Source: Halanaerobium praevalens DSM 2228
GTDB lineage: Bacteria; Bacillota; Halanaerobiia; Halanaerobiales; Halanaerobiaceae
Assembly: GCF_000165465.1 (NCBI RefSeq)
Contig: NC_017455.1
Location: forward strand, 62,001-126,000
Length of the DNA: 64,000 nucleotides
Direction: 5' to 3'
In this document: positions 1 through 64,000 of the stretch, piece after piece
How positions within the stretch are numbered: the first letter of the stretch is position 1
Layout: every line of letters starts with the position of its first letter
Translations under genes and position numbers: made by a program
The notes under the pieces: generated by a model
Databases searched by the model: none
Told to the model about the DNA's origin: nothing
The model's input: the letters and a program-made list of their open reading frames with translations, nothing else

Positions 1-2
1 AA

Positions 3-530
3 AGAAATTCTGGTGTTAAAGAAAAAAGTAGTTTAGAAAATGTTTTTAAAGATATTAGAGATTTAGCTACAATTTTTGCTGTAGAAAAAAGAGCAGCTGA
101 GCTAATTGAGCCAATTGAAGCTAAGATAGACTATATTGCTCAAAAAACTAAAGGGAAAGAACCAGTTAAAGTTCTTATTTTAGAAAGCTCTGGCAATAAT
201 AAATATCGGGCTTATGGACAAAATTCTTTAGTGAATGATTTAGTAGAAAAAGCTGGTGGGGAAAATTTGGTTCAAAAAAAGGCTAATCAAAGTTATGGCC
301 CAGAAAATATTATTGCCAAAAATCCAGATGTTATTATTTCAATTTATTATTTAGAGCAGAGCCAAAATCAAGCTAGTTTAGCAAATAATAAAGTTTTAGC
401 AAATGTTAAAGCAATAAAAGATAAAAGAATAGTAAATACTCCTCTTGCTGAAACTTATGCAGGTGGAATTAGGACAATAAATAGTATTGATAGATTTGCT
501 CAAGCTTTTTATCCTGAGCTATTCGAATAA
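3..530 (+). CDS. ABC transporter substrate-binding protein, C-terminal part (metal-siderophore/cobalamin type)
   Basis: The frame is open from base 3, so this is the C-terminal ~175 residues of a protein whose start lies outside the window; the internal GTG at 231 is not the real start. The residues fit the C-terminal lobe of class III (BtuF/FhuD/TroA-fold) binding proteins: an alpha-helical linker (IRDLATIFAVEKRAAELIEP), then a VLILESSG strand, a GGENL segment, a NPDVII strand typical of the family, and a final helix ending in YPELFE. It should capture an iron chelate, heme or corrinoid outside the membrane and hand it to the FecCD-type permease encoded 55 bases downstream. The substrate cannot be told from this fragment. 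Confidence 0.85.
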   Translation, partial: RNSGVKEKSSLENVFKDIRDLATIFAVEKRAAELIEPIEAKIDYIAQKTKGKEPVKVLILESSGNNKYRAYGQNSLVNDLVEKAGGENLVQKKANQSYGPENIIAKNPDVIISIYYLEQSQNQASLANNKVLANVKAIKDKRIVNTPLAETYAGGIRTINSIDRFAQAFYPELFE

Positions 531-585
531 ATTTTAATTGACTTAGAGCTTAAGTTTTATAATTTAGAGAAAAATAGGTGGTTTT

Positions 586-1686
586 TTGTTTAAAAAAGGT
601 AATTTAGATCAAAATGAGTTTAAAAATAAAATAAAGATTAAAAAGAAATCATTATTGATAACTATTGCTTTATTAGCTTTGATTCTTTTTGCTTCGATGG
701 GAATTGCTGTTTTTTTTGGCCCTGTTTCTATCCAAATCACTAAAATCTTTAGAATATTATCTTATAATATTTTTAAAGTCTTTTTAGGTCCTCAAGCAAG
801 TTTAACTACTGGAATGACTTATGATATAGTCTGGGGAATTCGTTTTCCGAGAGTTTTAATGGGGGCTATTGTAGGAATGGGTTTATCAATCGTTGGGGTT
901 GTAATGCAAGCAATGGTTAAAAACCCTTTAGCTAATCCTTATATTTTAGGGATTTCTTCAGGAGCTTCATTAGGAGCAACATTTGCTATTATGCTAGGGG
1001 TTGGTTCTTTACTAGGGTCTAATTTTATTGGTTTAGCAGCTTTTATTGGTGCCTTATTAGCTTCAATAGCAGTCTATAGTATTGCAAATTTAGGTGGTAA
1101 ATCTTCTTCAGTTAAATTGCTTTTAGCAGGGATGGCAATTAGTGCTTTATGTTCTGCTTTTACTAGTTTTATTATTTACCTTGCTAATGATGCTCAGGGG
1201 ATGAAAACCTTAACTTTTTGGCTGATGGGAAGTCTTGTTCCAGCTGCTTGGGAAAACATCTTGATGCCAGCAGTGATAATAGTTTTAGGAGTAATTTATT
1301 TTTTATTTCAGTTTAGAAATTTAAATATGATGTTAATTGGAGATGAAAGCGCTTTAACTTTGGGAACTAATTTAAAATCTTATCGCAAAAAATATATAGT
1401 AGTTACTTCAATAATGACAGGAATGGTAGTTTATACTGCAGGCACCATAGGCTTTGTAGGTTTAATTATCCCTCATATTGTAAGATCATTTGTAGGTACT
1501 GATCATAAAAAATTAATTCCTATTTCTGCTTTAGTAGGAGCAATTTTTTTAGTTTGGACAGATGTTTTAGCCAGACTATTAATTACTAATTCAGAAATGC
1601 CAATTGGAATTATTACCTCATTATTAGGAGCACCATTTTTTATTTGGCTTTTGATAAAAAAATCATATGGATTTGGAGGTAATTAA
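586..1686 (+). CDS. FecCD-family ABC transporter permease
   Basis: This 366-residue polytopic membrane protein belongs to the FecCD/BtuC family. It has about ten hydrophobic segments, the family segment VWGIRFPRVLMGAIVGMGLS, the NPLANPYILGISSGASLGA stretch, and the cytoplasmic coupling region GTIGFVGLIIPHIVRSFVG near residue 290 that contacts the ATPase. Length is close to the usual 330-350, with about 20 extra N-terminal residues. The start is a TTG preceded by AGGTGG (576-581). It forms the membrane channel of an importer with the binding protein upstream and the ATPase whose ATG follows its stop codon directly. Substrate is probably an iron-siderophore, heme or cobalamin. Confidence 0.92.
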   Translation: MFKKGNLDQNEFKNKIKIKKKSLLITIALLALILFASMGIAVFFGPVSIQITKIFRILSYNIFKVFLGPQASLTTGMTYDIVWGIRFPRVLMGAIVGMGLSIVGVVMQAMVKNPLANPYILGISSGASLGATFAIMLGVGSLLGSNFIGLAAFIGALLASIAVYSIANLGGKSSSVKLLLAGMAISALCSAFTSFIIYLANDAQGMKTLTFWLMGSLVPAAWENILMPAVIIVLGVIYFLFQFRNLNMMLIGDESALTLGTNLKSYRKKYIVVTSIMTGMVVYTAGTIGFVGLIIPHIVRSFVGTDHKKLIPISALVGAIFLVWTDVLARLLITNSEMPIGIITSLLGAPFFIWLLIKKSYGFGGN

Positions 1687-2466
1687 ATGGAGTTAGAAAT
1701 TGATAAACTTAGTCTAATGATTGAGGGAAAAAAGATAATAGAAAAAATAAAAGCTCAGGTTTTTAAAGGTGAATTTATAGGTTTGATTGGCCCAAATGGT
1801 AGTGGTAAAAGTACTTTGTTAAAAACTATTTATAGAGTTTTAAAACCGCAAGCAGGTTTAATTAAACTTGATCAACAAAAACTTCAAGATTTATCTTTTC
1901 AGGCAAGTGCAAAAAAAATGGCCGTAGTGAGACAACTTAATAATTTTAACTTTGATTTTACAGTTGAAGAAATAGTAATGATGGGTCGTTCACCTCATAA
2001 AGGAATGCTAGAAGTTGAAAGTGAACAAGATTATAAGATAATTTATAATGCTTTAGCAAAAGTTAATTTAGTTGATTATGCTGCCAGAAGTTTTGCTACA
2101 CTTTCTGGAGGAGAAAAGCAAAGAGTTTTAATAGCGCGGGCTTTGGCTCAAGAGACAGAATTACTGATTTTAGATGAGCCGACAAACCACCTTGATATTA
2201 GATATAAATTACAAATTCTAGATTTAATTAAATCATTAAAAAAAGAGGTTTTAGCTGCTATTCATGATTTGAATTTAGCAGTAAGTTATTGTGATCGAAT
2301 TTATGTAATGAAAGCAGGGAAGATATTTGCTGAAGGAAAGCCGAAAACTATAATTACTGAAGATCTTTTGCGCGAAGTATATCAAGTAGAGGCTAAAATA
2401 ATTGAAGATCCCGAAACTAAAAAAATTAATATTATTTATCGAAGTCAAGTTAAAAATGATAATTAA
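1687..2466 (+). CDS. FepC/BtuD-type ABC transporter ATP-binding protein
   Basis: This 259-residue ATPase powers the FecCD-type importer. It shows the Walker A motif GPNGSGKST near residue 36, the Q-loop region (VVRQ), the signature LSGGEKQRV near 140, Walker B LLILDEPTNHLD and the switch histidine in AIHDLNLA. The ATG lies immediately after the permease stop, with a GGAGGT Shine-Dalgarno inside the end of the permease gene, so translation of the two is probably coupled. It is the last gene of the operon and is followed by a strong hairpin terminator. The family is typical for iron-chelate, heme or corrinoid uptake. Confidence 0.93.
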   Translation: MELEIDKLSLMIEGKKIIEKIKAQVFKGEFIGLIGPNGSGKSTLLKTIYRVLKPQAGLIKLDQQKLQDLSFQASAKKMAVVRQLNNFNFDFTVEEIVMMGRSPHKGMLEVESEQDYKIIYNALAKVNLVDYAARSFATLSGGEKQRVLIARALAQETELLILDEPTNHLDIRYKLQILDLIKSLKKEVLAAIHDLNLAVSYCDRIYVMKAGKIFAEGKPKTIITEDLLREVYQVEAKIIEDPETKKINIIYRSQVKNDN

Positions 2467-2497
2467 AAGTCTGCTTTTAAGCAGACTTTTTATTTTT
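2465..2497. terminator. Rho-independent terminator after the ABC operon
   Basis: A perfect stem AAAAGTCTGC / GCAGACTTTT with a TTTTAA loop is followed by TATTTTTTT. It ends the importer operon, and its right arm overlaps the last codon of the convergent minus-strand gene, so it may serve both directions. Confidence 0.85.
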
Positions 2498-3617
2498 TTA
2501 GAAAATAAAAGCCATTATTTTCAGCTATTTTTAAACAGGTTTCAACTACTTTTTTATCATATTTAATTCCACTTTCTCTTTTTAATTCAAGACAGGCCTC
2601 TTTAAAACCTGGTTTTTTTCGATAAGGCCTATTATTATTCATAGAAGCAAAAACTTCAGCAACAGCTAATATTTTTGCTTCTTTTTTTATTTGATTTTGT
2701 TTAAGCTTTTGCGGATAACCTGAGCCATCAATTCTTTCATGGTGTTGTTTGATGATTTCTGCTATATCTTTGTTTAAACAATTAAATAATTCATAGCCGT
2801 AGTTTGGATGTTCTTTAATAATTTTATATTCATTTTTAGTTAGATTTTCTTTATAAAGTAATTCTGTTGGTAAAAGCAGAGAACCAATATCATGTATTTT
2901 AGCACTTTGTTCTATCAAATTTGTTGTTTTAGTATCTAAATTCAAATTATTAGCAATTAGATTAGCTACTTTTCGTACATTTTCATGGTGTTCATTTAGA
3001 AAAGGAAGCTTAGAATTAAAAATTTTAAGAAAAATTTTAGAAACTTTATTTAAATTAAATATTATATTTGCTGGAGCATCAAAATCAAAAATAGTAGCAT
3101 GAATAATTTTTTTAGCATTAATTTCAATTGTTTGATAAAAAACAATAACATCTCTTAATTTTCCATCTGCAAGCTGATGCACAAAATTAGCAGAATAACT
3201 TTGGTTTTTAATTGCTTTTTTAATTTTAGTTTTAACAATAGTTTTATTTGATTTATTAATTTTAAAAATACTTTTATAATTTAATTGATGTTTTTGATAT
3301 TTATAGTAATTAAGGGCTTTTTCATTAAAATCTATAATCTTATAACTTTCAGAATCTATTAATAAAACTGGCACTTGCATTTTATTAAGAATTAAATCTT
3401 GAAATGTATTTTTGATTTTTGTTCGTCCAAGCAAATAATCAACAGAGACGTTAAAATAATCAGCTATTTCTGTTATAGTTTGGAGTGAAGGAATTCTAAT
3501 ATTTTGTTCATAGTTAGAGATTGTGGTTCGAGCATAGCCTAATTCTTCAGCCAATTTTTTTTGGCTTAAATTGTGTTGATTTCTAATATTTTTTAATCTT
3601 TTATAAAAATTGTCCAT
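2490..3617 (-). CDS. XRE-type HTH / PAS / HD-GYP fusion protein
   Basis: This 375-residue protein combines three parts. Residues ~5-65 form an XRE/Cro-type DNA-binding domain (LSQKKLAEELGYARTTISNY, then ADYFNVSVDYLLG). Residues ~75-180 look like a PAS sensor (VPVLLIDSESYKIIDFNEKA). Residues ~195-375 are an HD-GYP cyclic-di-GMP phosphodiesterase with the HDIG motif (KIHDIGSLLLP) and the HHERIDGSGYP motif intact. HD-GYP proteins hydrolyse c-di-GMP; coupling such a domain to an XRE repressor is unusual and suggests a regulator whose DNA binding answers to a PAS ligand or to c-di-GMP turnover. It is divergent from the chemoreceptor gene, and the shared intergenic region holds a palindrome it could bind. 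Start: ATG with AAGGAGGAATT upstream on the minus strand. Confidence 0.85.
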   Translation of the reverse strand: MDNFYKRLKNIRNQHNLSQKKLAEELGYARTTISNYEQNIRIPSLQTITEIADYFNVSVDYLLGRTKIKNTFQDLILNKMQVPVLLIDSESYKIIDFNEKALNYYKYQKHQLNYKSIFKINKSNKTIVKTKIKKAIKNQSYSANFVHQLADGKLRDVIVFYQTIEINAKKIIHATIFDFDAPANIIFNLNKVSKIFLKIFNSKLPFLNEHHENVRKVANLIANNLNLDTKTTNLIEQSAKIHDIGSLLLPTELLYKENLTKNEYKIIKEHPNYGYELFNCLNKDIAEIIKQHHERIDGSGYPQKLKQNQIKKEAKILAVAEVFASMNNNRPYRKKPGFKEACLELKRESGIKYDKKVVETCLKIAENNGFYFLKK

Positions 3618-3802
3618 TTAATTCCTCCTTCTTAGAATAATAGTAAAAAATATTTTATATTCAAAAATTAATTACTAATAATAATTATAACATTTTAACT
3701 ATAAAATGTAAAATTAATAAAAATATTCTGAAAATAAAAAACTAGACACAAAGAGAGTCTATTTAATTTTATTTCTAATAGATAAAAGAAAATTAATTTT
3801 TA

Positions 3803-3847
3803 TTACACAAATTGTGTAAATATTAGCACTTTTATTACAATTATAAT
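3803..3847 (+). promoter_or_regulatory. palindrome and -10 element upstream of the chemoreceptor gene
   Basis: A perfect 17-base palindrome TTACACAAATTGTGTAA (3803-3819) lies upstream of a TATAAT box (3842-3847) in the 280-base divergent region. The palindrome sits at or just upstream of the expected -35 position, so it is a candidate operator. The binding protein is unknown; the adjacent XRE-domain protein is the obvious candidate. No convincing -35 box is visible. Confidence 0.45.
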
Positions 3848-3897
3848 ATACTTTAGTTATTCACTAATATATAACTAATAAATTTGAGGAGGCCATA

Positions 3898-5793
3898 ATG
3901 AAAAATCCATTTAAAAAACTAAGTGTTAGTCAAAAATTAATTACTGTTTTTGTTGGAATTACTTTTTTAAGTCTTAGTATTATGACTTATTTAAGTTATC
4001 ATGATTCTTTAATTATGAATGAAGAACAGACAATAGATCAGTTGGAAGTTGTGAGAGAGTTAAAAGAAAAGGAAATTAATAATTATTTTAAAGAATTAGA
4101 AAAAGAATTGAGCTTGTTATGTCAAGTTAACTTGATAAAAGGTAGTATTTCAAATACTTATAATCCTGAAGTGATTGATTTTTTAAATCTACAGCAAAAA
4201 GAATTAGGTTGGAAAAATATTTTTATATTAAATTCTGAGGGAGAAGTTAAATATGCTACTACTAATAGAAAAGATTTAAATACTAACTTTAAAACAGGTC
4301 GATATAATAATACAGGTCTTGCTAAAGCATATGAAAAAGGTTTAATTAAAAACTCAATAACAGATTTTTCTCATTATGAACCTAGTCAGGAAAAACTTGC
4401 TTTTATGTCAGCACCTATAACTAATAATAATCAAATTGAGGGAGTAATAGTTTTAGAAATAACATCAAATAAAATAGACCAGATTGTAGCTGAGAAAAAT
4501 TTAAAATATGAAAGTGGTAAATCATACTTAGTCGGAGAAGATTTTTTAATGAGGTCAAATGTTAATTTTATTGAAAAAGATACTTTACTTAATTTCAAGG
4601 TGGATACTCAAGCTGTTAAAAAAGCATTTGCTCATCAAGAAGGGATTATTGTAAATCAAGATTTCAAAGGGAATGAGGTTTTTAGTGCTTATGCACCGCT
4701 TGAAATAAAAGATTTAGATTGGGCTCTAATTTCTGAAGTTGATGAGGCAGAAATTATGTCACCAATTAATAGCTTGTTAAAAAAGAATTTGATAGTTTTT
4801 ATGACAGTTATTCTATTAGCTTTATTAAGCAGTTTCTTTATGATTAGATTTATAATTTCTCGTCCTTTATATAAAATTAGAACTGTATTAAAAAAGATAA
4901 GTGAAGAAACCGATTTACGACAAAGAGTAGATGTGAATAAACAAGATGAAATAGGTAAATTAGCTTATGATTTGAATCAGACCATAGATTCTTTGGTTCA
5001 AATTATTGAAGGTGTTAAATCTATTTCTGGAGATTTAAAAAAGTCTACTAATAAAATTAAAAAACAAAATAATAATTTGGCTGCTAGAACAACAAGTCAA
5101 GCTTCATCAATTGAAGAAATATCAGCTAATATGGAAGAAGTTACAGCTTCAATTGAAGAAGTTGCCTCTGGCTCAGAAGCAGCAAGTGCAATTGGAAAGA
5201 AAAATCTTAATGTTGTAAGACAGGGTTCAGAAACTATAGAAAAAACTGTTGATTCAATGGCAGAAGTTTCAAAAAGTAGTTTTAAAATAGAAGAAATAAT
5301 TTCAACTGTAAATGAAATAGCTTCTCAAACTAATTTGTTAGCTTTAAATGCAGCAATCGAAGCTGCAAGAGCTGGAGAGGCTGGAAGAGGTTTTTCTGTT
5401 GTAGCAGCTGAAGTTCGAGATTTATCAGAAAGAACTTCAAACTCTGCTAATGAAATTGAAAATTTAATAAAAGATATTATTGAAAAAATAGAAAATGGAA
5501 ACAAATTAATAAATGAGACAGGTGAAACCTTTAAACAGATAGTAGAAAACTCTTCTCAAACTGCAGAAACAATTAGTGAAATATCTGTTTCAATTCAAGA
5601 CCAAGCAACTGCATCTGAAGAAATTCAGGAAGTTGTTTTAGAAATTGATAATAATACTAAAAAGAATAATGATTTGGTCGAAGAAATAAAAGCTGATAGT
5701 TCAGAACTTGATCTAAAGGCAGAAAAATTAGCTAAATTAGTTTCTAAATTTGTAGTAAAAAAGAAAAATAATGAAGAAAAAGAAGAAGAATAA
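3898..5793 (+). CDS. methyl-accepting chemotaxis protein with dCache-type sensor
   Basis: This 631-residue chemoreceptor has a transmembrane helix at ~12-32, an extracytoplasmic sensor of ~260 residues of dCache type (contains [18 protein letters not shown]-like and [17 protein letters not shown] segments), a second transmembrane helix at ~297-318, a HAMP domain to ~372, and a signalling domain. The kinase-contact hairpin is well conserved ([20 protein letters not shown] near residue 475). It signals ligand binding to CheA/CheW. The C-terminus ends in a charged Lys/Glu tail with no CheR-docking pentapeptide. It stands alone, followed after ~40 bases by a GGDEF/HD-GYP gene; no other chemotaxis gene is in the window. 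The Shine-Dalgarno GAGGAGG precedes the ATG. Confidence 0.93.
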
Positions 5794-5835
5794 AATATTT
5801 TTGATTTTATCTCTAAACTAGATGGAGGTATTTAG

Positions 5836-7290
5836 ATGAATAAAAGAAATAGAATAGAGAAAAAATCATTTTGCTTTTTTAAAAATAATAGGATTTTAAT
5901 TTTGGTTGATGATAATAAATTATTAGCAAAGATAAAATCGGTATTAGCAAATAAATATGTTTTAGATACAGCTAATAATTTTAATAAAAATAAATTTAGC
6001 TCAGCTGATTTAATAATTCTTGATCAAAATAATTATTACCAGATGAAGAATAAATTTGTTAAAAATAAAAGAGTGATTCCTAAATTGCTAATAAAAAATA
6101 AAAAAATAAAAGGAGAAAAAGCTTTACCAGTAAGAATTACAGAAGTTATAGATTTACCTTTAAGAAAATCCATTTTTTTAAATCGGATTAAATTAATACT
6201 TAATCGAAAAAAAGAATTATATCAATATCAATTAAAATTAAAATATTTTCTTTTACATGATCAGTTAACAGGTCTTTATAATCGCCAATTTTTAAATAAA
6301 TATTTAATTAAATTGAAAAATAAAAAATCTATTCCAATTAGTTTTATTGTTGTAAATATTGATAGCTTAAAGGCTATTAATAAAAAGTATGGTCATAACT
6401 TTGGGGATCAAATAGTTAAGGAAACTGCTACTATTTTATCTAAGTTAGTTGGACTAAGAGATTATATAATTAGGACAGGTGGAGATGAATTCTTAATAAT
6501 TCTACTTTCTAAAAATTTAGTTAAAGCGGAAAAAATAGTAGAAAAAATAGAAGTTATGTTTTATAATAATTTGATTAATAAAGTGAAAGTTAGTCTGGGC
6601 ATAGGAGTAGCAACTTGGTCTAAGTTGAGCCAAAGTATAGAAAGTGTGATAACTACTGCAATGACTAATATGTATTTAAATAAGTTAAGTAAAAAAGAAA
6701 GCACAAGACATCGTGTTATAAGTGCAATGATTAAAACCTTAGAAGCTAAATCATTTGAAACTTATGATCATGCTGAAAGAATGAAAAAATTAGCAGTGAA
6801 CTTAGGAAAAAGTGTTAATCTTAATAAAAAAGAAATTGATGAATTGAAATTATTATCAGATTTACATGATCTTGGTAAAGTTGCTATTCCAGAAAGTATA
6901 TTAAAAAAACCAGCTAAGTTAACAAAAACTGAATTTGAAATTATAAAAAAACATCCTAGGATTGGTTATGAAATTATTAAAAACATACCTGAACTGCAGA
7001 ATGTTGGCAAAGCAGTTTTAGCACATCATGAACGATGGGATGGAAGTGGTTATCCTCAAGGTCTTAAAGAGTATGAAATACCGATATTAGCAAGGATTAT
7101 CACAATTATTGATGCTTTTGATGTAATGCTAAATCAAAGAGCTTATAAAAAAGCTTATTCCTTTGATTATACAATTGGTGAGTTAAAAAGATTTTCTGGT
7201 AGTCAATTTGATCCTTATTTAATAGCTAAATTTTTAAAAAATATAAGTAGTGAAAAAATTAATTTTAATAAGATTTTATTAAGTCATTAA
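5836..7290 (+). CDS. GGDEF / HD-GYP bifunctional c-di-GMP protein with degenerate receiver
   Basis: This 484-residue protein begins with a ~110-residue receiver-like fold (ILVDDNKLL, LIILDQN), which keeps an acidic pair and a possible phospho-Asp but lacks the usual KP lysine, so it looks degenerate. A GGDEF domain follows (HDQLTGLYNRQF near 142, RTGGDEFLIILL near 215) with an intact GGDEF signature but no RxxD inhibitory site at the standard position. Residues ~300-480 form an HD-GYP domain with HDLGK and HHERWDGSGYPQG. It may both make and break c-di-GMP. It lies 42 bases after the chemoreceptor gene with an AGATGGAGG Shine-Dalgarno, so the two could be co-transcribed. A terminator follows. 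Confidence 0.88.
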   Translation: MNKRNRIEKKSFCFFKNNRILILVDDNKLLAKIKSVLANKYVLDTANNFNKNKFSSADLIILDQNNYYQMKNKFVKNKRVIPKLLIKNKKIKGEKALPVRITEVIDLPLRKSIFLNRIKLILNRKKELYQYQLKLKYFLLHDQLTGLYNRQFLNKYLIKLKNKKSIPISFIVVNIDSLKAINKKYGHNFGDQIVKETATILSKLVGLRDYIIRTGGDEFLIILLSKNLVKAEKIVEKIEVMFYNNLINKVKVSLGIGVATWSKLSQSIESVITTAMTNMYLNKLSKKESTRHRVISAMIKTLEAKSFETYDHAERMKKLAVNLGKSVNLNKKEIDELKLLSDLHDLGKVAIPESILKKPAKLTKTEFEIIKKHPRIGYEIIKNIPELQNVGKAVLAHHERWDGSGYPQGLKEYEIPILARIITIIDAFDVMLNQRAYKKAYSFDYTIGELKRFSGSQFDPYLIAKFLKNISSEKINFNKILLSH

Positions 7291-7327
7291 GAAAAAAGTT
7301 AAGTTAATTGTTAAATATTTACAAATT

Positions 7328-7352
7328 AAGGCCTATTAAATAGGCCTTTTTT
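7328..7352 (+). terminator. Rho-independent terminator
   Basis: The inverted repeat AAGGCCTATT / AATAGGCCTT is followed by TTTTCTTTT. It ends the chemoreceptor and GGDEF/HD-GYP unit before the phosphorelay genes. Confidence 0.85.
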
Positions 7353-7451
7353 CTTTTAATTTTTTAAGCTTGATTTTGTTTTTTCACCTTATAAATGCTA
7401 AAATTAAATATATAATACTTTTGCTTATTTATTTTAAAAAATTGAGAAAAG

Positions 7452-8453
7452 GTGATAAAAATTAAGATTTTAATTGTTGATGATGATCAGGATATGCGGA
7501 TGTTACTAAAAACTTATTTAGAAAAATTGGAGGTTGATGAAATTCATTTTACAGCTACAGCTGCTGAAACATATGATTTTTTAAATCTGTCTGATTTGAA
7601 AACAGAACCAAAAGTTGATTTAATAATTTTGGATATTATACTTGAAGCTGAAAATGGAATTGAGATCTGCAAAAAAATAAAGCAGTCACCAGTTTATCAA
7701 GAAGTTCAGATTATTATGATAACTGCTCAGCAAGAGGCTGGTTTTTTGAGAGAAGCATTTGCAGCAGGGGCCATGGATTATATTAAAAAACCAATAAAAA
7801 AGATTGAGTTTATGGCTCGGGTTAATTCTGCTATTAAGTTAAGAAAAGAAATTAAATCAAGAATAGCAAGAGAAAAAGAATTATTGGCTCTTTCCGAAAA
7901 GTTGAAAAATGTTAATAAAAAATTAGAAAAGATGGCTTTAGTTGATGGTTTAACTGGAATTTCAAATCGTCGTTTATTTGATAAAACATTAAAAAAAGAA
8001 TTAAAGAGAGCCCGCAGAAAAGAAACAGAATTAGCTTTAATTATGCTAGATATTGATCATTTTAAACAATATAATGATACTTATGGTCATCAAGAGGGAG
8101 ATGAGTGTTTAAAAGAAATAGCCTCTGTTTTAGAAGCAAATAGTAAGCGAGCCTCTGATTTCGCAGCTAGATATGGTGGAGAAGAATTTGCTGTTATTTT
8201 ACCTGATACAGCTAAAGGCGGAGCTTTAAAAATAGCTGAAGATATTAGAAAAGATATTATGGCTTTAAAGTTAGAGCATAAAAACTCGCCAATAGCTGAA
8301 TATGTAACAGTTAGTTTGGGAGTTAGCAGCCTGCAAGTGAAAACTGAAGTTAGTCAAAAATTAATTAAATCTTTTATTGATAAGGCAGATCAGGCTTTAT
8401 ATCAAGCCAAAGAAACTGGACGCAACAAAACTGTTTACTATGATTTTAATTAA
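7452..8453 (+). CDS. response regulator diguanylate cyclase (REC-GGDEF, PleD-like)
   Basis: This 333-residue protein has an N-terminal receiver with the acidic triplet VDDDQDM, the phospho-acceptor Asp in LIILDIILEAENG near residue 60 and the conserved KKP lysine, then a ~35-residue coiled linker and a GGDEF domain. The active site reads GGEEF, and RxxD (RASD) sits exactly five residues before it, the standard product-inhibition site. Phosphorylation should dimerise and activate c-di-GMP synthesis. The first codon is GTG at 7452. It is followed by an HPt gene and a hybrid histidine kinase gene, so it is the likely output of that phosphorelay. Confidence 0.92.
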   Translation: MIKIKILIVDDDQDMRMLLKTYLEKLEVDEIHFTATAAETYDFLNLSDLKTEPKVDLIILDIILEAENGIEICKKIKQSPVYQEVQIIMITAQQEAGFLREAFAAGAMDYIKKPIKKIEFMARVNSAIKLRKEIKSRIAREKELLALSEKLKNVNKKLEKMALVDGLTGISNRRLFDKTLKKELKRARRKETELALIMLDIDHFKQYNDTYGHQEGDECLKEIASVLEANSKRASDFAARYGGEEFAVILPDTAKGGALKIAEDIRKDIMALKLEHKNSPIAEYVTVSLGVSSLQVKTEVSQKLIKSFIDKADQALYQAKETGRNKTVYYDFN

Positions 8454-8498
8454 AAATATTTTAGTTTAATAGTGCTCAATTATAGAGGAGGGAAATTA

Positions 8499-8804
8499 AT
8501 GGCTCAAAATAAAGTTTATATTGATTCTGATTTAGAATTTTTAATTCCACAGTATTTAGAGAATAGAGAAGAAGATATTACGGAATTAGAGAAATTACTA
8601 AAGAAATCAGAGTTTAATCAAATTAGAATTATTGGTCACAGCTTAAAAGGATCAGGTGGAGGTTATGGTTTTGATTATTTAACAGAGTTAGGTAGTCAAA
8701 TAGAAAAAGAAGCTGAACTTAAAAACGAGAAAATCCTACAAGAAATAATTTTTAAACTAAAAAAATATCTAAACAATTTAGAAATTATTTATGTAGAAAA
8801 ATAA
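8499..8804 (+). CDS. histidine phosphotransfer (HPt) protein
   Basis: This is a small stand-alone HPt domain of 101 residues. The motif GHSLKGSGGGYGF carries the phospho-acceptor His at residue 47, in an otherwise helical four-helix-bundle sequence. A longer frame can be read from GTG at 8472, but a strong GAGGAGGG Shine-Dalgarno (8485-8492) places the start at ATG 8499. It lies between a REC-GGDEF gene and a hybrid kinase with two receivers and no HPt of its own, which makes it the missing shuttle: kinase receiver to HPt to REC-GGDEF. The three genes are closely spaced and run in the same direction. Confidence 0.9.
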   Translation: MAQNKVYIDSDLEFLIPQYLENREEDITELEKLLKKSEFNQIRIIGHSLKGSGGGYGFDYLTELGSQIEKEAELKNEKILQEIIFKLKKYLNNLEIIYVEK

Positions 8805-8819
8805 GGGAGTTGGCATAAA

Positions 8820-11585
8820 TTGACTAAATTCAATTTAAAAAAAGAATACGAAATTGTATTTAATAATACCCAAGATGCTCTTTTTATTATTGAAGTTGAT
8901 CAGAATAAAGATTTTCGTTTTTTAAAATTAAATCCGACTCATGAAAAATTAACTGGACTTAAAACTGAAAATATTTATGGAAAAACTCCGGTTGAAGTTT
9001 TAGGTGCAGAAATGGGACAAGCTGTACAAGCTTGTTATCAAAGATGTTTAGATCAAAAGCAAACTATTAATTATGAAGAAGTTTTAGAATTTCCAACTGG
9101 AACTACAGTTTGGGCAACTAAGTTAAGTCCTGTTTTAGAAGCTGGAGAGGTTAACTATATTGTTGGTAGTGCCCGTAATATATCTCAAAGAAAAAAATTA
9201 GAAGAAGAAAAAGAAGAATTAAGTAGAAGGTATAAATTGGCAACTAGTGCAGCAGCAATAGGAGTTTGGAAATTAGATTTAGTAACTGATGAGCTTATTT
9301 GGGATGAATATATGCTCAAAATTTATGAAATTGATGATCATAGTGATTATTCCTATCAAAGTTGGACTGAGCATATTTATATTAAAGATCGAAAAGAGAC
9401 ATCTTCTAAATTTAAAAAAGCTGTGGCAAATGGTCAAATTTTTGACCATGAATTTAGAATAATAACTAAATCTGGAACTTTTAAATATATTAAATCTTTT
9501 GGTAAACCAGTCAAAAATGCTGAAGGTAAAACAAAAGAAGTCATTGGAGTTAATTATGATATAACTGAAAGAAAAAAGTATGAAAAAAAGTTTAAGAGAA
9601 TTTTTGATGAATCTCTTTTTGGTTTAGCTTTAATTAATCCAAGGACAACCAAAGCTGTTGAATTTAATAATACAGTCTGTGAATTATTGGGATATACCAG
9701 AGAAGAATTTGCTCAGCTGAAAATAGAAGATTATGAAGCTTTGGCAGATCCTAGTTCAATTAGATTTAAATTAGAAAAACTAGCAGAAGGTGAAAAATTA
9801 AAATTTGAAACCAAACATATTAAAAAAGATGGTTCTTTAATTGATGTTTTAATCAAAGCTAGTTCTATTAATTTAAATGGTTTAAATTTAGTTCAGATTG
9901 TTTATGTAGATATAACAGAAAAAGTAGAGGCTTTAAATAAAATGGAAGAATATTCGAATGAATTAAAATTAAAAAACCTTGAATTAAAACAGGCGCGTGA
10001 CAAAGCAATGGAAGCTTCGCGTGCTAAATCAGAATTTTTATCAACTATGAGCCATGAAATTAGAACTCCGATGAATTCGATTATTGGGATGGCTGAATTA
10101 TTACAAGAAACTGAGTTGAGTGAACAACAGCAAAAATATATTAATATCTTTCAAAATGCAGGTGAAAGCCTATTAACTTTAATTAATGATATTCTTGATC
10201 TTTCCAAAATAGAAGCTGGCAGGATAGAGTTAGAAGCAGAAAAATTTAATTTAGTTGAAACAGTTGAAAATATTGCTGAAATGATTTCTCTGCGTGCCTT
10301 TAAAAAAGGTTTAGAATTACCTTTAAGAATTGCAGCAGAAGTACCTGAATGTGTAATTGGTGATTCTGAAAGAATTAGACAAATTTTAATTAATTTATTA
10401 GGTAATGCAGTCAAATTTACCGAAAAAGGTCAGGTTTTTTTAGATCTTAGAATTGATTCAGAATTTAAAAGCAAGGATCAAAAGCAGGTTATCTTTGCTA
10501 TTAAGGATACTGGAATTGGAATTGAAAAGGCAAAACAAAAACAAATTTTTGATAGTTTTACTCAGGCTGATTCTTCTAGTACTCGTAAATATGGAGGGAC
10601 AGGACTAGGATTAACAATTTCTAAACAATTAGTAGAATTAATGGGAGGAAAAATTTGGCTTAAAAGTACTCCTCAACTTGGTAGCACTTTTTACTTTTCT
10701 CTACCTTTAAAAATAGTTGAAAATAATTTTAAGTCTCAGAAAAGTCAGACTCGAAATTTTGAGCAGTACAAAATATTAGTTGTTGATGATAATCCAACTA
10801 ATATCTTTATTTTAAAAGAAATATTGGCTGAAAGAGGAATAGAAATAGGTACAGCTCAAAATCAGCAAGAAGCTTTAACAGAGATAGCTCAAAGTATTGA
10901 AGCCCAGGCACCTTATCAGATTATATTAATGGATAATTTTATGCCTCAAAAAAATGGTTTAGATACTTCTAAAAAAATAAGAGAAAAGTTTGATTTACCA
11001 AACCTACAGATAATAATTTTATCTTCAGCTTATGCGGAAAAAAATTTACAAAACAGAGAAGGTTTAATTAATGATTTTATGATGAAACCAGTTCGTAAAA
11101 AAGATTTATTTTCTTTATTAGAAAAAGCAGCAGCTAAAATAGAAAATAAAAAGGCTAATGATTTTAAACAAAAAGCCGAAAAAGAAAAAGTTAGTCAAAA
11201 AGATTTAACTACTGCAAATAAAGAGTTATTAATTGTTGAAGATAATCCAGATAATCGTTTTCTAATCAAGGCTTTTTTAAAAAAGAAAAACTATCAGCTT
11301 GATATTGCTAAAAATGGAATTGAAGCTGTAGAGAAATTTAAATCTAAGCTATATGATTTAGTTTTAATGGATATTCAGATGCCAGAAATGAATGGCTATC
11401 AGGCAGTAAATGAAATTAGAAAATGGGAAAAAGAAAATAAAAAAATTAAAACACCAGTAGTTGCTTTAACTGCTTATGCTTTAGATTCTGATAAAGAAAA
11501 AGCTTTGAAAGAAGGTTTTGATGACCATCTAACTAAACCACTAAAAAAAGACAAACTTTATCAGCTAATAGCTAAGTATATTTAG
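8820..11585 (+). CDS. hybrid histidine kinase (PAS x3, HisKA, HATPase, two receivers)
   Basis: The 921-residue kinase is soluble, with no transmembrane segment seen. Three PAS domains lie at ~1-130, ~140-255 and ~258-370; each is followed by a PAC-like ending such as GVNYDITERKKYEKKFKRIF. Next come a coiled segment, HisKA (FLSTMSHEIRTPMNSIIGM near 407), and an HATPase with N-box NLLGNAVKFTEKG, DTGIGIE and GGTGLGLTISKQL. Two receivers complete it: the first with VVDDNPTN and LMDNFMPQKNG, the second with VEDNPDN and LMDIQMPEMNG. There is no HPt domain; the neighbouring HPt gene supplies it. Start is TTG 8820 after AAGGGAGT. It senses an unknown intracellular cue and should drive c-di-GMP synthesis by the REC-GGDEF protein. 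Confidence 0.92.
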   Translation: MTKFNLKKEYEIVFNNTQDALFIIEVDQNKDFRFLKLNPTHEKLTGLKTENIYGKTPVEVLGAEMGQAVQACYQRCLDQKQTINYEEVLEFPTGTTVWATKLSPVLEAGEVNYIVGSARNISQRKKLEEEKEELSRRYKLATSAAAIGVWKLDLVTDELIWDEYMLKIYEIDDHSDYSYQSWTEHIYIKDRKETSSKFKKAVANGQIFDHEFRIITKSGTFKYIKSFGKPVKNAEGKTKEVIGVNYDITERKKYEKKFKRIFDESLFGLALINPRTTKAVEFNNTVCELLGYTREEFAQLKIEDYEALADPSSIRFKLEKLAEGEKLKFETKHIKKDGSLIDVLIKASSINLNGLNLVQIVYVDITEKVEALNKMEEYSNELKLKNLELKQARDKAMEASRAKSEFLSTMSHEIRTPMNSIIGMAELLQETELSEQQQKYINIFQNAGESLLTLINDILDLSKIEAGRIELEAEKFNLVETVENIAEMISLRAFKKGLELPLRIAAEVPECVIGDSERIRQILINLLGNAVKFTEKGQVFLDLRIDSEFKSKDQKQVIFAIKDTGIGIEKAKQKQIFDSFTQADSSSTRKYGGTGLGLTISKQLVELMGGKIWLKSTPQLGSTFYFSLPLKIVENNFKSQKSQTRNFEQYKILVVDDNPTNIFILKEILAERGIEIGTAQNQQEALTEIAQSIEAQAPYQIILMDNFMPQKNGLDTSKKIREKFDLPNLQIIILSSAYAEKNLQNREGLINDFMMKPVRKKDLFSLLEKAAAKIENKKANDFKQKAEKEKVSQKDLTTANKELLIVEDNPDNRFLIKAFLKKKNYQLDIAKNGIEAVEKFKSKLYDLVLMDIQMPEMNGYQAVNEIRKWEKENKKIKTPVVALTAYALDSDKEKALKEGFDDHLTKPLKKDKLYQLIAKYI

Positions 11586-11655
11586 TGATTTACAAGAGAA
11601 CATAGTGTAAAATAAGTTTTGGAGATTCAAATTAAAATTAGACAAAAAAATAGAA

Positions 11656-11719
11656 AGAAGACTCCCTTTTTGATAAAATGTTTTTAGGACAAAAAACAAA
11701 ATAGAAAGGGGAGTCTTCT
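11656..11719. repeat. inverted repeat in the IS left region
   Basis: AGAAGACTCCCTTT (11656-11669) pairs with AAAGGGGAGTCTTCT (11705-11719), with one bulged G. A related GGGAGTCTTA also occurs near the right end at 12871-12880. It may be the transposase leader or a scar of the deletion that removed the 5' end of the gene. Confidence 0.6.
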
Positions 11720-12860
11720 TATTATGCCTCTAAAAACACTGAAGATATTGATTATACTTATCTTGTAGATGATATCTTTGGTATTGAAAGATACCAGCGA
11801 CTGGATAAAGGTCTAGAACTTGATCTGGTAGAAAAGGCTGAAGAATATTCCTATCAGAAAGCAGCTAACATGGCTTCTAGGGTTGTTCCTTTAAGTAAGC
11901 AGACAACTTTAAACAAAATAAAAAAACTTGGTAAAATAGACAATAGAGCTACTGACGAGAAACTTGAAGATAAAGAGAAAAAGAAAGTTAAATATCTTTA
12001 CATAGAAGCAGATGAAGATCATATCTCTATCCAGAAGAAAAACCGTGATGAAGATGAGAAAAGTAAATCTAAGAACAAAATAACTAAGCTTGTTTATGTA
12101 CATGAAGGACGTCAAGGAGCTAGAAATAAATTAAAGAATGTTAAATTCTTCTCTGGTATTTACAACAAGTCTGAAGACCTCTGGGAAGAGGTTTTAAGCT
12201 ATATAGATGATATTTATGACATGGACTACATAGAGACGATATTTTTAGCAGGAGATGGAGCAAACTGGATTAAAACCGGTCTAAAAGAGATTCATAAAAC
12301 AAAATATATACTGGATAGATATCACTTGAATAAATATGTAATTAAGGCAACTGGGCACTATCCAAAACAAAGAAGTAATCTCTGGTTGGGTTTAAATCAA
12401 GCTAAAATCAAATGGGTTAGATCAACTTTTAAAATACTGTCAGAAAAAGCAGAGAATGAGGAAGAAAAAGAGAGAGTTAAGAAAACAAGAAGTTATATAT
12501 ACTCTAATTGGGCAGGTATAGAGAACTTTGTAAATGATTCAAATGCAGAAGGTTGTAGTGCGGAAGGTCATGTAAGTCATGTATTAGCTTCGAGAATGTC
12601 TTCGAGACCTTTAGCCTGGTCAGAAGATGGTGCAGATAGAATGGGCAAGATTAAGAGCATTTAAATATAATGGCGGTAAAAAAGATGATCTATTCAAACT
12701 ATATGAGCATAAAGAAAAAGAAAAAAGAATCAAAATGAGAACCGAAAGAATTATAGATCATAGAAAAACATTATTTCCTGTTGCTAAGGAAACAGTTCCT
12801 GCCTTACGTAAAGGCAAAGTTAATGGATTACAGAGAGTAATAAAGTCTCTAGCATTTTAA
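11705..12860 (+). pseudogene. ISLre2 (UPF0236) transposase, truncated and frameshifted
   Basis: The reading frame that matches the family is open from ~11705 without a start codon and covers the middle of the protein: DIFGIERYQRLDKGLELD near the beginning, FLAGDGANWIKTGLKEI and ILDRYHLNKY in the catalytic region, then EGHVSHVLASRMSSRPLAWS. Roughly the first 90-100 residues of the family are missing. An ATG at 11724 after a good AAGGGGAG site is in another frame and hits a stop after 14 codons. At 12643-12645 an extra G in a GGG run shifts the frame: the 5' part ends at 12664, while the expected continuation (ARLRAFKYNGG) is read in the next frame to 12860. Joining the frames restores the family order, so this is a dead transposase rather than two genes. 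Confidence 0.88.
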
Positions 12861-12909
12861 AATATTTACAGGGAGTCTTAATTTATTTCCAAAACCTACT
12901 TGGCACAAT

Positions 12910-13182
12910 CGTAAGGTTCAACACCTTCAAATATTCCAGTTAGTATGATATAATACTAATTACAAGGTTATAAAAATAGTAATGCTAACTCACAACCTGA
13001 GTTCAGCCCCTTGTCGTAAAAGTGAATATATGGAGTTGCAAACACTAATCCTTGTTTGTGTAAAATATTCAAGGTATCGCAGAATTAATGTATTCCCAGA
13101 ATAGCTATATAGCTATGAGGGATAATGGGTTTGTGGACAGCCCCTAGTGAATAAGGTAATCTACATTTGTAGAGGAAACTTA
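12910..13182 (+). ncRNA. structured RNA resembling HEARO / IscB-type omega RNA
   Basis: A chain of short hairpins spans the segment: TTAGTAT/ATACTAA (12940-12959), AACTCA/TGAGTT (12987-13003), CAAACA/TGTTTG (13039-13058), a longer one closed by TCCC/GGGA around ATAGCTATATAGCTAT (about 13094-13121), and TCTACA/TGTAGA (13160-13173) followed by GAGGAAAC. The G+C content is higher than in neighbouring intergenic DNA. The order of elements, the final hairpin with a purine-rich GAGGAA (where a ribosome site for a nuclease gene would be), and the IS605-like right end downstream match my memory of HEARO RNAs found before IscB/IsrB genes. The nuclease gene is absent. The RNA family assignment is by pattern only. 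Confidence 0.42.
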
Positions 13183-13207
13183 AACTACAAACTTCACTAA
13201 AAAGCTA

Positions 13208-13238
13208 CTAGTAATATACTTGTTTTTTTGAGTATATG
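13208..13238 (+). terminator. hairpin with T-run inside the element
   Basis: AATATACTTG TTTTTTT GAGTATAT (about 13213-13237) forms a stem around a T-run. It could end the structured RNA, though the T-run is in the loop, so termination is doubtful. Confidence 0.25.
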
Positions 13239-13304
13239 AAGTATAGCGAAGCTCCATCTAAATTTTTAATTTAGGTGGTGAGGTTCACATGATAAACTTA
13301 TTAT

Positions 13305-13408
13305 ACATTTGCTTGACTTAATTATTGGATTTTTATTTTATTAATTCGATAAATTCAGGCAAATGTTTTTGTTTAGCAGAAGCTTTAATTAAAGCTTAAG
13401 GCTTTTTT
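13305..13408 (+). other. two hairpins upstream of the sigma-54 activator gene
   Basis: ACATTTGCTTGA (13305-13316) pairs with TCAGGCAAATGT (13355-13366) through 12 positions with one G-T pair and a 38-base loop, followed by TTTTTG. A second hairpin AAGCTTTAATTAAAGCTT (13380-13397) is followed by AAGGCTTTTTT. Either could act as a terminator or leader structure; their role is not clear. Confidence 0.35.
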
Positions 13409-13444
13409 GATAATTTTAAGATTATTATGAAATGAGGGAAAAAT

Positions 13445-15064
13445 ATGAGTTGCTCTTTTAAAGTCGATGTAGTAGATACTCCTGGAGTTACCAGTAAGCT
13501 TTTAAATATTGTTGACAGTTTTAATTTAAACTTAAAAGCAATGGAAGTAATTCCTGGAGAAATTTTTATTCGGATTAGTAAATTGCCAAAATCTGAGCCA
13601 GATTCTACTCAAGAATTATTTGATAGATTAAAAAAGTTAGAGTTTGTTAAAGATGTTTATGATATAGAGTATATGCCCTTTGAAATTAAAGAACAGCAGT
13701 TGAAAACAGTAATGAATAATCTAAAAGAAGGAATTATAGCTATAGATAAAAATGGTAAAATTAGTACAATGAACAAGTCAGCGGAACTAATGCTTAATGT
13801 TGCTTTAGAAAATTCAATTGGGAAAAATATTAATCAGATTATAGATTCTAAACAATTGCCAATTATGGAAACTCTAAAAAAAGAAAAGAAAATTGAAAAT
13901 GAAGAGATATTTGTAGAAGCTGACTATGGTCAATCACATTATTTTACTACAACAACTCCAATTTTTGATGCAGAAGATAATTTAATTGGAGCAGTAGCCT
14001 CAATGAAAGACATAGATGAAGTAAGAAAACTTTATAATACAATTTTAGAAAGTCCAGAGATTCAATTTAGTGATATAATTCACCAAAGTAAAAAAATGCA
14101 GCAGTTGATAGAATATGCAAGAAGATCTGCTCAAAATGATTCTACAATTTTTATTAGAGGTGAAAGTGGAACAGGTAAAGAATTATTTGCCAGAGCTATT
14201 TATTCTGCTAGCTCTAGAAATCAGGAAGCTTTTGTTCCTGTTAACTGTGCAGCCTTACCAGATTCCTTATTAGAAAGTGAACTTTTTGGCTATGAAGAAG
14301 GATCGTTTACTGGTGCTAAAAAAGGTGGTAAACAAGGTCTTTTTGAACTAGCAGATAAAGGAACTATTTTTTTGGATGAAATAGGAGAGATGTCAGCTCA
14401 TTTACAGGCTAAGCTTTTGCGGACTTTAGAACAAAAGCAAATCAGAAAGGTCGGAGGAGATAAAGTAATTAATATAGATGTTCGAGTTATTGCAGCTACA
14501 AATAGAAAGATAGAAGAGATGATTAGAGAAAATAAATTTAGAGAAGATTTATATTATCGCTTAAATGTGATTCCAATAGTTATTCCACCGCTGAGAGAAA
14601 GAAGAGAAGACCTATTACTTTTAAGTAAATACTTTCTTTGGAAAATAACAACTAAAATGAGAATCCCAAATAAATATTTAAATCCAGCTGCCAAAGAAAA
14701 AATATTAGCTTATAATTGGCCAGGAAATGTAAGAGAATTAAAAAATGTTTTAGAAAGGGCAATTAATTTTGTCTCTTCCCAAGAAATTAAAGCAAAAGAT
14801 ATAATTTTTGATCAACTCCGTTTGCGCAATAATAATAGCTTAAAGGATGAATTTAATAATTATCAAGCAGAAGATAATTTATTGAGTGGGGACTATTTAG
14901 AAGTAAAAGAAATGGCTCCAATTAAAAAAATGGTAAATGAATTAGAAAAATTAGTAATTGATTATACACTTCAGGAAGAAAAAAGTTTGAGAAAGGCAGC
15001 TAAAGTCCTAGGTGTCTCACATACAACTGTTTTAAATAAAGCTAAAAAATATAATCTGCAATAA
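13445..15064 (+). CDS. TyrR-like sigma-54-dependent transcriptional activator
   Basis: The 539-residue activator has an N-terminal ACT-like domain (VDVVDTPGVTSKLLNIVDSF), a PAS domain at ~80-190, a AAA+ sigma-54 interaction domain at ~205-435 (Walker A GESGTGKELFARAI, the RNA-polymerase loop as GSFTGA, Walker B GTIFLDEIGEM) and a C-terminal HTH (SLRKAAKVLGVSHTTVLNKA). The ACT-PAS-AAA-HTH order is that of TyrR and related amino-acid regulators. GSFTGA replaces the commoner GAFTGA. It lies just upstream of a methionine gamma-lyase gene that carries a -24/-12 promoter, so it probably activates that gene in response to an amino acid. Start ATG after ATGAGGG. Confidence 0.9.
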   Translation: MSCSFKVDVVDTPGVTSKLLNIVDSFNLNLKAMEVIPGEIFIRISKLPKSEPDSTQELFDRLKKLEFVKDVYDIEYMPFEIKEQQLKTVMNNLKEGIIAIDKNGKISTMNKSAELMLNVALENSIGKNINQIIDSKQLPIMETLKKEKKIENEEIFVEADYGQSHYFTTTTPIFDAEDNLIGAVASMKDIDEVRKLYNTILESPEIQFSDIIHQSKKMQQLIEYARRSAQNDSTIFIRGESGTGKELFARAIYSASSRNQEAFVPVNCAALPDSLLESELFGYEEGSFTGAKKGGKQGLFELADKGTIFLDEIGEMSAHLQAKLLRTLEQKQIRKVGGDKVINIDVRVIAATNRKIEEMIRENKFREDLYYRLNVIPIVIPPLRERREDLLLLSKYFLWKITTKMRIPNKYLNPAAKEKILAYNWPGNVRELKNVLERAINFVSSQEIKAKDIIFDQLRLRNNNSLKDEFNNYQAEDNLLSGDYLEVKEMAPIKKMVNELEKLVIDYTLQEEKSLRKAAKVLGVSHTTVLNKAKKYNLQ

Positions 15065-15196
15065 AACTTTCCACCTGTTAAATTAATTTTACAGTAGGAT
15101 TAACTATTATTTGATAGTAATAATCTTTTAATTTAAGCTAATCATTTTTAATCCGCTTTCTTAAAATGTAAATAATAATTGACAAAAATCTAAATT

Positions 15197-15316
15197 TTAA
15201 GACTATTCATATAAATTTTATATTTTATATTTCAGTTTTAAAATTTCAAAAATTAAAATAAAAGTCTTAAAGCCTGTTAAAATAGGAATATAAATATTAT
15301 TTGCAAAAAGTCTTAA
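15197..15316 (+). promoter_or_regulatory. candidate upstream activating sites
   Basis: Three copies of one octamer lie upstream of the -24/-12 promoter: TTAAGACT at 15197-15204, then AGTCTTAA (its exact reverse complement) at 15263-15270 and 15309-15316. The first two form an inverted pair, and the third is just upstream of the -24 box. They are plausible binding half-sites for the TyrR-like activator encoded immediately upstream. Confidence 0.4.
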
Positions 15317-15320
15317 TTTT

Positions 15321-15336
15321 TGGCATATTAATTGCA
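15321..15336 (+). promoter_or_regulatory. sigma-54 (-24/-12) promoter of methionine gamma-lyase
   Basis: TGGCATATTAATTGCA matches the sigma-54 consensus TGGCAYRNNNNTTGCW at every defined position, with GG and GC at the required spacing. It lies about 80 bases upstream of the methionine gamma-lyase start and 257 bases after a sigma-54 activator gene, so an enhancer-dependent promoter is well supported. Confidence 0.85.
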
Positions 15337-15413
15337 TTATATTGTGAGTGAGAGCAAATAAAAATATAAATTAAATTATTTTTAAATTAAATTATTTACA
15401 GGGGGTTTTTATT

Positions 15414-16607
15414 TTGGAAAAGAAAGATTTAGGAAAATTAGGATTTCAATCACTTTGTTGTCATGCTGGTCAACATGCAGATCCTCAAACTGGTGCTCAT
15501 AACACACCTATTTATCAAACATCTACTTTTGCCTTTCAAAATGTAGAAGACGGAGCGAAAAAGTTTGCTGGAGAAAAAGAAGGATATATTTACACTAGAT
15601 TAGGTAATCCAACTCAAACAGCTTTAGAAGAAAAAATGGCTGCTTTAGAAGGTGCTGAAGCTGCAATTGCTACTGCATCTGGAATGGCGGCAATTTCTGC
15701 ATCTGTAATGGCTGTTGCTTTTGCTGGAGATCACATTCTGGCCCATGATTGTCTCTATGGATGTACTCATTCCTTAATGGAAGAAATATTACCAAGATAT
15801 GGAATTGAAGTTACTTTTGCTGATTTATCTAATTTAGATAATGTTGATAAAAATCTACAAGATAATACAAAATTAGTTTATCTTGAAACACCATCTAATC
15901 CAACTCTTAACCTAGTTGATATTGAAGAAATTAGTAAAAAAGCTCATGCAGCTGGAGCAAAAGTTATAGCAGATAACACTTTTATGACTCCTTATTTACA
16001 AAATCCTTTAGCATTAGGAGCAGATATGGTTGTTCATAGTGCTACTAAATACATAGGTGGTCATGGAGATGCTATAGCAGGTGTGATTGCTGGTAATCAA
16101 GAAATGTTAGCTGATATTAGAATGACTACTCTTAAAGACTTTGGTGGAATCATTAGTCCTTTTAATGCCTGGTTATTATTAAGAGGTCTTAAAACTCTAC
16201 CTTTAAGAGTCGAAAAACATAATCAAAATGCTATGGAAGTAGCTAAATTCTTAGAAAAACATGATAAAGTTGAAGAAGTATTTTTCCCAGGTTTAGAAAG
16301 TCATCCTCAGCATGAATTAGCTAAAAAACAAGCCTCTGGTTTTGGTAGCATGATCAGTTTTGAATTAAAAGGTGGTCATAGTGCAGGAGAAAAAATGATG
16401 AATAATGTTAATTTAGCTACTTTAGCTGTTAGTTTAGGTGATGTTGATACTTTAATTCAGCACCCAGCTTCAATGACTCATGCTCCAGTACCGCGTGAAG
16501 AAAGATTAAAAGCTGGAATTACAGATGGTTTAGTTAGAATTTCAATTGGAATTGAAGATTTAGATGATATTATAGCTGACCTTGACTCTGCTCTTGCAAA
16601 AATATAA
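15414..16607 (+). CDS. megL: methionine gamma-lyase
   Basis: This 397-residue Cys/Met-metabolism PLP enzyme cleaves L-methionine to 2-oxobutyrate, ammonia and methanethiol. PLP is bound by K212 in HSATKYIGGHGD. The phosphate-binding YTRLGNPT is at 60-67, and LYGCT carries C117, the cysteine that distinguishes methionine gamma-lyases from cystathionine lyases. Length matches the family. The start is TTG with GGGGG (15401-15405) upstream. Transcription probably comes from the sigma-54 promoter just upstream under the TyrR-like activator. A second, divergent copy is encoded at 21192-22391. A cystathionine or homocysteine lyase activity is a less likely alternative. Confidence 0.88.
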   Translation: MEKKDLGKLGFQSLCCHAGQHADPQTGAHNTPIYQTSTFAFQNVEDGAKKFAGEKEGYIYTRLGNPTQTALEEKMAALEGAEAAIATASGMAAISASVMAVAFAGDHILAHDCLYGCTHSLMEEILPRYGIEVTFADLSNLDNVDKNLQDNTKLVYLETPSNPTLNLVDIEEISKKAHAAGAKVIADNTFMTPYLQNPLALGADMVVHSATKYIGGHGDAIAGVIAGNQEMLADIRMTTLKDFGGIISPFNAWLLLRGLKTLPLRVEKHNQNAMEVAKFLEKHDKVEEVFFPGLESHPQHELAKKQASGFGSMISFELKGGHSAGEKMMNNVNLATLAVSLGDVDTLIQHPASMTHAPVPREERLKAGITDGLVRISIGIEDLDDIIADLDSALAKI

Positions 16608-16664
16608 AATAAGAGTAGTTTAAACTAAAATAAATTATATTATATAGAAATTATATTCTTTAAA

Positions 16665-16698
16665 TAAGGGACCCTAACTATTGCAAAGGGGTCCCTTA
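16665..16698 (+). terminator. GC-rich hairpin after methionine gamma-lyase
   Basis: A 10-base perfect stem TAAGGGACCC / GGGTCCCTTA encloses a 14-base loop. It is not followed by a T-run (TATAGGATA), so it may terminate weakly or protect the 3' end of the upstream mRNA. Confidence 0.45.
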
Positions 16699-16783
16699 TA
16701 GGATATAATTAATCAGAATCTTTTTATAATTAATGATCAGGATAAGACTATATAATTTATAATTTAAGAATGGAGGTCTTAAA

Positions 16784-17443
16784 ATGGAGGTGAGTAAAGA
16801 AATAAAAGTTGGGATAATCGCAGGAACTCCCTATGACACAAAATTAGGAGTAGAATATTTTAGGGAGCAGAATTTGAAAGTTTTTGCTGAAGCAGTAGCA
16901 GCTAGTCCAGAAGAACAGAATTATTTACAGTATATTAATCCTAAAAAGTTAGAAGAGATAACTTTAGAAAAAATTGAAAATTTAAAAATTAAAGAAGCTG
17001 AGTATATTATAATTTATTGTAATTCATTGAGTGCAGTACTTGATAAAAAGAAACTGGAAAAATTATCAGCTATAAGAATTATAACCCCACTTGATATTTA
17101 CAAAAATCTCGTAATTGATAAAAAGAGAATTGCAATTTTAGCAGCTAATTCTCAGAGTGCAGCCAAAATTGAAAAAATGTTTATGCAAAAAAATCCTAAA
17201 CTTGAATATGTAAGTGCTGGTATTCTACCAATTGTAAATTACATAGAGCAAAGAGTAGATCCAGCCACTATAGTTAAAGAATATGGACTTTTAGAAATTA
17301 TATCCTCTTTCAAGAAAATGGAGATAGCTAAAATAGTTTTGGGATGTACTCATTTTCCGTATTTGGAAAAAGAAATAATGAAAATATTTCCTGAAATAAT
17401 TAATCCAGCTCAGGAGATAGTAAGACAAATAAAAAATTATTAA
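16784..17443 (+). CDS. aspartate/glutamate-racemase superfamily protein
   Basis: This 219-residue protein of the Asp/Glu/hydantoin racemase fold keeps both catalytic cysteines: YCNSLSAV near residue 87 and GCTHFPY near 188. The fold uses two cysteines to invert the alpha-carbon of an amino acid without cofactor. It is somewhat shorter than typical aspartate racemases (about 230 residues). It lies between the methionine gamma-lyase and an NhaC-type transporter gene 18 bases downstream, so an amino acid such as D-methionine or D-aspartate may be the substrate; the sequence does not settle this. The start ATG 16784 has ATGGAGGTC upstream; GTG 16790 is an alternative. Confidence 0.75.
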   Translation: MEVSKEIKVGIIAGTPYDTKLGVEYFREQNLKVFAEAVAASPEEQNYLQYINPKKLEEITLEKIENLKIKEAEYIIIYCNSLSAVLDKKKLEKLSAIRIITPLDIYKNLVIDKKRIAILAANSQSAAKIEKMFMQKNPKLEYVSAGILPIVNYIEQRVDPATIVKEYGLLEIISSFKKMEIAKIVLGCTHFPYLEKEIMKIFPEIINPAQEIVRQIKNY

Positions 17444-17461
17444 TATGGGGGTAATTTTTAA

Positions 17462-18817
17462 ATGAAAAAGGATATTGAAAAAATTGATAAAGGAAATCCG
17501 GTAGCATTAGTTCCTTTATTTGTCTTTCTTGTTTTATACTTGGGAATGGGTATTTATTTTTCTATGCAGGGTGTAGAAATGGCTTTTTATCAGTTTCCAG
17601 CTCCAATAGCTGCTTTTGTAGGAATCGTTGTAGCATTTATAATGGGGTCTGGTTCTATTCAAGATAAAGTGAATTCATTCATTAAAGGTGCAGGAGAAAA
17701 TAATGTTATTATAATGTGTATGATCTATTTACTTGCTGGTGCTTTTTCTGCAGTTTCTCAGGCTATGGGGGGAGTAGATGCAACAGTAAATTTAGGACTT
17801 TCAGTTATTCCATCTCAATTTTTACTACCAGGTTTATTCGTAATAGCAGCTTTTATTGCAACAGCAATGGGTACTTCAATGGGAACAATTGGAGCTGTGG
17901 TTCCAATCGCTGTAGGTATTGCTTCTAAAGCAGCTTTACCATTACCTTTAACTATTGGGGCTGTTGTAGGTGGTGCAATGTTTGGAGATAATCTTTCCAT
18001 AATTTCTGATACTACAATTGCTGCAACCCAAACTCAGGGAGTTGAAATGAGAGATAAGTTTAAAATGAACTTATTGATTGTTTTACCTGCAGCTTTAATT
18101 ACTTTAGTCTTTTTATTCTTTTCAGGTGAAACAGCAGTTCAAGCATCAGAGTATTCTTTTGAATTAATTAAAGTTTTACCTTATGTTGCTGTTTTGATTT
18201 TTGCTTTAATTGGAGTTAATGTTTTTGTAGTTTTATTTGGCGGTATGGTTTTATCTGGTCTGATTGGAATTGCTTTTGGAGACTTTACTTTTATAGCTAT
18301 GGCTCAGGAAGCATATGCTGGTTTTAATAGTATGACTGAAGTTTTCTTCCTTTCAATGTTTGCCGGAGGTTTAGCGGCCATGATCCAAAAAGAAGGTGGA
18401 CTCCAGTATTTAATTCATACTATTTCTAGTAAAATAAAAAATAGTAAAGGGGCAGAACTTGGAATTGCAGCTTTAGTTAGTGTTACAGATATTTGTACTG
18501 CAAATAATACAGTTGCAATTATTATCAGTGGTCCTCTGGCCAAAGATATTGCTTTAGAAAATGAAGTTGATTTAAGAAGAAGTGCCAGTCTTTTAGATAT
18601 TTTTGCTTGTGTCTGGCAGGGTATAATTCCTTATGGAGCTCAGCTTTTATTAGCTGGATCTTTAGCTGAAATTTCACCAATGGTAATTATACCGAATTTA
18701 CATTATAATTTCTTAGTATTGATTTCAGGTTTATTAGCAATTTATTTTGCCTTCCCTAAAGCAAGTGATATTTTTGATAATCGAGTAGAAGAACAGCAAG
18801 GTAAGATTGCTAATTAA
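17462..18817 (+). CDS. NhaC-family Na+/H+ antiporter or Na+-coupled amino acid transporter
   Basis: The 451-residue protein has 11-12 predicted transmembrane segments with the NhaC-family features GTSMGTIGAVVPIAVGIA and GAMFGDNLSIISDTTIAATQTQG, and later VSVTDICTANNTVAIIISG. The family includes true Na+/H+ antiporters and amino-acid carriers, among them the MetT methionine transporters. Because it follows the racemase by 18 bases and methionine gamma-lyase lies upstream, uptake of methionine or a related amino acid is a reasonable inference, but plain sodium export cannot be excluded in a halophile. A strong hairpin follows the gene. Confidence 0.75.
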   Translation: MKKDIEKIDKGNPVALVPLFVFLVLYLGMGIYFSMQGVEMAFYQFPAPIAAFVGIVVAFIMGSGSIQDKVNSFIKGAGENNVIIMCMIYLLAGAFSAVSQAMGGVDATVNLGLSVIPSQFLLPGLFVIAAFIATAMGTSMGTIGAVVPIAVGIASKAALPLPLTIGAVVGGAMFGDNLSIISDTTIAATQTQGVEMRDKFKMNLLIVLPAALITLVFLFFSGETAVQASEYSFELIKVLPYVAVLIFALIGVNVFVVLFGGMVLSGLIGIAFGDFTFIAMAQEAYAGFNSMTEVFFLSMFAGGLAAMIQKEGGLQYLIHTISSKIKNSKGAELGIAALVSVTDICTANNTVAIIISGPLAKDIALENEVDLRRSASLLDIFACVWQGIIPYGAQLLLAGSLAEISPMVIIPNLHYNFLVLISGLLAIYFAFPKASDIFDNRVEEQQGKIAN

Positions 18818-18858
18818 GAATTAAATTTAAGTAGATAATTAAAAATTAAGCTGTGAGT

Positions 18859-18901
18859 AATAGGTAGAAAACATTTGCAAATGTTTTCTACCTATTTATT
18901 T
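18859..18901. terminator. perfect 19-bp hairpin terminator
   Basis: AATAGGTAGAAAACATTTG (18859-18877) is followed directly by its exact reverse complement (18878-18896) and then TATTTATTG. It probably ends the racemase-transporter unit. The rest of the 306-base gap to 19123 holds only the TTGTCGAC operator described separately; I see no gene in it. Confidence 0.7.
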
Positions 18902-19031
18902 ATTGAGAATGTAAAAGAATTTTAGATTCAGCTAAATCAGCAAAAATCAAAGCTTTTTAAAAAAATAAAAATAATTTTTGAAAAAAAGAAGGAGATTTTA
19001 AATAAGAGGAGAATTAATAAAGTATAAGCAA

Positions 19032-19050
19032 TTGTCGACAGATGACTGTA
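19032..19050 (+). promoter_or_regulatory. GntR operator candidate 1 (upstream of doeA-like gene)
   Basis: TTGTCGACAGATGACTGTA shares its TTGTCGAC core and downstream ACnGT part with two other sites (20382-20399, inverted, and 21126-21147). It lies 74 bases before the DoeA-like start. The GntR/FadR protein encoded next to it is the likely binder. Confidence 0.6.
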
Positions 19051-19123
19051 TATTATTTTCAATTATCTAAAATTACTAAATCTAACTAAGTTTTGCTTTA
19101 GTAAACTTAAAAGGAGGAATAAA

Positions 19124-20293
19124 ATGTTATTTACAGAAAAAGAATATGAACAAAGGATTCAAAAAACTAAAAAAAGAATGGAAGCTGCTGGCATTGAAGT
19201 TCTAATTGCAACTCATCCTGCTAATATGAACTATCTAACAGGATATGATGGCTGGTCTTTTTATGTTCATCAATGTGTGATTATTTCTTTAGATCAAAAA
19301 GAACCAGTTTGGATTGGTAGAAATATGGATGGTAATGCAGCAAAAGTAACAACCTTTTTGAGTCCAGAGAACATAAGAAATTATGCAGATGATTATGTTC
19401 ATTCCCCAGTTGGTAAACATCCAATTGATTTTGTAGTAGAAGTAATTAAGGAAAAAGGCTGGGAAAATAAAATTTTTGGTTTAGAAATGGATCAATTTTA
19501 TTTTACTCATAAAACATATCAAATTTTAAGTGATAATTTAGCTAATGCTAGTTTTAAAGATGCTACTTTTTTAGTTGCTAAAGTTAGGGCAATTAAATCA
19601 GCTCAAGAAATAAAATTTATGCAAAGAGCTGGTAAAATTGCAGAAAAAGTTATGAAAACAGGTATTGAAGCAGTTAATGTTGGGGTTAGAGAATGTGATG
19701 CAGCAGCTAAAATTTCGCATGCTCAAATTAGTGGTACTGATGAATTTGGAGGCGATTATCCAGCAATTGTACCTTTAATGCCTGCAGGTGATGGAATTGA
19801 TGCTCCCCATTTAACTTGGTCTGACAGAAAATATCAAGAAAATGAAGCTGTTATTTTAGAACTTTCTGGCTGCTATAATCGTTATCATGCTCCAATTGCT
19901 CGGACATTATATTTAGGTGAAGCTCCTGCTAGAATGCAAGAAATAACTGATTTGGTATTAGAAGGTTTAGAAGAAACTTTGGACTTTATTAAACCAGGTG
20001 TAACTTGTGAAGCAGTAGAAGAAAAGTGGAGAAATTCAATTGCTAAAGGTGGTTTAGTTGATGCTTCTAGGCTGGGATATGCTTTTGGTTTGAATTATCC
20101 ACCAGACTGGGGAGAACAAGTTGCAAGTATGAGACCAAAAGATAAAACTGTACTTAAAGAAAATATGACTTTTCATTTAATTCCAATTATTTGGCAGGAT
20201 GATATAGGTTTTGAAATGAGTTCTGCAATTAGAATAACTGAAAATGGTTGTGAAGAATTTTATGATTTCCCTAAAAAATTATATACTAAATAA
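19124..20293 (+). CDS. doeA: ectoine hydrolase (DoeA/EutD)-like M24-family protein
   Basis: This 389-residue protein has the creatinase/aminopeptidase (pita-bread) fold. The segments NYLTGYDGWSFYVHQ, GGDYPAIVPLMPAG, HLTWSDRKY, GCYNRYHAPIARTL and GLNYPPDWGEQ are those I know from ectoine hydrolase DoeA/EutD, which opens the ectoine ring to N-acetyl-2,4-diaminobutyrate. Unlike Xaa-Pro peptidases, the usual metal-binding Asp pair is not conserved (ELSG and PIAR in place of DxG and SDxTR), as in DoeA-like proteins. Context supports the call: an M20 deacetylase-like gene and a TeaABC-like TRAP transporter follow. Start ATG after AAAAGGAGG. A creatinase or peptidase function is the alternative. Confidence 0.75.
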   Translation: MLFTEKEYEQRIQKTKKRMEAAGIEVLIATHPANMNYLTGYDGWSFYVHQCVIISLDQKEPVWIGRNMDGNAAKVTTFLSPENIRNYADDYVHSPVGKHPIDFVVEVIKEKGWENKIFGLEMDQFYFTHKTYQILSDNLANASFKDATFLVAKVRAIKSAQEIKFMQRAGKIAEKVMKTGIEAVNVGVRECDAAAKISHAQISGTDEFGGDYPAIVPLMPAGDGIDAPHLTWSDRKYQENEAVILELSGCYNRYHAPIARTLYLGEAPARMQEITDLVLEGLEETLDFIKPGVTCEAVEEKWRNSIAKGGLVDASRLGYAFGLNYPPDWGEQVASMRPKDKTVLKENMTFHLIPIIWQDDIGFEMSSAIRITENGCEEFYDFPKKLYTK

Positions 20294-20313
20294 AGATTGA
20301 GAATAAAAATTAA

Positions 20314-20346
20314 AAGAAAAGCTCAATTTGAAATTGGGCTTTTCTT
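20314..20346. terminator. terminator after doeA-like gene
   Basis: AAGAAAAGCTCAATTT pairs with AAATTGGGCTTTTCTT (one G-T pair). The right arm supplies a T-rich stretch; a strong T-run is lacking beyond it. Confidence 0.65.
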
Positions 20347-20355
20347 AAAAAATAA

Positions 20356-20384
20356 TTGAAAGCTTATTTCAGATATGATATACT
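20356..20384 (+). promoter_or_regulatory. promoter of the GntR regulator gene
   Basis: TTGAAA (20356-20361) and TATACT (20379-20384) are separated by 17 bases. The -10 box overlaps the operator at 20382-20399, a classic arrangement for autorepression. Confidence 0.6.
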
Positions 20385-20399
20385 GTAAACAGTCGACAA
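20382..20399 (-). promoter_or_regulatory. GntR operator candidate 2 (autoregulatory)
   Basis: ACTGTAAACAGTCGACAA is the reverse orientation of the shared motif (TTGTCGACTGTTTACAGT) and overlaps the -10 region of the regulator's own promoter. Confidence 0.65.
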
Positions 20400-20417
20400 A
20401 TAAAAAGGAGGTGGACT

Positions 20418-21086
20418 ATGAATAGTCAAAAATCTTATCAAACTCAAAGCCTAAAGGATGTGGCTGTTGATTATTTAACTCAAAAAATAATGACAGGTGA
20501 ATATAAACCAAATGAAAAAATAAATGAAGTTCAAATTTCTAAAGAATTGGGGATTAGTAGAGCTCCAATTAGAGAAGGAATTAAAGAATTAAGCAGCCAA
20601 GGCCTTGTTAATCAGATACCTCGCAAAGGAACTTATGTAGTAGAGTTGACTGAAAAAGATGTTAAAGAAATTTATGAAATAAGAATTTCTATAGAAAATT
20701 CTATAATTGAAAAAGTTATAACTGAAAATAGATTAAAAAATAAAGATTTTGCTTGCTTAAAGCAAAAGATTAAATTAATGGAAAAAATAGCTAACTCGAA
20801 GGCTGATTTTAATACAAAAAAGATTAAAATCAATAGGGAAGATATAAAATTTCATAAATATATTTGGGAAAAAGCAGATAGTCCTAGAAGGTTAGAAATT
20901 TTATTTGATTTACACCGTCAGTTACAAATGGCAATGTTATTTGATACTGAAATGACTGGTGATCTTAAAAATACTGCTGAGACACACCATGCTATAGTAA
21001 AATATTTAAAGGCTGGTGATATTCAAAAAACTCAGGCTGCTTTAGTTGATCACATTGAAATGTATAATTTGGAAAATCAAAATTAG
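20418..21086 (+). CDS. GntR-family (FadR subfamily, FCD domain) transcriptional regulator
   Basis: This 222-residue regulator has an N-terminal winged helix (residues ~10-75; ELGISRAPIREGIKELSSQG is the recognition region) and an all-helical FCD effector domain (~85-220) with candidate metal-binding residues in DIKFHKYIW, ETHHAIVKYL and LVDHIEMY. Repressors of this subfamily typically lose DNA binding when an organic acid or amino-acid derivative binds. It is flanked by the DoeA-like and the second gamma-lyase genes, and all three genes have the same TTGTCGAC-containing site upstream, so it most likely controls itself and this locus. It is not of the MocR type described for EnuR ectoine regulators. 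ATG after AAAGGAGGTGG. Confidence 0.88.
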   Translation: MNSQKSYQTQSLKDVAVDYLTQKIMTGEYKPNEKINEVQISKELGISRAPIREGIKELSSQGLVNQIPRKGTYVVELTEKDVKEIYEIRISIENSIIEKVITENRLKNKDFACLKQKIKLMEKIANSKADFNTKKIKINREDIKFHKYIWEKADSPRRLEILFDLHRQLQMAMLFDTEMTGDLKNTAETHHAIVKYLKAGDIQKTQAALVDHIEMYNLENQN

Positions 21087-21089
21087 CAA

Positions 21090-21122
21090 TTAAAATTAAG
21101 GGGCTAAACTCTTAATTTTTAA
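21090..21122 (+). terminator. terminator after the GntR gene
   Basis: TTAAAATTAAG pairs with CTTAATTTTTAA around the loop GGGCTAAACT. The stem is AT-rich, so termination may be partial. Confidence 0.5.
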
Positions 21123-21125
21123 TTA

Positions 21126-21147
21126 TTGTCGACAGTGTACAGTTTAC
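21126..21147 (+). promoter_or_regulatory. GntR operator candidate 3 (upstream of gamma-lyase 2)
   Basis: A TTGTCGACAGTGTACAGT core followed by TTAC shares the motif of the sites at 19032 and 20382. It may overlap a promoter (TTGTCG 21126-21131, TAGAAT 21150-21155, 18-base spacer) for the downstream lyase-M20-TRAP genes. Confidence 0.6.
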
Positions 21148-21191
21148 TTTAGAATATTCAAATTTTAACTTAAAAAAGGGAGGAATAAAAA

Positions 21192-22391
21192 ATGAAAAAA
21201 GAAAAAATGGGGTTTGGTTCCAAAACAATTCATTTAGGTCAAGAACATGATCCAAGAACTGGTGCCCATAATAGCCCAATTTATCAAACTTCAACTTATG
21301 TTTTAGAAAATGTAGATGAGGCAATTAGATTAAATAAAGATCAAGAATTAGGTTATACATACACTCGTTTTCGCAGTCCTTCAGAAGCAGAATTAGGGAA
21401 AAAAGTTGCTTTATTAGAAAATGGAGAAGAAGGTATTGCTTTGGCTTCTGGTTTAGGAGCAATCTCTACAGCAATTATGACCCTTGTTAAAGGTGGAGAT
21501 CATATTGTAGCAAGTGATGTTCTTTATGGCTGTACAATAACTTTTATGGATCAAATCTTGTCTGATTATGGAGTTGAACTTACTTTAGTTGATACAACTG
21601 ATTATGATGCAGTAAGAGATGCAATGCAGACAAATACTAAAATTGTTTATTTAGAAACTCCTTGTAACCCGATTTTAAGAATCACTGATATTGAAAAAAT
21701 ATCTGAAATTGCTCATGAGCATGGAGCCCAAGTTTTAGTAGATAGTACTTTTGCTTCTCCTTATATTCAAAATCCACTTGATTTAGGAGCAGATGTTGTA
21801 ATTCACAGTGCAACTAAATATTTAAGTGGTCATGGAAATGTAGTTGCTGGTATTATTGTCGGAAGTGAAGAATTTATTCGTAAAGTTAGAATGCCCCATT
21901 TACAAACTTTAGGAGCAGTTATTTCTCCTTTTGATGCTTGGCTTGTGATGCAGGGAATGAAGACTTTAGAATTACGAATGGAAAGACATTGTGCAAATGG
22001 AATGAAAGTAGCTGAGTACTTAAATGAGCATCCAGCAGTAGAAAAAGTATATTATCCTGGTTTAGCTGATCATCCTCAACATGAGTTAGCTAAAAAACAA
22101 ATGAATGGCTTTGGTGGAATGATTAGTTTTGACCTCAAAGATGGATTTGAAGCTGGAAAAGCTCTAATGAATAGTGTTGAAATGATTAGTTTGGCTACAA
22201 GTTTAGGTAATGTTGATTCTTTAATTCAGCATTCTCCTTCAATGAGTCATTTTGATATGACTCCTGAAGAAAGAGCAGCAGTTGGGATTAATGAAGGTCA
22301 AGTTAGATTATCAGTTGGAGTTGAAAATGTTGAAGATATTATTGCTGATTTAGAAGAATCTTTAACTAAAATGGAAAAATTGATTAAATAA
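21192..22391 (+). CDS. methionine-gamma-lyase-like PLP enzyme (divergent paralogue)
   Basis: The 399-residue gamma-family PLP enzyme is a paralogue of the protein at 15414-16607. PLP lysine is K209 in HSATKYLSGHGN; LYGCT with C114 is kept. However, the near-invariant GNPT that follows the phosphate-binding YTR is RSPS here (residues 61-64), so substrate specificity may differ. The family catalyses alpha,gamma- or alpha,beta-eliminations giving 2-oxoacids and ammonia. Placed between the GntR regulator and an M20 deacetylase-like gene in an ectoine-type locus, it may process diaminobutyrate to 2-oxobutyrate, a hypothesis only; methionine, homoserine or cystathionine cleavage are alternatives. 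ATG after GGGAGGAA. Confidence 0.8.
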   Translation: MKKEKMGFGSKTIHLGQEHDPRTGAHNSPIYQTSTYVLENVDEAIRLNKDQELGYTYTRFRSPSEAELGKKVALLENGEEGIALASGLGAISTAIMTLVKGGDHIVASDVLYGCTITFMDQILSDYGVELTLVDTTDYDAVRDAMQTNTKIVYLETPCNPILRITDIEKISEIAHEHGAQVLVDSTFASPYIQNPLDLGADVVIHSATKYLSGHGNVVAGIIVGSEEFIRKVRMPHLQTLGAVISPFDAWLVMQGMKTLELRMERHCANGMKVAEYLNEHPAVEKVYYPGLADHPQHELAKKQMNGFGGMISFDLKDGFEAGKALMNSVEMISLATSLGNVDSLIQHSPSMSHFDMTPEERAAVGINEGQVRLSVGVENVEDIIADLEESLTKMEKLIK

Positions 22392-22398
22392 AATTAAA

Positions 22399-22428
22399 AT
22401 ATCAACCGTTTTTAAAAGCGGTTGATAT
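22399..22428 (+). terminator. hairpin between gamma-lyase 2 and the M20 gene
   Basis: ATATCAACCG pairs perfectly with CGGTTGATAT around a 10-base loop. No strong T-run follows, so it may only attenuate. Confidence 0.5.
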
Positions 22429-22476
22429 AAATTTATTCTCAATAAAATTCAAAATATTCTCAAAGGAGGAAGTGGA

Positions 22477-23646
22477 ATGAACTTAAAGGAAAGAGTTTTA
22501 GAATTAGAATCAGAACTAATTCAGCTGCGCAGAGAATTTCATAGAATGCCAGAATTAGGTTTTGAAGAATTTAAAACTTCAGAAAAAATATATAATTATT
22601 TGCAAAAGTTAGGACTTGAAGTGGAAAAAATAACTCAGACAGGAGTTGTTGGCCTTTTAGAAGGTGAAAAATCTGGTAAAACTGTAATGCTGCGAGCTGA
22701 TATGGATGCTTTACCTGTTAAAGAAGCTACTGGCCTTGATTTTGCTTCTGAAAATGATGGAGTAATGCATGCTTGTGGCCATGATGGTCATATGGCTATG
22801 CTGTTAATTACTGCTAAAATTTTAGCTGAAAATAAAGATAAGATAGCTGGTAAAGTTAAATTTGTTTTTCAGCCAAATGAAGAAGAAGCAGGGGCTAAAT
22901 ATATGGTTGCAGATGGTGTTTTAAAAGAGCCTACAGTAGATGCTGTTTTTGGGATCCATCTTTGGGCCCCCATTAATGCTGGAACTATTGGGGTATCTGC
23001 TGGCCCTTTTATGGGTTTACATGAAAATTTTGTTTTAAAAATTAAAGGCCAAGGTGGACACAGTGGTAATCCTCATACTGCAGTTGATCCTTTTTTACCA
23101 ATGGCTAATATTATTCAAAGTGTACAAATGATTCAGACTAGAGAAATAGATATTTTAAAACCAACTTTAATTATGTTTGGCCAGATAGAAGGAGGCACAG
23201 CCCCAAATATAATTCCTGGTGAACTAAAAATTAAAGGTTCAATGCGTTATCTTTATCAAGGTGGAGATGATAGTAAAGAGTGTCCAGAAAAAAGGTTTGA
23301 GCGGATAGTGAGTAATATTTGTCAGGCTCATCGAGCAAGTTATGAATTAGAATTTTTCCCAAGTAATAGTACTTTGATTAATGATCCAGAAACAACTGAA
23401 ATTGTAAAAGCAGCAGCAGTAGATGTTTTTGGAGCTGAAAATTTAATTAATTATGTTTGTATGGCGGGAGAAGATTTTGCTGAATTCACAGCTGAAGTGC
23501 CTGGTACTTTTTATTTTATTGGAGCAGGAAATAAAGAAAAAGATTGTATTTATCCTCATCACCATCCTAAATTTGATATTGATGAAGATGTACTTACATT
23601 AGGAGTGGAAATGCATCTTAAAAGTGTTTTTAACTTTTTAGATTAA
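22477..23646 (+). CDS. M20-family amidohydrolase (N-acyl-amino acid deacylase type)
   Basis: This 389-residue M20 dipeptidase/amidohydrolase of the AmaA/HipO group has metal-binding motifs HACGHDGHM near 104 and QPNEEEAGAKYM near 142, the conserved Gly-rich dimerisation segment KGQGGHSGNPHTAVDP near 195, and the C-terminal HHHPKFDIDED. Such enzymes hydrolyse N-acyl amino acids such as hippurate or N-acetyl amino acids. Following a DoeA-like hydrolase, it could deacetylate N-acetyl-2,4-diaminobutyrate, replacing the unrelated AstE-like DoeB found in proteobacterial ectoine pathways; this role is inferred. A TRAP transporter operon follows 50 bases later. Start ATG after AAAGGAGGAAG. Confidence 0.88.
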   Translation: MNLKERVLELESELIQLRREFHRMPELGFEEFKTSEKIYNYLQKLGLEVEKITQTGVVGLLEGEKSGKTVMLRADMDALPVKEATGLDFASENDGVMHACGHDGHMAMLLITAKILAENKDKIAGKVKFVFQPNEEEAGAKYMVADGVLKEPTVDAVFGIHLWAPINAGTIGVSAGPFMGLHENFVLKIKGQGGHSGNPHTAVDPFLPMANIIQSVQMIQTREIDILKPTLIMFGQIEGGTAPNIIPGELKIKGSMRYLYQGGDDSKECPEKRFERIVSNICQAHRASYELEFFPSNSTLINDPETTEIVKAAAVDVFGAENLINYVCMAGEDFAEFTAEVPGTFYFIGAGNKEKDCIYPHHHPKFDIDEDVLTLGVEMHLKSVFNFLD

Positions 23647-23699
23647 GTTTAATTTAATTTTAATTAGAAAACTTAAATTAATGAGAGGTGATAGCAAAG

Positions 23700-24305
23700 A
23701 TGAATCTAATTATAAATTTAAATAAAAAAGTGAGAAAATTAGAAGAACTTTTAATTAGCTATGGAATTATTATTATGGCTATTGTTTTAGTAGCAAATGT
23801 AATTTCTAGAGTTGTTTTTAGTAATAGTATTCAGGCTGCAGAAGAGATTGGCCAAGTATTAATTGTAATGATTACCTTTATTGGTACAAGTTATGCTGCT
23901 CGAATGGGAAAACATATTACTATGTCAGCCTTAATTGATTCAATTCCGCGTAAATATAAAAAGTTCTATATCTATTTTACTTCTGCTGTATCTACAGTAT
24001 TATTATGGTGGCTTGGTTATTTAGGTACTTTATATGTTCTCAGAATTATGAACTCTGGTCGAATTACACCATCTTTACAATTTCCGATGTGGATTTTGTA
24101 TATTTTTGTCCCTTTAGGATTTTTCCTCGCCTCACTGCAGTATTTAGTTACAATTGTAGCTAATATTCAAGATAAAGAAAAAATCTATATTGGGAGTGAG
24201 AGAACTTTAACTGAGGCTGATATTAGTTGTGAGTTAAATGAAGACCTTGAAGTTGAAACTGGGCTTAAAGATGCTAAAAAAACAACAGAAAAAGTTGTTA
24301 ATTAA
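23700..24305 (+). CDS. TRAP transporter small membrane subunit (DctQ/TeaB type)
   Basis: The 201-residue protein has four transmembrane helices typical of DctQ: IIIMAIVLVANVISRVVF near 20, VLIVMITFIGTSYAAR, AVSTVLLWWLGYLGTLYVL and MWILYIFVPLGFFLASLQ. The frame extends to GTG 23688, but AGAGGTGAT places the start at ATG 23700. With the large subunit and the binding protein it forms a Na+-driven, binding-protein-dependent importer. The long acidic C-terminal tail (about 45 residues) is unusual for this subunit. The substrate is discussed with the binding protein, where similarity to TeaA suggests ectoine. Confidence 0.88.
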   Translation: MNLIINLNKKVRKLEELLISYGIIIMAIVLVANVISRVVFSNSIQAAEEIGQVLIVMITFIGTSYAARMGKHITMSALIDSIPRKYKKFYIYFTSAVSTVLLWWLGYLGTLYVLRIMNSGRITPSLQFPMWILYIFVPLGFFLASLQYLVTIVANIQDKEKIYIGSERTLTEADISCELNEDLEVETGLKDAKKTTEKVVN

Positions 24306-24329
24306 ACTAAAAAGTTAGGAGTTGAAAAG

Positions 24330-25610
24330 ATGGTTACTTTATTATTAGGTCTCATGTTTAGTTTTTTATTTTTAGGATTCCCTTTAATGTTTTCCATGAT
24401 TATTGCTCCACTTGTTGTTTTAATTAAAGAGTTTCCTGTAATCCAACCAATGCTAATAACTCAGCAGACAATAGCAGGAGTATCACCTTATACTTTATTA
24501 GCTGTGCCAATGTTTATTTTTGCAGCTGATATTATGAGTACTGGTGAAACAGCAGATCGGTTATTAGATATGGTAGATAAATTTGTTGGTCATATGAGTG
24601 GAGGTTTAGCTATTACAACTGGTGCTACTTGTACTCTTTTTGGAGCTATTTCTGGTTCAACTCAGGCAACCTTAGTAGCAGTTGGTAAAACAATGCATAA
24701 AAAAATGTCAGAAGCTGGTTATGATATTTCTCATACACTAGCTTTGTTAATGAGTTCAGCCAATATTGCTTTATTAATTCCTCCCAGTATTACCATGATT
24801 ATGTATGCAGTTATTACTGGAACTTCAGTCGGGGAATTATTTATTGCAGGAATTGGACCAGGGATTATTGTTTTTCTACTTTTTGCTATTTTTGATTATA
24901 TTTATGCTAAGTACAAAAAGATTCCTACTACCCCTAAAGCTAGCTGGTCAGAAAGATTAGAATCAATTAAAAGTGCAATCTGGCCTTTAGGTTTTCCAGT
25001 TATTGTTTTAGGAGGATTTTATACTGGAATTTTTAGTCCAACAGAAGCTGCAGCTTGTTCAGTTTTATATGCTGCTTTAATAGAGCTCTTTGTTTTTAAA
25101 TCAATTAAATTTAAAGATTTGCCTGATATAGCACTTTCAACTGGAGTTGTAACAGCAACTGTTTTTATTTTAGTGGCAGGAGGTCAGGCATTTTCGTGGG
25201 TCATTACCTTTGCTAAAATACCACAGATGTTAACTTCTGGAGTTTTAGGTGCAGATCCTTCAGCAACTTTTGTTTTATTTACAATCAGTATTTTCTTTTT
25301 TATCTCTTGTATGTTTGTCGATTCAATCCCAGTTATTTTAATTTTGACTCCTATTTTTTATCCAGTAGCTATGAAAGCAGGAGTTGACCCTATTCATTTA
25401 GGCTTGATTGCGACTATGCAGGCTGGAATTGGAGCTATAACACCACCTTTTGGTTGTAATATTTTTACTGCTTCGGCTGTTTTTGATGAAGACTTTATTA
25501 CTGTAGTCAAAGGTGTTTGGCCGTATATGCTTTTATTTGTTTTTGCTTCAATAATGATGGTTCTTTTCCCAAGCTTAGCTTTATTCTTTAGGGATCTAGT
25601 TTATTTTTAA
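24330..25610 (+). CDS. TRAP transporter large membrane subunit (DctM/TeaC type)
   Basis: This 426-residue DctM-family protein has about twelve transmembrane segments; diagnostic parts are GTCTLFGAISGSTQATLVAVG-like in the first half, the PPSITMIMYAVITGTSVGELF segment, FSPTEAAA and GAITPPFGCNIF near the end. It carries the Na+-coupled translocation pathway of the TRAP importer. The ATG follows the DctQ gene by 24 bases with a TTAGGAG site. The Q-M-P order with the binding protein gene last is less common than P-Q-M but known. Confidence 0.92.
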   Translation: MVTLLLGLMFSFLFLGFPLMFSMIIAPLVVLIKEFPVIQPMLITQQTIAGVSPYTLLAVPMFIFAADIMSTGETADRLLDMVDKFVGHMSGGLAITTGATCTLFGAISGSTQATLVAVGKTMHKKMSEAGYDISHTLALLMSSANIALLIPPSITMIMYAVITGTSVGELFIAGIGPGIIVFLLFAIFDYIYAKYKKIPTTPKASWSERLESIKSAIWPLGFPVIVLGGFYTGIFSPTEAAACSVLYAALIELFVFKSIKFKDLPDIALSTGVVTATVFILVAGGQAFSWVITFAKIPQMLTSGVLGADPSATFVLFTISIFFFISCMFVDSIPVILILTPIFYPVAMKAGVDPIHLGLIATMQAGIGAITPPFGCNIFTASAVFDEDFITVVKGVWPYMLLFVFASIMMVLFPSLALFFRDLVYF

Positions 25611-25656
25611 AATTTGATTTAAAATAATTTAGCAAAAATTAGAAGGAGTGAATTAA

Positions 25657-26709
25657 ATGTTAAAAAAAATTTTAGTAGGGTTTTTATTATTAACTTTAGT
25701 TTTTGTGCTTACTGGCTGTGGCTCAGAAGAAGAGGCAGCAGGAGATGGAGCAGCAGAGACTCAAGAAGCTATAACCTGGACCTTTGCTCATGAGGAAGTT
25801 CAAGGTAGTGTACAAGATCGTTATGCTCAAAAATTTAAAGAAGCAATTGAAGCAAAAACTGATGGTGCTGTTAAAATCGATGTTTACCCTGTAGGTCAAT
25901 TAGGTGATGGGGCAAATCAAGTTGAATTATTACAAAATGGAGCAATTCAGCTAGGAATTAATAATCCCGGTTCAGTTGGAACTTTGGTTCCTGAAACTAA
26001 TCTTTTCTCTTTACACTTTTTACTCCCTTCAGATATGGATAAGGCACATGAGTTAGTAAATAATAGTGAAGCCATGGAAATGTTAAATCAAAAATACTTA
26101 GAAAAAAATATGAAAGTTTTAGGTTGGTTTCCTGAAGGATATCAAATGTGGACTGGAAATAAAAAGATTACCGAGCCTGCAGATTTTGAAGGTTTTAAAA
26201 TTAGAACTATGGCTTCTCCAGTAATTTCTGAAAGTTATAAAACTTATGGAGCAGATCCTACCCCAATTCCATATATGGAAGTTTATAGTAGTTTGCAATT
26301 GAATATGATTGATGGCCAGGTTAATCCAATTTTTGCAATTGAAGAAATGAAATTTTATGAAGTCCAAGATTATATGATGCTTTCAAATCAGGCCATTTTT
26401 GTGGGAACTTTTGTAGCTAATGATTTATTCTGGGATTCATTATCAGCTGCCAGAAAAGAGCAAGTAAAAGCAGCAGCAGATGAAGCAACAGCTTATATTT
26501 TAGGTGCTCAAAAAGATCTTAATGCTACTCGCTTAGAGTCTATTAAAGAAAATAGTGAAATGGAAATTGTGGAGTTAACTCCTGCTCAACGGGAAAAGTT
26601 TAAAGAAGCTAGTTTACCTGCCAGAGAATTTTATGTTGAAAAATATGGAGAAGATGCTGGTGAAATATTAGAGATGTTATTAGAAGATGTAGCTAAAATA
26701 ACTAAATAA
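25657..26709 (+). CDS. teaA: TRAP transporter substrate-binding lipoprotein, TeaA-like (DctP)
   Basis: A lipoprotein signal ends in VLTGC with the lipidated cysteine at 21, so the 350-residue protein is anchored outside the membrane. The body is a DctP-type TRAP binding protein. Segments such as FAHEEVQGSVQDRYAQ, FEGFKIRTMASPVISE, DPTPIPYMEVYSSLQ and MIDGQVNPIFAIE closely resemble my memory of the Halomonas ectoine binder TeaA (AHEE..G.VQD..AQ, KIRTM..P...E.YK..GA.PTP, IDGQ.NPIF.IE). The conserved Arg of KIRTM usually contacts a carboxylate. Together with the DoeA-like and M20 genes, import of ectoine or hydroxyectoine is the best guess. A terminator follows. Confidence 0.82.
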   Translation: MLKKILVGFLLLTLVFVLTGCGSEEEAAGDGAAETQEAITWTFAHEEVQGSVQDRYAQKFKEAIEAKTDGAVKIDVYPVGQLGDGANQVELLQNGAIQLGINNPGSVGTLVPETNLFSLHFLLPSDMDKAHELVNNSEAMEMLNQKYLEKNMKVLGWFPEGYQMWTGNKKITEPADFEGFKIRTMASPVISESYKTYGADPTPIPYMEVYSSLQLNMIDGQVNPIFAIEEMKFYEVQDYMMLSNQAIFVGTFVANDLFWDSLSAARKEQVKAAADEATAYILGAQKDLNATRLESIKENSEMEIVELTPAQREKFKEASLPAREFYVEKYGEDAGEILEMLLEDVAKITK

Positions 26710-26749
26710 TTAACAGCTTAGCCCCCATAACTAAGTTGGAAATTAAATT

Positions 26750-26784
26750 AGGACTGCTGGCTTTAAAAATCCAGTGGTCCTTTT
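26750..26784 (+). terminator. terminator of the TRAP operon
   Basis: AGGACTGCTGG pairs with CCAGTGGTCCT (two G-T pairs), followed by TTTT. A nearly identical hairpin occurs after porB (33981-34018). Confidence 0.8.
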
Positions 26785-26854
26785 AAAAAATTAACTTTAT
26801 TAATTAGATAATTAGTTGAATTTTTGTTATTTATTAAAAAAATTTAATAATAGC

Positions 26855-26883
26855 TTGACAAATTGTTTAAATAGTTTTAAAAT
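26855..26883 (+). promoter_or_regulatory. sigma-A-type promoter of the symporter operon
   Basis: TTGACA (26855-26860), a 17-base spacer and TAAAAT (26878-26883) lie 57 bases before the symporter start. Confidence 0.65.
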
Positions 26884-26939
26884 AAAGTTAATATTAGAAC
26901 TTTTTAAAAATTTAAAAAACTATTGGGGAGTGGTATTTG

Positions 26940-28121
26940 ATGAAAAAATTAGGGTTGGTACCAAGGCTATTATTAGGTATTTTTTGTGGTATTTTGATTG
27001 GTTCTTTTTTACCAGAAGTATTTTCAAAATTAATTTATACTTTTACTTATATTTTTGGGGAATTTTTAAATTACATAGTTCCTTTTGTAATTTTAGCTTT
27101 TATTATACCAGGAATTGCAGAATTAGGTGATAAAGCGGGGAGGTTATTGGGGTCAACTGTTTTAATTGCTTATGGCTCTACAATTACTGCTGGGATAAGT
27201 GCTTATTTAATTGCTAGTAGAATTGTGCCTGCAATTGTAAAAAGTGCTTCTGTTGCTAACCCAGAAGAAGGTGGATTAGAACCTTTTTTACATTTAGAGA
27301 TTCCACCACTACTTGGAGTAATGACAGCTTTAGTTACAGCTTTTGTAATTGGTATGGGAATCAATTATATTAGAAATAATGGTGATCACCAGAACTTATA
27401 TGGATTTATGAATGAGTTTAGAGATATTATAGTTTTAGTTATTGAAAATGTAATTATTCCATTTTTACCTTTCCATATCGCTGGTGTTTTTGCTAATATG
27501 GCTTATTCCGGAACTGCATTTGAAACTCTAAATGTATTTGGTAAAGTCTTTGCTTTAATTATAGCTATGCACCTTGGTTATTTAGTGATTTTATATTCTA
27601 TTTCTGGTAGTGTTGCAGGTAAGAATCCATTTAAGAGTTTAAAAAATATGATTCCTGCTTATACAACTGCTATTGGTACAATGTCAAGTGCAGCAACTAT
27701 TCCAGTAACTCTTAAAAGTGCTAAAAAGAATAATATTAGAGAAAAAATAGCTGATTTTGTTATTCCACTATGTGCTACAGTTCACCTTGCTGGAAGTACA
27801 ATTACTTTAACTACTTGTGCTATTGCTGTTGTTCTAATTCAGGGGGGAACACCGCAATTTGGCCATTTTCTTCACTTCATCTTAATGTTAGGAATAACTA
27901 TGATTGCTGCTCCAGGAGTTCCAGGGGGAGCTGTAATGGCTGCTTTAGGATTATTAACTTCTATTTTAGGTTTTGGAGAAGGAGCAACAGCTTTAATGAT
28001 TGGTCTTTATCTTGCTCAAGATAGTTTTGGTACAGCTACTAATGTTACAGGTGATGGTGCAATTGCAATGATGGTTGATGCTATTGGTAAAAAAACTGAA
28101 AAAGCTAAGAAAACTGCTTAA
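26940..28121 (+). CDS. dicarboxylate/amino acid:cation symporter (DAACS, SstT/GltP type)
   Basis: The 393-residue protein shows family hallmarks: GTMSSAATIPVTLKSAKK (the serine-rich re-entrant loop), the second re-entrant loop around APGVPGGAVMAALGLL, and DSFGTATNVTGDG near the C-terminus, which corresponds to the substrate- and Na+-binding NxxxD helix. TTG 26937 and ATG 26940 are adjacent; ATG is taken as start, with GGGGAGTGG upstream. The family imports glutamate, aspartate, C4-acids or serine/threonine with Na+ or H+. Because threonine deaminase and RidA genes follow with one regulator gene between, threonine or serine uptake is likely. Confidence 0.85.
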   Translation: MKKLGLVPRLLLGIFCGILIGSFLPEVFSKLIYTFTYIFGEFLNYIVPFVILAFIIPGIAELGDKAGRLLGSTVLIAYGSTITAGISAYLIASRIVPAIVKSASVANPEEGGLEPFLHLEIPPLLGVMTALVTAFVIGMGINYIRNNGDHQNLYGFMNEFRDIIVLVIENVIIPFLPFHIAGVFANMAYSGTAFETLNVFGKVFALIIAMHLGYLVILYSISGSVAGKNPFKSLKNMIPAYTTAIGTMSSAATIPVTLKSAKKNNIREKIADFVIPLCATVHLAGSTITLTTCAIAVVLIQGGTPQFGHFLHFILMLGITMIAAPGVPGGAVMAALGLLTSILGFGEGATALMIGLYLAQDSFGTATNVTGDGAIAMMVDAIGKKTEKAKKTA

Positions 28122-28139
28122 GTAAAAGGAGGCGATTTA

Positions 28140-28814
28140 TTGAGACTTCAAATAGATAATAAAAGAGAAGTCCATCCATATTTAAATAATATGAAATCGG
28201 TTGCTGAAGGTATTTTTAAGTTTTTAGGTCAAGAAGCAGAAGTTTTAATTCATGATTTAAGTCAACCAGAAAGTTCTATTATCTTTATTGCAGGGGAATT
28301 AACAGATAGAGAATTGGGAGGTCCAATTACTGATGTAGGCCTTAAAAGATTAAGAGATAAAAACAATCCTGATGATGTTTTAAATTATAAAAATCAGTTA
28401 GAAGATGGAAGAATCTTAAAGTCTTCAACCATGTTTGTAACAGATGATGATGGTCAGGTTTTAGGCTGTCTGTGTGTTAACTATAATATCACTAACTTTT
28501 ATATGGCAGAAAATGTGATTAAAAATTTCTGTAACTTTAATCAACGAAGTTCTAAAAAAGATACAGAAACTAAACATGAAATATTTGCTGAAAATATAAA
28601 TGATGTGATGACAAAAATAATGAATGATGCTATAAAACAAGTAAAAAAACCAATTCTTTATATGGAAAAAGAAGATAAAATAGAAATTATTAAATATCTA
28701 GATCAAAGAGGGGCATTTATGATTAAAGGTGCTGTAGATCAGGTTGCAGATAAATTAAATGTTTCCCGTTATACTATTTATAATTATCTAAAAGAAATAG
28801 ATACTGGGGAATAA
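28140..28814 (+). CDS. YheO/DauR-type transcriptional regulator (PAS-like + HTH)
   Basis: This 224-residue protein has an N-terminal YheO-like PAS domain (residues ~15-125; EAEVLIHDLSQPESSIIFIAG, then GCLCVNYNIT) and a C-terminal HTH (GAVDQVADKLNVSRYTIYNYL). The family includes DauR, the repressor of D-arginine catabolism, and related amino-acid regulators. Its TTG start lies 18 bases after the symporter gene and it is followed by threonine deaminase, so it probably controls this amino-acid utilisation operon in response to the substrate. Whether it represses or activates is not visible. SD: AAAGGAGG. Confidence 0.82.
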   Translation: MRLQIDNKREVHPYLNNMKSVAEGIFKFLGQEAEVLIHDLSQPESSIIFIAGELTDRELGGPITDVGLKRLRDKNNPDDVLNYKNQLEDGRILKSSTMFVTDDDGQVLGCLCVNYNITNFYMAENVIKNFCNFNQRSSKKDTETKHEIFAENINDVMTKIMNDAIKQVKKPILYMEKEDKIEIIKYLDQRGAFMIKGAVDQVADKLNVSRYTIYNYLKEIDTGE

Positions 28815-28877
28815 TTTTAATTTAAAAACTTTAATTAGTAAAAATAATGTCCAGCTTAGTTATGGGGGAGATAAATA

Positions 28878-30092
28878 ATGGCTGTTGTTAGTTTAGATGA
28901 TATTAAAAAAGCTCGCAAAAAACTTAAAGATGTTGCTTTGAAAACGAAGCTAGATCATTCTAGAACTTTTAGTAAAATGAGTGGAAATCAAATTTATTTA
29001 AAGCTAGAAAATTTACAGAGAACTGGTTCTTTTAAAATTAGAGGGGCTTATAATAAAATAAGCAACTTAACTGAGGCAGAAAAGAAAAATGGAGTTGTAG
29101 CCGCTTCAGCTGGTAATCATGCTCAGGGGGTTGCTTTAGCAGCTTCTAAAATGGGGATTAAATCTACAATAGTTATGCCTATTGGAGCTCCGATTGCTAA
29201 AATTAATGCGACCCAAGGTTATGGAGCTGATGTTATTTTAAGTGGAGAAAGTTATGATGAAGCACATGCTGAGGAAGAAAGATTTGCCAAAGAAACTGGA
29301 GCCACAATTATACCAGCTTTTAATGATCCAGATGTTATTGCAGGTCAAGGTACAATTGGGCTTGAAATTTTAGAAGAAGTACCAGATATTGATGTGGTAA
29401 TTACTCCAATTGGGGGAGGTGGTTTACTTTCAGGAGTTGCAGTGGCCCTTAAAGAATCTAATCCAGATATTGAAGTGATTGGAGTTGAGTCAGCAAATGC
29501 AGCTTGTATGGCTGAGTCAATGAAACAAGGCTGTTTAGCCCATTTAAATGGAGTTGATACAATAGCTGATGGCATAGCCGTTAAAACACCTGGTGATCTA
29601 ACCTATAAAATTATTTCTGAATATGTTGATCATGTAGTAACAGTTGAAGAAGAAGAAATAGCTCATGCTATTTTATTATTAATGGAAAGAGCTAAATTAA
29701 TTGTTGAAGGAGCAGGTGCAACAACTTTAGCTGCAGTTTTAAATAATAAGATCAATATTCAGGGTAAAAAAGTAGCAATAGTATTAAGTGGAGGTAATAT
29801 AGATTTAGACATGGTTGCCACAATTATTGAGCGTGGTTTAATTAAAGCTGGTCGCAAAATCACTTTTGAGACTTATCTTTCTGATAAACCTGGTTCACTC
29901 AGAGATTTATTATCTACTATTACTGAAACTAAAGCAAATGTAGTTTCTATTAATCATGATCGATTAGCACCTGATACACCTTTAAAAAGTGCTAAGGTTC
30001 AGCTAACATTAGAAACTAAAAATGAAGAACATATCCAAAAAATACAGCAAGTTTTAAAAGAAAATAATTATCAAATAAAAAATTTACATTAA
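28878..30092 (+). CDS. tdcB: threonine ammonia-lyase (ACT-domain, catabolic type)
   Basis: The 404-residue PLP fold-type II enzyme deaminates threonine to 2-oxobutyrate and serine to pyruvate. PLP lysine is K53 in GSFKIRGAYNK; the Gly loop GGGGLLSG binds the phosphate. A single C-terminal ACT domain follows from ~330 (TYLSDKPGSLRDLLSTI). This one-ACT ~400-residue form is common in Firmicutes and is called either tdcB or ilvA. With the RidA gene 31 bases downstream and no other isoleucine genes nearby, a catabolic role is favoured. It lacks features expected for EutB, which has no ACT domain. Preceded by GGGGGAGA. Confidence 0.88.
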   Translation: MAVVSLDDIKKARKKLKDVALKTKLDHSRTFSKMSGNQIYLKLENLQRTGSFKIRGAYNKISNLTEAEKKNGVVAASAGNHAQGVALAASKMGIKSTIVMPIGAPIAKINATQGYGADVILSGESYDEAHAEEERFAKETGATIIPAFNDPDVIAGQGTIGLEILEEVPDIDVVITPIGGGGLLSGVAVALKESNPDIEVIGVESANAACMAESMKQGCLAHLNGVDTIADGIAVKTPGDLTYKIISEYVDHVVTVEEEEIAHAILLLMERAKLIVEGAGATTLAAVLNNKINIQGKKVAIVLSGGNIDLDMVATIIERGLIKAGRKITFETYLSDKPGSLRDLLSTITETKANVVSINHDRLAPDTPLKSAKVQLTLETKNEEHIQKIQQVLKENNYQIKNLH

Positions 30093-30122
30093 ATTAAAGC
30101 AAACTAATAGGAGGAATTTACA

Positions 30123-30503
30123 ATGGCAAAAGAAATAATTCATACAGATCAAGCACCTGCAGCTGTAGGTGCATATTCACAGGCAGTTAGAGCAGGTAAT
30201 ACAGTTTATTTATCAGGACAAATAGCTATTGATCCAGCAACACAAGAAATTATTGAAGGTGGAGCTGAGGCTCAAGCTAAAAGAGTTTTAAAAAATCTAG
30301 AAGCAGTTTTAAAAGCAGCTGACTGCACTTTTAAAGATGTTGTTAAAGCAGAAATATTTTTAGATGATATTAATGACTTTGCTACAGTTAATGATATTTA
30401 TGCTGAATATTTTACAGAGGAACCACCTGCAAGAGCTTGTGTAGAAGTAGGTAGATTACCTAAAGGTGTTGCAGTTGAAATTTCATTAATTGCAGTTAAA
30501 TAA
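30123..30503 (+). CDS. ridA: RidA reactive enamine/imine deaminase
   Basis: The 126-residue RidA/YjgF protein contains the family motifs YSQAVRAGNTVYLSGQI, GGAEAQAKRVLKNLEAVL and the substrate-binding Arg in PPARACVEVGRLPKG. It hydrolyses 2-aminocrotonate and 2-aminoacrylate, reactive intermediates released by threonine deaminase and gamma-lyases, to 2-oxoacids. Co-location directly after threonine deaminase, and near two gamma-lyases, matches this detoxifying role. SD AGGAGGAA; a strong terminator follows. Confidence 0.95.
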   Translation: MAKEIIHTDQAPAAVGAYSQAVRAGNTVYLSGQIAIDPATQEIIEGGAEAQAKRVLKNLEAVLKAADCTFKDVVKAEIFLDDINDFATVNDIYAEYFTEEPPARACVEVGRLPKGVAVEISLIAVK

Positions 30504-30521
30504 ATTATTTAATTTTGATTC

Positions 30522-30559
30522 AAAGTTCTCAAGTTGTGCTTAGAGCTTGAGAACTTTTT
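30522..30559 (+). terminator. terminator after ridA
   Basis: AAAGTTCTCAAG pairs with CTTGAGAACTTT, followed by TTG; outer bases TTGATTC/GAGTCAA extend the stem. Confidence 0.85.
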
Positions 30560-30597
30560 GAGTCAAAAAAGTTTAATTAAGTTAAAAAAAATGAACA

Positions 30598-30617
30598 TTG
30601 TTAATTTTTCTTAACAA
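30598..30617 (+). promoter_or_regulatory. Rex-like inverted repeat upstream of the por operon
   Basis: TTGTTAATTTTTCTTAACAA has the half-sites TTGTTAA/TTAACAA of clostridial Rex operators but with six rather than four central bases. It lies ~320 bases before porG in a 432-base gap (30504-30935) that otherwise contains only AT-rich DNA with repeated TTTATAAT boxes (30659-30666 and 30679-30686). Redox control of the oxidoreductase genes by Rex is possible but the spacing argues for caution. Confidence 0.35.
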
Positions 30618-30935
30618 AGATTAATTTTATTTATAAGCTCTCTAAGAGTTTTAGCTTGTTTATAATAGATTATAGTCGTTTATAATTAATTTTAAATTAC
30701 TGTAAAATATTATTTACAATTTATTTTAATAAATAAATAAAATTAAAGAAAATATATACTTATTAAACTTTATTTGAAAATTATTAACAGATATTTATTG
30801 TTTAAAAGGCTTTTAATTTAATTAAAAGCAAAAATAAAGAAAATTTTTAATAATTTAAGCTTTAGGTATAAAATATGCATTATTATATAAATGAGATTAA
30901 AGTTATACCAAAACCAGAAGGGAAGTGTAAGAGAT

Positions 30936-31508
30936 ATGATGCAGATCAGATGGCATGGTAGAGGCGGCCAGGGAGCAAAAACTGCTTCTCTACTTTTAGC
31001 AGATGCAGCTTTTTCTACCGGCAAATATGTACAGGGGTTTCCAGAATATGGCCCAGAAAGAATGGGAGCACCAATTACAGCCTATAATAGAATTAGTGAT
31101 GAAAAAATAAGAGTTCACTCTAATATTTACAACCCGAATTATGTAGTTGTAGTAGATGAAACACTTTTAGAAAGTGTAGATGTTACAGCAGGTTTAAAAG
31201 AAGATGGAGCAATAGTTGTGAATACAGCTAAAGCTGGAGAAAAAATTAGAGAGAAATTAAAAGGATATCAAGGTGAATTATATACAGTAGATGCAAGAGA
31301 AATTTCAATGGAAACAATAGGTAGATATTTTCCAAATACCCCAATGTTAGCAGGTTTAGTGAAGGTAGCAGAAATAATGCCTGAGAATGATTTTATAGAA
31401 GAAATGGGCAATTTATTTAAGAAAAAATTTGCTTCTAAGCCAGAAGTTATAGAGGGTAATGTAGCAGCATTAAAAAGAGCTTTAAAAGAGGTGAAGACAC
31501 ATGGTTAA
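30936..31508 (+). CDS. porG: 2-oxoacid:ferredoxin oxidoreductase gamma subunit
   Basis: This 190-residue gamma subunit begins MMQIRWHGRGGQGAKTAS, the typical start of PorG/VorG; the open frame extends to 30891, but the family start and the AGAAGGGAAG site (30916-30925) favour ATG 30936 (or 30939). Features include EYGPERMGAP and the segment around FPNTPMLAGLVKV. It forms, with the delta, alpha and beta subunits encoded next, the four-subunit enzyme that oxidatively decarboxylates 2-oxoacids to acyl-CoA while reducing ferredoxin. The substrate may be pyruvate, 2-oxobutyrate or branched-chain oxoacids. Confidence 0.9.
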   Translation: MMQIRWHGRGGQGAKTASLLLADAAFSTGKYVQGFPEYGPERMGAPITAYNRISDEKIRVHSNIYNPNYVVVVDETLLESVDVTAGLKEDGAIVVNTAKAGEKIREKLKGYQGELYTVDAREISMETIGRYFPNTPMLAGLVKVAEIMPENDFIEEMGNLFKKKFASKPEVIEGNVAALKRALKEVKTHG

Positions 31509-31797
31509 GATTAACGAAAAGTCTAACTGGAAAGAAGTTACTCCTGGAGGAACTATTTATAACACAGGTAATGCAGCTGAGTTTAATACAGGAGATTGGA
31601 GAGTAAACAAACCAATATTTAAAGAAGATAAATGTATTCAATGTTTGCTATGTGCACCGGTTTGTCCAGATAGTTCAATTCCTGTCAAAGATGGTCAAAG
31701 GCTAGAATTTGACTATGATCACTGTAAAGGATGTGCAATTTGTGCTGAAGTATGTCCAGTAGATGCAATAGAAATGGTTCCAGAAGGCCAAGAATAA
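31501..31797 (+). CDS. porD: 2-oxoacid:ferredoxin oxidoreductase delta subunit (2x4Fe-4S)
   Basis: This 98-residue ferredoxin-like delta subunit binds two [4Fe-4S] clusters through CIQCLLCAPVCP and CKGCAICAEVCP. It carries electrons from the TPP subunit to external ferredoxin. The ATG overlaps the end of porG by eight bases, indicating translational coupling. The N-terminal 38 residues (TPGGTIYNTGNAAEF and the W-rich part) are the usual PorD extension. Confidence 0.95.
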   Translation: MVKINEKSNWKEVTPGGTIYNTGNAAEFNTGDWRVNKPIFKEDKCIQCLLCAPVCPDSSIPVKDGQRLEFDYDHCKGCAICAEVCPVDAIEMVPEGQE

Positions 31798-31809
31798 GGA
31801 GGTAATAAA

Positions 31810-32991
31810 ATGAGCATTAGAGAAAAATTATCAGGAAACGAAGCAGCTGCCATAGCTTTAAAACAGATTAACCCAGATGTAATGGCTGCTTTTCCAATAA
31901 CACCATCAACAGAAATACCACAGTATTTTTCTAAATATGTAGCAAATGGAAGTGTAGACACAGAATTTGTACCAGTAGAATCAGAACATAGTGCAATGTC
32001 AGCTTGTGTTGGGTCTCAAGCAGCAGGAGCCAGAACAGTTACTGCAACTTCTTCTTGTGGATTAGCCTTAATGTTTGAAGAACTTTATATAGCTTCTTCA
32101 TCTAGACTGCCAATTATTCTTTCAGTAGTAAATAGAGCTTTATCAGGTCCAATTAATATTAATGCTGATCATAGTGATTCAATGGGAGCTAGAGATTCTG
32201 GGTGGATTCAGCTTTATTCAGAGGATAATCAGGAAGCATATGATAATTTAATTCAAGCAGTTAGAATTGGAGAACATGAAGATGTTCAACTTCCAGTTAT
32301 GGTTTGTCAAGATGGATTTATTACTAGTCACGCTATAGAAAATATAGAGCTTTTGGAAAAAGAAGTAGTACAAGATTTTGTGGGAGATTATCAAGCTAAG
32401 GAATATCTTTTAAATAAAGATAATCCAATTGCTATGGGACCATATGATACTGCTGATTACTATATGGAGCATAAATATCAACAAAATAGAGCTATGGAAA
32501 ATGCAAAAGCAGTAATTGAAAAAATTGCAGCTGAATTTAAAGAAATCTCAGGTCGAGAATATGATTTTTTTGAAACATATAAATTAGAAGATGCTGACTA
32601 TGCAATGGTTGTTCTAAACTCAACTGCAGGTACAGCAAAAGCAGCAATTGATAAAATGAGAGCAGAAGGTAAAAAGGTTGGTCTCTTAAAAATAAGAGTT
32701 TTCCGTCCTTTTAATGCTGAAAAATTAACTGAACTTTTAAAAGATATTAAGTATGTAGCGGTAATGGATAGATCAGAAACCTTTTCTACAGCAGGTGGAC
32801 CAGTTTTCCACGAAACATCTGCAGCACTTTATCCTTTAGCAGAAAGACCAGAATTAATTAGTTATATTTATGGCTTAGGTGGCCGTGATGTAACAATTGA
32901 ATCAGTAGAAAGTGTTTTTAATGATTTAATGGAAATTGAAAAAGCCGGAGAAGTTAAAAATAGATATAGATATTTAGGATTAAGAGAATAA
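31810..32991 (+). CDS. porA: 2-oxoacid:ferredoxin oxidoreductase alpha subunit
   Basis: This 393-residue alpha subunit contains the pyrimidine-binding domain (AFPITPSTEIPQYFSKYVA, then VESEHSAMSACVGSQAAGAR with the catalytic-site Glu) and the transketolase-C-like domain (VGLLKIRVFRPFNAEKLTELL). The TATSSCGLALMFEELY stretch is typical for PorA. It follows porD by 12 bases with TAAGGAGG. Subunit size and sequence fit pyruvate or general 2-oxoacid oxidoreductases of anaerobes. Confidence 0.94.
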   Translation: MSIREKLSGNEAAAIALKQINPDVMAAFPITPSTEIPQYFSKYVANGSVDTEFVPVESEHSAMSACVGSQAAGARTVTATSSCGLALMFEELYIASSSRLPIILSVVNRALSGPININADHSDSMGARDSGWIQLYSEDNQEAYDNLIQAVRIGEHEDVQLPVMVCQDGFITSHAIENIELLEKEVVQDFVGDYQAKEYLLNKDNPIAMGPYDTADYYMEHKYQQNRAMENAKAVIEKIAAEFKEISGREYDFFETYKLEDADYAMVVLNSTAGTAKAAIDKMRAEGKKVGLLKIRVFRPFNAEKLTELLKDIKYVAVMDRSETFSTAGGPVFHETSAALYPLAERPELISYIYGLGGRDVTIESVESVFNDLMEIEKAGEVKNRYRYLGLRE

Positions 32992-33012
32992 AAACTCAGG
33001 AGGTGAAGGGAT

Positions 33013-33966
33013 ATGACAGAAAAATATAATTTTAAGCAGGAAATGGAAAAAGAAGAAAGATTAACAGGTGGACATAGAATGTGTGCTGGTTGTGGAGCAC
33101 CAGTAGCTGTTAGAGCAGTACTCAGAGCTTTAGAGGAAGATGATGAAGCAGTAATTGGATGTGCAACAGGATGTTTAGAAGTTTCAACCTTTATGTATCC
33201 ATATACAGCATGGAAAGACTCTTTTATTCATAATGCTTTTGAAAATGCAGGTGCAACAACTAGTGGAGCTGAAGCAGCTTATCAATCCCTAAAAAAACAA
33301 GGTAAATTAGCTAATGATAAAGATCATAAGTTTATTGCCTTTGGTGGAGATGGTGGAACATATGATATAGGTTTCCAGTCTTTATCAGGAGCCATGGAGA
33401 GAGGCCATGATATGACTTATGTTTGTTATGATAATGGAGCTTATATGAATACAGGTATTCAGCGATCTTCAGCTACTCCTAGATTTGCAGATACTACAAC
33501 AACTCCAGTTGGAACTGAGAAAAAAGGTAAAAGTCAGTATCGTAAAGATTTAACTGCAATTATGGCTGATCATAATTTACCTTATGTAGCTCAAACAACA
33601 TTTATTGGTAATTTTAAAGATTTACATCAAAAAGCTAAAAAAGCAATTTATACAGAAGGGGCTACCTTCTTAAATGTAATGGCTCCTTGTCCAAGAGGTT
33701 GGAGATATCCACCTGAAAAAATGATGGAACTTTGTAAATTGGCTGTAGAAACTTGTTACTGGCCTATGTTTGAGATTGAAAATGGTGAGTGGAAGTTAAA
33801 CTATAAGCCGAAAGAAAAAATGCCAATAGAAAAGTTCTTAGAAGCTCAAGGAAGATTTAAGCATATCACAAAATCTGAGAAAAAAGATATGATTGAAGAA
33901 ATGCAAGCAGAAGTAGATCATCGTTGGGAAAAATTGTTAATCAGATGTGGAGAAAAAGAGAAGTAA
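33013..33966 (+). CDS. porB: 2-oxoacid:ferredoxin oxidoreductase beta subunit (TPP)
   Basis: This 317-residue beta subunit binds TPP (GDGGTYDIGFQSLSGAMERG followed by YDNGAYMNTGIQRS) and a proximal [4Fe-4S] cluster through MCAGCGAP, GCATGCLEV and a later cysteine (MAPCPRGW). Active-site Cys-rich and TPP motifs are complete, so the enzyme should be functional. It ends the por operon; a terminator and then acetate kinase follow, so acyl-CoA made here can yield ATP, provided a phosphotransacylase is encoded elsewhere. Confidence 0.94.
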   Translation: MTEKYNFKQEMEKEERLTGGHRMCAGCGAPVAVRAVLRALEEDDEAVIGCATGCLEVSTFMYPYTAWKDSFIHNAFENAGATTSGAEAAYQSLKKQGKLANDKDHKFIAFGGDGGTYDIGFQSLSGAMERGHDMTYVCYDNGAYMNTGIQRSSATPRFADTTTTPVGTEKKGKSQYRKDLTAIMADHNLPYVAQTTFIGNFKDLHQKAKKAIYTEGATFLNVMAPCPRGWRYPPEKMMELCKLAVETCYWPMFEIENGEWKLNYKPKEKMPIEKFLEAQGRFKHITKSEKKDMIEEMQAEVDHRWEKLLIRCGEKEK

Positions 33967-33980
33967 ATTAGTGCTTAATG

Positions 33981-34018
33981 AAGACTGCTGGCTTGAAAAT
34001 ACCAGCGGTCTTTTTTTT
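33981..34018 (+). terminator. terminator of the por operon
   Basis: AAGACTGCTGG pairs with CCAGCGGTCTT and is followed by a run of eight Ts. It resembles the terminator at 26750-26784 in stem and loop. Confidence 0.92.
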
Positions 34019-34058
34019 GATAATAATTTTAAATTCTATTAAGTGGAGAGTGTTATTA

Positions 34059-35252
34059 ATGAAAATTTTTGTAATCAATTGTGGTAGTTCATCTTTAAAA
34101 TATAAAGTCTTTGAGATGGAAACAGAAAATGTTTTAGCAGAAGGAATTATTGAAAGAATTGGAATTGCTAATTCATTTTTGAAATATGAAAATAATAAAG
34201 GACAAGAGTTAAAGATAGAAGCAGAAATTAAAACTCATAAAGCTGGAATACAATTATTAATTGAGAATCTTTTAGCAGCTGAGCACGGTGTTTTAGAGAG
34301 TATGGATCAAATCAAAGCTGTAGGACATCGAGTTGCTCACGGTGGAGAAAAATTTGACAGCTCAATTTTATTAAATGAAGAAATTTTGGCTGAGGTAGAA
34401 GCAATGTCTGATTTAGCACCTCTGCATACTCCCGCTAATTTAATGGGGATTAGAGTGTGCCAAGAATTAATGCCTCAAACTCCTCAAGTAGGTGTTTTTG
34501 ATACTTCTTTCCATCAGACAATGCCCGAAAAAGCATATCTTTATGCTCTTCCTTATGAGTATTATAAAAAGTATGGAGTTAGAAGATATGGTTTCCATGG
34601 TACTTCACATGGTTATGTTGCTCAAAAAGCAGCTGAACTTTTAGATCAAGATTTAGAAGAACTTAAAATTATTACCTGCCATTTAGGTAATGGTGCCAGT
34701 ATGGCAGCTGTAAAAAATGGTAAATCAATTGATACTAGCATGGGTTTTACTCCTTTAGAAGGCTTAGTAATGGGAACTCGCTGTGGAGACATTGATCCAG
34801 CTATAGTACCTTTTATTATGGAAAAAGAAGATTTAAAGCCAGCTGAAATAGATAATATTTTAAATAAGAAAAGTGGTTTAGCTGGAGCTTCCGGGGTTAG
34901 TAGTGATATGAGAGATATTGAAAAAGAAGCTGAAGCAGGAAATGAGCAGGCAGAGTTAGCTTTAGAGATTTTTAATTATCGAGTTAAAAAATATATAGGA
35001 GCTTATGCAGCAGTAATGGGCGGAGTAGATGCAGTAGTCTTTACAGCTGGAATAGGTGAAAATGCAATTGAAACTAGAACTGAGATTTTAAAAGGCTTAG
35101 AATATCTAGGTATAGAAATTGATGAACAGGCTAATAATTGTCGGGGAGAAGAAAAAATAATTAGCAGTGCTGATGCTAAAACTAAGGTGATGGTGATCCC
35201 AACAAACGAAGAATTAGTTATTGCTCGTGACACTAAAAATATAGTTAGCTAA
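34059..35252 (+). CDS. ackA: acetate kinase
   Basis: This 397-residue ASKHA-fold kinase converts acetyl-phosphate (and usually propionyl-phosphate) plus ADP to acetate plus ATP. Motifs: NCGSSSLKY at the start, HRVAHGGE, FDTSFHQTMP, RYGFHGTSHGYV, CHLGNGAS, MGTRCGDIDPA and FTAGIGENA. An open frame extends upstream to 33978 through the por terminator, but the family start and AGTGGAGAGTG fix ATG 34059. It follows the oxidoreductase operon but is separated by a strong terminator, so it needs its own promoter or read-through. No phosphotransacetylase gene is in the window. Confidence 0.96.
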   Translation: MKIFVINCGSSSLKYKVFEMETENVLAEGIIERIGIANSFLKYENNKGQELKIEAEIKTHKAGIQLLIENLLAAEHGVLESMDQIKAVGHRVAHGGEKFDSSILLNEEILAEVEAMSDLAPLHTPANLMGIRVCQELMPQTPQVGVFDTSFHQTMPEKAYLYALPYEYYKKYGVRRYGFHGTSHGYVAQKAAELLDQDLEELKIITCHLGNGASMAAVKNGKSIDTSMGFTPLEGLVMGTRCGDIDPAIVPFIMEKEDLKPAEIDNILNKKSGLAGASGVSSDMRDIEKEAEAGNEQAELALEIFNYRVKKYIGAYAAVMGGVDAVVFTAGIGENAIETRTEILKGLEYLGIEIDEQANNCRGEEKIISSADAKTKVMVIPTNEELVIARDTKNIVS

Positions 35253-35290
35253 AAGTAGATTTAAAAATATAATCATAGAATTTTAAACAG

Positions 35291-35333
35291 GCATTTACTA
35301 TTAAAATTTAAAATTAATGGTAAATGCTTTTTT
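35291..35333 (+). terminator. terminator after ackA
   Basis: GCATTTACTATTA pairs with TAATGGTAAATGC (one G-T pair) and is followed by TTTTTT. Confidence 0.9.
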
Positions 35334-35441
35334 ATGTGAATTATTTAGTAAATGCTGAAAATCTATGTTATAATATATAATGTAATATCATCTGAGTTTA
35401 AACTATTTTTAAAAAATATAAATAAAAAGAAGGTGGTATAA

Positions 35442-36767
35442 ATTAATAATTTCGAGGTTTTAGGTAGCTTAAATAATTTACAGCAGTGGATGCTCTTGAA
35501 TCATAAAAGTCACAAATTAATTTATTTATTAGCTATTTTATTTTTAACAGCTTTTATAATTAAGACAATTACAGATAAATTTCGGATTCCAAGTGTTGTT
35601 GGCTATATTCTTTTGGGAACAATCTTTAGTCAGAGTGTAGTTAGTAATTTTGCTTTTCTTTCGAAAGAATTTTTAGCTTGGTATAATTATTTATTGAATA
35701 CCCTTAATTTTATTACCGTTTTAGCAGTTTCTTTTATTTCTTTTGGAATTGGAACTTCTTTATATATTAAAATTTTAAAACAGTTAGAATTAGAATTAAC
35801 TTTAATAGTGATTTTTGAATCTATAGGTGCTTTTGTTTTAGTAACAGGGGCAATGCTTTTGCTGGGGAAAGAGCTTTTTGTGGCAATTCTTTTTGGGACT
35901 ATAGCTACAGCTACAGCTCCCGCTGCTACAGTTATGGTTTTAAAAGAATATGGAATTCCCGGTGAGTTTTCAGCTACTTTGATGGTAGTTCTGGCCTTAG
36001 ATGAATTTTTAGCTCTATTAATTTTTTCTTTTATGGAACCCTTATCTTACATATTAGCTTCACCAGAATTAGAATTAACCATCACTAACATGCTGATTGA
36101 GCCTTTTCTTAAAATAGCTGCTGCAATTTTATTAGGTTTAATTATTGGTTATATTTCTCAATATTTAATGGTTAAATGTAGTTCTGAAACCAGAAAAATA
36201 TTATTAATCTTAGCAACTATATTGGGAACTACAGCTTCAGCAGTCTTTTTACATATTTCACCTTTATTTGCTAATTTAACAGTTGGTTTTGTTTACCGGA
36301 ATGTACCTCAGCGGAGGTTAAATGTTTCAGATAAAATAGATATTTTAACTGTACCACTTTTATCGACCTTTTTTATTTTAGCCGGTACTAAAATTGATAT
36401 TAGTAATCTGTTCCACAGTAGTTTTTTAATAATAGCAGTTACTTATACATTTATGCGGGCAATGGGTAAAATTGGAGGTTCTCACTTAGGAGCAAAGTTA
36501 TCTTCTGCTCCAGAGCATGTAGAAAAATATATTGGTTTTGGCTTAATTCCTCAAATTGGAATCACTATTGACTTAGCTTTTATAATTCAAAAAGATTTTA
36601 TCCACATTCAAGGTGATGTAGCTAATATTTCGATGTTAATTTTAAATGTTATTTTACTTACTTCAATTTTCACTGAAATATTTGGTTCTTTAGCAACAGA
36701 ATATGCTTTAATAAAATCACATGAGACTAAAAAACAGTTAAGGTGGAATTTTTTGAAAGTAGAATAA
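35442..36767 (+). CDS. cation:proton antiporter (CPA2/KefB-like)
   Basis: This membrane protein has ~12 hydrophobic segments and typical CPA2 features: IPSVVGYILLGTIFSQS near the N-terminus, TIATATAPAATVMVLKEYG, and ALDEFLALLIFSF with the acidic ion-binding residue. There is no RCK/TrkA-N domain. The first ATG (35490) has no ribosome site; an AGAAGGTGG site (35428-35436) points to ATT at 35442, the second codon after an in-frame stop at 35439, giving 441 residues. Non-canonical ATT initiation is therefore likely. Role: Na+ or K+/H+ exchange for pH and salt homeostasis. The ion is not deducible. Confidence 0.82.
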   Translation: MNNFEVLGSLNNLQQWMLLNHKSHKLIYLLAILFLTAFIIKTITDKFRIPSVVGYILLGTIFSQSVVSNFAFLSKEFLAWYNYLLNTLNFITVLAVSFISFGIGTSLYIKILKQLELELTLIVIFESIGAFVLVTGAMLLLGKELFVAILFGTIATATAPAATVMVLKEYGIPGEFSATLMVVLALDEFLALLIFSFMEPLSYILASPELELTITNMLIEPFLKIAAAILLGLIIGYISQYLMVKCSSETRKILLILATILGTTASAVFLHISPLFANLTVGFVYRNVPQRRLNVSDKIDILTVPLLSTFFILAGTKIDISNLFHSSFLIIAVTYTFMRAMGKIGGSHLGAKLSSAPEHVEKYIGFGLIPQIGITIDLAFIIQKDFIHIQGDVANISMLILNVILLTSIFTEIFGSLATEYALIKSHETKKQLRWNFLKVE

Positions 36768-36862
36768 TTAATTAAATTTAAAATTAATTTCATAAAACAG
36801 AGCTGAATAATTACTTGAAAAATCTGAAAAATAGTGTTATAATTAAGAAAATAAATAAAAAG

Positions 36863-36971
36863 ATGAGAGTGTTACTGTTAGATCAGGCATAATCTAGGGG
36901 AAAATAAAAGTCACGATTTAAAATTTTTGTTTAAAAGTGGTTTATTATTTTTTGCTAGATTTTTCTTTTTT
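36863..36971 (+). promoter_or_regulatory. RAT antiterminator and terminator in the licT leader
   Basis: GTGTTACTGTTAGATCAGGC (36869-36888) matches the ribonucleic antiterminator (RAT) core bound by LicT/SacY proteins. It overlaps a stem AATCTAG/CTAGATT (36891-36897 with 36955-36961) that encloses further pairing and is followed by TTTTCTTTTTT, a terminator. The antiterminator gene therefore probably controls itself. Confidence 0.75.
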
Positions 36972-37011
36972 AGAGTAAAAAAGAAACTGTTTAAAGTTTA
37001 GGAGGAATCAA

Positions 37012-37866
37012 ATGTCTGTTAGAGAAAAATATAAAGTTAAAAAGATATTTAATAATAATGTCATTCTAGCAGAAAAAAATAAAAATCAGCAGGAATTTAT
37101 TTTGCTGGGAAATGGAATTGGTTTTGCTACTAAAAAAGGTGATGTTTTTGCTAAAGAAGACTATCAGATAGAAAAAGAATTTGTTCCCTTAACAGGCGAA
37201 AAAAGAAATAATTATTTTCAATTGTTAGAGGAAGTTGATAGTAAAATTATTCAGGCAACTGAGCAAATAATTACAATGATTAACCAAGAACTAAATAAAG
37301 ATATTAATCAATATATTCGAATTGGTTTAACTGATCATATTGCTTTTACTTTAAAAAGAATAAGAGAAGGTTTAGAAATAACAAATCCATTTTTAGTTGA
37401 AACAAGAACTCTTTATAAAAAAGAATTTCAACTAGCCAAAAAATCTGTTGAGATTCTGGAAACTACATTTAAAATTAAAATTCCAGAAGCGGAAATTGGT
37501 TTTATAGCTTTTCATATTCATGGAGCAATAAATAATAGTGAAGTTTCTAAAACAGTTAAAAACACTTCAATTATCAAAGATTTAGTTGCTAAGGTAGAAT
37601 TGGAATTAGATCAAAAATTAGAGTATGATAGTCTAAATTATGCTCGTTTAGTTAATCATTTACGTTTTGCTTTAGAAAGAATTGAAAGTCGGGAAAATAA
37701 TAATAATCCTCTTTTAGATAATATTAAAAAAGATTTTAAAGAAACATATAAAATTGCTGGTAAATTAGCAGAAATAATTGAAAAAAGATTTGATTATAAA
37801 GTACCAGAAGATGAAAAAGGGTATTTAGCCTTACATTTACAGCGCTTAAAAAGGGATTTTAATTAG
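37012..37866 (+). CDS. licT: BglG/LicT-family transcription antiterminator
   Basis: This 284-residue antiterminator has an N-terminal RNA-binding CAT domain (~1-60) and two PTS regulation domains (PRD1 ~70-170, PRD2 ~175-284). The regulatory histidines are present: GLTDHIAFTLKR and FHIHGAIN in PRD1, VNHLRFALERI and LALHLQRLK in PRD2. Unphosphorylated by its cognate EIIB, it binds RAT RNA and prevents terminator formation. RAT/terminator pairs lie both in its own leader and between it and the PTS gene downstream, so it should control both in response to that sugar. ATG after TTAGGAGGAA. Confidence 0.92.
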   Translation: MSVREKYKVKKIFNNNVILAEKNKNQQEFILLGNGIGFATKKGDVFAKEDYQIEKEFVPLTGEKRNNYFQLLEEVDSKIIQATEQIITMINQELNKDINQYIRIGLTDHIAFTLKRIREGLEITNPFLVETRTLYKKEFQLAKKSVEILETTFKIKIPEAEIGFIAFHIHGAINNSEVSKTVKNTSIIKDLVAKVELELDQKLEYDSLNYARLVNHLRFALERIESRENNNNPLLDNIKKDFKETYKIAGKLAEIIEKRFDYKVPEDEKGYLALHLQRLKRDFN

Positions 37867-37918
37867 TTTAAAATATTTTGATTATCCAAAAATTAAAGTT
37901 TAATAGATTAAATTTAAT

Positions 37919-37999
37919 CAGGCATGTTACTGTTAAATCAGGCAAGAGCCGAAGAGATACTATTACTGCTAGGAGTGGTAGGTTCTCTTCGGCTTTTTT
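37919..37999 (+). promoter_or_regulatory. RAT antiterminator and terminator before the PTS gene
   Basis: CAGGCATGTTACTGTTAAAT followed by CAGGCAAGAGCC forms the RAT element (37919-37950). Its 3' part overlaps the left arm of a terminator AGCCGAAGAGA / TCTCTTCGGCT (37947-37957 with 37984-37994) followed by a T-run. Binding of the upstream LicT-type protein should stabilise the RAT and allow read-through into the PTS gene. Confidence 0.88.
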
Positions 38000-38126
38000 A
38001 TTAGCTTTAAAAAATAAAATTACATTAAATTGTAATTTTGATATAGATAGCTTGTAGTTGGTCAAATTGTATTTGAGCTCAAGGTCAATTGTTAATTTAA
38101 GTCAACTAAAAACAGGAGGTTTTAAA

Positions 38127-39554
38127 ATGAAAAAAGTATTTTCTAATTTGCAAAAGATAGGTAAATCTTTAATGCTGCCAATTGCTGTTTTACCAGCAGC
38201 TGCTTTGCTACTTAGACTTGGTGCTGGTGATGTTTTGGATATTCCTTTTGTGATGGCCGCTGGGGCTGCAATTTTTGATAATTTAGCTTTATTGTTTGGA
38301 ATTGGAGTTGCAGTTGGAATTGCCCATGATAGTTCTGGAGCAGCTGGTTTGGCTGGAGCAGTAAGTTATTTTATTTTAACTAATGCAACCCAAGCTATTA
38401 ATGGCGATATAAATATGGGAGTTTTAGCTGGTATTATCGGTGGTCTTTTGGCTGGATTTTTATATAATCGTTATCATGATATTGAATTACCTGATTTTTT
38501 AGGATTTTTTGGTGGTAAACGTTTTGTACCAATTGTAACAGGAGCTGCAAGTGTTTTATTGGCTGGTTTATTTGGTTATATTTGGCCTCCAATTCAAAAT
38601 GTAATTCAGCTAACAGGAGAATGGATTATTAATGCAGGTCCAATCGGTGTTTTTGTATATGGATTTTTAAATAGATTACTAATTCCTCTTGGTTTACATC
38701 ATGTTTTAAATAGTTTTATTTGGTTTGTCTTTGGCGAATTTACTACCGCAGCAGGAGAGGTTGTTACAGGAGATTTATCTCGCTTTTTTGCTGGAGATCC
38801 TTCAGCTGGATTTTTCATGTCAGGCTTTTTCCCAATGATGATGTTTGGTCTGCCAGCAGCAGCCTTAGCAATGTATCATGCAGCTAAACCGGAAAACAAA
38901 AAAGCTGTTAGTGGTATTTTCTTAAGTGTTGGTTTAACTGCCTTTTTAACTGGAATTACAGAGCCGATCGAATTTGCATTTATGTTTTTAGCACCAGTTT
39001 TATATGTTATTCATGCTATTTTAACTGGTTTATCAATGGTTGTAACTTATATTTTAGGTATTCAACATGGTTTTGGTTTTTCAGCTGGGGCAATTGATTA
39101 CTTTTTAAATTATGGTTTAGCTACAAAACCAATCTTAATTATTCCTTTAGGAATTGCAGCTTTTGCTATTTATTATTCTCTTTTCCGTTTTGTAATTGAA
39201 AAATTTGATATTGCAACTCCTGGCCGGGTAGAAGGAGAAGCTGAAACTAACAATATGAGTGTAATGCCTGATTCGCAGTCAGAATCTGAGCAGTCTACAA
39301 CCAATACAAAGAATAAGACAAAAGCAGCCCAATATATTGAAGCTTTAGGTGGAGCTGAAAATATTGAAAGAGTTGATTCTTGTATTACTAGATTAAGACT
39401 AGAGGTGAAAAATTCAGATAATTTAGATGAAGCTAAATTAAAAGAATTGGGAGCTTCTGGAGTTATGAAAGCTAATAAGTCTAATGCTCAAGTTGTAGTT
39501 GGAACTAAAGCAGAACTAATAGCTGAACAAATAAAAAAAGAATTAAATAGTTAA
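38127..39554 (+). CDS. nagE: PTS N-acetylglucosamine-type permease, EIICB
   Basis: This 475-residue PTS permease has an EIIC domain (residues 1-~370, about ten membrane segments; LPDFLGFFGGKRFVPIVTGA, GLHHVLNSFIWFVFGEF, GITEPIEFAFMFLAP) and an EIIB domain with phospho-Cys in VDSCITRLRLEV near 415. The sequence follows the NagE branch more closely than PtsG. Full-length NagE has a third, EIIA domain; here it is absent and must come from another protein. The open frame reaches TTG 38058, but AGGAGG sets the start at ATG 38127. A RAT/terminator leader makes it a target of the LicT-type antiterminator. Glucose is the alternative substrate. Confidence 0.85.
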   Translation: MKKVFSNLQKIGKSLMLPIAVLPAAALLLRLGAGDVLDIPFVMAAGAAIFDNLALLFGIGVAVGIAHDSSGAAGLAGAVSYFILTNATQAINGDINMGVLAGIIGGLLAGFLYNRYHDIELPDFLGFFGGKRFVPIVTGAASVLLAGLFGYIWPPIQNVIQLTGEWIINAGPIGVFVYGFLNRLLIPLGLHHVLNSFIWFVFGEFTTAAGEVVTGDLSRFFAGDPSAGFFMSGFFPMMMFGLPAAALAMYHAAKPENKKAVSGIFLSVGLTAFLTGITEPIEFAFMFLAPVLYVIHAILTGLSMVVTYILGIQHGFGFSAGAIDYFLNYGLATKPILIIPLGIAAFAIYYSLFRFVIEKFDIATPGRVEGEAETNNMSVMPDSQSESEQSTTNTKNKTKAAQYIEALGGAENIERVDSCITRLRLEVKNSDNLDEAKLKELGASGVMKANKSNAQVVVGTKAELIAEQIKKELNS

Positions 39555-39564
39555 AAATCATTTT

Positions 39565-39601
39565 AATCTACCAGGCTAATTAAGCTGGTAGATTTTCTTT
39601 T
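39565..39601 (+). terminator. terminator after the PTS gene
   Basis: AATCTACCAG pairs perfectly with CTGGTAGATT, followed by TTCTTTTTT. Confidence 0.9.
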
Positions 39602-39748
39602 TTAAATTAAAAAAAGTAAAATATTTTATAGAAAAGTTTTAAAAAATAGTTTATCCTTATTTTAGAAATCAATATTGTAAATTTAAGCTTTAAAAGCTTA
39701 AAAAATGGAAAAAATTAGAGTTAATTTAAAACTAAGGAGCGAGATAAA

Positions 39749-40420
39749 ATGAATTATTTAGATAATGTTAATCTTTATCAAATAACTAAAATTGAAACTA
39801 AAATTAGATTAGAAAGTTTATTAGGTGCTGAAAAAGAAAAACTCTCTTTAGCCAAAGCAGAAATAAATAATTTTGCTGAAGGTGATATAGTACTTTTAAT
39901 AAAAAATAATTTAAAACAAAATTTAAAAAAGCGAAAAGCTATTTCTTATCCTGTTAAAAAAGTAAAAGGACGTTTTTCTGATGTCAAAGAATATGATTAT
40001 TTAAAAATGAAAATATTATATGATTTTAATTTATATTATTTAGGCAAAAAAGAAATAGAAGCTGTAGCTAAAGATCCTTTACATTTAAAATTTGAGGATG
40101 ATTTAACTAAAAATAAAAGTCAAATAAAAACTTTAATAACTTATAACCAAGATGAAAAAGTAAAGCCCTTTAATCATACAAATTATACTGTAGCAAATAT
40201 TTTAAGCTCTAAAAAAATATTTAGCCAAGAAGAAGGTTCAAAATTTGATTGGGGCTGGAGTTTGATGGAAATTTATCAAATAAATGCAGAGGAATTTGTT
40301 AGTTTTAAACAAAGTAGTTATTTTAGAGAAAGGCAAAGAGGGGAATTTTTTCAAATTAGCAAAAAAGCCGTTGAGTTTATGCGAGATTTTCCAGATGATA
40401 AAGATGATTTTTTAGATTAA
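39749..40420 (+). CDS. hypothetical protein, 223 residues
   Basis: I do not recognise this protein. It is hydrophilic, Lys/Glu/Asn-rich, without a signal peptide or membrane segment, so it is probably cytoplasmic. The N-terminal ~95 residues are basic (KKRKAISYPVKKVKGRF) and the C-terminal part is more acidic, ending in FPDDKDDFLD. A stretch KPFNHTNYTVANILSSKK near 150 looks conserved-like but matches no family I know. A good AAGGAGCGA site precedes the ATG and codon use is like its neighbours, so it is a real gene. It stands between the PTS terminator and the sirtuin promoter, probably as a single-gene transcript. Confidence 0.65.
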   Translation: MNYLDNVNLYQITKIETKIRLESLLGAEKEKLSLAKAEINNFAEGDIVLLIKNNLKQNLKKRKAISYPVKKVKGRFSDVKEYDYLKMKILYDFNLYYLGKKEIEAVAKDPLHLKFEDDLTKNKSQIKTLITYNQDEKVKPFNHTNYTVANILSSKKIFSQEEGSKFDWGWSLMEIYQINAEEFVSFKQSSYFRERQRGEFFQISKKAVEFMRDFPDDKDDFLD

Positions 40421-40428
40421 AAAATTTT

Positions 40429-40459
40429 TTGACTATTCAGCTAATAAATATGATATAAT
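40429..40459 (+). promoter_or_regulatory. extended -10 promoter of the sirtuin gene
   Basis: TGATATAAT (40451-40459) is an extended -10 element; TTGACT (40429-40434) is a possible -35 at 19-base spacing. The sirtuin start is 20 bases downstream. Confidence 0.55.
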
Positions 40460-40478
40460 GGTTTTGAGGTGAATAATT

Positions 40479-41216
40479 ATGAATCAATATCAAAAAGCTG
40501 CTGCCCTGATTAAAAACTCAAAACATACAACAGTTTTTACTGGAGCAGGTGTTTCTGTAGAAAGTGGAGTTCCACCTTTTAGAGGTGAAAATGGACTTTG
40601 GAATGAATATGATCCTAAAATTTTAGATTTAAGAAATTTTTATAAATCACCTGAAGCTAGTTGGGTGATAATTAAAGAAATCTTTTATGATTATTTTGGT
40701 AAAGCAGAACCAAATAAAGCACATCAGGTTATTGCCCGTTTAGAAAAAGATGGACATTTAGAAACTGTTATTACTCAAAATATAGATAATCTGCATCAGG
40801 AGGCAGGTAGTCAGAATGTTTTAGAGTTTCATGGTAATTCTAGATTTTTAATTTGTAATGAATGTGGAAAAAGATATAAGTTAACTAAAGAATTGTTGTC
40901 AGAACTACCACCAAAATGTAAAACATGTGGAGAAGTACTTAAACCTGATTTTGTATTTTTTGGGGAAGCAATTCCCGAAGAAGAAGAGAAATTATCTTTT
41001 GCTGAAGCAGAAAAAGCAGATTTGTTTATTCTAATTGGCACAACTGGTGAAATTCAGCCAGCATCTTTAATTCCTGTTGTTGCCAAAAGCAAAGGTGCAA
41101 AAATATTAGAAATAAATATCGAAAAGTCTAATTTTACAGATGATATTACAGATTTATTTATCCAGGCCAAAGCAACTGAAGCCTTAGCTAAGATTGAGTC
41201 AGAATTTTATGCTTAA
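40479..41216 (+). CDS. cobB: NAD-dependent protein deacylase (sirtuin)
   Basis: This 245-residue class III sirtuin has the NAD-binding GAGVSVESGVPPFRG near residue 22, TQNIDNLHQEAG near 99, the catalytic His118 in EFHGN, and a zinc site from C126/C129 and C147/C150. It removes acetyl or other acyl groups from lysines using NAD; a typical target in bacteria is acetyl-CoA synthetase. Length matches the family. It is probably monocistronic. The canonical SGIPxFR reads SGVPPFR. Confidence 0.94.
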   Translation: MNQYQKAAALIKNSKHTTVFTGAGVSVESGVPPFRGENGLWNEYDPKILDLRNFYKSPEASWVIIKEIFYDYFGKAEPNKAHQVIARLEKDGHLETVITQNIDNLHQEAGSQNVLEFHGNSRFLICNECGKRYKLTKELLSELPPKCKTCGEVLKPDFVFFGEAIPEEEEKLSFAEAEKADLFILIGTTGEIQPASLIPVVAKSKGAKILEINIEKSNFTDDITDLFIQAKATEALAKIESEFYA

Positions 41217-41320
41217 TTAGACTAATAAAACAAATTAAAAAAGGATTTAAGTCAATTTTATTTAAGATATAAATATAAGCTAGATAAAATTTTATACTTT
41301 TAATTATCAGGGGGTATTTT

Positions 41321-42631
41321 ATGAAGACATTAGCATTAATTTTAGCAGGCGGAAGAGGAACTAGACTAGATATTTTATCGACTCATAGAGCAAAACCTAG
41401 TGTCCCTTTTGCTGGTAAATTTAGACTTATCGATTTTGCCTTAAGTAATTGTGTTAATTCTGGGATTTATAATGTAGGAGTTTTAACTCAATATTTACCT
41501 CTTTCCTTAAATAACCATATAGGAATTGGTAAACCTTGGGATTTAGATCGGAGAATGGGTGGAGTTACAATTCTCCAGCCTTTTAGAGGTAAACCAGGAG
41601 TTACAGGTTGGTATGAAGGAACAGCTCATGCTATTTATAAGAATATAAGTTTTATTAGAGATAAAGCTCCAGAAGATGTAGTTATTTTATCTGGAGATCA
41701 TGTTTATGAAATGGATTATGGAGAAATGGTAGAATATCACCGTCAAAAAGGAGCAGATTTAACAATTGCTGCCCAACCTGTTCCTTATGAAGATGCTAAT
41801 CGTTTTGGTATTTTAGATTATAATGAGGAAATGAAAATAACAGATTTTGTTGAAAAACCTGAAAATCCTCCCAGTAATCTGGCTTCAATGGGTATTTATG
41901 TTTTCAAAAAAGAAGTTTTATTAGATGTTTTAGAAAAATATTGTACAGAAGAGGATTCTGATTTTGGTCATCATATTATACCACCAATGATTGAAAAAGA
42001 AGGAGTTTATCTTTATGAATTTGATGACTATTGGAAAGATGTTGGAACTTTAGCAGCATATTGGGAAAGCAGTTTAGAATTGACTGATCCAATTCCAAGC
42101 TTAAATTTATATAATGAAGAATGGAAGCTGCATACTAGAAGTGAAGAAAGACCCCCAGTTAAGTTTGGTGAAAAAGCTTGTGCTTCTAAAAGTTTAGTTT
42201 CTAATGGTTCAATAGTGAATGGAGTTGTAGAAAATTCTATTATTAGTCCTGGAGTTTATATTGAAGAAGGGGCAGTAGTAAAAGACTCTATTATCTTTAA
42301 TGATACTATTATTAGAAGCAATTCGGTGATTGAAAAGGCTATAATTGATACAGAAGTAGAAGTTATGGCAAATTCTCGAATTGGTTATGGTGATGATTAT
42401 ACGCCAAATAAAGATAAACCTGAACTTTTAAGCAATGGTTTAAATGTAATAGCCAAAAGAGCTACAATACCGGAAGGAACAACAATTGCTAGAAATTGTC
42501 GTGTTTTCTCTTATGTTGGAGTTGATGACTTTGAAACTAAAGAAATTGAAAGTGGTAGTACAATTACCTCTGAAATTGGAGAAAAAGTTGCTGCTGGAGA
42601 TGAAATGCATGTCAGAGAATTAAATACTTAA
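41321..42631 (+). CDS. glgC: glucose-1-phosphate adenylyltransferase
   Basis: The 436-residue enzyme makes ADP-glucose for glycogen synthesis. The N-terminal nucleotidyltransferase domain shows LAGGRGTRLDILSTHRAKPSVPFAG, GWYEGTAHAIYKNI, SGDHVYEMDYGEM and FVEKP; YWKDVGTLAAYWE is followed by a left-handed beta-helix (~300-436) for allosteric regulation and oligomerisation. The conserved GTRL and KP residues are present. No other glycogen gene is adjacent, which is unusual since glgC commonly clusters with glgD, glgA or glgB. The ATG follows CAGGGGG. Confidence 0.93.
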   Translation: MKTLALILAGGRGTRLDILSTHRAKPSVPFAGKFRLIDFALSNCVNSGIYNVGVLTQYLPLSLNNHIGIGKPWDLDRRMGGVTILQPFRGKPGVTGWYEGTAHAIYKNISFIRDKAPEDVVILSGDHVYEMDYGEMVEYHRQKGADLTIAAQPVPYEDANRFGILDYNEEMKITDFVEKPENPPSNLASMGIYVFKKEVLLDVLEKYCTEEDSDFGHHIIPPMIEKEGVYLYEFDDYWKDVGTLAAYWESSLELTDPIPSLNLYNEEWKLHTRSEERPPVKFGEKACASKSLVSNGSIVNGVVENSIISPGVYIEEGAVVKDSIIFNDTIIRSNSVIEKAIIDTEVEVMANSRIGYGDDYTPNKDKPELLSNGLNVIAKRATIPEGTTIARNCRVFSYVGVDDFETKEIESGSTITSEIGEKVAAGDEMHVRELNT

Positions 42632-42648
42632 AAAGTTAGCTATAAATT

Positions 42649-42682
42649 AATGGCTCCTAATAATTTTTTAAGGGGCCATTTT
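42649..42682 (+). terminator. terminator after glgC
   Basis: AATGGCTCCT pairs with AGGGGCCATT (one G-T pair), followed by only two Ts. Confidence 0.55.
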
Positions 42683-42740
42683 AGATATTTAGTAGATTAT
42701 GCTAAAATGAACTTAGCTAGATTTATTATTTTAACAGGAG

Positions 42741-43337
42741 ATGATTATTATCAAAGTTAAGTGGTTAGGAAATTCGTCTTTATTAATTGAAGATCAGAAA
42801 AAAATTGTAATTGACCCTAGTTTTAAGATTGAAACAGATTTTAAAGCAGATTTGGTTTTGATTACTCATGAACATGCTGATCATATTAATCCAGAAGATT
42901 TAGAGCAGATAACTAAGGCAGAAACTGAAATTTATGCTCCTCAATCTGTTTATGATAAATTTGATTTTGAAGGAGAAGTTATTAAAGCAGGTGATCAATT
43001 AGAAGCAGAGATTAAAGTTTTAGGAGTGGATTGTCATAATTCTAAAGAAGCTGTAGCTTATTTTTATAAAGGACTATATCATACAGCTGATGCTTCTGAT
43101 TACCCAGATCCAGAAGCTAAAATTGAATTGCTTTTTACAGCTTGTTTTAATGATCAGTTCTCAAATTATTTAGAAAAAGCAATAAAGCTAAATCCAACTA
43201 TGGCAGTTCCTTATCATTATGATCCTGAGCAAAGACAGGAGCTATTACAGGCCAAGGGTTTATCAAGTAAGTTTGAGCAGATTGGTTGTAATTCAAAAAT
43301 CTTAGAGCTGGGCGAAGAAATTGAGCTAGCAATTTAA
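42741..43337 (+). CDS. metallo-beta-lactamase-fold hydrolase (UPF0173-like)
   Basis: This ~198-residue protein of the metallo-beta-lactamase fold has the metal motif THEHADHI near 53, a second-ligand region CHNSKEAVAYFY, HTADASDYP, and a C-terminal VPYHYDPEQ histidine. It resembles L-ascorbate-6-P-lactonase/UPF0173-type proteins of unknown substrate. The start is uncertain: AGGAG at 42736-42740 touches the ATG at 42741, too close for a normal Shine-Dalgarno; ATT 42747 or ATC 42750 would be at proper distance and would give the usual short N-terminus (KVKWLG). Confidence 0.82.
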   Translation: MIIIKVKWLGNSSLLIEDQKKIVIDPSFKIETDFKADLVLITHEHADHINPEDLEQITKAETEIYAPQSVYDKFDFEGEVIKAGDQLEAEIKVLGVDCHNSKEAVAYFYKGLYHTADASDYPDPEAKIELLFTACFNDQFSNYLEKAIKLNPTMAVPYHYDPEQRQELLQAKGLSSKFEQIGCNSKILELGEEIELAI

Positions 43338-43350
43338 ATAATTTAATTAA

Positions 43351-43383
43351 AAACCTGTTGGATTTAATAAATTCAGCAGGTTT
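43351..43383 (+). terminator. hairpin after the metallo-hydrolase gene
   Basis: AAACCTGTTG pairs with CAGCAGGTTT (one G-T pair). There is no T-run, so the termination strength is unclear. Confidence 0.45.
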
Positions 43384-43473
43384 GAGCCTTAAATATTCAT
43401 AAAATTAAGTTTTTCTATTTTTTTAAAAGCTAAAAAAGCAATAATTATACAAATATAAAAAAATATCTGACTA

Positions 43474-43505
43474 TTGACATTTTTTTGACGCTGATAGAGT
43501 ATACT
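43474..43505 (+). promoter_or_regulatory. candidate promoter of the hut cluster
   Basis: TTGACA (43474-43479) and TATACT (43500-43505) precede hutU by 45 bases. The 20-base spacer is longer than optimal, which fits an activator-dependent promoter. Confidence 0.4.
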
Positions 43506-43549
43506 TAACTTAAAAAATATTCATTTAAGTTAAAGAAGGAGGATATAAA

Positions 43550-45580
43550 ATGAAATTTGATGTTGCTAAAGCAATGAAAATTAAATTAGCAAAAGAGTTA
43601 CCAGCAAAAACTGAGTTTAAAAAAGGAATTAGAAGGGCTCCCAAAAGAGAATTAAATTTAAGCCAAGAGGAAATAGAGCTTGCTTTAAAAAATGCTTTGC
43701 GTTACATACCGAATGAATTACATGAAAAATTAGCACCTGAATTTATGGAAGAATTACTGACACATGGTAGAATTTATGGATATCGATATCGTCCTCAAGG
43801 AGAAATTAAGGCTAAACCAATAACAGAGTATCAAGGTCAGACCTTAGAGGGTAAAGCTTTACAATTAATGATTGATAATAATTTAGATTTTGAGGTAGCA
43901 TTATATCCCTATGAATTAGTAACTTATGGAGAAACAGGACAGGTTTGTCAAAACTGGATGCAGTATCGATTGTTGAAAAAATACTTACAGAAAATGACAC
44001 ATGATCAAACACTAGTAGTTCAGTCTGGTCATCCTTTAGGACTTTTTCCATCTAAGCCAGGTGCTCCTAGAGTGATTTCTACTAATGGTTTAATGGTTGG
44101 TATGTATGATGATTTGGAAAACTTTAATCGAGCAGCAGCTTTAGGTGTTGCTAATTATGGTCAGATGACAGCAGGTGGTTGGATGTATATTGGACCACAG
44201 GGAATTGTACATGGAACTTATACTACTTTGCTTAATGCTGGGCGTAAATTTTTGGGAAATGATCAGTCTGAGGATTTATCTGGTCAATTATATATTACTT
44301 CTGGTTTAGGAGGAATGAGTGGAGCCCAAGCTAAAGCAGTAGAGATTGCTGGTGGAATTGGGGTAATTGCCGAAGTGGATGAATCTAGGATTCAGACCAG
44401 ACATGAGCAGGGCTGGGTTGGTGAAGTATCAGCTGATTTAGATGAAATATTTGCTTTGGTAAAGCAGCATAAAAAAAGTGGAGAAGAAATTTCGATAGCA
44501 TATCATGGTAATATAGTAGATCTTTTAGAGTATGTTGTGGAAAATAAAATAGAGGTTGATCTTTTATCAGATCAAACTTCATGTCATGAGCCATATACAG
44601 GTGGCTATAGTCCTGTTGGTTATACATTTGCAGAAGGACGTAAATTACTTAATAATCAGCCAGCTGAATTTAGAAAAGCTGTTGATCAATCATTAACTAA
44701 ACATTATCAATTAATTAGTAAATTAGTTGATCGAGGTGCATATTTCTTTGATTATGGTAATAGTTTTATGAAAGCTATTTATGATGCAGGAGTTAAAGAA
44801 ATTGCTAAAAATCCTGAAAATCCAAGTCAAGGCTTTATTTTTCCTTCCTATGTTGAAGATGTAATGGGGCCAATTTGTTTTGATTATGGTTATGGACCTT
44901 TCCGCTGGGTCTGCTTAAGTGGTGAAGATGAAGATTTAAGGACTACAGATCAAGCAGCAATGGCTTGTATAGATCCAGAGCGGAGATCACAAGATTACGA
45001 TAATTATCAGTGGATTTCTGATGCAGAAGAAAATGAGTTAGTTGTGGGATCAAAAGCTAGAATTCTCTATGCAGATGGCCCAGGACGTGTTAAAATTGCC
45101 TTAAGGTTTAATAAACTAATTAGAGAAGGAAAATTAGGACCTGTGATGTTAGGAAGAGATCACCATGATGTCAGTGGTACAGATTCTCCATTTAGAGAAA
45201 CTGCTAATATTAAAGATGGAAGTAATGTAATGGCTGAAATGTCAATTCATTGTTTTGCTGGTAATTGTGCTCGTGGAATGACTCTAGCAGTAGAAAGTAA
45301 TGGTGGTGGAGTTGGAATTGGTAAAGCTTTTAATGGTGGTTTTGGTTTAGTACTTGATGGTAGTAAAAGGGTAGATAATATTATCAAATCAGCCCTTGAC
45401 TGGGATGTTCACAGTGGTGTTGCTCGTAGAGCCTGGGCCAGAAATGAACATGCAATTGAAACTATGGTAGACTGGAATCAAAGAAACCATGGTACAGGTC
45501 AGGTAACTCTTCCTTATCAGCCAGAAGAAAATTTAATTAAAAAAACAGTAGCAAAATCACTTGCAAAATATAATAATTAA
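43550..45580 (+). CDS. hutU: urocanate hydratase (long form)
   Basis: The 676-residue enzyme converts urocanate to imidazolone propionate using tightly bound NAD. Motifs include YITSGLGGMSGAQAKAVEIAG for NAD binding, GGYSPVGYTFAEGRKLL, DVMGPICFDYGYGPFRWVCL and GRDHHDVSGTDSPFRETA. It is about 120 residues longer than the ~555-residue enzymes of Bacillus and Pseudomonas, as in the long type of anaerobes and Bacteroidetes. It is the first gene of the histidine-utilisation cluster, with SD AAGGAGGA. The next gene, encoding a folate enzyme, starts 18 bases downstream. Confidence 0.93.
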   Translation: MKFDVAKAMKIKLAKELPAKTEFKKGIRRAPKRELNLSQEEIELALKNALRYIPNELHEKLAPEFMEELLTHGRIYGYRYRPQGEIKAKPITEYQGQTLEGKALQLMIDNNLDFEVALYPYELVTYGETGQVCQNWMQYRLLKKYLQKMTHDQTLVVQSGHPLGLFPSKPGAPRVISTNGLMVGMYDDLENFNRAAALGVANYGQMTAGGWMYIGPQGIVHGTYTTLLNAGRKFLGNDQSEDLSGQLYITSGLGGMSGAQAKAVEIAGGIGVIAEVDESRIQTRHEQGWVGEVSADLDEIFALVKQHKKSGEEISIAYHGNIVDLLEYVVENKIEVDLLSDQTSCHEPYTGGYSPVGYTFAEGRKLLNNQPAEFRKAVDQSLTKHYQLISKLVDRGAYFFDYGNSFMKAIYDAGVKEIAKNPENPSQGFIFPSYVEDVMGPICFDYGYGPFRWVCLSGEDEDLRTTDQAAMACIDPERRSQDYDNYQWISDAEENELVVGSKARILYADGPGRVKIALRFNKLIREGKLGPVMLGRDHHDVSGTDSPFRETANIKDGSNVMAEMSIHCFAGNCARGMTLAVESNGGGVGIGKAFNGGFGLVLDGSKRVDNIIKSALDWDVHSGVARRAWARNEHAIETMVDWNQRNHGTGQVTLPYQPEENLIKKTVAKSLAKYNN

Positions 45581-45597
45581 TCTAAGGAGGCTAAAAT

Positions 45598-46206
45598 ATG
45601 AAATTTGCTGAATCGAGTTTAAAAGAATTTACAGATAAATTAGCTAGTAAATCACCAACACCTGGTGGTGGTAGTGTTGCTGGCTTATGTAGTGCTTTAA
45701 GTGCTGCTTTAAATAGTATGGTAGTTAATTTAACTAAAGAAAATAGCTTTGGCCAGAGTGGGGCTCAGTTATCAAAATTAAAGACAGAATCACTAGATTT
45801 AATGGATGAAGATGCAGAGAGTTTTAAACAAGTAATGAGTGCTTTTAAGTTGCCTAAAAATACAGAAGCTGAAAAAGAAAAAAGAACTAAAGCAATTCAA
45901 ACTGCCTTAGTTGGAGCTGCTGAATCTCCTTTAAAAATAATGAAACTAGGCTTAGAAATTCTTAAACTGGGCACTAAAATAAGTGAAAAAGGTAATGTTA
46001 ATGCTGTTTCTGATGCAGGTGTAGGAGCTTTATTAGCACTGACTGCAGTTAAAGGTGGATATTATAATGTCTTAATTAATGCTGAATCATTAAAAGATGA
46101 ATCTGCTGCAGAAAAGCTTGAAAGTAAAGCAGATCAAATAGTACAAGAGGCTGAAAAATTAGCAGCTGAAATTAATGAAATGACTGAAAAAAGAATTAGA
46201 GCTTAA
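45598..46206 (+). CDS. fchA: formiminotetrahydrofolate cyclodeaminase
   Basis: The 202-residue helical protein of the FTCD_C family contains the signature KSPTPGGGSVAGLCSALSAAL near residue 18. It converts 5-formimino-THF to 5,10-methenyl-THF and ammonia, the second step of the folate branch of histidine breakdown. In animals it is fused to the formiminotransferase; here the two are separate neighbouring genes. SD TAAGGAGG. A promoter-like site follows before the next gene. Confidence 0.93.
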   Translation: MKFAESSLKEFTDKLASKSPTPGGGSVAGLCSALSAALNSMVVNLTKENSFGQSGAQLSKLKTESLDLMDEDAESFKQVMSAFKLPKNTEAEKEKRTKAIQTALVGAAESPLKIMKLGLEILKLGTKISEKGNVNAVSDAGVGALLALTAVKGGYYNVLINAESLKDESAAEKLESKADQIVQEAEKLAAEINEMTEKRIRA

Positions 46207-46211
46207 TTTTA

Positions 46212-46240
46212 TTGACAAAAATTATAAACTAAAATAAAAA
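46212..46240 (+). promoter_or_regulatory. candidate internal promoter before ftcD
   Basis: TTGACA (46212-46217), a 17-base spacer and TAAAAA (46235-46240) lie in the 72-base gap between the cyclodeaminase and formiminotransferase genes. Confidence 0.4.
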
Positions 46241-46278
46241 CTAATTTAGACTAAATATATTTTAAGGAGAGGTTATTT

Positions 46279-47181
46279 ATGGCTGAAATATTTGAATGTA
46301 TTCCGAATTTTAGTGAAGGTAGAGATCAAGAAAAAATTGAAAAGATAGTAGAACCTTTTAAACAGGAAACTGGAGTTAAACTCTTAGATTATTCAGCAGA
46401 TAAAGATCATAATAGATTAGTTGTAACAATGATTGGTAATGGCTCAGCATTAAAAAATTCTGTTTTAAAAGCGATGGAAATTGCTGTAGACCTTATTGAT
46501 CTCAATCAACATGAGGGAGAACATCCCCGAATGGGAGCTGTAGATGTTGTTCCTTTTACACCAATTCGCGGCACTAATATGGAAGATGCAGTAAAATTAG
46601 CCAAAGAAGTTGCAGCAGAGGCTGCTGAAAAACTTAAGCTGCCAATTTATCTCTATGAAGAAGCAGCAGCTACAGCTGAGCGTCAAAATTTAGCTAATAT
46701 TAGAAGAGGTGAATATGAAGGTTTTTCTGATAAGATTAAAAAAGAGCAGTGGAAACCTGATTATGGTCCAGCAGAATTACATAAAACTGCAGGAGCTTCA
46801 GTTATTGGAGCCAGAATGCCTTTAGTAGCCTTTAATGTTAATTTAGATACTGATAATTTAGAAATTGCTAATGCAATAGCTAGAAAGGTTCGTCATTCTG
46901 GAGGTGGACTTCGCTATTGTAAGGCGATTGGTATTGATTTAAGTGAAAGAGGAATTACTCAGGTTTCAATGAATATGACAGATTATACTAAAACTGCTTT
47001 ATATCAATCTTTTGAAATGATTAAATTTGAAGCTGAGCGTTATGGTGTTAAAATTATTGGTAGTGAATTAATTGGATTATTGCCAGCCAAAGCTTTATTT
47101 GATGTAGCAGAACACTATTTAGGAGTTGAAAATTTTTCTGGTGACCAGATTATGGAAAACAGATTACTGGAGGACTTATAA
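46279..47181 (+). CDS. ftcD: glutamate formiminotransferase
   Basis: The 300-residue FTCD_N protein transfers the formimino group from formiminoglutamate to tetrahydrofolate. It begins with the family signature ECIPNFSEGRDQEKIEKI and has HPRMGAVDVVPFTPI with the catalytic His region, and GARMPLVAFNVNLDT. Length fits the monofunctional form. The stop codon overlaps the ATG of hutI by one base, so translation is coupled. It provides the energy-conserving branch for formiminoglutamate, whereas a formimidoylglutamase gene downstream provides a second branch. Confidence 0.94.
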   Translation: MAEIFECIPNFSEGRDQEKIEKIVEPFKQETGVKLLDYSADKDHNRLVVTMIGNGSALKNSVLKAMEIAVDLIDLNQHEGEHPRMGAVDVVPFTPIRGTNMEDAVKLAKEVAAEAAEKLKLPIYLYEEAAATAERQNLANIRRGEYEGFSDKIKKEQWKPDYGPAELHKTAGASVIGARMPLVAFNVNLDTDNLEIANAIARKVRHSGGGLRYCKAIGIDLSERGITQVSMNMTDYTKTALYQSFEMIKFEAERYGVKIIGSELIGLLPAKALFDVAEHYLGVENFSGDQIMENRLLEDL

Positions 47182-48431
47182 TGACTAAACTATTAATCAA
47201 AAATGCCAAAGAATTAGTAACTTGTAAGGGGAAAGCTCCTAAAATAAAAAAAGAGATGAATGATTTAGGTATTATAACTGAAGCTAGTTTGGTAATTGAA
47301 GATGGTATAATTACTAAAATTGCTAAAAGTGAAGAGCTTTTGCCAAAAATCAATGAAAAGGAATATGAAATTATAGATGCAGCTGGAAAATCAGTATTAC
47401 CTGGGTTTGTTGATTCACATACTCACCTTGTTTTTGGAGGAGAAAGAGCCGAAGAATTTAATTGGCGTTTAAAAGGAGTACCTTATGCTGAAATAATGGA
47501 GCGTGGTGGTGGAATTGTTAAAACTGTAGAAGCCACTCGTCAAGCAACTAGAAAAAAACTTAAAGAGGATTCTTTAAAGCGCTTAAACTCAATGCTCTCT
47601 TTTGGAGTAACTACTGTTGAAGCTAAAAGTGGTTATGGTTTAGATTTAGAAACAGAATTAAAACAGCTGCAAATTGCAGATGAATTAAATGATGAGCATC
47701 CAGTAGATATTGTTTCCACCTTTATGGGAGCCCATGAAATACCAAAAGAATTTAAAGGGAAAAATGAAGAGTTTATTGATTATCTAATTGAAGAGTTAAT
47801 GCCAGTTGTTGTGGAAAAAACAGAAGCTGAGTTCTGTGATGTTTTCTGTGATCAGGGTGTTTTTTCAACAACTGAAGCCCGGAGATTGTTATTAGCTGGA
47901 CAAAAAATGGGTTTAAAGTCAAAAATTCATGCAGATGAGATAGCTCAAGTTGGTGGAGCTGAACTGGCAGCTGAAATAAGAGCAGTATCAGCCGATCATC
48001 TGCTCAAGGCTTCAAATAAAGGAATAAAAGAAATGGCTGCTCAGCAAGTAGTTGGAACTTTGCTGCCGATTACTGCTTTTAGTTTAAAAGAAGAATATGC
48101 TAGAGGTAGGTTTATGCTAGATAATGGATTAGCAGTAGCACTTGCTACAGATTTTAATCCTGGTAGCTGTTATTCAGAGTCTATACCCTTATTGTTTTCT
48201 CTGGCTACTTTATATATGGAGCTGACTATAGAAGAGGCAGTGAGTGCCTTAACAATTAATGGAGCTGCTGCTCTGGGTAAATCCCAAGAAGTAGGTAGTC
48301 TAGAAGTAGGCAAAAAAGGTGATCTTCTAATTTTAGATGCTCCTTCTTATGAACATTTATCTTATCATATTGGGGTTAATATAGTTGATAAAGTAATTAA
48401 AGCTGGCAAATTAGTTAAAGTAAATAATTAA
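47181..48431 (+). CDS. hutI: imidazolonepropionase
   Basis: The 416-residue amidohydrolase opens imidazolone propionate to N-formimino-L-glutamate. Metal ligands: DSHTHLVFGGERAEEF near 78, the KSGYGL and GAHEIP regions, HADEIAQVGGAEL and SADHLL near 270, and ATDFNPGS near 320. The ATG overlaps the previous stop, with a GGAGG site within the end of ftcD. It is complete and of normal length. Confidence 0.95.
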   Translation: MTKLLIKNAKELVTCKGKAPKIKKEMNDLGIITEASLVIEDGIITKIAKSEELLPKINEKEYEIIDAAGKSVLPGFVDSHTHLVFGGERAEEFNWRLKGVPYAEIMERGGGIVKTVEATRQATRKKLKEDSLKRLNSMLSFGVTTVEAKSGYGLDLETELKQLQIADELNDEHPVDIVSTFMGAHEIPKEFKGKNEEFIDYLIEELMPVVVEKTEAEFCDVFCDQGVFSTTEARRLLLAGQKMGLKSKIHADEIAQVGGAELAAEIRAVSADHLLKASNKGIKEMAAQQVVGTLLPITAFSLKEEYARGRFMLDNGLAVALATDFNPGSCYSESIPLLFSLATLYMELTIEEAVSALTINGAAALGKSQEVGSLEVGKKGDLLILDAPSYEHLSYHIGVNIVDKVIKAGKLVKVNN

Positions 48432-48466
48432 TTAAGAGCTAATTATAAATTAGAAAGGGGGGAGAG

Positions 48467-51400
48467 ATTATATCTAAAATAAAAATTTCATTATTGGGAA
48501 GACCCTTAGTTAAAAATCAAGCAGATGAAGAAATTAAATTTCCTTATCAAAAAGTTGAAGCTTTATTTTATTATTTATTAGTTAAAAAGAAAGCATCTCG
48601 AAATAAATTAGCCACTTTACTCTGGGGTGAGATGCCAGAAAATAAAGCAAAGAAAAATTTACGCAATGCTCTTTATCAGTTAAAAAAGAGCGTTGGTCAA
48701 GATATAATTTCTACCCCTGATAGATTTATTGTTAAAATCGCTGCAACAGAGTTTTTAAGTTTGGATTTAGCTAAATTTTTAGAAAAAAAGCCTCAAGCAG
48801 CACTTAAATTATATCAGGGATCTTTTTTAAAAGGTTTTTTGCTTAAAAATGCTTCTGAGTTTAATAATTGGCTGCTTGAACAAAGAAATTATTATGAACA
48901 ATTATATATTAATCATCTCAAAACAGAAATTGGGAGCTGCCAAAAAGAAAATAAAGTAGAAAAAGCAGTTAGTTATTTAAAAACTTTAATCAAAACAGAT
49001 ACTTTTAATGAAAAAGCTTACCGAGAGCTAATGCAGCTATATGCTCAAACTGATAATTCTGCTAAGGCAATAGAGGTTTTTAAAAAATTAGAAACTGAAT
49101 TAAAAAAAGAGTTAGGGATTACCCCTGATCAAAAAACAATGGCCTTATTACAGAAAATCAGGGATAAAATTTCTAGTGAGCTTGAAAATAACAAACAAAA
49201 ACATAATTTTATTTTTAGAAAAAAAGAAAGTGAAAAAATAATAACTAAGCTTAATCAATTTATTAAAACAGAAAAATCTTATTCTTTTTTAATTTCTGGT
49301 GAAGCTGGAATTGGCAAAACAGCTTTGATTGAACAGGTTATTGCTGCAGCTGATTTAGATAATACACTCCTTTTGCAAACTAATTGTTATCAGGCAGAAA
49401 AAAATTATATTTTTAAACCTTGGAAAGATATTATGCAGCAGCTAAAAGAGGAAATTGATTTTGAGCAAATTAAGCTTTCACCACTCTGGAAAAAAGTTAT
49501 CTTTTTTTTATTTCCCTCTTTTTTACCAGATGAAGAAATTTCTTTTGCTAAGATGGTTAATTTTGATTCTATCAAGTATCAATCTGTAATTGAAGCCCTA
49601 CTTTTTGTTTTATCTAAGGCTGCTGAGGCTAAAAAGATAATTATTGTTTTTGAAGATTTGCACTGGTGTGATAAAAAAAGTTTATTATTATTAAGAAATT
49701 TAATTAGAGAAAATCAAAATAATAATATATTAATTTTAGCAACTTCTCGGAATCAGTGTTGGCAAAGAATAGAAAATATTTTTGCTGATTTAAAAGAAGC
49801 TAAATTATTGAAAAATATTGAACTAAAGCGCTTAACTCTTCCAGAAGTTAAGAAATTTTCTCGAAAATTTTTACCGAATTATAATTTTACAGAAGAATTA
49901 TTTACTAAAATACATAAAGAGACTGAAGGTAATTTATTTTTTCTAGTTGAATTGCTAAATTTATTGATGCAAAAAAAAGATAGTCAAGCTTTGACTGAAA
50001 TGTTAACTGCTAAAAGCAAAAATATTTTGAGCAGCCGTTTTTTTTCAGTCTCAAAAGAGGCACAAAAGATTTTAATAATAGCTTCAATTTGTTTTGATAA
50101 ATTTAGTTATGAGTTATTGGCAGCTGTGAGTGGAAAAAAAGAGCTGCAATTAATAGCAATTTTTGAAGAATTACAGTCTTTTAATTTAATTAATGAAGTT
50201 GAAGTTAGAAATAATAATCGAATTTTTTATCAATTTACTCACAGTAAATTACGTGAATTTATATATAATAAGCAGTCTAAATTCAAAGTAAAAATACTAC
50301 ATAAGAGAATAGCTCAGTTTATTGAAAATGATTTAGCAAAACAAAGAACTCAAAGAAAACAGTATTCAAAGCTTATTTATCATTACTCACGCTCTGGAGA
50401 TAAACTTAAATATTTGTTTTATTTAATTAAAGAAGCAGAAAATTATATGTATTATACACATGAGATATTTCCCATTACAAATGATCAAAAATTAGCGCGC
50501 GATAATGTACTTGATCTTAATCAAGAAAAATCTCAGAATTATTTGGTTAAAATAGAGTCTTTATTTACAGAAATTAAAAATTCGCCCGAATCGAATTTAA
50601 AAGATATGGAAGCTAAATATTTAAATATTAAAGCTCATTTTTTAATCGGAAAGGGAAAATATAGTCAGGCTATTTTGACTTTAAAATTAATGTTAAAAAA
50701 CGCCAACTCTATAAATAATACTAAAATAAAGTTAAATGCTTATGAACAGCTGGCAGCTTTAGGGATTCAACTAGAAGATCTTAGTTTAATTAAAGAAAAT
50801 GCAAAGAAAATGAATAAATGTGCTGATATTTTAGCTTTAAAAACTAAAAAGGGGATTGCGTTTAGATTTTTAGGGATCTTTAATTTATATAATAAAAATT
50901 ATAAGAAAGCAAATAAATATTTTAATAAGTCTTTAGATCTTTTTAGAAATGCCGAGACAATAACTAAAAAATATACTTTAGGTATAGCCTCAGCTTATAA
51001 TTATTTGGGTGAAGTTGAGCGTTATCAGGGGAAACTTGAAAAAGCAAATCAATATTATAAATACAGTATCAATTTATGTGAGCAAAAAAATATTCTTAGT
51101 GGTTTAGGAATATTTTATATTAATTCAGCTCAAGTATATTATGAGCAAAGTCAGTTTAAGCTAGCTGAAAAACAGTTTAAAAAATCTCTAGCTATTTATA
51201 ATGAGCTGTCTACAGTTTGGGGATATTCGAGTATTAGCTATAGTTATCTGTCTCTGATTTATCTAAACAAAGGTCAATATTTTAAAGCTTATAATTATTT
51301 AGACAAAGCAAGTTCAATGTTGGCTAGATTTTATAAAAGATATTGGTCTGGGATTTTTTTGAGAGCTGAAGCTGAGATTTCAAAAAAAATGAAGGTCAAT

Positions 51401-51535
51401 AAAGAAATAAAAGATGTTTTTTCAAATAAATTGTCTCTTAATTATCAAGAATATGCAGTCAAAGCAGTTTCTATTTTTAAAGATATTGGTACAAATTATG
51501 AGCTTAGCACAGTTAAAAATTTAATCAACAATTAA
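48467..51535 (+). CDS. large BTAD/ATPase/TPR transcriptional regulator
   Basis: This ~1022-residue regulator is of the SARP-STAND type. An N-terminal winged helix (LLVKKKASRNKLATLLWG, NLRNALYQLKKSVG) is followed by a bacterial transcriptional activation domain (~95-240, ending in ELGITPDQKTMALLQKI), an AAA/NTPase domain (Walker A SGEAGIGKTALIEQ near 280; Walker B IIIVFEDLHWCD near 385) and ~500 residues of TPR-like helical repeats. TTG 48494 is the first common start, but it has no ribosome site; AAAGGGGGGAG (48454-48464) points to ATT 48467 or ATA 48470, which also restores the usual beginning KIKISLLGRP. Located between hutI and hutH, it probably activates histidine use. Confidence 0.85.
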   Translation: MISKIKISLLGRPLVKNQADEEIKFPYQKVEALFYYLLVKKKASRNKLATLLWGEMPENKAKKNLRNALYQLKKSVGQDIISTPDRFIVKIAATEFLSLDLAKFLEKKPQAALKLYQGSFLKGFLLKNASEFNNWLLEQRNYYEQLYINHLKTEIGSCQKENKVEKAVSYLKTLIKTDTFNEKAYRELMQLYAQTDNSAKAIEVFKKLETELKKELGITPDQKTMALLQKIRDKISSELENNKQKHNFIFRKKESEKIITKLNQFIKTEKSYSFLISGEAGIGKTALIEQVIAAADLDNTLLLQTNCYQAEKNYIFKPWKDIMQQLKEEIDFEQIKLSPLWKKVIFFLFPSFLPDEEISFAKMVNFDSIKYQSVIEALLFVLSKAAEAKKIIIVFEDLHWCDKKSLLLLRNLIRENQNNNILILATSRNQCWQRIENIFADLKEAKLLKNIELKRLTLPEVKKFSRKFLPNYNFTEELFTKIHKETEGNLFFLVELLNLLMQKKDSQALTEMLTAKSKNILSSRFFSVSKEAQKILIIASICFDKFSYELLAAVSGKKELQLIAIFEELQSFNLINEVEVRNNNRIFYQFTHSKLREFIYNKQSKFKVKILHKRIAQFIENDLAKQRTQRKQYSKLIYHYSRSGDKLKYLFYLIKEAENYMYYTHEIFPITNDQKLARDNVLDLNQEKSQNYLVKIESLFTEIKNSPESNLKDMEAKYLNIKAHFLIGKGKYSQAILTLKLMLKNANSINNTKIKLNAYEQLAALGIQLEDLSLIKENAKKMNKCADILALKTKKGIAFRFLGIFNLYNKNYKKANKYFNKSLDLFRNAETITKKYTLGIASAYNYLGEVERYQGKLEKANQYYKYSINLCEQKNILSGLGIFYINSAQVYYEQSQFKLAEKQFKKSLAIYNELSTVWGYSSISYSYLSLIYLNKGQYFKAYNYLDKASSMLARFYKRYWSGIFLRAEAEISKKMKVNKEIKDVFSNKLSLNYQEYAVKAVSIFKDIGTNYELSTVKNLINN

Positions 51536-51611
51536 GCTCTAAATCAGAAAAGTTGATAGTAACTAAGATAATAATTTGCAGCAAAAAAATAAACAATATG
51601 GAGGCCCAAAA

Positions 51612-53159
51612 ATGAAAGAATTAATTATTGATGGTAGTAAATTAACACTAAAGGATATTGTTGAAGTTGCTAGAAAATCTAGAACTGTTAAATTAGCTGA
51701 AAAGGCAAAAGAGAAAATTAATAAATCACGAGAGATAGTTGATAAATTTGTAGAAAGAGAAGAAGTTGTATATGGAATTACTACTGGTTTTGGAGAATTA
51801 AGTGAAATTTGTATTCCCAAAGCTGAAGTTGAACAATTACAAGAAAATCTAATCTGCAGCCATGCTTGTGGAGTTGGGGAAGCATTTGCAGAAGAAGTGG
51901 TTAGAACAATTATGTTACTGAGGGCTAATGCTTTAGCTGCAGGTGTTTCGGGGATTAGAGTAAGTACTTTAGAAACTTTGCTAGAAATGTTAAATAAAAA
52001 AGTTCATCCTGTTATACCAGAAAAAGGTTCTTTAGGTGCTAGTGGAGATTTAGCTTCTTTGGCACATATGGTTTTGGTTATGATTAATAAAGGAGAAGCA
52101 TTTTATCAGGGAGCAAGAATAAGTGGAAAAGAGGCTCTGACTAAAGCTAATATTGAGCCTGTAACTTTGAAAGCTAAAGAAGGTTTAGCTTTAATCAACG
52201 GAACTCAAGTAATGACAGCAGTTGGTGCTTTAACTGTTTATGATGCTATTAATCTAGCTAAGCTTGCTGATATTTCTGCTGCCATGACTCTAGAAGCTGC
52301 CAAAGGAATTACAGATCCTTTTGATCAAAGAGTACATGCAGTAAGACCTCATAAGCATCAACAAGGTACTGCTAAAGATTTACTCAGATTAACAGAAGGA
52401 AGTCAGCTGACAACTAGGCAGGGTGAAATTAGAGTTCAAGATGCATATACTTTAAGGTGTTTACCTCAAATTCATGGGGCATCTAGAGATGCTATTGAAT
52501 ATGTTAAAGATAAAATAGATATCGAGATTAATTCTGTTACTGATAATCCATTAATTTTTACAGAAACAGAAGATGTTATTTCTGGAGGTAATTTTCATGG
52601 TCAACCAGTTGCTTTAGCTTTTGATTTTTTAGGTATTGCAATTGCTGAGCTGGCTAATGTAGCTGAAAGAAGAATAGAGAGGTTGGTTAATCCTAAACTA
52701 AGTGGTTTACCTGCATTTTTGGTAGAAGAAGAAGGACTTAATTCTGGTTTTATGATAACTCAGTATGCAGCAGCCTCTCTGGTATCTGAAAATAAGGTTT
52801 TAGCTCATCCTGCTAGTGTTGATTCTATACCTTCTTCTGCTAATCAGGAAGACCATGTGAGCATGGGGACTATTGGTGCTCGTAAAGCTAGAGATATTTT
52901 GTATAATACAAGTCGTGTCTTGGCAATTGAATTAATAACTGCTGCTCAAGCTATTGATCTAATAAATCCTGGTGGAGATAAACTTGGTAAAGGAACTAAA
53001 GCTGCTTATCAAGTTGTTAGAGATAATGTTAAAAAATTAGTTAAAGATCGAGTAATGTATAAAGATATTAATAAGAGTGCAGAGCTAATAGAAAAGGAAG
53101 AAGTTGTAAAAGCAGTAGAAAAGGCTATTGGTACTTTAAATCAGGAATTAGAAGAATAA
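51612..53159 (+). CDS. hutH: histidine ammonia-lyase
   Basis: The 515-residue enzyme removes ammonia from histidine to give urocanate. The MIO electrophile forms from A143-S144-G145 in GSLGASGDLASLAH; the catalytic Tyr54 lies in YGITTGFGEL. Other family motifs are NGTQVM, TDNPLIF and GGNFHGQP. An upstream extension to 51576 is open but TATGGAGGCC sets the start at ATG 51612. The gene is separated from hutU by the other pathway genes and follows the BTAD regulator gene. Confidence 0.96.
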   Translation: MKELIIDGSKLTLKDIVEVARKSRTVKLAEKAKEKINKSREIVDKFVEREEVVYGITTGFGELSEICIPKAEVEQLQENLICSHACGVGEAFAEEVVRTIMLLRANALAAGVSGIRVSTLETLLEMLNKKVHPVIPEKGSLGASGDLASLAHMVLVMINKGEAFYQGARISGKEALTKANIEPVTLKAKEGLALINGTQVMTAVGALTVYDAINLAKLADISAAMTLEAAKGITDPFDQRVHAVRPHKHQQGTAKDLLRLTEGSQLTTRQGEIRVQDAYTLRCLPQIHGASRDAIEYVKDKIDIEINSVTDNPLIFTETEDVISGGNFHGQPVALAFDFLGIAIAELANVAERRIERLVNPKLSGLPAFLVEEEGLNSGFMITQYAAASLVSENKVLAHPASVDSIPSSANQEDHVSMGTIGARKARDILYNTSRVLAIELITAAQAIDLINPGGDKLGKGTKAAYQVVRDNVKKLVKDRVMYKDINKSAELIEKEEVVKAVEKAIGTLNQELEE

Positions 53160-53243
53160 TTTGAGATTTTAAGTTAAGTTAAAATAAAAATTAAGATTTT
53201 TAAATTATATTTTAATTGAGAGAGAAAGGAGGTGTTTTAGACT

Positions 53244-54254
53244 ATTAGTTTTAAAAAATATTATAAAAAAGTAAATAAAGATGTTTGGCAGGGTAGAGTA
53301 GATGACTCAGAAGATTTTACGGCTTTTAGATGGCACCAGTGGGTAGAATTTATTGATTTAAATAACTGTGATTTATCTTTGCAGGCAGCTGAAACTGGAA
53401 TTTGTTTTTTAGGATTTTGCAGTGATCAGGGAGTTAAAAGAAATGGTGGTCGTCCAGGAGCTGCTAAAGGTCCAATAAGTATCAGAAAAGAACTAGCTAA
53501 TTTGCCAATACAATTTACTAAAGAAACTAAGTTATTTGATGCAGGTAATATTATTTCTCCTGATCAGGCCTTAGAAAAACAGCAAGAATCTCTGGCATTA
53601 GCAGTAGCAAAAGTCTTAGATTTAGGGCTTTTTCCTATTTTATTAGGTGGAGGACATGAAATTGCATTTGGTCATTACAGTGGTTTATTAAAGTCTAAAT
53701 ATAAATTACAAAAAGATGCTCAAATAGGAGTTATAAACTTTGATGCTCACTTTGATATGAGACCTTATCAAAATGGTGGGAATTCAGGTACAATGTTTAG
53801 ACAAATAGCTGATCAATGTCAAGCTTTGGGTGCTCCTTATTCTTATTTAGCTATTGGAATCCAAAAATGTGCAAATACAGTTAATCTTTTTCAGACTGCA
53901 GAGCAGTTAGGGGCAGATTATATTTTGGCCCAAGATATAACTAAATCAAATATATTAGAACTGCTAAATAAATTAAATTATTATCTTAACCAAAATGATT
54001 ATATTTATTTAAGTATTTGTGCTGATGTTTTTTCCTCAGCTATTGCTCCAGGTGTAAGCTCTACTCAGCCTCTTGGAATTGAAGCGGAAATTGCTTTGGA
54101 TTTGATCAAACATATAATTAAATCGAAAAAAGTTATTAGTTTTGATATTGCTGAAGTTTCACCCCGGTTTGATTTAGATAATTCCACTGCTAAATTAGCA
54201 GCTATTATAATTTTTGCTGTAGTTAATACTTTAGTTGGGGAAGAATTTCATTAA
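53244..54254 (+). CDS. hutG: formimidoylglutamase (arginase family)
   Basis: The enzyme hydrolyses formiminoglutamate to glutamate and formamide. Metal motifs are GGGHEIAFGH (H138) and NFDAHFDMRP (D167, H169, D171); in the last motif, LSICADVFSSAIAPGVSS, the first metal-binding Asp is a Cys (C259) while D261 is kept. The first common start, TTG 53379, would cut off a typical N-terminus (NKDVWQGRVDD...RWHQWVEFIDL). AGGAGGTG at 53227-53234 points to ATT 53244, two codons after an in-frame TAG, giving 336 residues. ATT initiation is therefore likely. It duplicates the function of the folate branch encoded upstream. Confidence 0.88.
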   Translation: MSFKKYYKKVNKDVWQGRVDDSEDFTAFRWHQWVEFIDLNNCDLSLQAAETGICFLGFCSDQGVKRNGGRPGAAKGPISIRKELANLPIQFTKETKLFDAGNIISPDQALEKQQESLALAVAKVLDLGLFPILLGGGHEIAFGHYSGLLKSKYKLQKDAQIGVINFDAHFDMRPYQNGGNSGTMFRQIADQCQALGAPYSYLAIGIQKCANTVNLFQTAEQLGADYILAQDITKSNILELLNKLNYYLNQNDYIYLSICADVFSSAIAPGVSSTQPLGIEAEIALDLIKHIIKSKKVISFDIAEVSPRFDLDNSTAKLAAIIIFAVVNTLVGEEFH

Positions 54255-54278
54255 AATTAATCTTAGGAGGAATTTAAA

Positions 54279-55595
54279 TTGTTAACAAATCCTGTAGTTA
54301 TTTCGGTATTAGTAATGTTAGGCCTAAGTTTATTAAATTTAAATGTAATTTTAGCTTTACTAGTAGCTGCTCTTGTGGGAGGAACAGTTTCGGGAATGGG
54401 TTTAAATGAAACAATGTCAGTTTTAATTAATGGAATGGGAGGTAATGCTGAGACTGCTTTAAGTTATATTTTATTAGGTGCTTTGGCAGTTGCTGTTCAG
54501 AAAACAGGCTTAGCAACTATCTTGGCTAAAAAGATTGCCCGTGTTATTAAGGGTAAAAAAATGATTTTAGTTGGAATTATTGCAGTTGTTGCTTCTTTTT
54601 CACAAAATTTGATTCCTGTGCATATAGCTTTTATTCCAATACTGATTCCACCTTTAATTGGAGTAATGAACAAGTTGAAAATTGATAGAAGGGCAGTGGC
54701 ATCAGCTTTAACCTTTGGTTTGAAGGCTCCTTATGTAGCTATACCAGTTGGTTTTGGTTTGATTTTCCATAATATTATTAGAGATGAAATGGCTGCAAAT
54801 GGTCTTGAAATAACTACTTCTTCTGTATCTAGTGTAATGTGGCTTCCAGGTTTAGGAATGGTAGTTGGTTTATTAGTAGCTATCCTTATTACTTATAGAA
54901 ATCCTAGAGAATATAAATCGCTTCAAGAAACAGGGATAGAAGGTGAAGTTTCAGAAGATAATCAAGAAAAATTAGGTTTAGAAACTAAGCACTATGTTGC
55001 TTTAGTAGGAGCTTTATCAGCCCTTGTTGTGCAGCTAACAATAGGTTCTTTACCTTTAGGTGCCATAATAGGTATTGCAATTATGGTTATTTTTAGAGCT
55101 ATTAAATGGGAAAATATCGATGACTTAATAAATGGTGGAATAGGTTTAATGGGTTTTATTGCTTTTGTAATGCTGATTGCTTCTGGTTATGGAGCAGTAA
55201 TTAGAGAAACAGGAGCAGTTGCTCAGTTGGTTCAGTCAGCATCTAATGCAATTGGTAGCAATCAATTAATGGCTTCTACAATTTTAATTGGAGTTGGCTT
55301 AATTGTGACAATGGGAATTGGTACTTCATTTGGGACAATACCAATTTTAGCAACCATTTATGTTCCCTTAGGCTTAGAACTTGGTTATGGCCCTTTGGCT
55401 ATTGTTGTTTTAATAGGTACAGCAGCAGCACTTGGTGATGCTGGTTCACCAGCTTCAGATAGTACTTTAGGTCCTACAGCTGGTTTGAATGTTGATGGCC
55501 AGCATGATCATATTTGGGATACTTGTGTTCCAACCTTTTTGCATTTTAATATTCCCTTAATGATCTTTGGAATAATAGGATCTTTAATATTTTAA
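54279..55595 (+). CDS. NhaC-superfamily amino acid permease, probable histidine transporter
   Basis: The 438-residue protein has about eleven transmembrane segments and belongs to the NhaC-related YuiF/HutM-like family (IPVHIAFIPILIPPLIGVMN-like region, GTSFGTIPILATIYVPLG, GDAGSPASDSTLGPTAGLN). The family is annotated as Na+/H+ antiporter, but members linked to hut genes are considered histidine permeases. TTG start with TAGGAGGAA, 24 bases after hutG, as the last gene of the cluster, so histidine uptake is the best inference. Confidence 0.8.
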   Translation: MLTNPVVISVLVMLGLSLLNLNVILALLVAALVGGTVSGMGLNETMSVLINGMGGNAETALSYILLGALAVAVQKTGLATILAKKIARVIKGKKMILVGIIAVVASFSQNLIPVHIAFIPILIPPLIGVMNKLKIDRRAVASALTFGLKAPYVAIPVGFGLIFHNIIRDEMAANGLEITTSSVSSVMWLPGLGMVVGLLVAILITYRNPREYKSLQETGIEGEVSEDNQEKLGLETKHYVALVGALSALVVQLTIGSLPLGAIIGIAIMVIFRAIKWENIDDLINGGIGLMGFIAFVMLIASGYGAVIRETGAVAQLVQSASNAIGSNQLMASTILIGVGLIVTMGIGTSFGTIPILATIYVPLGLELGYGPLAIVVLIGTAAALGDAGSPASDSTLGPTAGLNVDGQHDHIWDTCVPTFLHFNIPLMIFGIIGSLIF

Positions 55596-55687
55596 TTAAT
55601 AATTATTTAAATAAATTATTTTTAAATTCAAGTTGATAGAGCAGATAGTAGTAAAATTTTAGCAATTCAATTAAATTAATAGATATA

Positions 55688-55740
55688 AATCCCCTTAATA
55701 GATTTTTATTTTTAGTTCTAAATAAGGGGATTATATTTTT
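55688..55740 (+). terminator. terminator of the hut cluster
   Basis: AATCCCCTTA (55688-55697) pairs with TAAGGGGATT (55723-55732) around a 25-base loop and is followed by ATATTTTT. Confidence 0.7.
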
Positions 55741-55851
55741 GGATTTTCTTTTTTAAGTAATATTGAAAATGGACGCCAAAATCCATCTTTAAGGAATTTA
55801 AAAAAAATTGCTAAAGCTCTAGATATTTCTTTAAAGCAACTTTTAGAATAA
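55741..55851 (+). pseudogene. C-terminal remnant of an XRE-type HTH regulator
   Basis: A short frame reads LSNIENGRQNPSLRNLKKIA followed by KALDISLKQLLE and a stop, the second half of a Cro/C1-type HTH domain. The first half (helices 1-2) is missing and replaced by the hut terminator region, with no start codon or ribosome site. It is a gene fragment left by a deletion. Confidence 0.75.
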
Positions 55852-55862
55852 TTTTTTAATGT

Positions 55863-56012
55863 TTAGGAAATTATACCTAATTGTTTATTGTGGATAATAT
55901 TTATAGCTCCATAATTTCCAACATCAACAAAATTTAACCTTACTGTATTACAGATTGTCCGAAGGAGATTTTGTTCATTTAATTGTTTTGGGGAAAACAA
56001 GAAAGTATTTTG
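55863..56012 (-). other. open 49-codon segment, possible gene remnant
   Basis: On the minus strand, a frame without stop spans 49 codons and reads protein-like (NEQNLLRTICNTVRLNFVDV, then GNYGAINIIHNKQLG). It has no convincing start or ribosome site and matches no family I recognise. Together with the XRE fragment it accounts for most of the 503-base gap 55596-56098; the last ~85 bases contain only AT-rich DNA and the otsA ribosome site. Confidence 0.25.
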
Positions 56013-56098
56013 TTAAATAATTACTTTAATTTTTAATTTTTTTTGTTATTTTATTATTAGAATGGTTTATAAAAACTAGGAGCTAGGAGGTAATAATA

Positions 56099-57511
56099 AT
56101 GAAATCTAAATTAGAAGAAAAACGATTAGTTCTTGTTTCAAATGGAGAACCATATAAACATGTCTATAATGATCAACAAATTGAGCAGCATAAATTAGCA
56201 GGTGGTTTAACAACAGGTTTAGATCCTATGATGCAGGAAACTAATGGTCTTTGGATTGCTTGGGGGAGAGGAGAAGCAGATTTTGAAGTTGTAGATCAAA
56301 ATAAGAAGGTTAAAGTCCCAAATCCAGAAGGCTATACTTTAAAAAGAATTGAACTTGATCAAGCAGAAAAAGAAGGCTTTTATTATGGTTTTTCAAATGA
56401 AGTAATGTGGCCAATTAGTCATACTTTTATTTCAAAAGCTAATTATGATAAAGATTATTGGAAATATTATCAAAAAGTAAATAAAAAATATGCTGAAAAC
56501 ATTAAAGAAGAATTAAAAGAAGATGATTTGGTTTGGATTCATGATTATCATCTAGCTTTAGTTCCTGGCTTATTAGCAGATACTGAAGCTAAAACTTCAC
56601 TTTTTTGGCATATTCCTTGGCCAGCATGGGAAGCTTTTAGAACTATTCCCTGGCGAGAAGAAATAATTAAAGGTATGTTGGCAGCAGATTTTTTAGCTTT
56701 TCATACTGATTTATTTGTCTATAATTTCTTAAATTGTGCTAAAAAAATCGGAGCAGAAGTTGACTTTTCTGAGCGAGAAGTTAAGTATCAGGGTTCTCAA
56801 ACTAAGGTAGAAAGTGTACCTTTGGGTATAGATTACCAGAAGTTTAATCAACTTGCTCAAGATGGTGATTATCTGAAAAAGGCAAAAGAGGTCAAAGATA
56901 ATTATAAAACAGAAAAACTAGTTTTTGCAGTTGACCGTTTAGATTATACAAAGGGAATTGAAGAGAGATTAGAAGGAATTAATCGCTTTTTTGAAAAATA
57001 TCCTGAGTATAAATCAAAGGTAACTTTTGTCCAAAGGGTTGCTCCAAGTAGAACTGGTATAGCTGAATATCAAGAGATGAAAGAAAGAATTGAGAAAAAA
57101 GTTGCTCAAATTAATGGTAAATATCAAAAAGATCAATGGCAGCCAGTTAAATATTTTTATGGCTCAGTTCCTCAATCAGAACTTTTACCTTATTATAAAG
57201 CAGCTGACTTAGCTTTAATTACAGCCTCAATCGATGGCATGAACTTAGTTGCTAAAGAATATTTGGCAGTTCAAGACTCAGGAGTACTTTTACTTTCAGA
57301 ATTTGCTGGTGCAGCTGAATATTTAGATAGTGCAATCAAAGTTAACCCTTATAATGTAGAAGAATTAGCAGATAGTATTTATCAAGGTTTAGAAATGTCA
57401 GAATCTGAGAAAAAACAAAGATTAGAGGCAGCTCAATCTGATTTAAAAGAATATGATATCAATTGGTGGAGAGATTATTTTATTGAAAAATGGCTTGATA
57501 GTTATGAATAA
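56099..57511 (+). CDS. otsA: trehalose-6-phosphate synthase (GT20)
   Basis: The 470-residue GT20 glycosyltransferase joins glucose from a nucleotide sugar to glucose-6-phosphate. Family motifs: AGGLTTGLDPMM, WVHDYHL-type VWIHDYHLALVPGLL, FWHIPWPAWEAFRTIPWREE, AVDRLDYTKGIEERL and DGMNLVAKEYLAVQ. The N-terminal SNR motif, whose Arg binds the acceptor phosphate in E. coli OtsA, reads SNG (G16) in SNGEPYKH, so the acceptor contact is altered. An otsB gene overlaps its end by eight bases, supporting a sugar-phosphate intermediate. Trehalose would serve as compatible solute. Glucosylglycerol-phosphate synthase is a less likely alternative. SD: CTAGGAGGT. Confidence 0.85.
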   Translation: MKSKLEEKRLVLVSNGEPYKHVYNDQQIEQHKLAGGLTTGLDPMMQETNGLWIAWGRGEADFEVVDQNKKVKVPNPEGYTLKRIELDQAEKEGFYYGFSNEVMWPISHTFISKANYDKDYWKYYQKVNKKYAENIKEELKEDDLVWIHDYHLALVPGLLADTEAKTSLFWHIPWPAWEAFRTIPWREEIIKGMLAADFLAFHTDLFVYNFLNCAKKIGAEVDFSEREVKYQGSQTKVESVPLGIDYQKFNQLAQDGDYLKKAKEVKDNYKTEKLVFAVDRLDYTKGIEERLEGINRFFEKYPEYKSKVTFVQRVAPSRTGIAEYQEMKERIEKKVAQINGKYQKDQWQPVKYFYGSVPQSELLPYYKAADLALITASIDGMNLVAKEYLAVQDSGVLLLSEFAGAAEYLDSAIKVNPYNVEELADSIYQGLEMSESEKKQRLEAAQSDLKEYDINWWRDYFIEKWLDSYE

Positions 57512-58298
57512 AAAATATATTTTAAATGAAAATCACCTTAATAATTTTAAGGAAAAAATAAAAAGTAGAGATAAAATTCTTCTCTTTTTAGATTATGATG
57601 GGACGCTGGCCCCTTTTAAGCCAGATCCACTTGCTGCTTTTGCTTTACCTGAAATTAAAAATCATTTAGAAAAAATAGAAAAATCTCAAAAATATGAACT
57701 TAGCTTAGTTTCAGGGCGGAAGCTAAGTCAATTAAAGCAAATGATTAAACTTAAGCAAAGTAATTATGCTGGTAGTCATGGTCTGGAAATTGATTTAGTA
57801 TTTTTAGACCAGACTCTTTATCCTGTGCAAGCAGAAAAAGAAGCTAATTTAGAGAATTCAAATTATCAAAAAGTAAAAAAGATATATTCTGCTCAGACTG
57901 GAGTTGAAGTAGAAACTAAAGGTTTTGGTTTAGCACTTCATTTTAATTCTCAAACTGACAAAAAGAGTGAAATAAAGAAAATAAAAGAATTATTAAAAAA
58001 AGATAGTTATCAGGTTATTTCTGGGCGTCAAGTAATAGAAATTAGACCTGCAGCTTGGGATAAAGGAAAAGCTGTTACTTATATTAGTCAGCAGTTAAAA
58101 AAAGAGTTTAAATTTAATGATTTTTTAAGGATTTATATTGGTGATGATAGAACAGATGAAGATGCTTTTAAGGTTTTAGAAAATGGAATTACAATTTATG
58201 TTCAAAATGAAGCTGATTTAGAAACAGAAGCTGAATTTTATCTAAAAAATCCTAAAGACACAGCAAAATTATTAGAAGTAATGGCAGGTTATCTTTAA
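57504..58298 (+). CDS. otsB: trehalose-6-phosphate phosphatase
   Basis: The 264-residue HAD-family phosphatase has FLDYDGTLAPF near residue 28 with the nucleophile Asp, SGRKLSQL, DKGKAV and YIGDDRTDEDAF as motifs I-IV. It releases trehalose from trehalose-6-phosphate. Another frame start at 57453 lies deep inside otsA; ATG 57504 overlaps the otsA stop by eight bases and gives the normal N-terminus, so translational coupling is likely. No good ribosome site of its own is visible. Confidence 0.92.
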   Translation: MNKKYILNENHLNNFKEKIKSRDKILLFLDYDGTLAPFKPDPLAAFALPEIKNHLEKIEKSQKYELSLVSGRKLSQLKQMIKLKQSNYAGSHGLEIDLVFLDQTLYPVQAEKEANLENSNYQKVKKIYSAQTGVEVETKGFGLALHFNSQTDKKSEIKKIKELLKKDSYQVISGRQVIEIRPAAWDKGKAVTYISQQLKKEFKFNDFLRIYIGDDRTDEDAFKVLENGITIYVQNEADLETEAEFYLKNPKDTAKLLEVMAGYL

Positions 58299-58313
58299 AA
58301 GCCTGCTTTTTTT
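58284..58313 (+). terminator. terminator overlapping the end of otsB
   Basis: GCAGG (58284-58288) pairs with CCTGC (58302-58306), with flanking A-T pairs possible, followed by seven Ts. The left arm lies in the last codons of otsB. Confidence 0.7.
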
Positions 58314-58380
58314 AATTTTTTAACTATAATTTATTTAATTTAAAATTTATTCAATTAACTAATAAAATTTTAAGAATAGT

Positions 58381-58409
58381 TTGTAATTATGATTTAAATT
58401 AAATATAAT
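58381..58409 (+). promoter_or_regulatory. promoter of the aldo/keto reductase gene
   Basis: TTGTAA (58381-58386), a 17-base spacer and TATAAT (58404-58409) lie 35 bases before the start codon. Confidence 0.7.
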
Positions 58410-58443
58410 AAGAGTAGAGATTAAATAATTATGGAGGGATAAA

Positions 58444-59436
58444 ATGGAATATAGAACTGTTGGCAAAACTGGAGTTCAGGTTTCTTCACTTTGTTTTGGA
58501 ACAATGCCTTTTGGAGGACTTGCTGATGAAAATATGTCTCGGAAAATGTTTAAAGCTGCTCTAGATAAAGGAATTAATTTTTTTGATTCTGCTGATGTTT
58601 ATAATGAAGGCCGTTCAGAGGAACTTTTAGGTAAGTTTATGCAGGAATATAAGTGTCGAGATGAATTGGTTATTACTTCCAAGGTTTTTGGAAAAACAGG
58701 CACAGATGTTAATGCTAAAGGTCTTTCGCGCCGTCATCTTAAATTAGCAGTTGAATCAAGTTTAAAAAGATTAAAAACTGATAGAATAGATTTCTATTTT
58801 GTCCACAGTTTTGATTCTAAAACAGATATATTACAAACTTTAAGAGCTATGGATGATCTAGTTAAGGAAGGTAAAATTTTATATCCAGGAGTCAGTAATT
58901 GGGCTGCTTGGCAAATCCAAAAAGCATTGGGGCTTTCTCGGCAGGAAAGTCTAGCTCGCTTTGAAATTGTTCAGCCAATGTATAATTTAGTTAAAAGACA
59001 GGCAGAAGTTGAGATTTTACCAATGGCAGCATCAGAAAACTTAGGCGTTATTTCTTATAGTCCACTTGGTGGAGGACTTTTAACTGGTAAATATGGTAAA
59101 GATAAAAGACCAGCTAAAGGTAGGCTTGTAGATCGAGAAGATTATGCTACTAGATATGGGTTAAAACAATATTATCAAATAGCAGAAGATCTAAATAATT
59201 ATGCTGAAAAAAATGGTTTTGAACCAGCTGCTTTAGCAGTTGCCTGGGTCATGTCTAATCCTAAAATAACTGCTCCTATTATTGGAGCTCGTAATTTAGA
59301 GCAGCTCAAAGGTTCTTTAGCTGCCTTAGAAATTGAAATGAGTTCAGAAATGAGAGCTGCAATTACTGACTTATCAATTACTCCCCCTCCAGCCACAGAT
59401 AGATTAGAAGAACAAAAAAACATAAGTTATTTTTAA
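58444..59436 (+). CDS. aldo/keto reductase
   Basis: The 330-residue NADPH-dependent oxidoreductase has a TIM barrel with the catalytic tetrad visible in DSADVYNEGRSEELLG (Asp, Tyr), TSKVFG (Lys) and FYFVHSF (His). The NADP-binding ends ISYSPLGGGLLTGKYG and IIGARNLEQLKGSL are typical for the AKR11/YajO-like group. The substrate is unknown. It is followed after 40 bases by deoC, so it may act on an aldehyde or sugar released in deoxynucleoside breakdown, though this is only contextual. ATG after TGGAGGGA. Confidence 0.9.
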   Translation: MEYRTVGKTGVQVSSLCFGTMPFGGLADENMSRKMFKAALDKGINFFDSADVYNEGRSEELLGKFMQEYKCRDELVITSKVFGKTGTDVNAKGLSRRHLKLAVESSLKRLKTDRIDFYFVHSFDSKTDILQTLRAMDDLVKEGKILYPGVSNWAAWQIQKALGLSRQESLARFEIVQPMYNLVKRQAEVEILPMAASENLGVISYSPLGGGLLTGKYGKDKRPAKGRLVDREDYATRYGLKQYYQIAEDLNNYAEKNGFEPAALAVAWVMSNPKITAPIIGARNLEQLKGSLAALEIEMSSEMRAAITDLSITPPPATDRLEEQKNISYF

Positions 59437-59475
59437 TAGTTAAATTATAATAAAAAAATCAGGAGGATTTACTTT

Positions 59476-60147
59476 ATGAATAAGGAAGAAATTGCAAAAA
59501 CAATTGACCATACTCTTTTAGGAGCAGAAGTTACTGCAGCTGAGGTTAAAGAAAAATGTGAGGAAGCTAAAAAATATAATTTTGCTTCTGTTTGTACTAA
59601 TCCAGACCAGGTTGCTTTAGTAAAAAAAGAATTAGCTGGATCTGAGGTCAAAGTTTGTACAGTAATCGGTTTTCCTTTAGGTGTTAATTTAACAGAGATC
59701 AAAGTTAAAGAAGCAGAGGCTGCTGTTAAAGCAGGTGCTGATGAGTTAGATATGGTAATTAAGATTGGGGCTTTAAAAGCAGGAAATTATGAGCAGGTCC
59801 AAAAAGATATAGAAGCTGTTGTTAAAGCTGCTCCATCAAAAATTGTTAAAGTAATAATTGAAACTTGTTATTTAACAGAAGCTGAAAAAATAAAAGCTTG
59901 TAAAATCGCTAAAGCAGCAGGAGCAGATTTTGTTAAAACTTCAACTGGTTTTGGCTCAGGTGGAGCAACTATAGAAGATATAGTTTTAATGAGAAAAACA
60001 GTTGGTGAGCAGATGGGAGTTAAGGCTTCAGGTGGTGTTCACAGCTTAGAAGAAGCTCAAGCAATGATTGATGCAGGAGCAACTAGGATTGGAGCTAGTT
60101 CTGGAGTGCAAATAATTGAAGGTCAAGTAACTGATCAGAGTTATTAA
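59476..60147 (+). CDS. deoC: deoxyribose-phosphate aldolase
   Basis: The 223-residue class I aldolase cleaves 2-deoxyribose-5-phosphate to glyceraldehyde-3-phosphate and acetaldehyde. The Schiff-base lysine is K154 in [10 protein letters not shown], and D92 lies in [22 protein letters not shown] and SGGVHS complete the family pattern. SD TCAGGAGGA. No other deoxynucleoside genes (deoA, deoB, deoD, pdp) are adjacent. A strong terminator follows. Confidence 0.96.
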
Positions 60148-60157
60148 ATTTTTAAAA

Positions 60158-60179
60158 ATTGAAGATTGAAGATTGAAGA
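60158..60179. repeat. short tandem repeat (three GAAGATT-type units)
   Basis: Three copies of a seven-base unit (ATTGAAG) lie directly downstream of deoC. It is a small tandem repeat with no evident function. Confidence 0.6.
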
Positions 60180-60207
60180 AAAAACTTTTAGAATGAACTA
60201 TTATAAT

Positions 60208-60266
60208 ACTTCCAAAGTAGCTAGTCGCCTTAACTAAAATAGACTATCTACTTGGAAGTGTTTTTT
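60208..60266 (+). terminator. terminator after deoC
   Basis: ACTTCCAAAGTAGCTAGTC (60208-60226) pairs with GACTATCTACTTGGAAGT (60242-60259) with one bulge, followed by G and TTTTTT. Confidence 0.9.
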
Positions 60267-60373
60267 ATCTAGAATCTTTCTTTTAAGCTTCTTTATGCTA
60301 TAATTAAAGCAAATAGCAATTAATTTCAACTAATTATTAGAGTCCTAAATTATTATTTTAAGGGGGAAGCAAG

Positions 60374-61861
60374 TTGGAAAAGTCATTAGAAAAGTTAAAA
60401 TATATAATTATTATTCTCTTAGCCATAGCCATAATAATTATATTTTTTAATCAGTATATTAATATTAAATCTCTGATTAAGGCTAAATATGAAAGTAGAC
60501 AGAAATTAGTTGAAAAAAATATTTTACAAACAGTTCAGTATATTAATGATGCCTATCAAATTGCAGAACAAGATTTAAACCAGGAAATGAAAAAATATTC
60601 TAAAATAATGCTGGCTAAATATAAACTAGAACCTGAAGTTAAGAATTGGAATTTAGAAAAAATGAAAAATGAGTTTAAGTATTATGATATTTATATTATA
60701 AATAGAGATTTAAAGATTATTAAGACAACTAAAAAATCTGATTTAGGCTTAGATTTTTCAGAATTTGGCAGTTTTACCAAAGTAATTAGACAGCGTTTAG
60801 AATCTAATTTTTTTGCAGTTGATCGGATTGGTTTAGCAACTCAAACTGGGGAAGTAAAAAAATATAGCTATCAGCCGACTCCTGATAATCAGTATTTATT
60901 AGAATTAAGTATCTCTGTTGAAGATAAATATTCAAGTTTTAATCAGTTAAATATGTTTAAAGATGCTAGTTATTTAACTAATCAATACCCCATAGTTGAA
61001 GAAATATCTTTTTATAGTGTTGAAACAAATAATTATGGTGTAGCTAAGGTGCAAGACAGCAAAAAACCTTACCTTGATGTTGATATTCCAAAGCTGCAGA
61101 AAGATTTAGCAAGGCAAACAGTTTTAAAGAAAAAAGAACAGGTGACTACTTTTAGTAAAAATAAATCAAATTATACTCTTAAATTTTTTCCAGTTTTAAT
61201 AGATTCTAAGGGTAATAATCAAAGCTGGAATGCTTATGTTGTTGGAATAACTTATAATGATCAGGTGATGAAAAGAGAATTAAGAGAACAGCAATATTTA
61301 TTTGCTATTAATATTTTATTAATGCTTATTTTTTTCATTGCCTTTATTTTAGTAATTATTTATTTACTAAATAAATTTGAATATCAAGCAAATCATGATA
61401 AGCTAACAGGCTTGGCAAATAGAAAATTATTTTTTAGTAATTTTGAAAGATTAAAAGAAGAGGCAGATAAATCAGAAACAAAGTTAGGTATTTTATTTAT
61501 AGATATAGATAAATTTAAAATGATTAATGATAATTATGGCCATAATATTGGTGATCAAGTTTTAAAAAAAATTGCTAAGAGATTAGAAAACAATTTAAAA
61601 GAAAATGATATTACTGCTAGAATAGGTGGGGATGAATTTTTAGCTGCTTTAGCTAATTTGAATTCTGAAACTGAAATAATTCAAATTACAAAGAGATTGA
61701 TTGCAGAATTAGAAAATCCGATTGTTATTAGAGAAATAGAAATTCCAATGAGTATTAGTTTAGGAATAAGTATTTATCCTGATGATGCTCAAGGACTAGA
61801 AAGTTTAATTAAAAAAGCTGATTCCAAAATGTATGAAGCTAAGGCAAATATTGAAGATTAG
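60374..61861 (+). CDS. membrane-anchored diguanylate cyclase (sensor-GGDEF)
   Basis: The 495-residue protein has an N-terminal membrane helix (~10-28), an extracytoplasmic sensor of ~270 residues with predicted Cache-like character (YYDIYIINRDLKIIKTTKKS), a second membrane helix (~312-336; INILLMLIFFIAFILVIIYL) and a C-terminal GGDEF domain (HDKLTGLANRKLFFSNF, FIDIDKFKMINDNYGHNIGD, RIGGDEFLAALANL). The catalytic GGDEF is intact; the position of the inhibitory RxxD holds KEND, so product inhibition is probably lost. It should make c-di-GMP in answer to an external cue. TTG start with AAGGGGGAAG. Flanked by terminators, so a single-gene unit. Confidence 0.9.
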   Translation: MEKSLEKLKYIIIILLAIAIIIIFFNQYINIKSLIKAKYESRQKLVEKNILQTVQYINDAYQIAEQDLNQEMKKYSKIMLAKYKLEPEVKNWNLEKMKNEFKYYDIYIINRDLKIIKTTKKSDLGLDFSEFGSFTKVIRQRLESNFFAVDRIGLATQTGEVKKYSYQPTPDNQYLLELSISVEDKYSSFNQLNMFKDASYLTNQYPIVEEISFYSVETNNYGVAKVQDSKKPYLDVDIPKLQKDLARQTVLKKKEQVTTFSKNKSNYTLKFFPVLIDSKGNNQSWNAYVVGITYNDQVMKRELREQQYLFAINILLMLIFFIAFILVIIYLLNKFEYQANHDKLTGLANRKLFFSNFERLKEEADKSETKLGILFIDIDKFKMINDNYGHNIGDQVLKKIAKRLENNLKENDITARIGGDEFLAALANLNSETEIIQITKRLIAELENPIVIREIEIPMSISLGISIYPDDAQGLESLIKKADSKMYEAKANIED

Positions 61862-61880
61862 AATTGAATAAATAGATTTG

Positions 61881-61918
61881 AGGCTGTGTAATGTAAAAAT
61901 TACTTACAGCCTTTTTTA
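61881..61918. terminator. terminator between convergent genes
   Basis: AGGCTGTGTAAT and ATTACTTACAGCCT form a stem with a small bulge, followed by TTTTT. It lies between the convergent diguanylate cyclase and histidine kinase genes and can serve both. Confidence 0.8.
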
Positions 61919-61928
61919 ATTATATGAT

Positions 61929-63245
61929 TTAAATGTTAATTTCATCTATTGGGAATAATATATTTAATTCAAACCAATTATCTTTAGTATAAATTTTAGT
62001 ACTTCCACCGTATTTTTTGCTTGTATGGCTAATGCTTTTTAATCCATATCCATGAAAATCATTATTATTTTTTGTTGTTAAGGGCAAACCTTTTTTGAAA
62101 TTAAGCTTGTTTTGATAGTAATTTTCAAATTTTAAAATAATAAAGCCTCTTTTTTGGGAAAGAGTTGTGTGAATTATTCTTTTATCATGATTTTTAATTT
62201 TTTTACTAGATTCAATAGCATTATCTAAAGCATTACCGAATATAGAGCAAATGTCTCTAATCTCCATAAAACTTAATAATTTACCATTTATTACTCTTGT
62301 AAATTGAATATTATTTTTTTGACAGATTATATTTTTGCTAGTTAAAATAGTATCTAAAACAGAATTTCCAGTATTATTTTGGGCCTCATAGATTTCAATT
62401 TCATTTTCTAAAGAATCAAGCCATTTCTTTTTTTTATTATTATCTAAATCTTGTCTTAAAATATTAATTTGATATTTAAGATCATGATATTTCTGGTTAA
62501 TTAAATCAATACTATTTCTAGAATTTTTGTATTGGATATATTGATTATTTAAAACATTACTTAAGGCTTCTACCTCTTGTTTTTCTCTTCTTTCACAGCA
62601 GTGAATAAAATGGGCATATAATATTGCATACCCTCCAATATCGACCAATGTACGAATTTTAATTATTTCTTGTGGATATTGGCCACTAAAAGGTGTGTTA
62701 CTAAATATAAAGCTAATATTGCTAATAAAAAATACTGCTGATCCAATTGAAATAGCGCCTATCAATTCCCAGTTATTAACATTTAATTGAAAATCTTCTT
62801 GCAAATAACGCTTCTCTAATTTCCAGCTTAAATATAGAATAAGTATATAAATTAGGCTAAAAAATAAAATTTTTGTATAGTCGGAAGCATTATTTTGAGG
62901 CCAAATAAACCAATAGAATTGTCTTTCTAAAGAGGCTATTAATTCAGCCAGTATAAAAGCTCTAACTGAATAATAGGCAGCATCTTTGAAAGTTGTTTTG
63001 GTAGTATAATAGATAAAAGCAAACATTATTATTATAGCAGCAATCATACAAGGTAGCCAGAAAAAAATTGGTAATTTTTTAGTATAAACTAGAAAAGAAG
63101 ATTGAAAAAACAATATAAATAATGAAATTAATATTATTTTTTTAAGTCTAAATTTTTTTGGGAGAATGCTAATATAAATTAAACTTGCTGACCATTCAGC
63201 TAAAGCAGTATAAACTCTAGGGATTTCAAGGATTAGATTTTTCAT
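61929..63245 (-). CDS. AgrC/CitS-type sensor histidine kinase (GHKL)
   Basis: The 438-residue kinase has an N-terminal half with about six membrane helices (residues ~10-215), a coiled segment, a phospho-acceptor region NQKYHDLKYQINILRQDL near 255 and a GHKL-type ATPase (FGNALDNAIESSKKI as N-box, GYGLKSISHTSKKYGG as G-box). This layout is that of AgrC-like kinases that detect peptides or small signals at the membrane. Its start overlaps the stop of the LytTR regulator gene by four bases (ATGA), so the two form one operon. No signal-peptide precursor gene is seen within the window. Confidence 0.88.
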   Translation of the reverse strand: MKNLILEIPRVYTALAEWSASLIYISILPKKFRLKKIILISLFILFFQSSFLVYTKKLPIFFWLPCMIAAIIIMFAFIYYTTKTTFKDAAYYSVRAFILAELIASLERQFYWFIWPQNNASDYTKILFFSLIYILILYLSWKLEKRYLQEDFQLNVNNWELIGAISIGSAVFFISNISFIFSNTPFSGQYPQEIIKIRTLVDIGGYAILYAHFIHCCERREKQEVEALSNVLNNQYIQYKNSRNSIDLINQKYHDLKYQINILRQDLDNNKKKKWLDSLENEIEIYEAQNNTGNSVLDTILTSKNIICQKNNIQFTRVINGKLLSFMEIRDICSIFGNALDNAIESSKKIKNHDKRIIHTTLSQKRGFIILKFENYYQNKLNFKKGLPLTTKNNNDFHGYGLKSISHTSKKYGGSTKIYTKDNWFELNILFPIDEINI

Positions 63246-63952
63246 CTGATAACCTCCCGCATGTAATCTGTGAGAGAATCTAAAAAATCTGCTTTGCGAT
63301 TACGACTAATTAATAATTTTTTATCTTTAACAAAAGTATATTTACCTTTAATACCATCTACATACTTTAAATTAACTAAATAACAGCGGTGACAGCGGAA
63401 AAAACCATGCTTTTTAAGTTTGGATGCTATTTTTTTCATGGTACCAGAAGTAGAATAATCACCATTGCTTGTATGATAAGTTAGGGTATGATTTCTAATC
63501 TCAATATAGTAAATTGCTTCAATATTTATCTTTTTAGCACCATTTTTATTAATTATAGTAATATATTTAGAATTTTTATTGTTTATTTTTTTAATGGCTT
63601 TTTTTAAGCATTGGGTGAAAGAAAAATAACTAATAGGTTTTAAAATATAGTCTAAAGCATTTACTTTATAGCCTTTAATTGCATATTGCGATGTATTTGT
63701 AATAAAAATAATAATAACTTCTTGATCTCTGGATCTAATTTTCTCTGCCGTAGTTATTCCATTCATATGTTTCATTTTAATATCCATAAGTATTAAATCA
63801 AATGTTGCTTTATAATTTTCTGTTATTTGAAAACCATCTGTAAAAAAACTTATTTTAAAATTCAAATCATTTTCTAGTTCATATTTTTTTAGGTATGATT
63901 CTATTTGCTTTAAATAAGTATTATCATCTTCAACAACCGCTATATTTATCAT
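63242..63952 (-). CDS. LytTR-family response regulator (AgrA/LytR type)
   Basis: This 236-residue regulator has a receiver domain (VVEDDNTYL; phospho-Asp in LILMDIKMKHMNG near residue 55; the KP lysine in YILKPIS) and a C-terminal LytTR DNA-binding domain (~135-236; INIEAIYYIEIRNHTLTYH, FFRCHRCYLVNLKYVDGI, LISRNRKADFL). LytTR domains bind direct repeats upstream of their targets. It is the first gene of a two-gene operon with the kinase. The minus-strand ribosome site AAAGGAGATAC precedes the ATG; upstream sequence is cut off by the window end. Confidence 0.93.
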   Translation of the reverse strand: MINIAVVEDDNTYLKQIESYLKKYELENDLNFKISFFTDGFQITENYKATFDLILMDIKMKHMNGITTAEKIRSRDQEVIIIFITNTSQYAIKGYKVNALDYILKPISYFSFTQCLKKAIKKINNKNSKYITIINKNGAKKINIEAIYYIEIRNHTLTYHTSNGDYSTSGTMKKIASKLKKHGFFRCHRCYLVNLKYVDGIKGKYTFVKDKKLLISRNRKADFLDSLTDYMREVIR

Positions 63953-64000
63953 TAAGTATCTCCTTTTTAAATGGATTTTTAATTATAAACTAGATAAAAA

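Follow-up and report, generated by a model that had tools for sequence, protein, structure and literature searches.

Here we present evidence that hutG, the formimidoylglutamase gene of histidine degradation in the halophile Halanaerobium praevalens, is likely read from an AUU codon at position 53244, as one instance of a regular use of AUU initiation in the order Halanaerobiales. The window analyzed is a stretch of 64,000 nucleotides from the genome of strain DSM 2228, and plain position numbers refer to it. The features of the hutG locus are the following:

51612-53159, + strand: aromatic amino acid lyase, probably histidine ammonia-lyase, so that the name hutH is probable; ATG start with GGAGG (PF00221, 676.9 bits)
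53227-53234, + strand: Shine-Dalgarno (SD) site of hutG, AGGAGGTG, read from the sequence and complementary to the 16S rRNA 3' end GGATCACCTCCTTT
53238-53240, + strand: in-frame TAG upstream of hutG, read from the sequence, which excludes any earlier start
53244-53246, + strand: ATT, proposed hutG initiation codon from the sequence and the homologue starts, at spacing 11 from AGGAGG
53244-54254, + strand: hutG, formimidoylglutamase, 336 amino acids from the ATT (TIGR01227, 278.3 bits, cut-off 229.15; PF00491)
54279-55595, + strand: Na+/H+ antiporter-family transporter, TTG start with SD (PF03553, PF13726)

The probable ATT start of hutG

An earlier, sequence-only reading of this DNA had placed the SD at 53227-53234, followed by TAG at 53238, ACT and then ATT at 53244, with TTG 53379 as the next common start, and this layout proved exact. 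ACT 53241 separates the TAG from the ATT, the frame is open to the stop ending at 54254, and TTG 53379 is the first ATG, GTG or TTG 3' of the TAG. Because the TAG stands two codons 5' of the ATT no earlier start of hutG is possible, and an upstream start was ruled out; GTG 53232 is in the hutG frame, but it lies within the SD and 5' of the TAG. Entry by frameshift from TTG 53216, which is in another frame and whose stop TAG overlaps the ATT, was considered by eye, found to be unsupported and dropped. The gene presents an in-frame AUU after a strong SD and has no usable canonical start. Its spacing of 11, counted from the end of AGGAGG, falls in the tail of the distribution for H. praevalens, where 14 of the 209 canonical SD starts of our first sample have it and the mode is 7-8.

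Judged by its family match the product of 53244-54254 is formimidoylglutamase, the TIGR01227 score from the ATT being above the cut-off and falling to 257.9 bits from TTG 53379, a start that drops the first 31 positions of the model. We found 29 homologous hutG loci, in clostridia, Bacteroidales and a few others, and took as the start of each one the best-scoring ATG, GTG or TTG at most 12 codons from the aligned position, these being the only starts considered and some having weak SD scores. Relative to the ATT of hutG, the homologues start at -1 codon (one locus), 0 (four), +1 (18), +2 (five) and +3 (one). As the best starts of all 29 lie within -1 to +3 codons of the ATT, the 45 residues preceding TTG 53379 appear to be real; and since that TTG has no SD and would cut conserved sequence, initiation at 53244 or within a few codons of it is very likely, ATT 53244 being the most plausible start codon. 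The earlier claim that hutG starts at this ATT is therefore supported by the upstream TAG, the homologue starts and the lack of an SD before TTG 53379. A start downstream at that TTG, or at an adjacent non-AUG codon (ACT or AGT, for example), seems to us improbable: TTG is a common start in this genome (64 of 386 canonical SD starts) and the 18 homologues at +1 have their start opposite AGT 53247, but the use of TTG 53379 would delete 45 residues found in the 29 homologues, and ACT was not enriched in the frame comparison described below (2/66 in-frame against 2/104 out-of-frame).

The gene is present in one of the 14 genomes of the family Halanaerobiaceae, so that its ATT cannot be traced through relatives. 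Together with a best match in Clostridium and with the finding of only weak arginase-family matches, in two other genomes, among the 38 of the order, this distribution argues that hutG was probably acquired horizontally. Under such an origin the start codon could have been lost by mutation after the acquisition, hutG then being a decaying gene with poor expression or with a near-start present by chance, and the spacing of 11 would be in keeping with this. We nonetheless consider decay unlikely, since the frame of 336 codons is open and gives a full-length TIGR01227 match above the cut-off, the SD is strong and intact, and other conserved genes show the same ATT pattern.

Frequency of ATT starts after Shine-Dalgarno sites

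The sequence-only reading had also proposed that ATT initiation is regular in this organism. We sampled 744 kb of the H. praevalens genome, about a third of it (the window and 34 stretches of 20 kb), with open reading frames picked by codon usage (604 genes) and with G-U pairs allowed in the SD search. The first test compared ATT in the start zones of genes without an SD-led canonical start with the codons after intragenic SD-like sites, at spacing 6-9 and an SD score of at least 14. The counts were 11/45 against 86/1559 intragenic in H. praevalens (P = 4e-5) and 6/18 against 32/980 in G002, a genome of the same genus (P = 3e-5); the other members of the order gave 2/7 against 24/433 (G012), 2/9 against 27/666 (G031), 2/4 against 34/741 (G018) and 0/6 against 13/170 (G005). 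ATT led 0/12 such zones in the control Clostridium sp. CS001, 1/8 in Peptoniphilus and 0/5 in clostridial loci.

The second test compared in-frame with out-of-frame codons after the SD in genes without an SD-led ATG, GTG or TTG, at spacing 7-8, a window that was picked after the data had been seen and at which canonical starts also peak. Pooling the six Halanaerobiales, ATT was found in 23/66 in-frame against 3/104 out-of-frame positions (P = 2.1e-8), with 9/31 against 1/50 in H. praevalens, 7/17 against 1/22 in G002, and 7/18 against 1/32 or 7/19 against 0/36 in the remaining four, depending on whether the codon model was trained separately or pooled. No enrichment was detected in these six genomes for ATA (3/66 in-frame against 7/104 out-of-frame), ATC or CTG. 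The SD scores before ATT exceeded those before canonical starts (median 18 versus 17, P = 0.006).

ATT genes made up 9/604 of all genes sampled in H. praevalens, 6/301 in G002, 2/138 in G012, 2/152 in G031 and 2/124 in G018, and none was present among the 73 genes sampled in G005, which belongs to the same genus. These counts retain all 21 ATT genes, including two that on inspection appear to be false (L225:1030, which probably lies within murB, and L136:18535, with an ATG upstream) and a doubtful one (L042:17733, with a GTG two codons on), and hutG, with its spacing of 11, is outside the 21. About 2% of SD-led genes would then have an AUU start, which extrapolates to roughly 25-30 genes in H. 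praevalens.

Plain pattern counts over whole genomes were too weak to decide, AGGAGG-N7-ATT giving little signal (43 matches versus 31 for the reversed pattern) and GGAGGTG-N6-ATTAA giving 12 versus 3 for the reversed pattern over the five genomes of the order that were drawn. In the third or so of the genome covered by our tests, by comparison, ATT after SD sites was commoner than chance, and regular ATT initiation in Halanaerobiales is supported by an enrichment specific to frame, spacing and codon, as well as by the conserved phosphatase start presented in the next section.

Whether Halanaerobiales are special in this respect is a separate matter. AUU starts may be real and equally frequent in many low-GC bacteria, the initiator tRNA variant described below being then unrelated to them, and we hold this reading to be doubtful though far from negligible. 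Staphylococcus aureus has AUU and AUA starts with extended SDs, at four non-canonical sites in the account of PMC13009471, and the class member G191, considered below, counts against a tight link with the tRNA. Set against this reading, the genomes matched show the tRNA variant in none outside the class, and ATT leads 21/892 SD-led genes in Halanaerobiales versus 1/283 in four low-GC controls (P = 0.018), a comparison in which the controls total only 497 genes and include the L. salivarius plasmid pMP118, without which the control count is 1/202 (P = 0.065).

Probable non-canonical starts in other genes

A non-canonical start kept across relatives is seen in a gene for a YwlE-like phosphatase (YwlE is among its solved relatives), whose initiation region reads IKKILFVCTGNTCRSPMAE. 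Its first codon is ATT, 8 nucleotides past GGAGG, in 12 of the 14 Halanaerobiaceae, including H. praevalens and G009, where an ATG also stands one codon earlier; the two exceptions are G011, with ATC and an ATT one codon earlier, and G012, with GTG at the same spacing of 8. This conservation bears on the alternative that the hutG ATT, known from a single genome, is a sequencing error for a true ATG. We find such an error hardly credible, given that the ATT of the phosphatase recurs in 12 family genomes and that, according to its report, the DSM 2228 genome was finished with 454 and Illumina data at 375-fold coverage with Illumina correction, at a stated error rate below 1/100,000, its genes having been called with Prodigal and GenePRIMP (PMC3156398).

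In two other genes an ATT aligns with an ATG in a relative, namely in an ABC permease (L044:5574; ATG in L138 of G012) and in BioY (L048:12956; ATG in L121 of G018). We also observed that the ABC permease at L044:5574 and the phosphatase at L050:6793, which are unrelated genes, share an identical initiation region of 18 bases, GGAGGTGGAGACAATTAA, and that the phosphatase orthologue L189 (G009) has one in-frame TAA inside the match. Homologues of hflX from two families of the order (L072:3019 in G002 and L110:9502 in G031) each show an ATT, preceded by an SD, as a candidate start. A SNF2 helicase gene on the minus strand of G018 (L124:4594), with best NCBIfam matches to DrmD that are below the cut-off, has an SD match 12 bases long and, at spacing 8 from it, an ATT.

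Three further candidates lie within the window:

7461-8453, + strand: response regulator-GGDEF gene, candidate ATT start from the sequence and orthologues, SD at about 7449-7456, spacing 8
35442-36767, + strand: PF00999 antiporter, candidate ATT start adjoining the in-frame TAA 35439-35441, SD AAGGTGG
48467-51535, + strand: BTAD regulator, candidate start ATT 48467 (spacing 5) or ATA 48470 (spacing 8), next common start TTG 48494

The sequence-only reading had counted three ATT cases in 64 kb, hutG and two more that are probably the PF00999 antiporter and the BTAD regulator. The hutG case stands and ATT 35442 of the antiporter is a candidate, while the BTAD regulator may start at ATT 48467 or at ATA 48470. 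The response regulator-GGDEF gene, which was not named in that finding, appears to be a stronger case: its N-terminus from ATT 7461 would be IKILIVDDD, and the codon is ATA in five orthologues of the genus, in two of which an ATG lies two codons upstream, within the SD.

Initiator tRNA and the fidelity of initiation

The earlier suggestion that the initiator tRNA be checked was fruitful. Two such genes were located in H. praevalens:

L219:4094-4170 (genome 904094-904170): initiator tRNA gene with A29-U41 and G31-U39, from the sequence
genome 1910874-1910950, - strand: initiator tRNA gene with A29-U41, from the sequence

Both genes have C1-A72 ends, a CAU anticodon, A29-U41 and G30-C40, and at pair 31-39 the copies differ, one having G31-C39 and the other G31-U39 (AU/GC/GC and AU/GC/GU), so that both lack the three G-C pairs, as in the mycoplasma type. 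A29-U41 stands in place of G29-C41 in all 30 initiator tRNA genes of the 17 pattern-matched genomes among the 38 of the order, the other 21 having lacked a match to the fixed tRNA arms and being hence outside this count; four of the 30 genes, in four genomes, additionally have G31-U39. Across the phylum 72 of 299 genomes were matched, and the matches listed for the 66 outside the class have G29-C41 when read by eye, one of the genomes outside the class (G288) having an initiator gene with G31-U39. Within the class but outside the order, G191 has A29-U41 and G158 has G29-C41, also read by eye. No special initiator tRNA with an isoleucine anticodon was present in the loci scanned, where the initiators carry CAU; both tRNA-Ile genes that were read have a GAT anticodon and a G1-C72 end. 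The variant of the initiator tRNA thus came to light in addition, and it makes the question testable.

Mycoplasma-type relaxed initiation is defined in part by a replacement of IF3 R131, and a uS9 tail with TKR in place of SKR is a further feature of that type. We did not find the IF3 replacement in H. praevalens, where R123 stands opposite R131 of 8jsg_A, a chain of 180 residues that we take to be E. coli IF3. The uS9 change was likewise not found in two relatives, L106 (G031) and L129 (G005), where the tail is an ordinary SKR, and the motif scan of the stretches read gave no match for the uS9 of H. praevalens itself. These ordinary features count against a relaxation of the mycoplasma type. 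Elsewhere in IF3 (L219:11608-12120), Q and G occupy the positions aligned with K97 and R99 of 8jsg_A; the residue opposite K97 is R in five further Bacillota IF3 sequences (L173-L177). For infC of H. praevalens the apparent start is ATC, behind a strong SD.

Data from E. coli suggest how the tRNA and the starts might be connected. As described in PMC11497404, 16S residues G1338 and A1339 touch both pair 29-41 and pair 30-40, CUG is discriminated against less well once pair 30-40 has been swapped, and G1338A, which tightens the grip, likewise raises noncanonical initiation; the pair altered in that account is 30-40, not 29-41. In vitro and in the presence of IF3, fMet at AUU/CAU gave 31.1% full-length among the products, and weak pairs, of which AUU/CAU was one, were reported to give extremely low yields in absolute terms (PMC10158994). 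Given the contacts of G1338 and A1339 with pairs 29-41 and 30-40, and the AU/GC/GU stem of Mycoplasma pneumoniae, the cause may reasonably be sought in altered checking at the 30S head. In favour of the link are the 12 versus 3 matches to GGAGGTG-N6-ATTAA in the five genomes drawn from the order. Against the link, G191 has A29-U41 yet gave 0 matches to GGAGGTG-N6-ATTAA versus 3 for the control; the class members G081 and G313 gave 3 and 4 matches (control 1 each), the tRNAs of both being outside the assessed set. A correlation within a single clade is not cause, and on balance we tend not to believe that the A29-U41 initiator tRNA causes the relaxed use of AUU.

Possible mechanism and its implications

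In the mechanism that we propose, the long SD helix would position AUU 53244 for the initiation of hutG, and the formyl-Met initiator tRNA (CAU) would read it through a C-U mismatch at the third position, AUU codons at starts being thus presumably decoded as Met. A29-U41, joined by G31-U39 in one copy of some genomes, would replace the first of the three G-C pairs that the 30S head holds and so may relax the checking of the start codon, with strong SDs (the higher median given above) holding the AUU in place. Because AUU and AUA starts in S. aureus give about 10% of the AUG yield in poor medium (PMC13009471), the AUU of hutG likely lowers its expression, as such starts may do in general. Drift, were checking relaxed, would give the same picture as a use of AUU to limit expression.

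A broader proposal, to which we give tentative credence at most, is that the whole order has relaxed start checking, its changed initiator tRNA having evolved together with routine AUU, and sometimes AUA, starts in dozens of ordinary genes per genome. If this were true, Halanaerobiales would be a lineage, separate from the mycoplasmas, that gave up the three G-C pairs and in which strong SDs took over start selection. Gene callers such as Prodigal accept only ATG, GTG and TTG, and AUU genes consequently receive wrong or shortened N-termini; under order-wide relaxation callers of this kind would mis-annotate such genes. The role of the three G-C pairs of the initiator is known mainly from E. 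coli mutants and mycoplasmas, and should the tRNA link hold, Halanaerobiales would offer a free-living natural test of what these pairs contribute to start-codon fidelity. In our literature search no title on Halanaerobium covered AUU starts, and the combination of Halanaerobiales with initiator tRNA returned nothing.

Comparison with known systems

AUU in place of AUG in conserved genes is shared with E. coli, where infC and pcnB use an AUU start, which in infC serves regulation (cited in PMC1780047, where the lepA genes of Borrelia burgdorferi and Bacillus licheniformis are also proposed to start at AUU). For E. coli that source names two genes, whereas in H. praevalens the predicted AUU starts concern the 2% or so of SD-led genes estimated above, which are ordinary metabolic and transport genes; regulation through AUU is a feature of E. 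coli infC, while the H. praevalens cases are known from sequence alone. The pncA gene of B. burgdorferi (BBE22) has, like hutG, an AUU start, in its case missed by annotation so that a truncated protein stands in databases (PMC13398362); pncA is a single gene backed by structure and earlier genetics, and hutG is backed by sequence.

In S. aureus, non-canonical starts are reported for cvfC1 (AUU), ccpN (AUA), citZ (AUA) and infC (AUA), all with strong, extended SDs, and two of the four are kept among relatives (PMC13009471). Halanaerobiales resemble S. aureus in having AUU or AUA starts behind strong SDs, but the four sites of S. aureus come from the whole translatome, while the candidates in Halanaerobiales are more numerous and predicted from genomes.

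The unconventional initiator tRNA of mycoplasmas has reportedly been tied to non-AUG starts, as the title of a 2018 study by Ayyub et al. suggests. The initiator anticodon stem of M. pneumoniae is AU/GC/GU (PMC10568206, citing Ayyub et al. 2018), so that the three G-C pairs are broken there in the same way as in H. praevalens, with its AU/GC/GC and AU/GC/GU copies. H. praevalens differs from the mycoplasma type in its unchanged equivalent of IF3 R131, and two of its relatives differ in their uS9 SKR tails; unlike mycoplasmas, moreover, Halanaerobiales are free-living halophiles with strong SDs.
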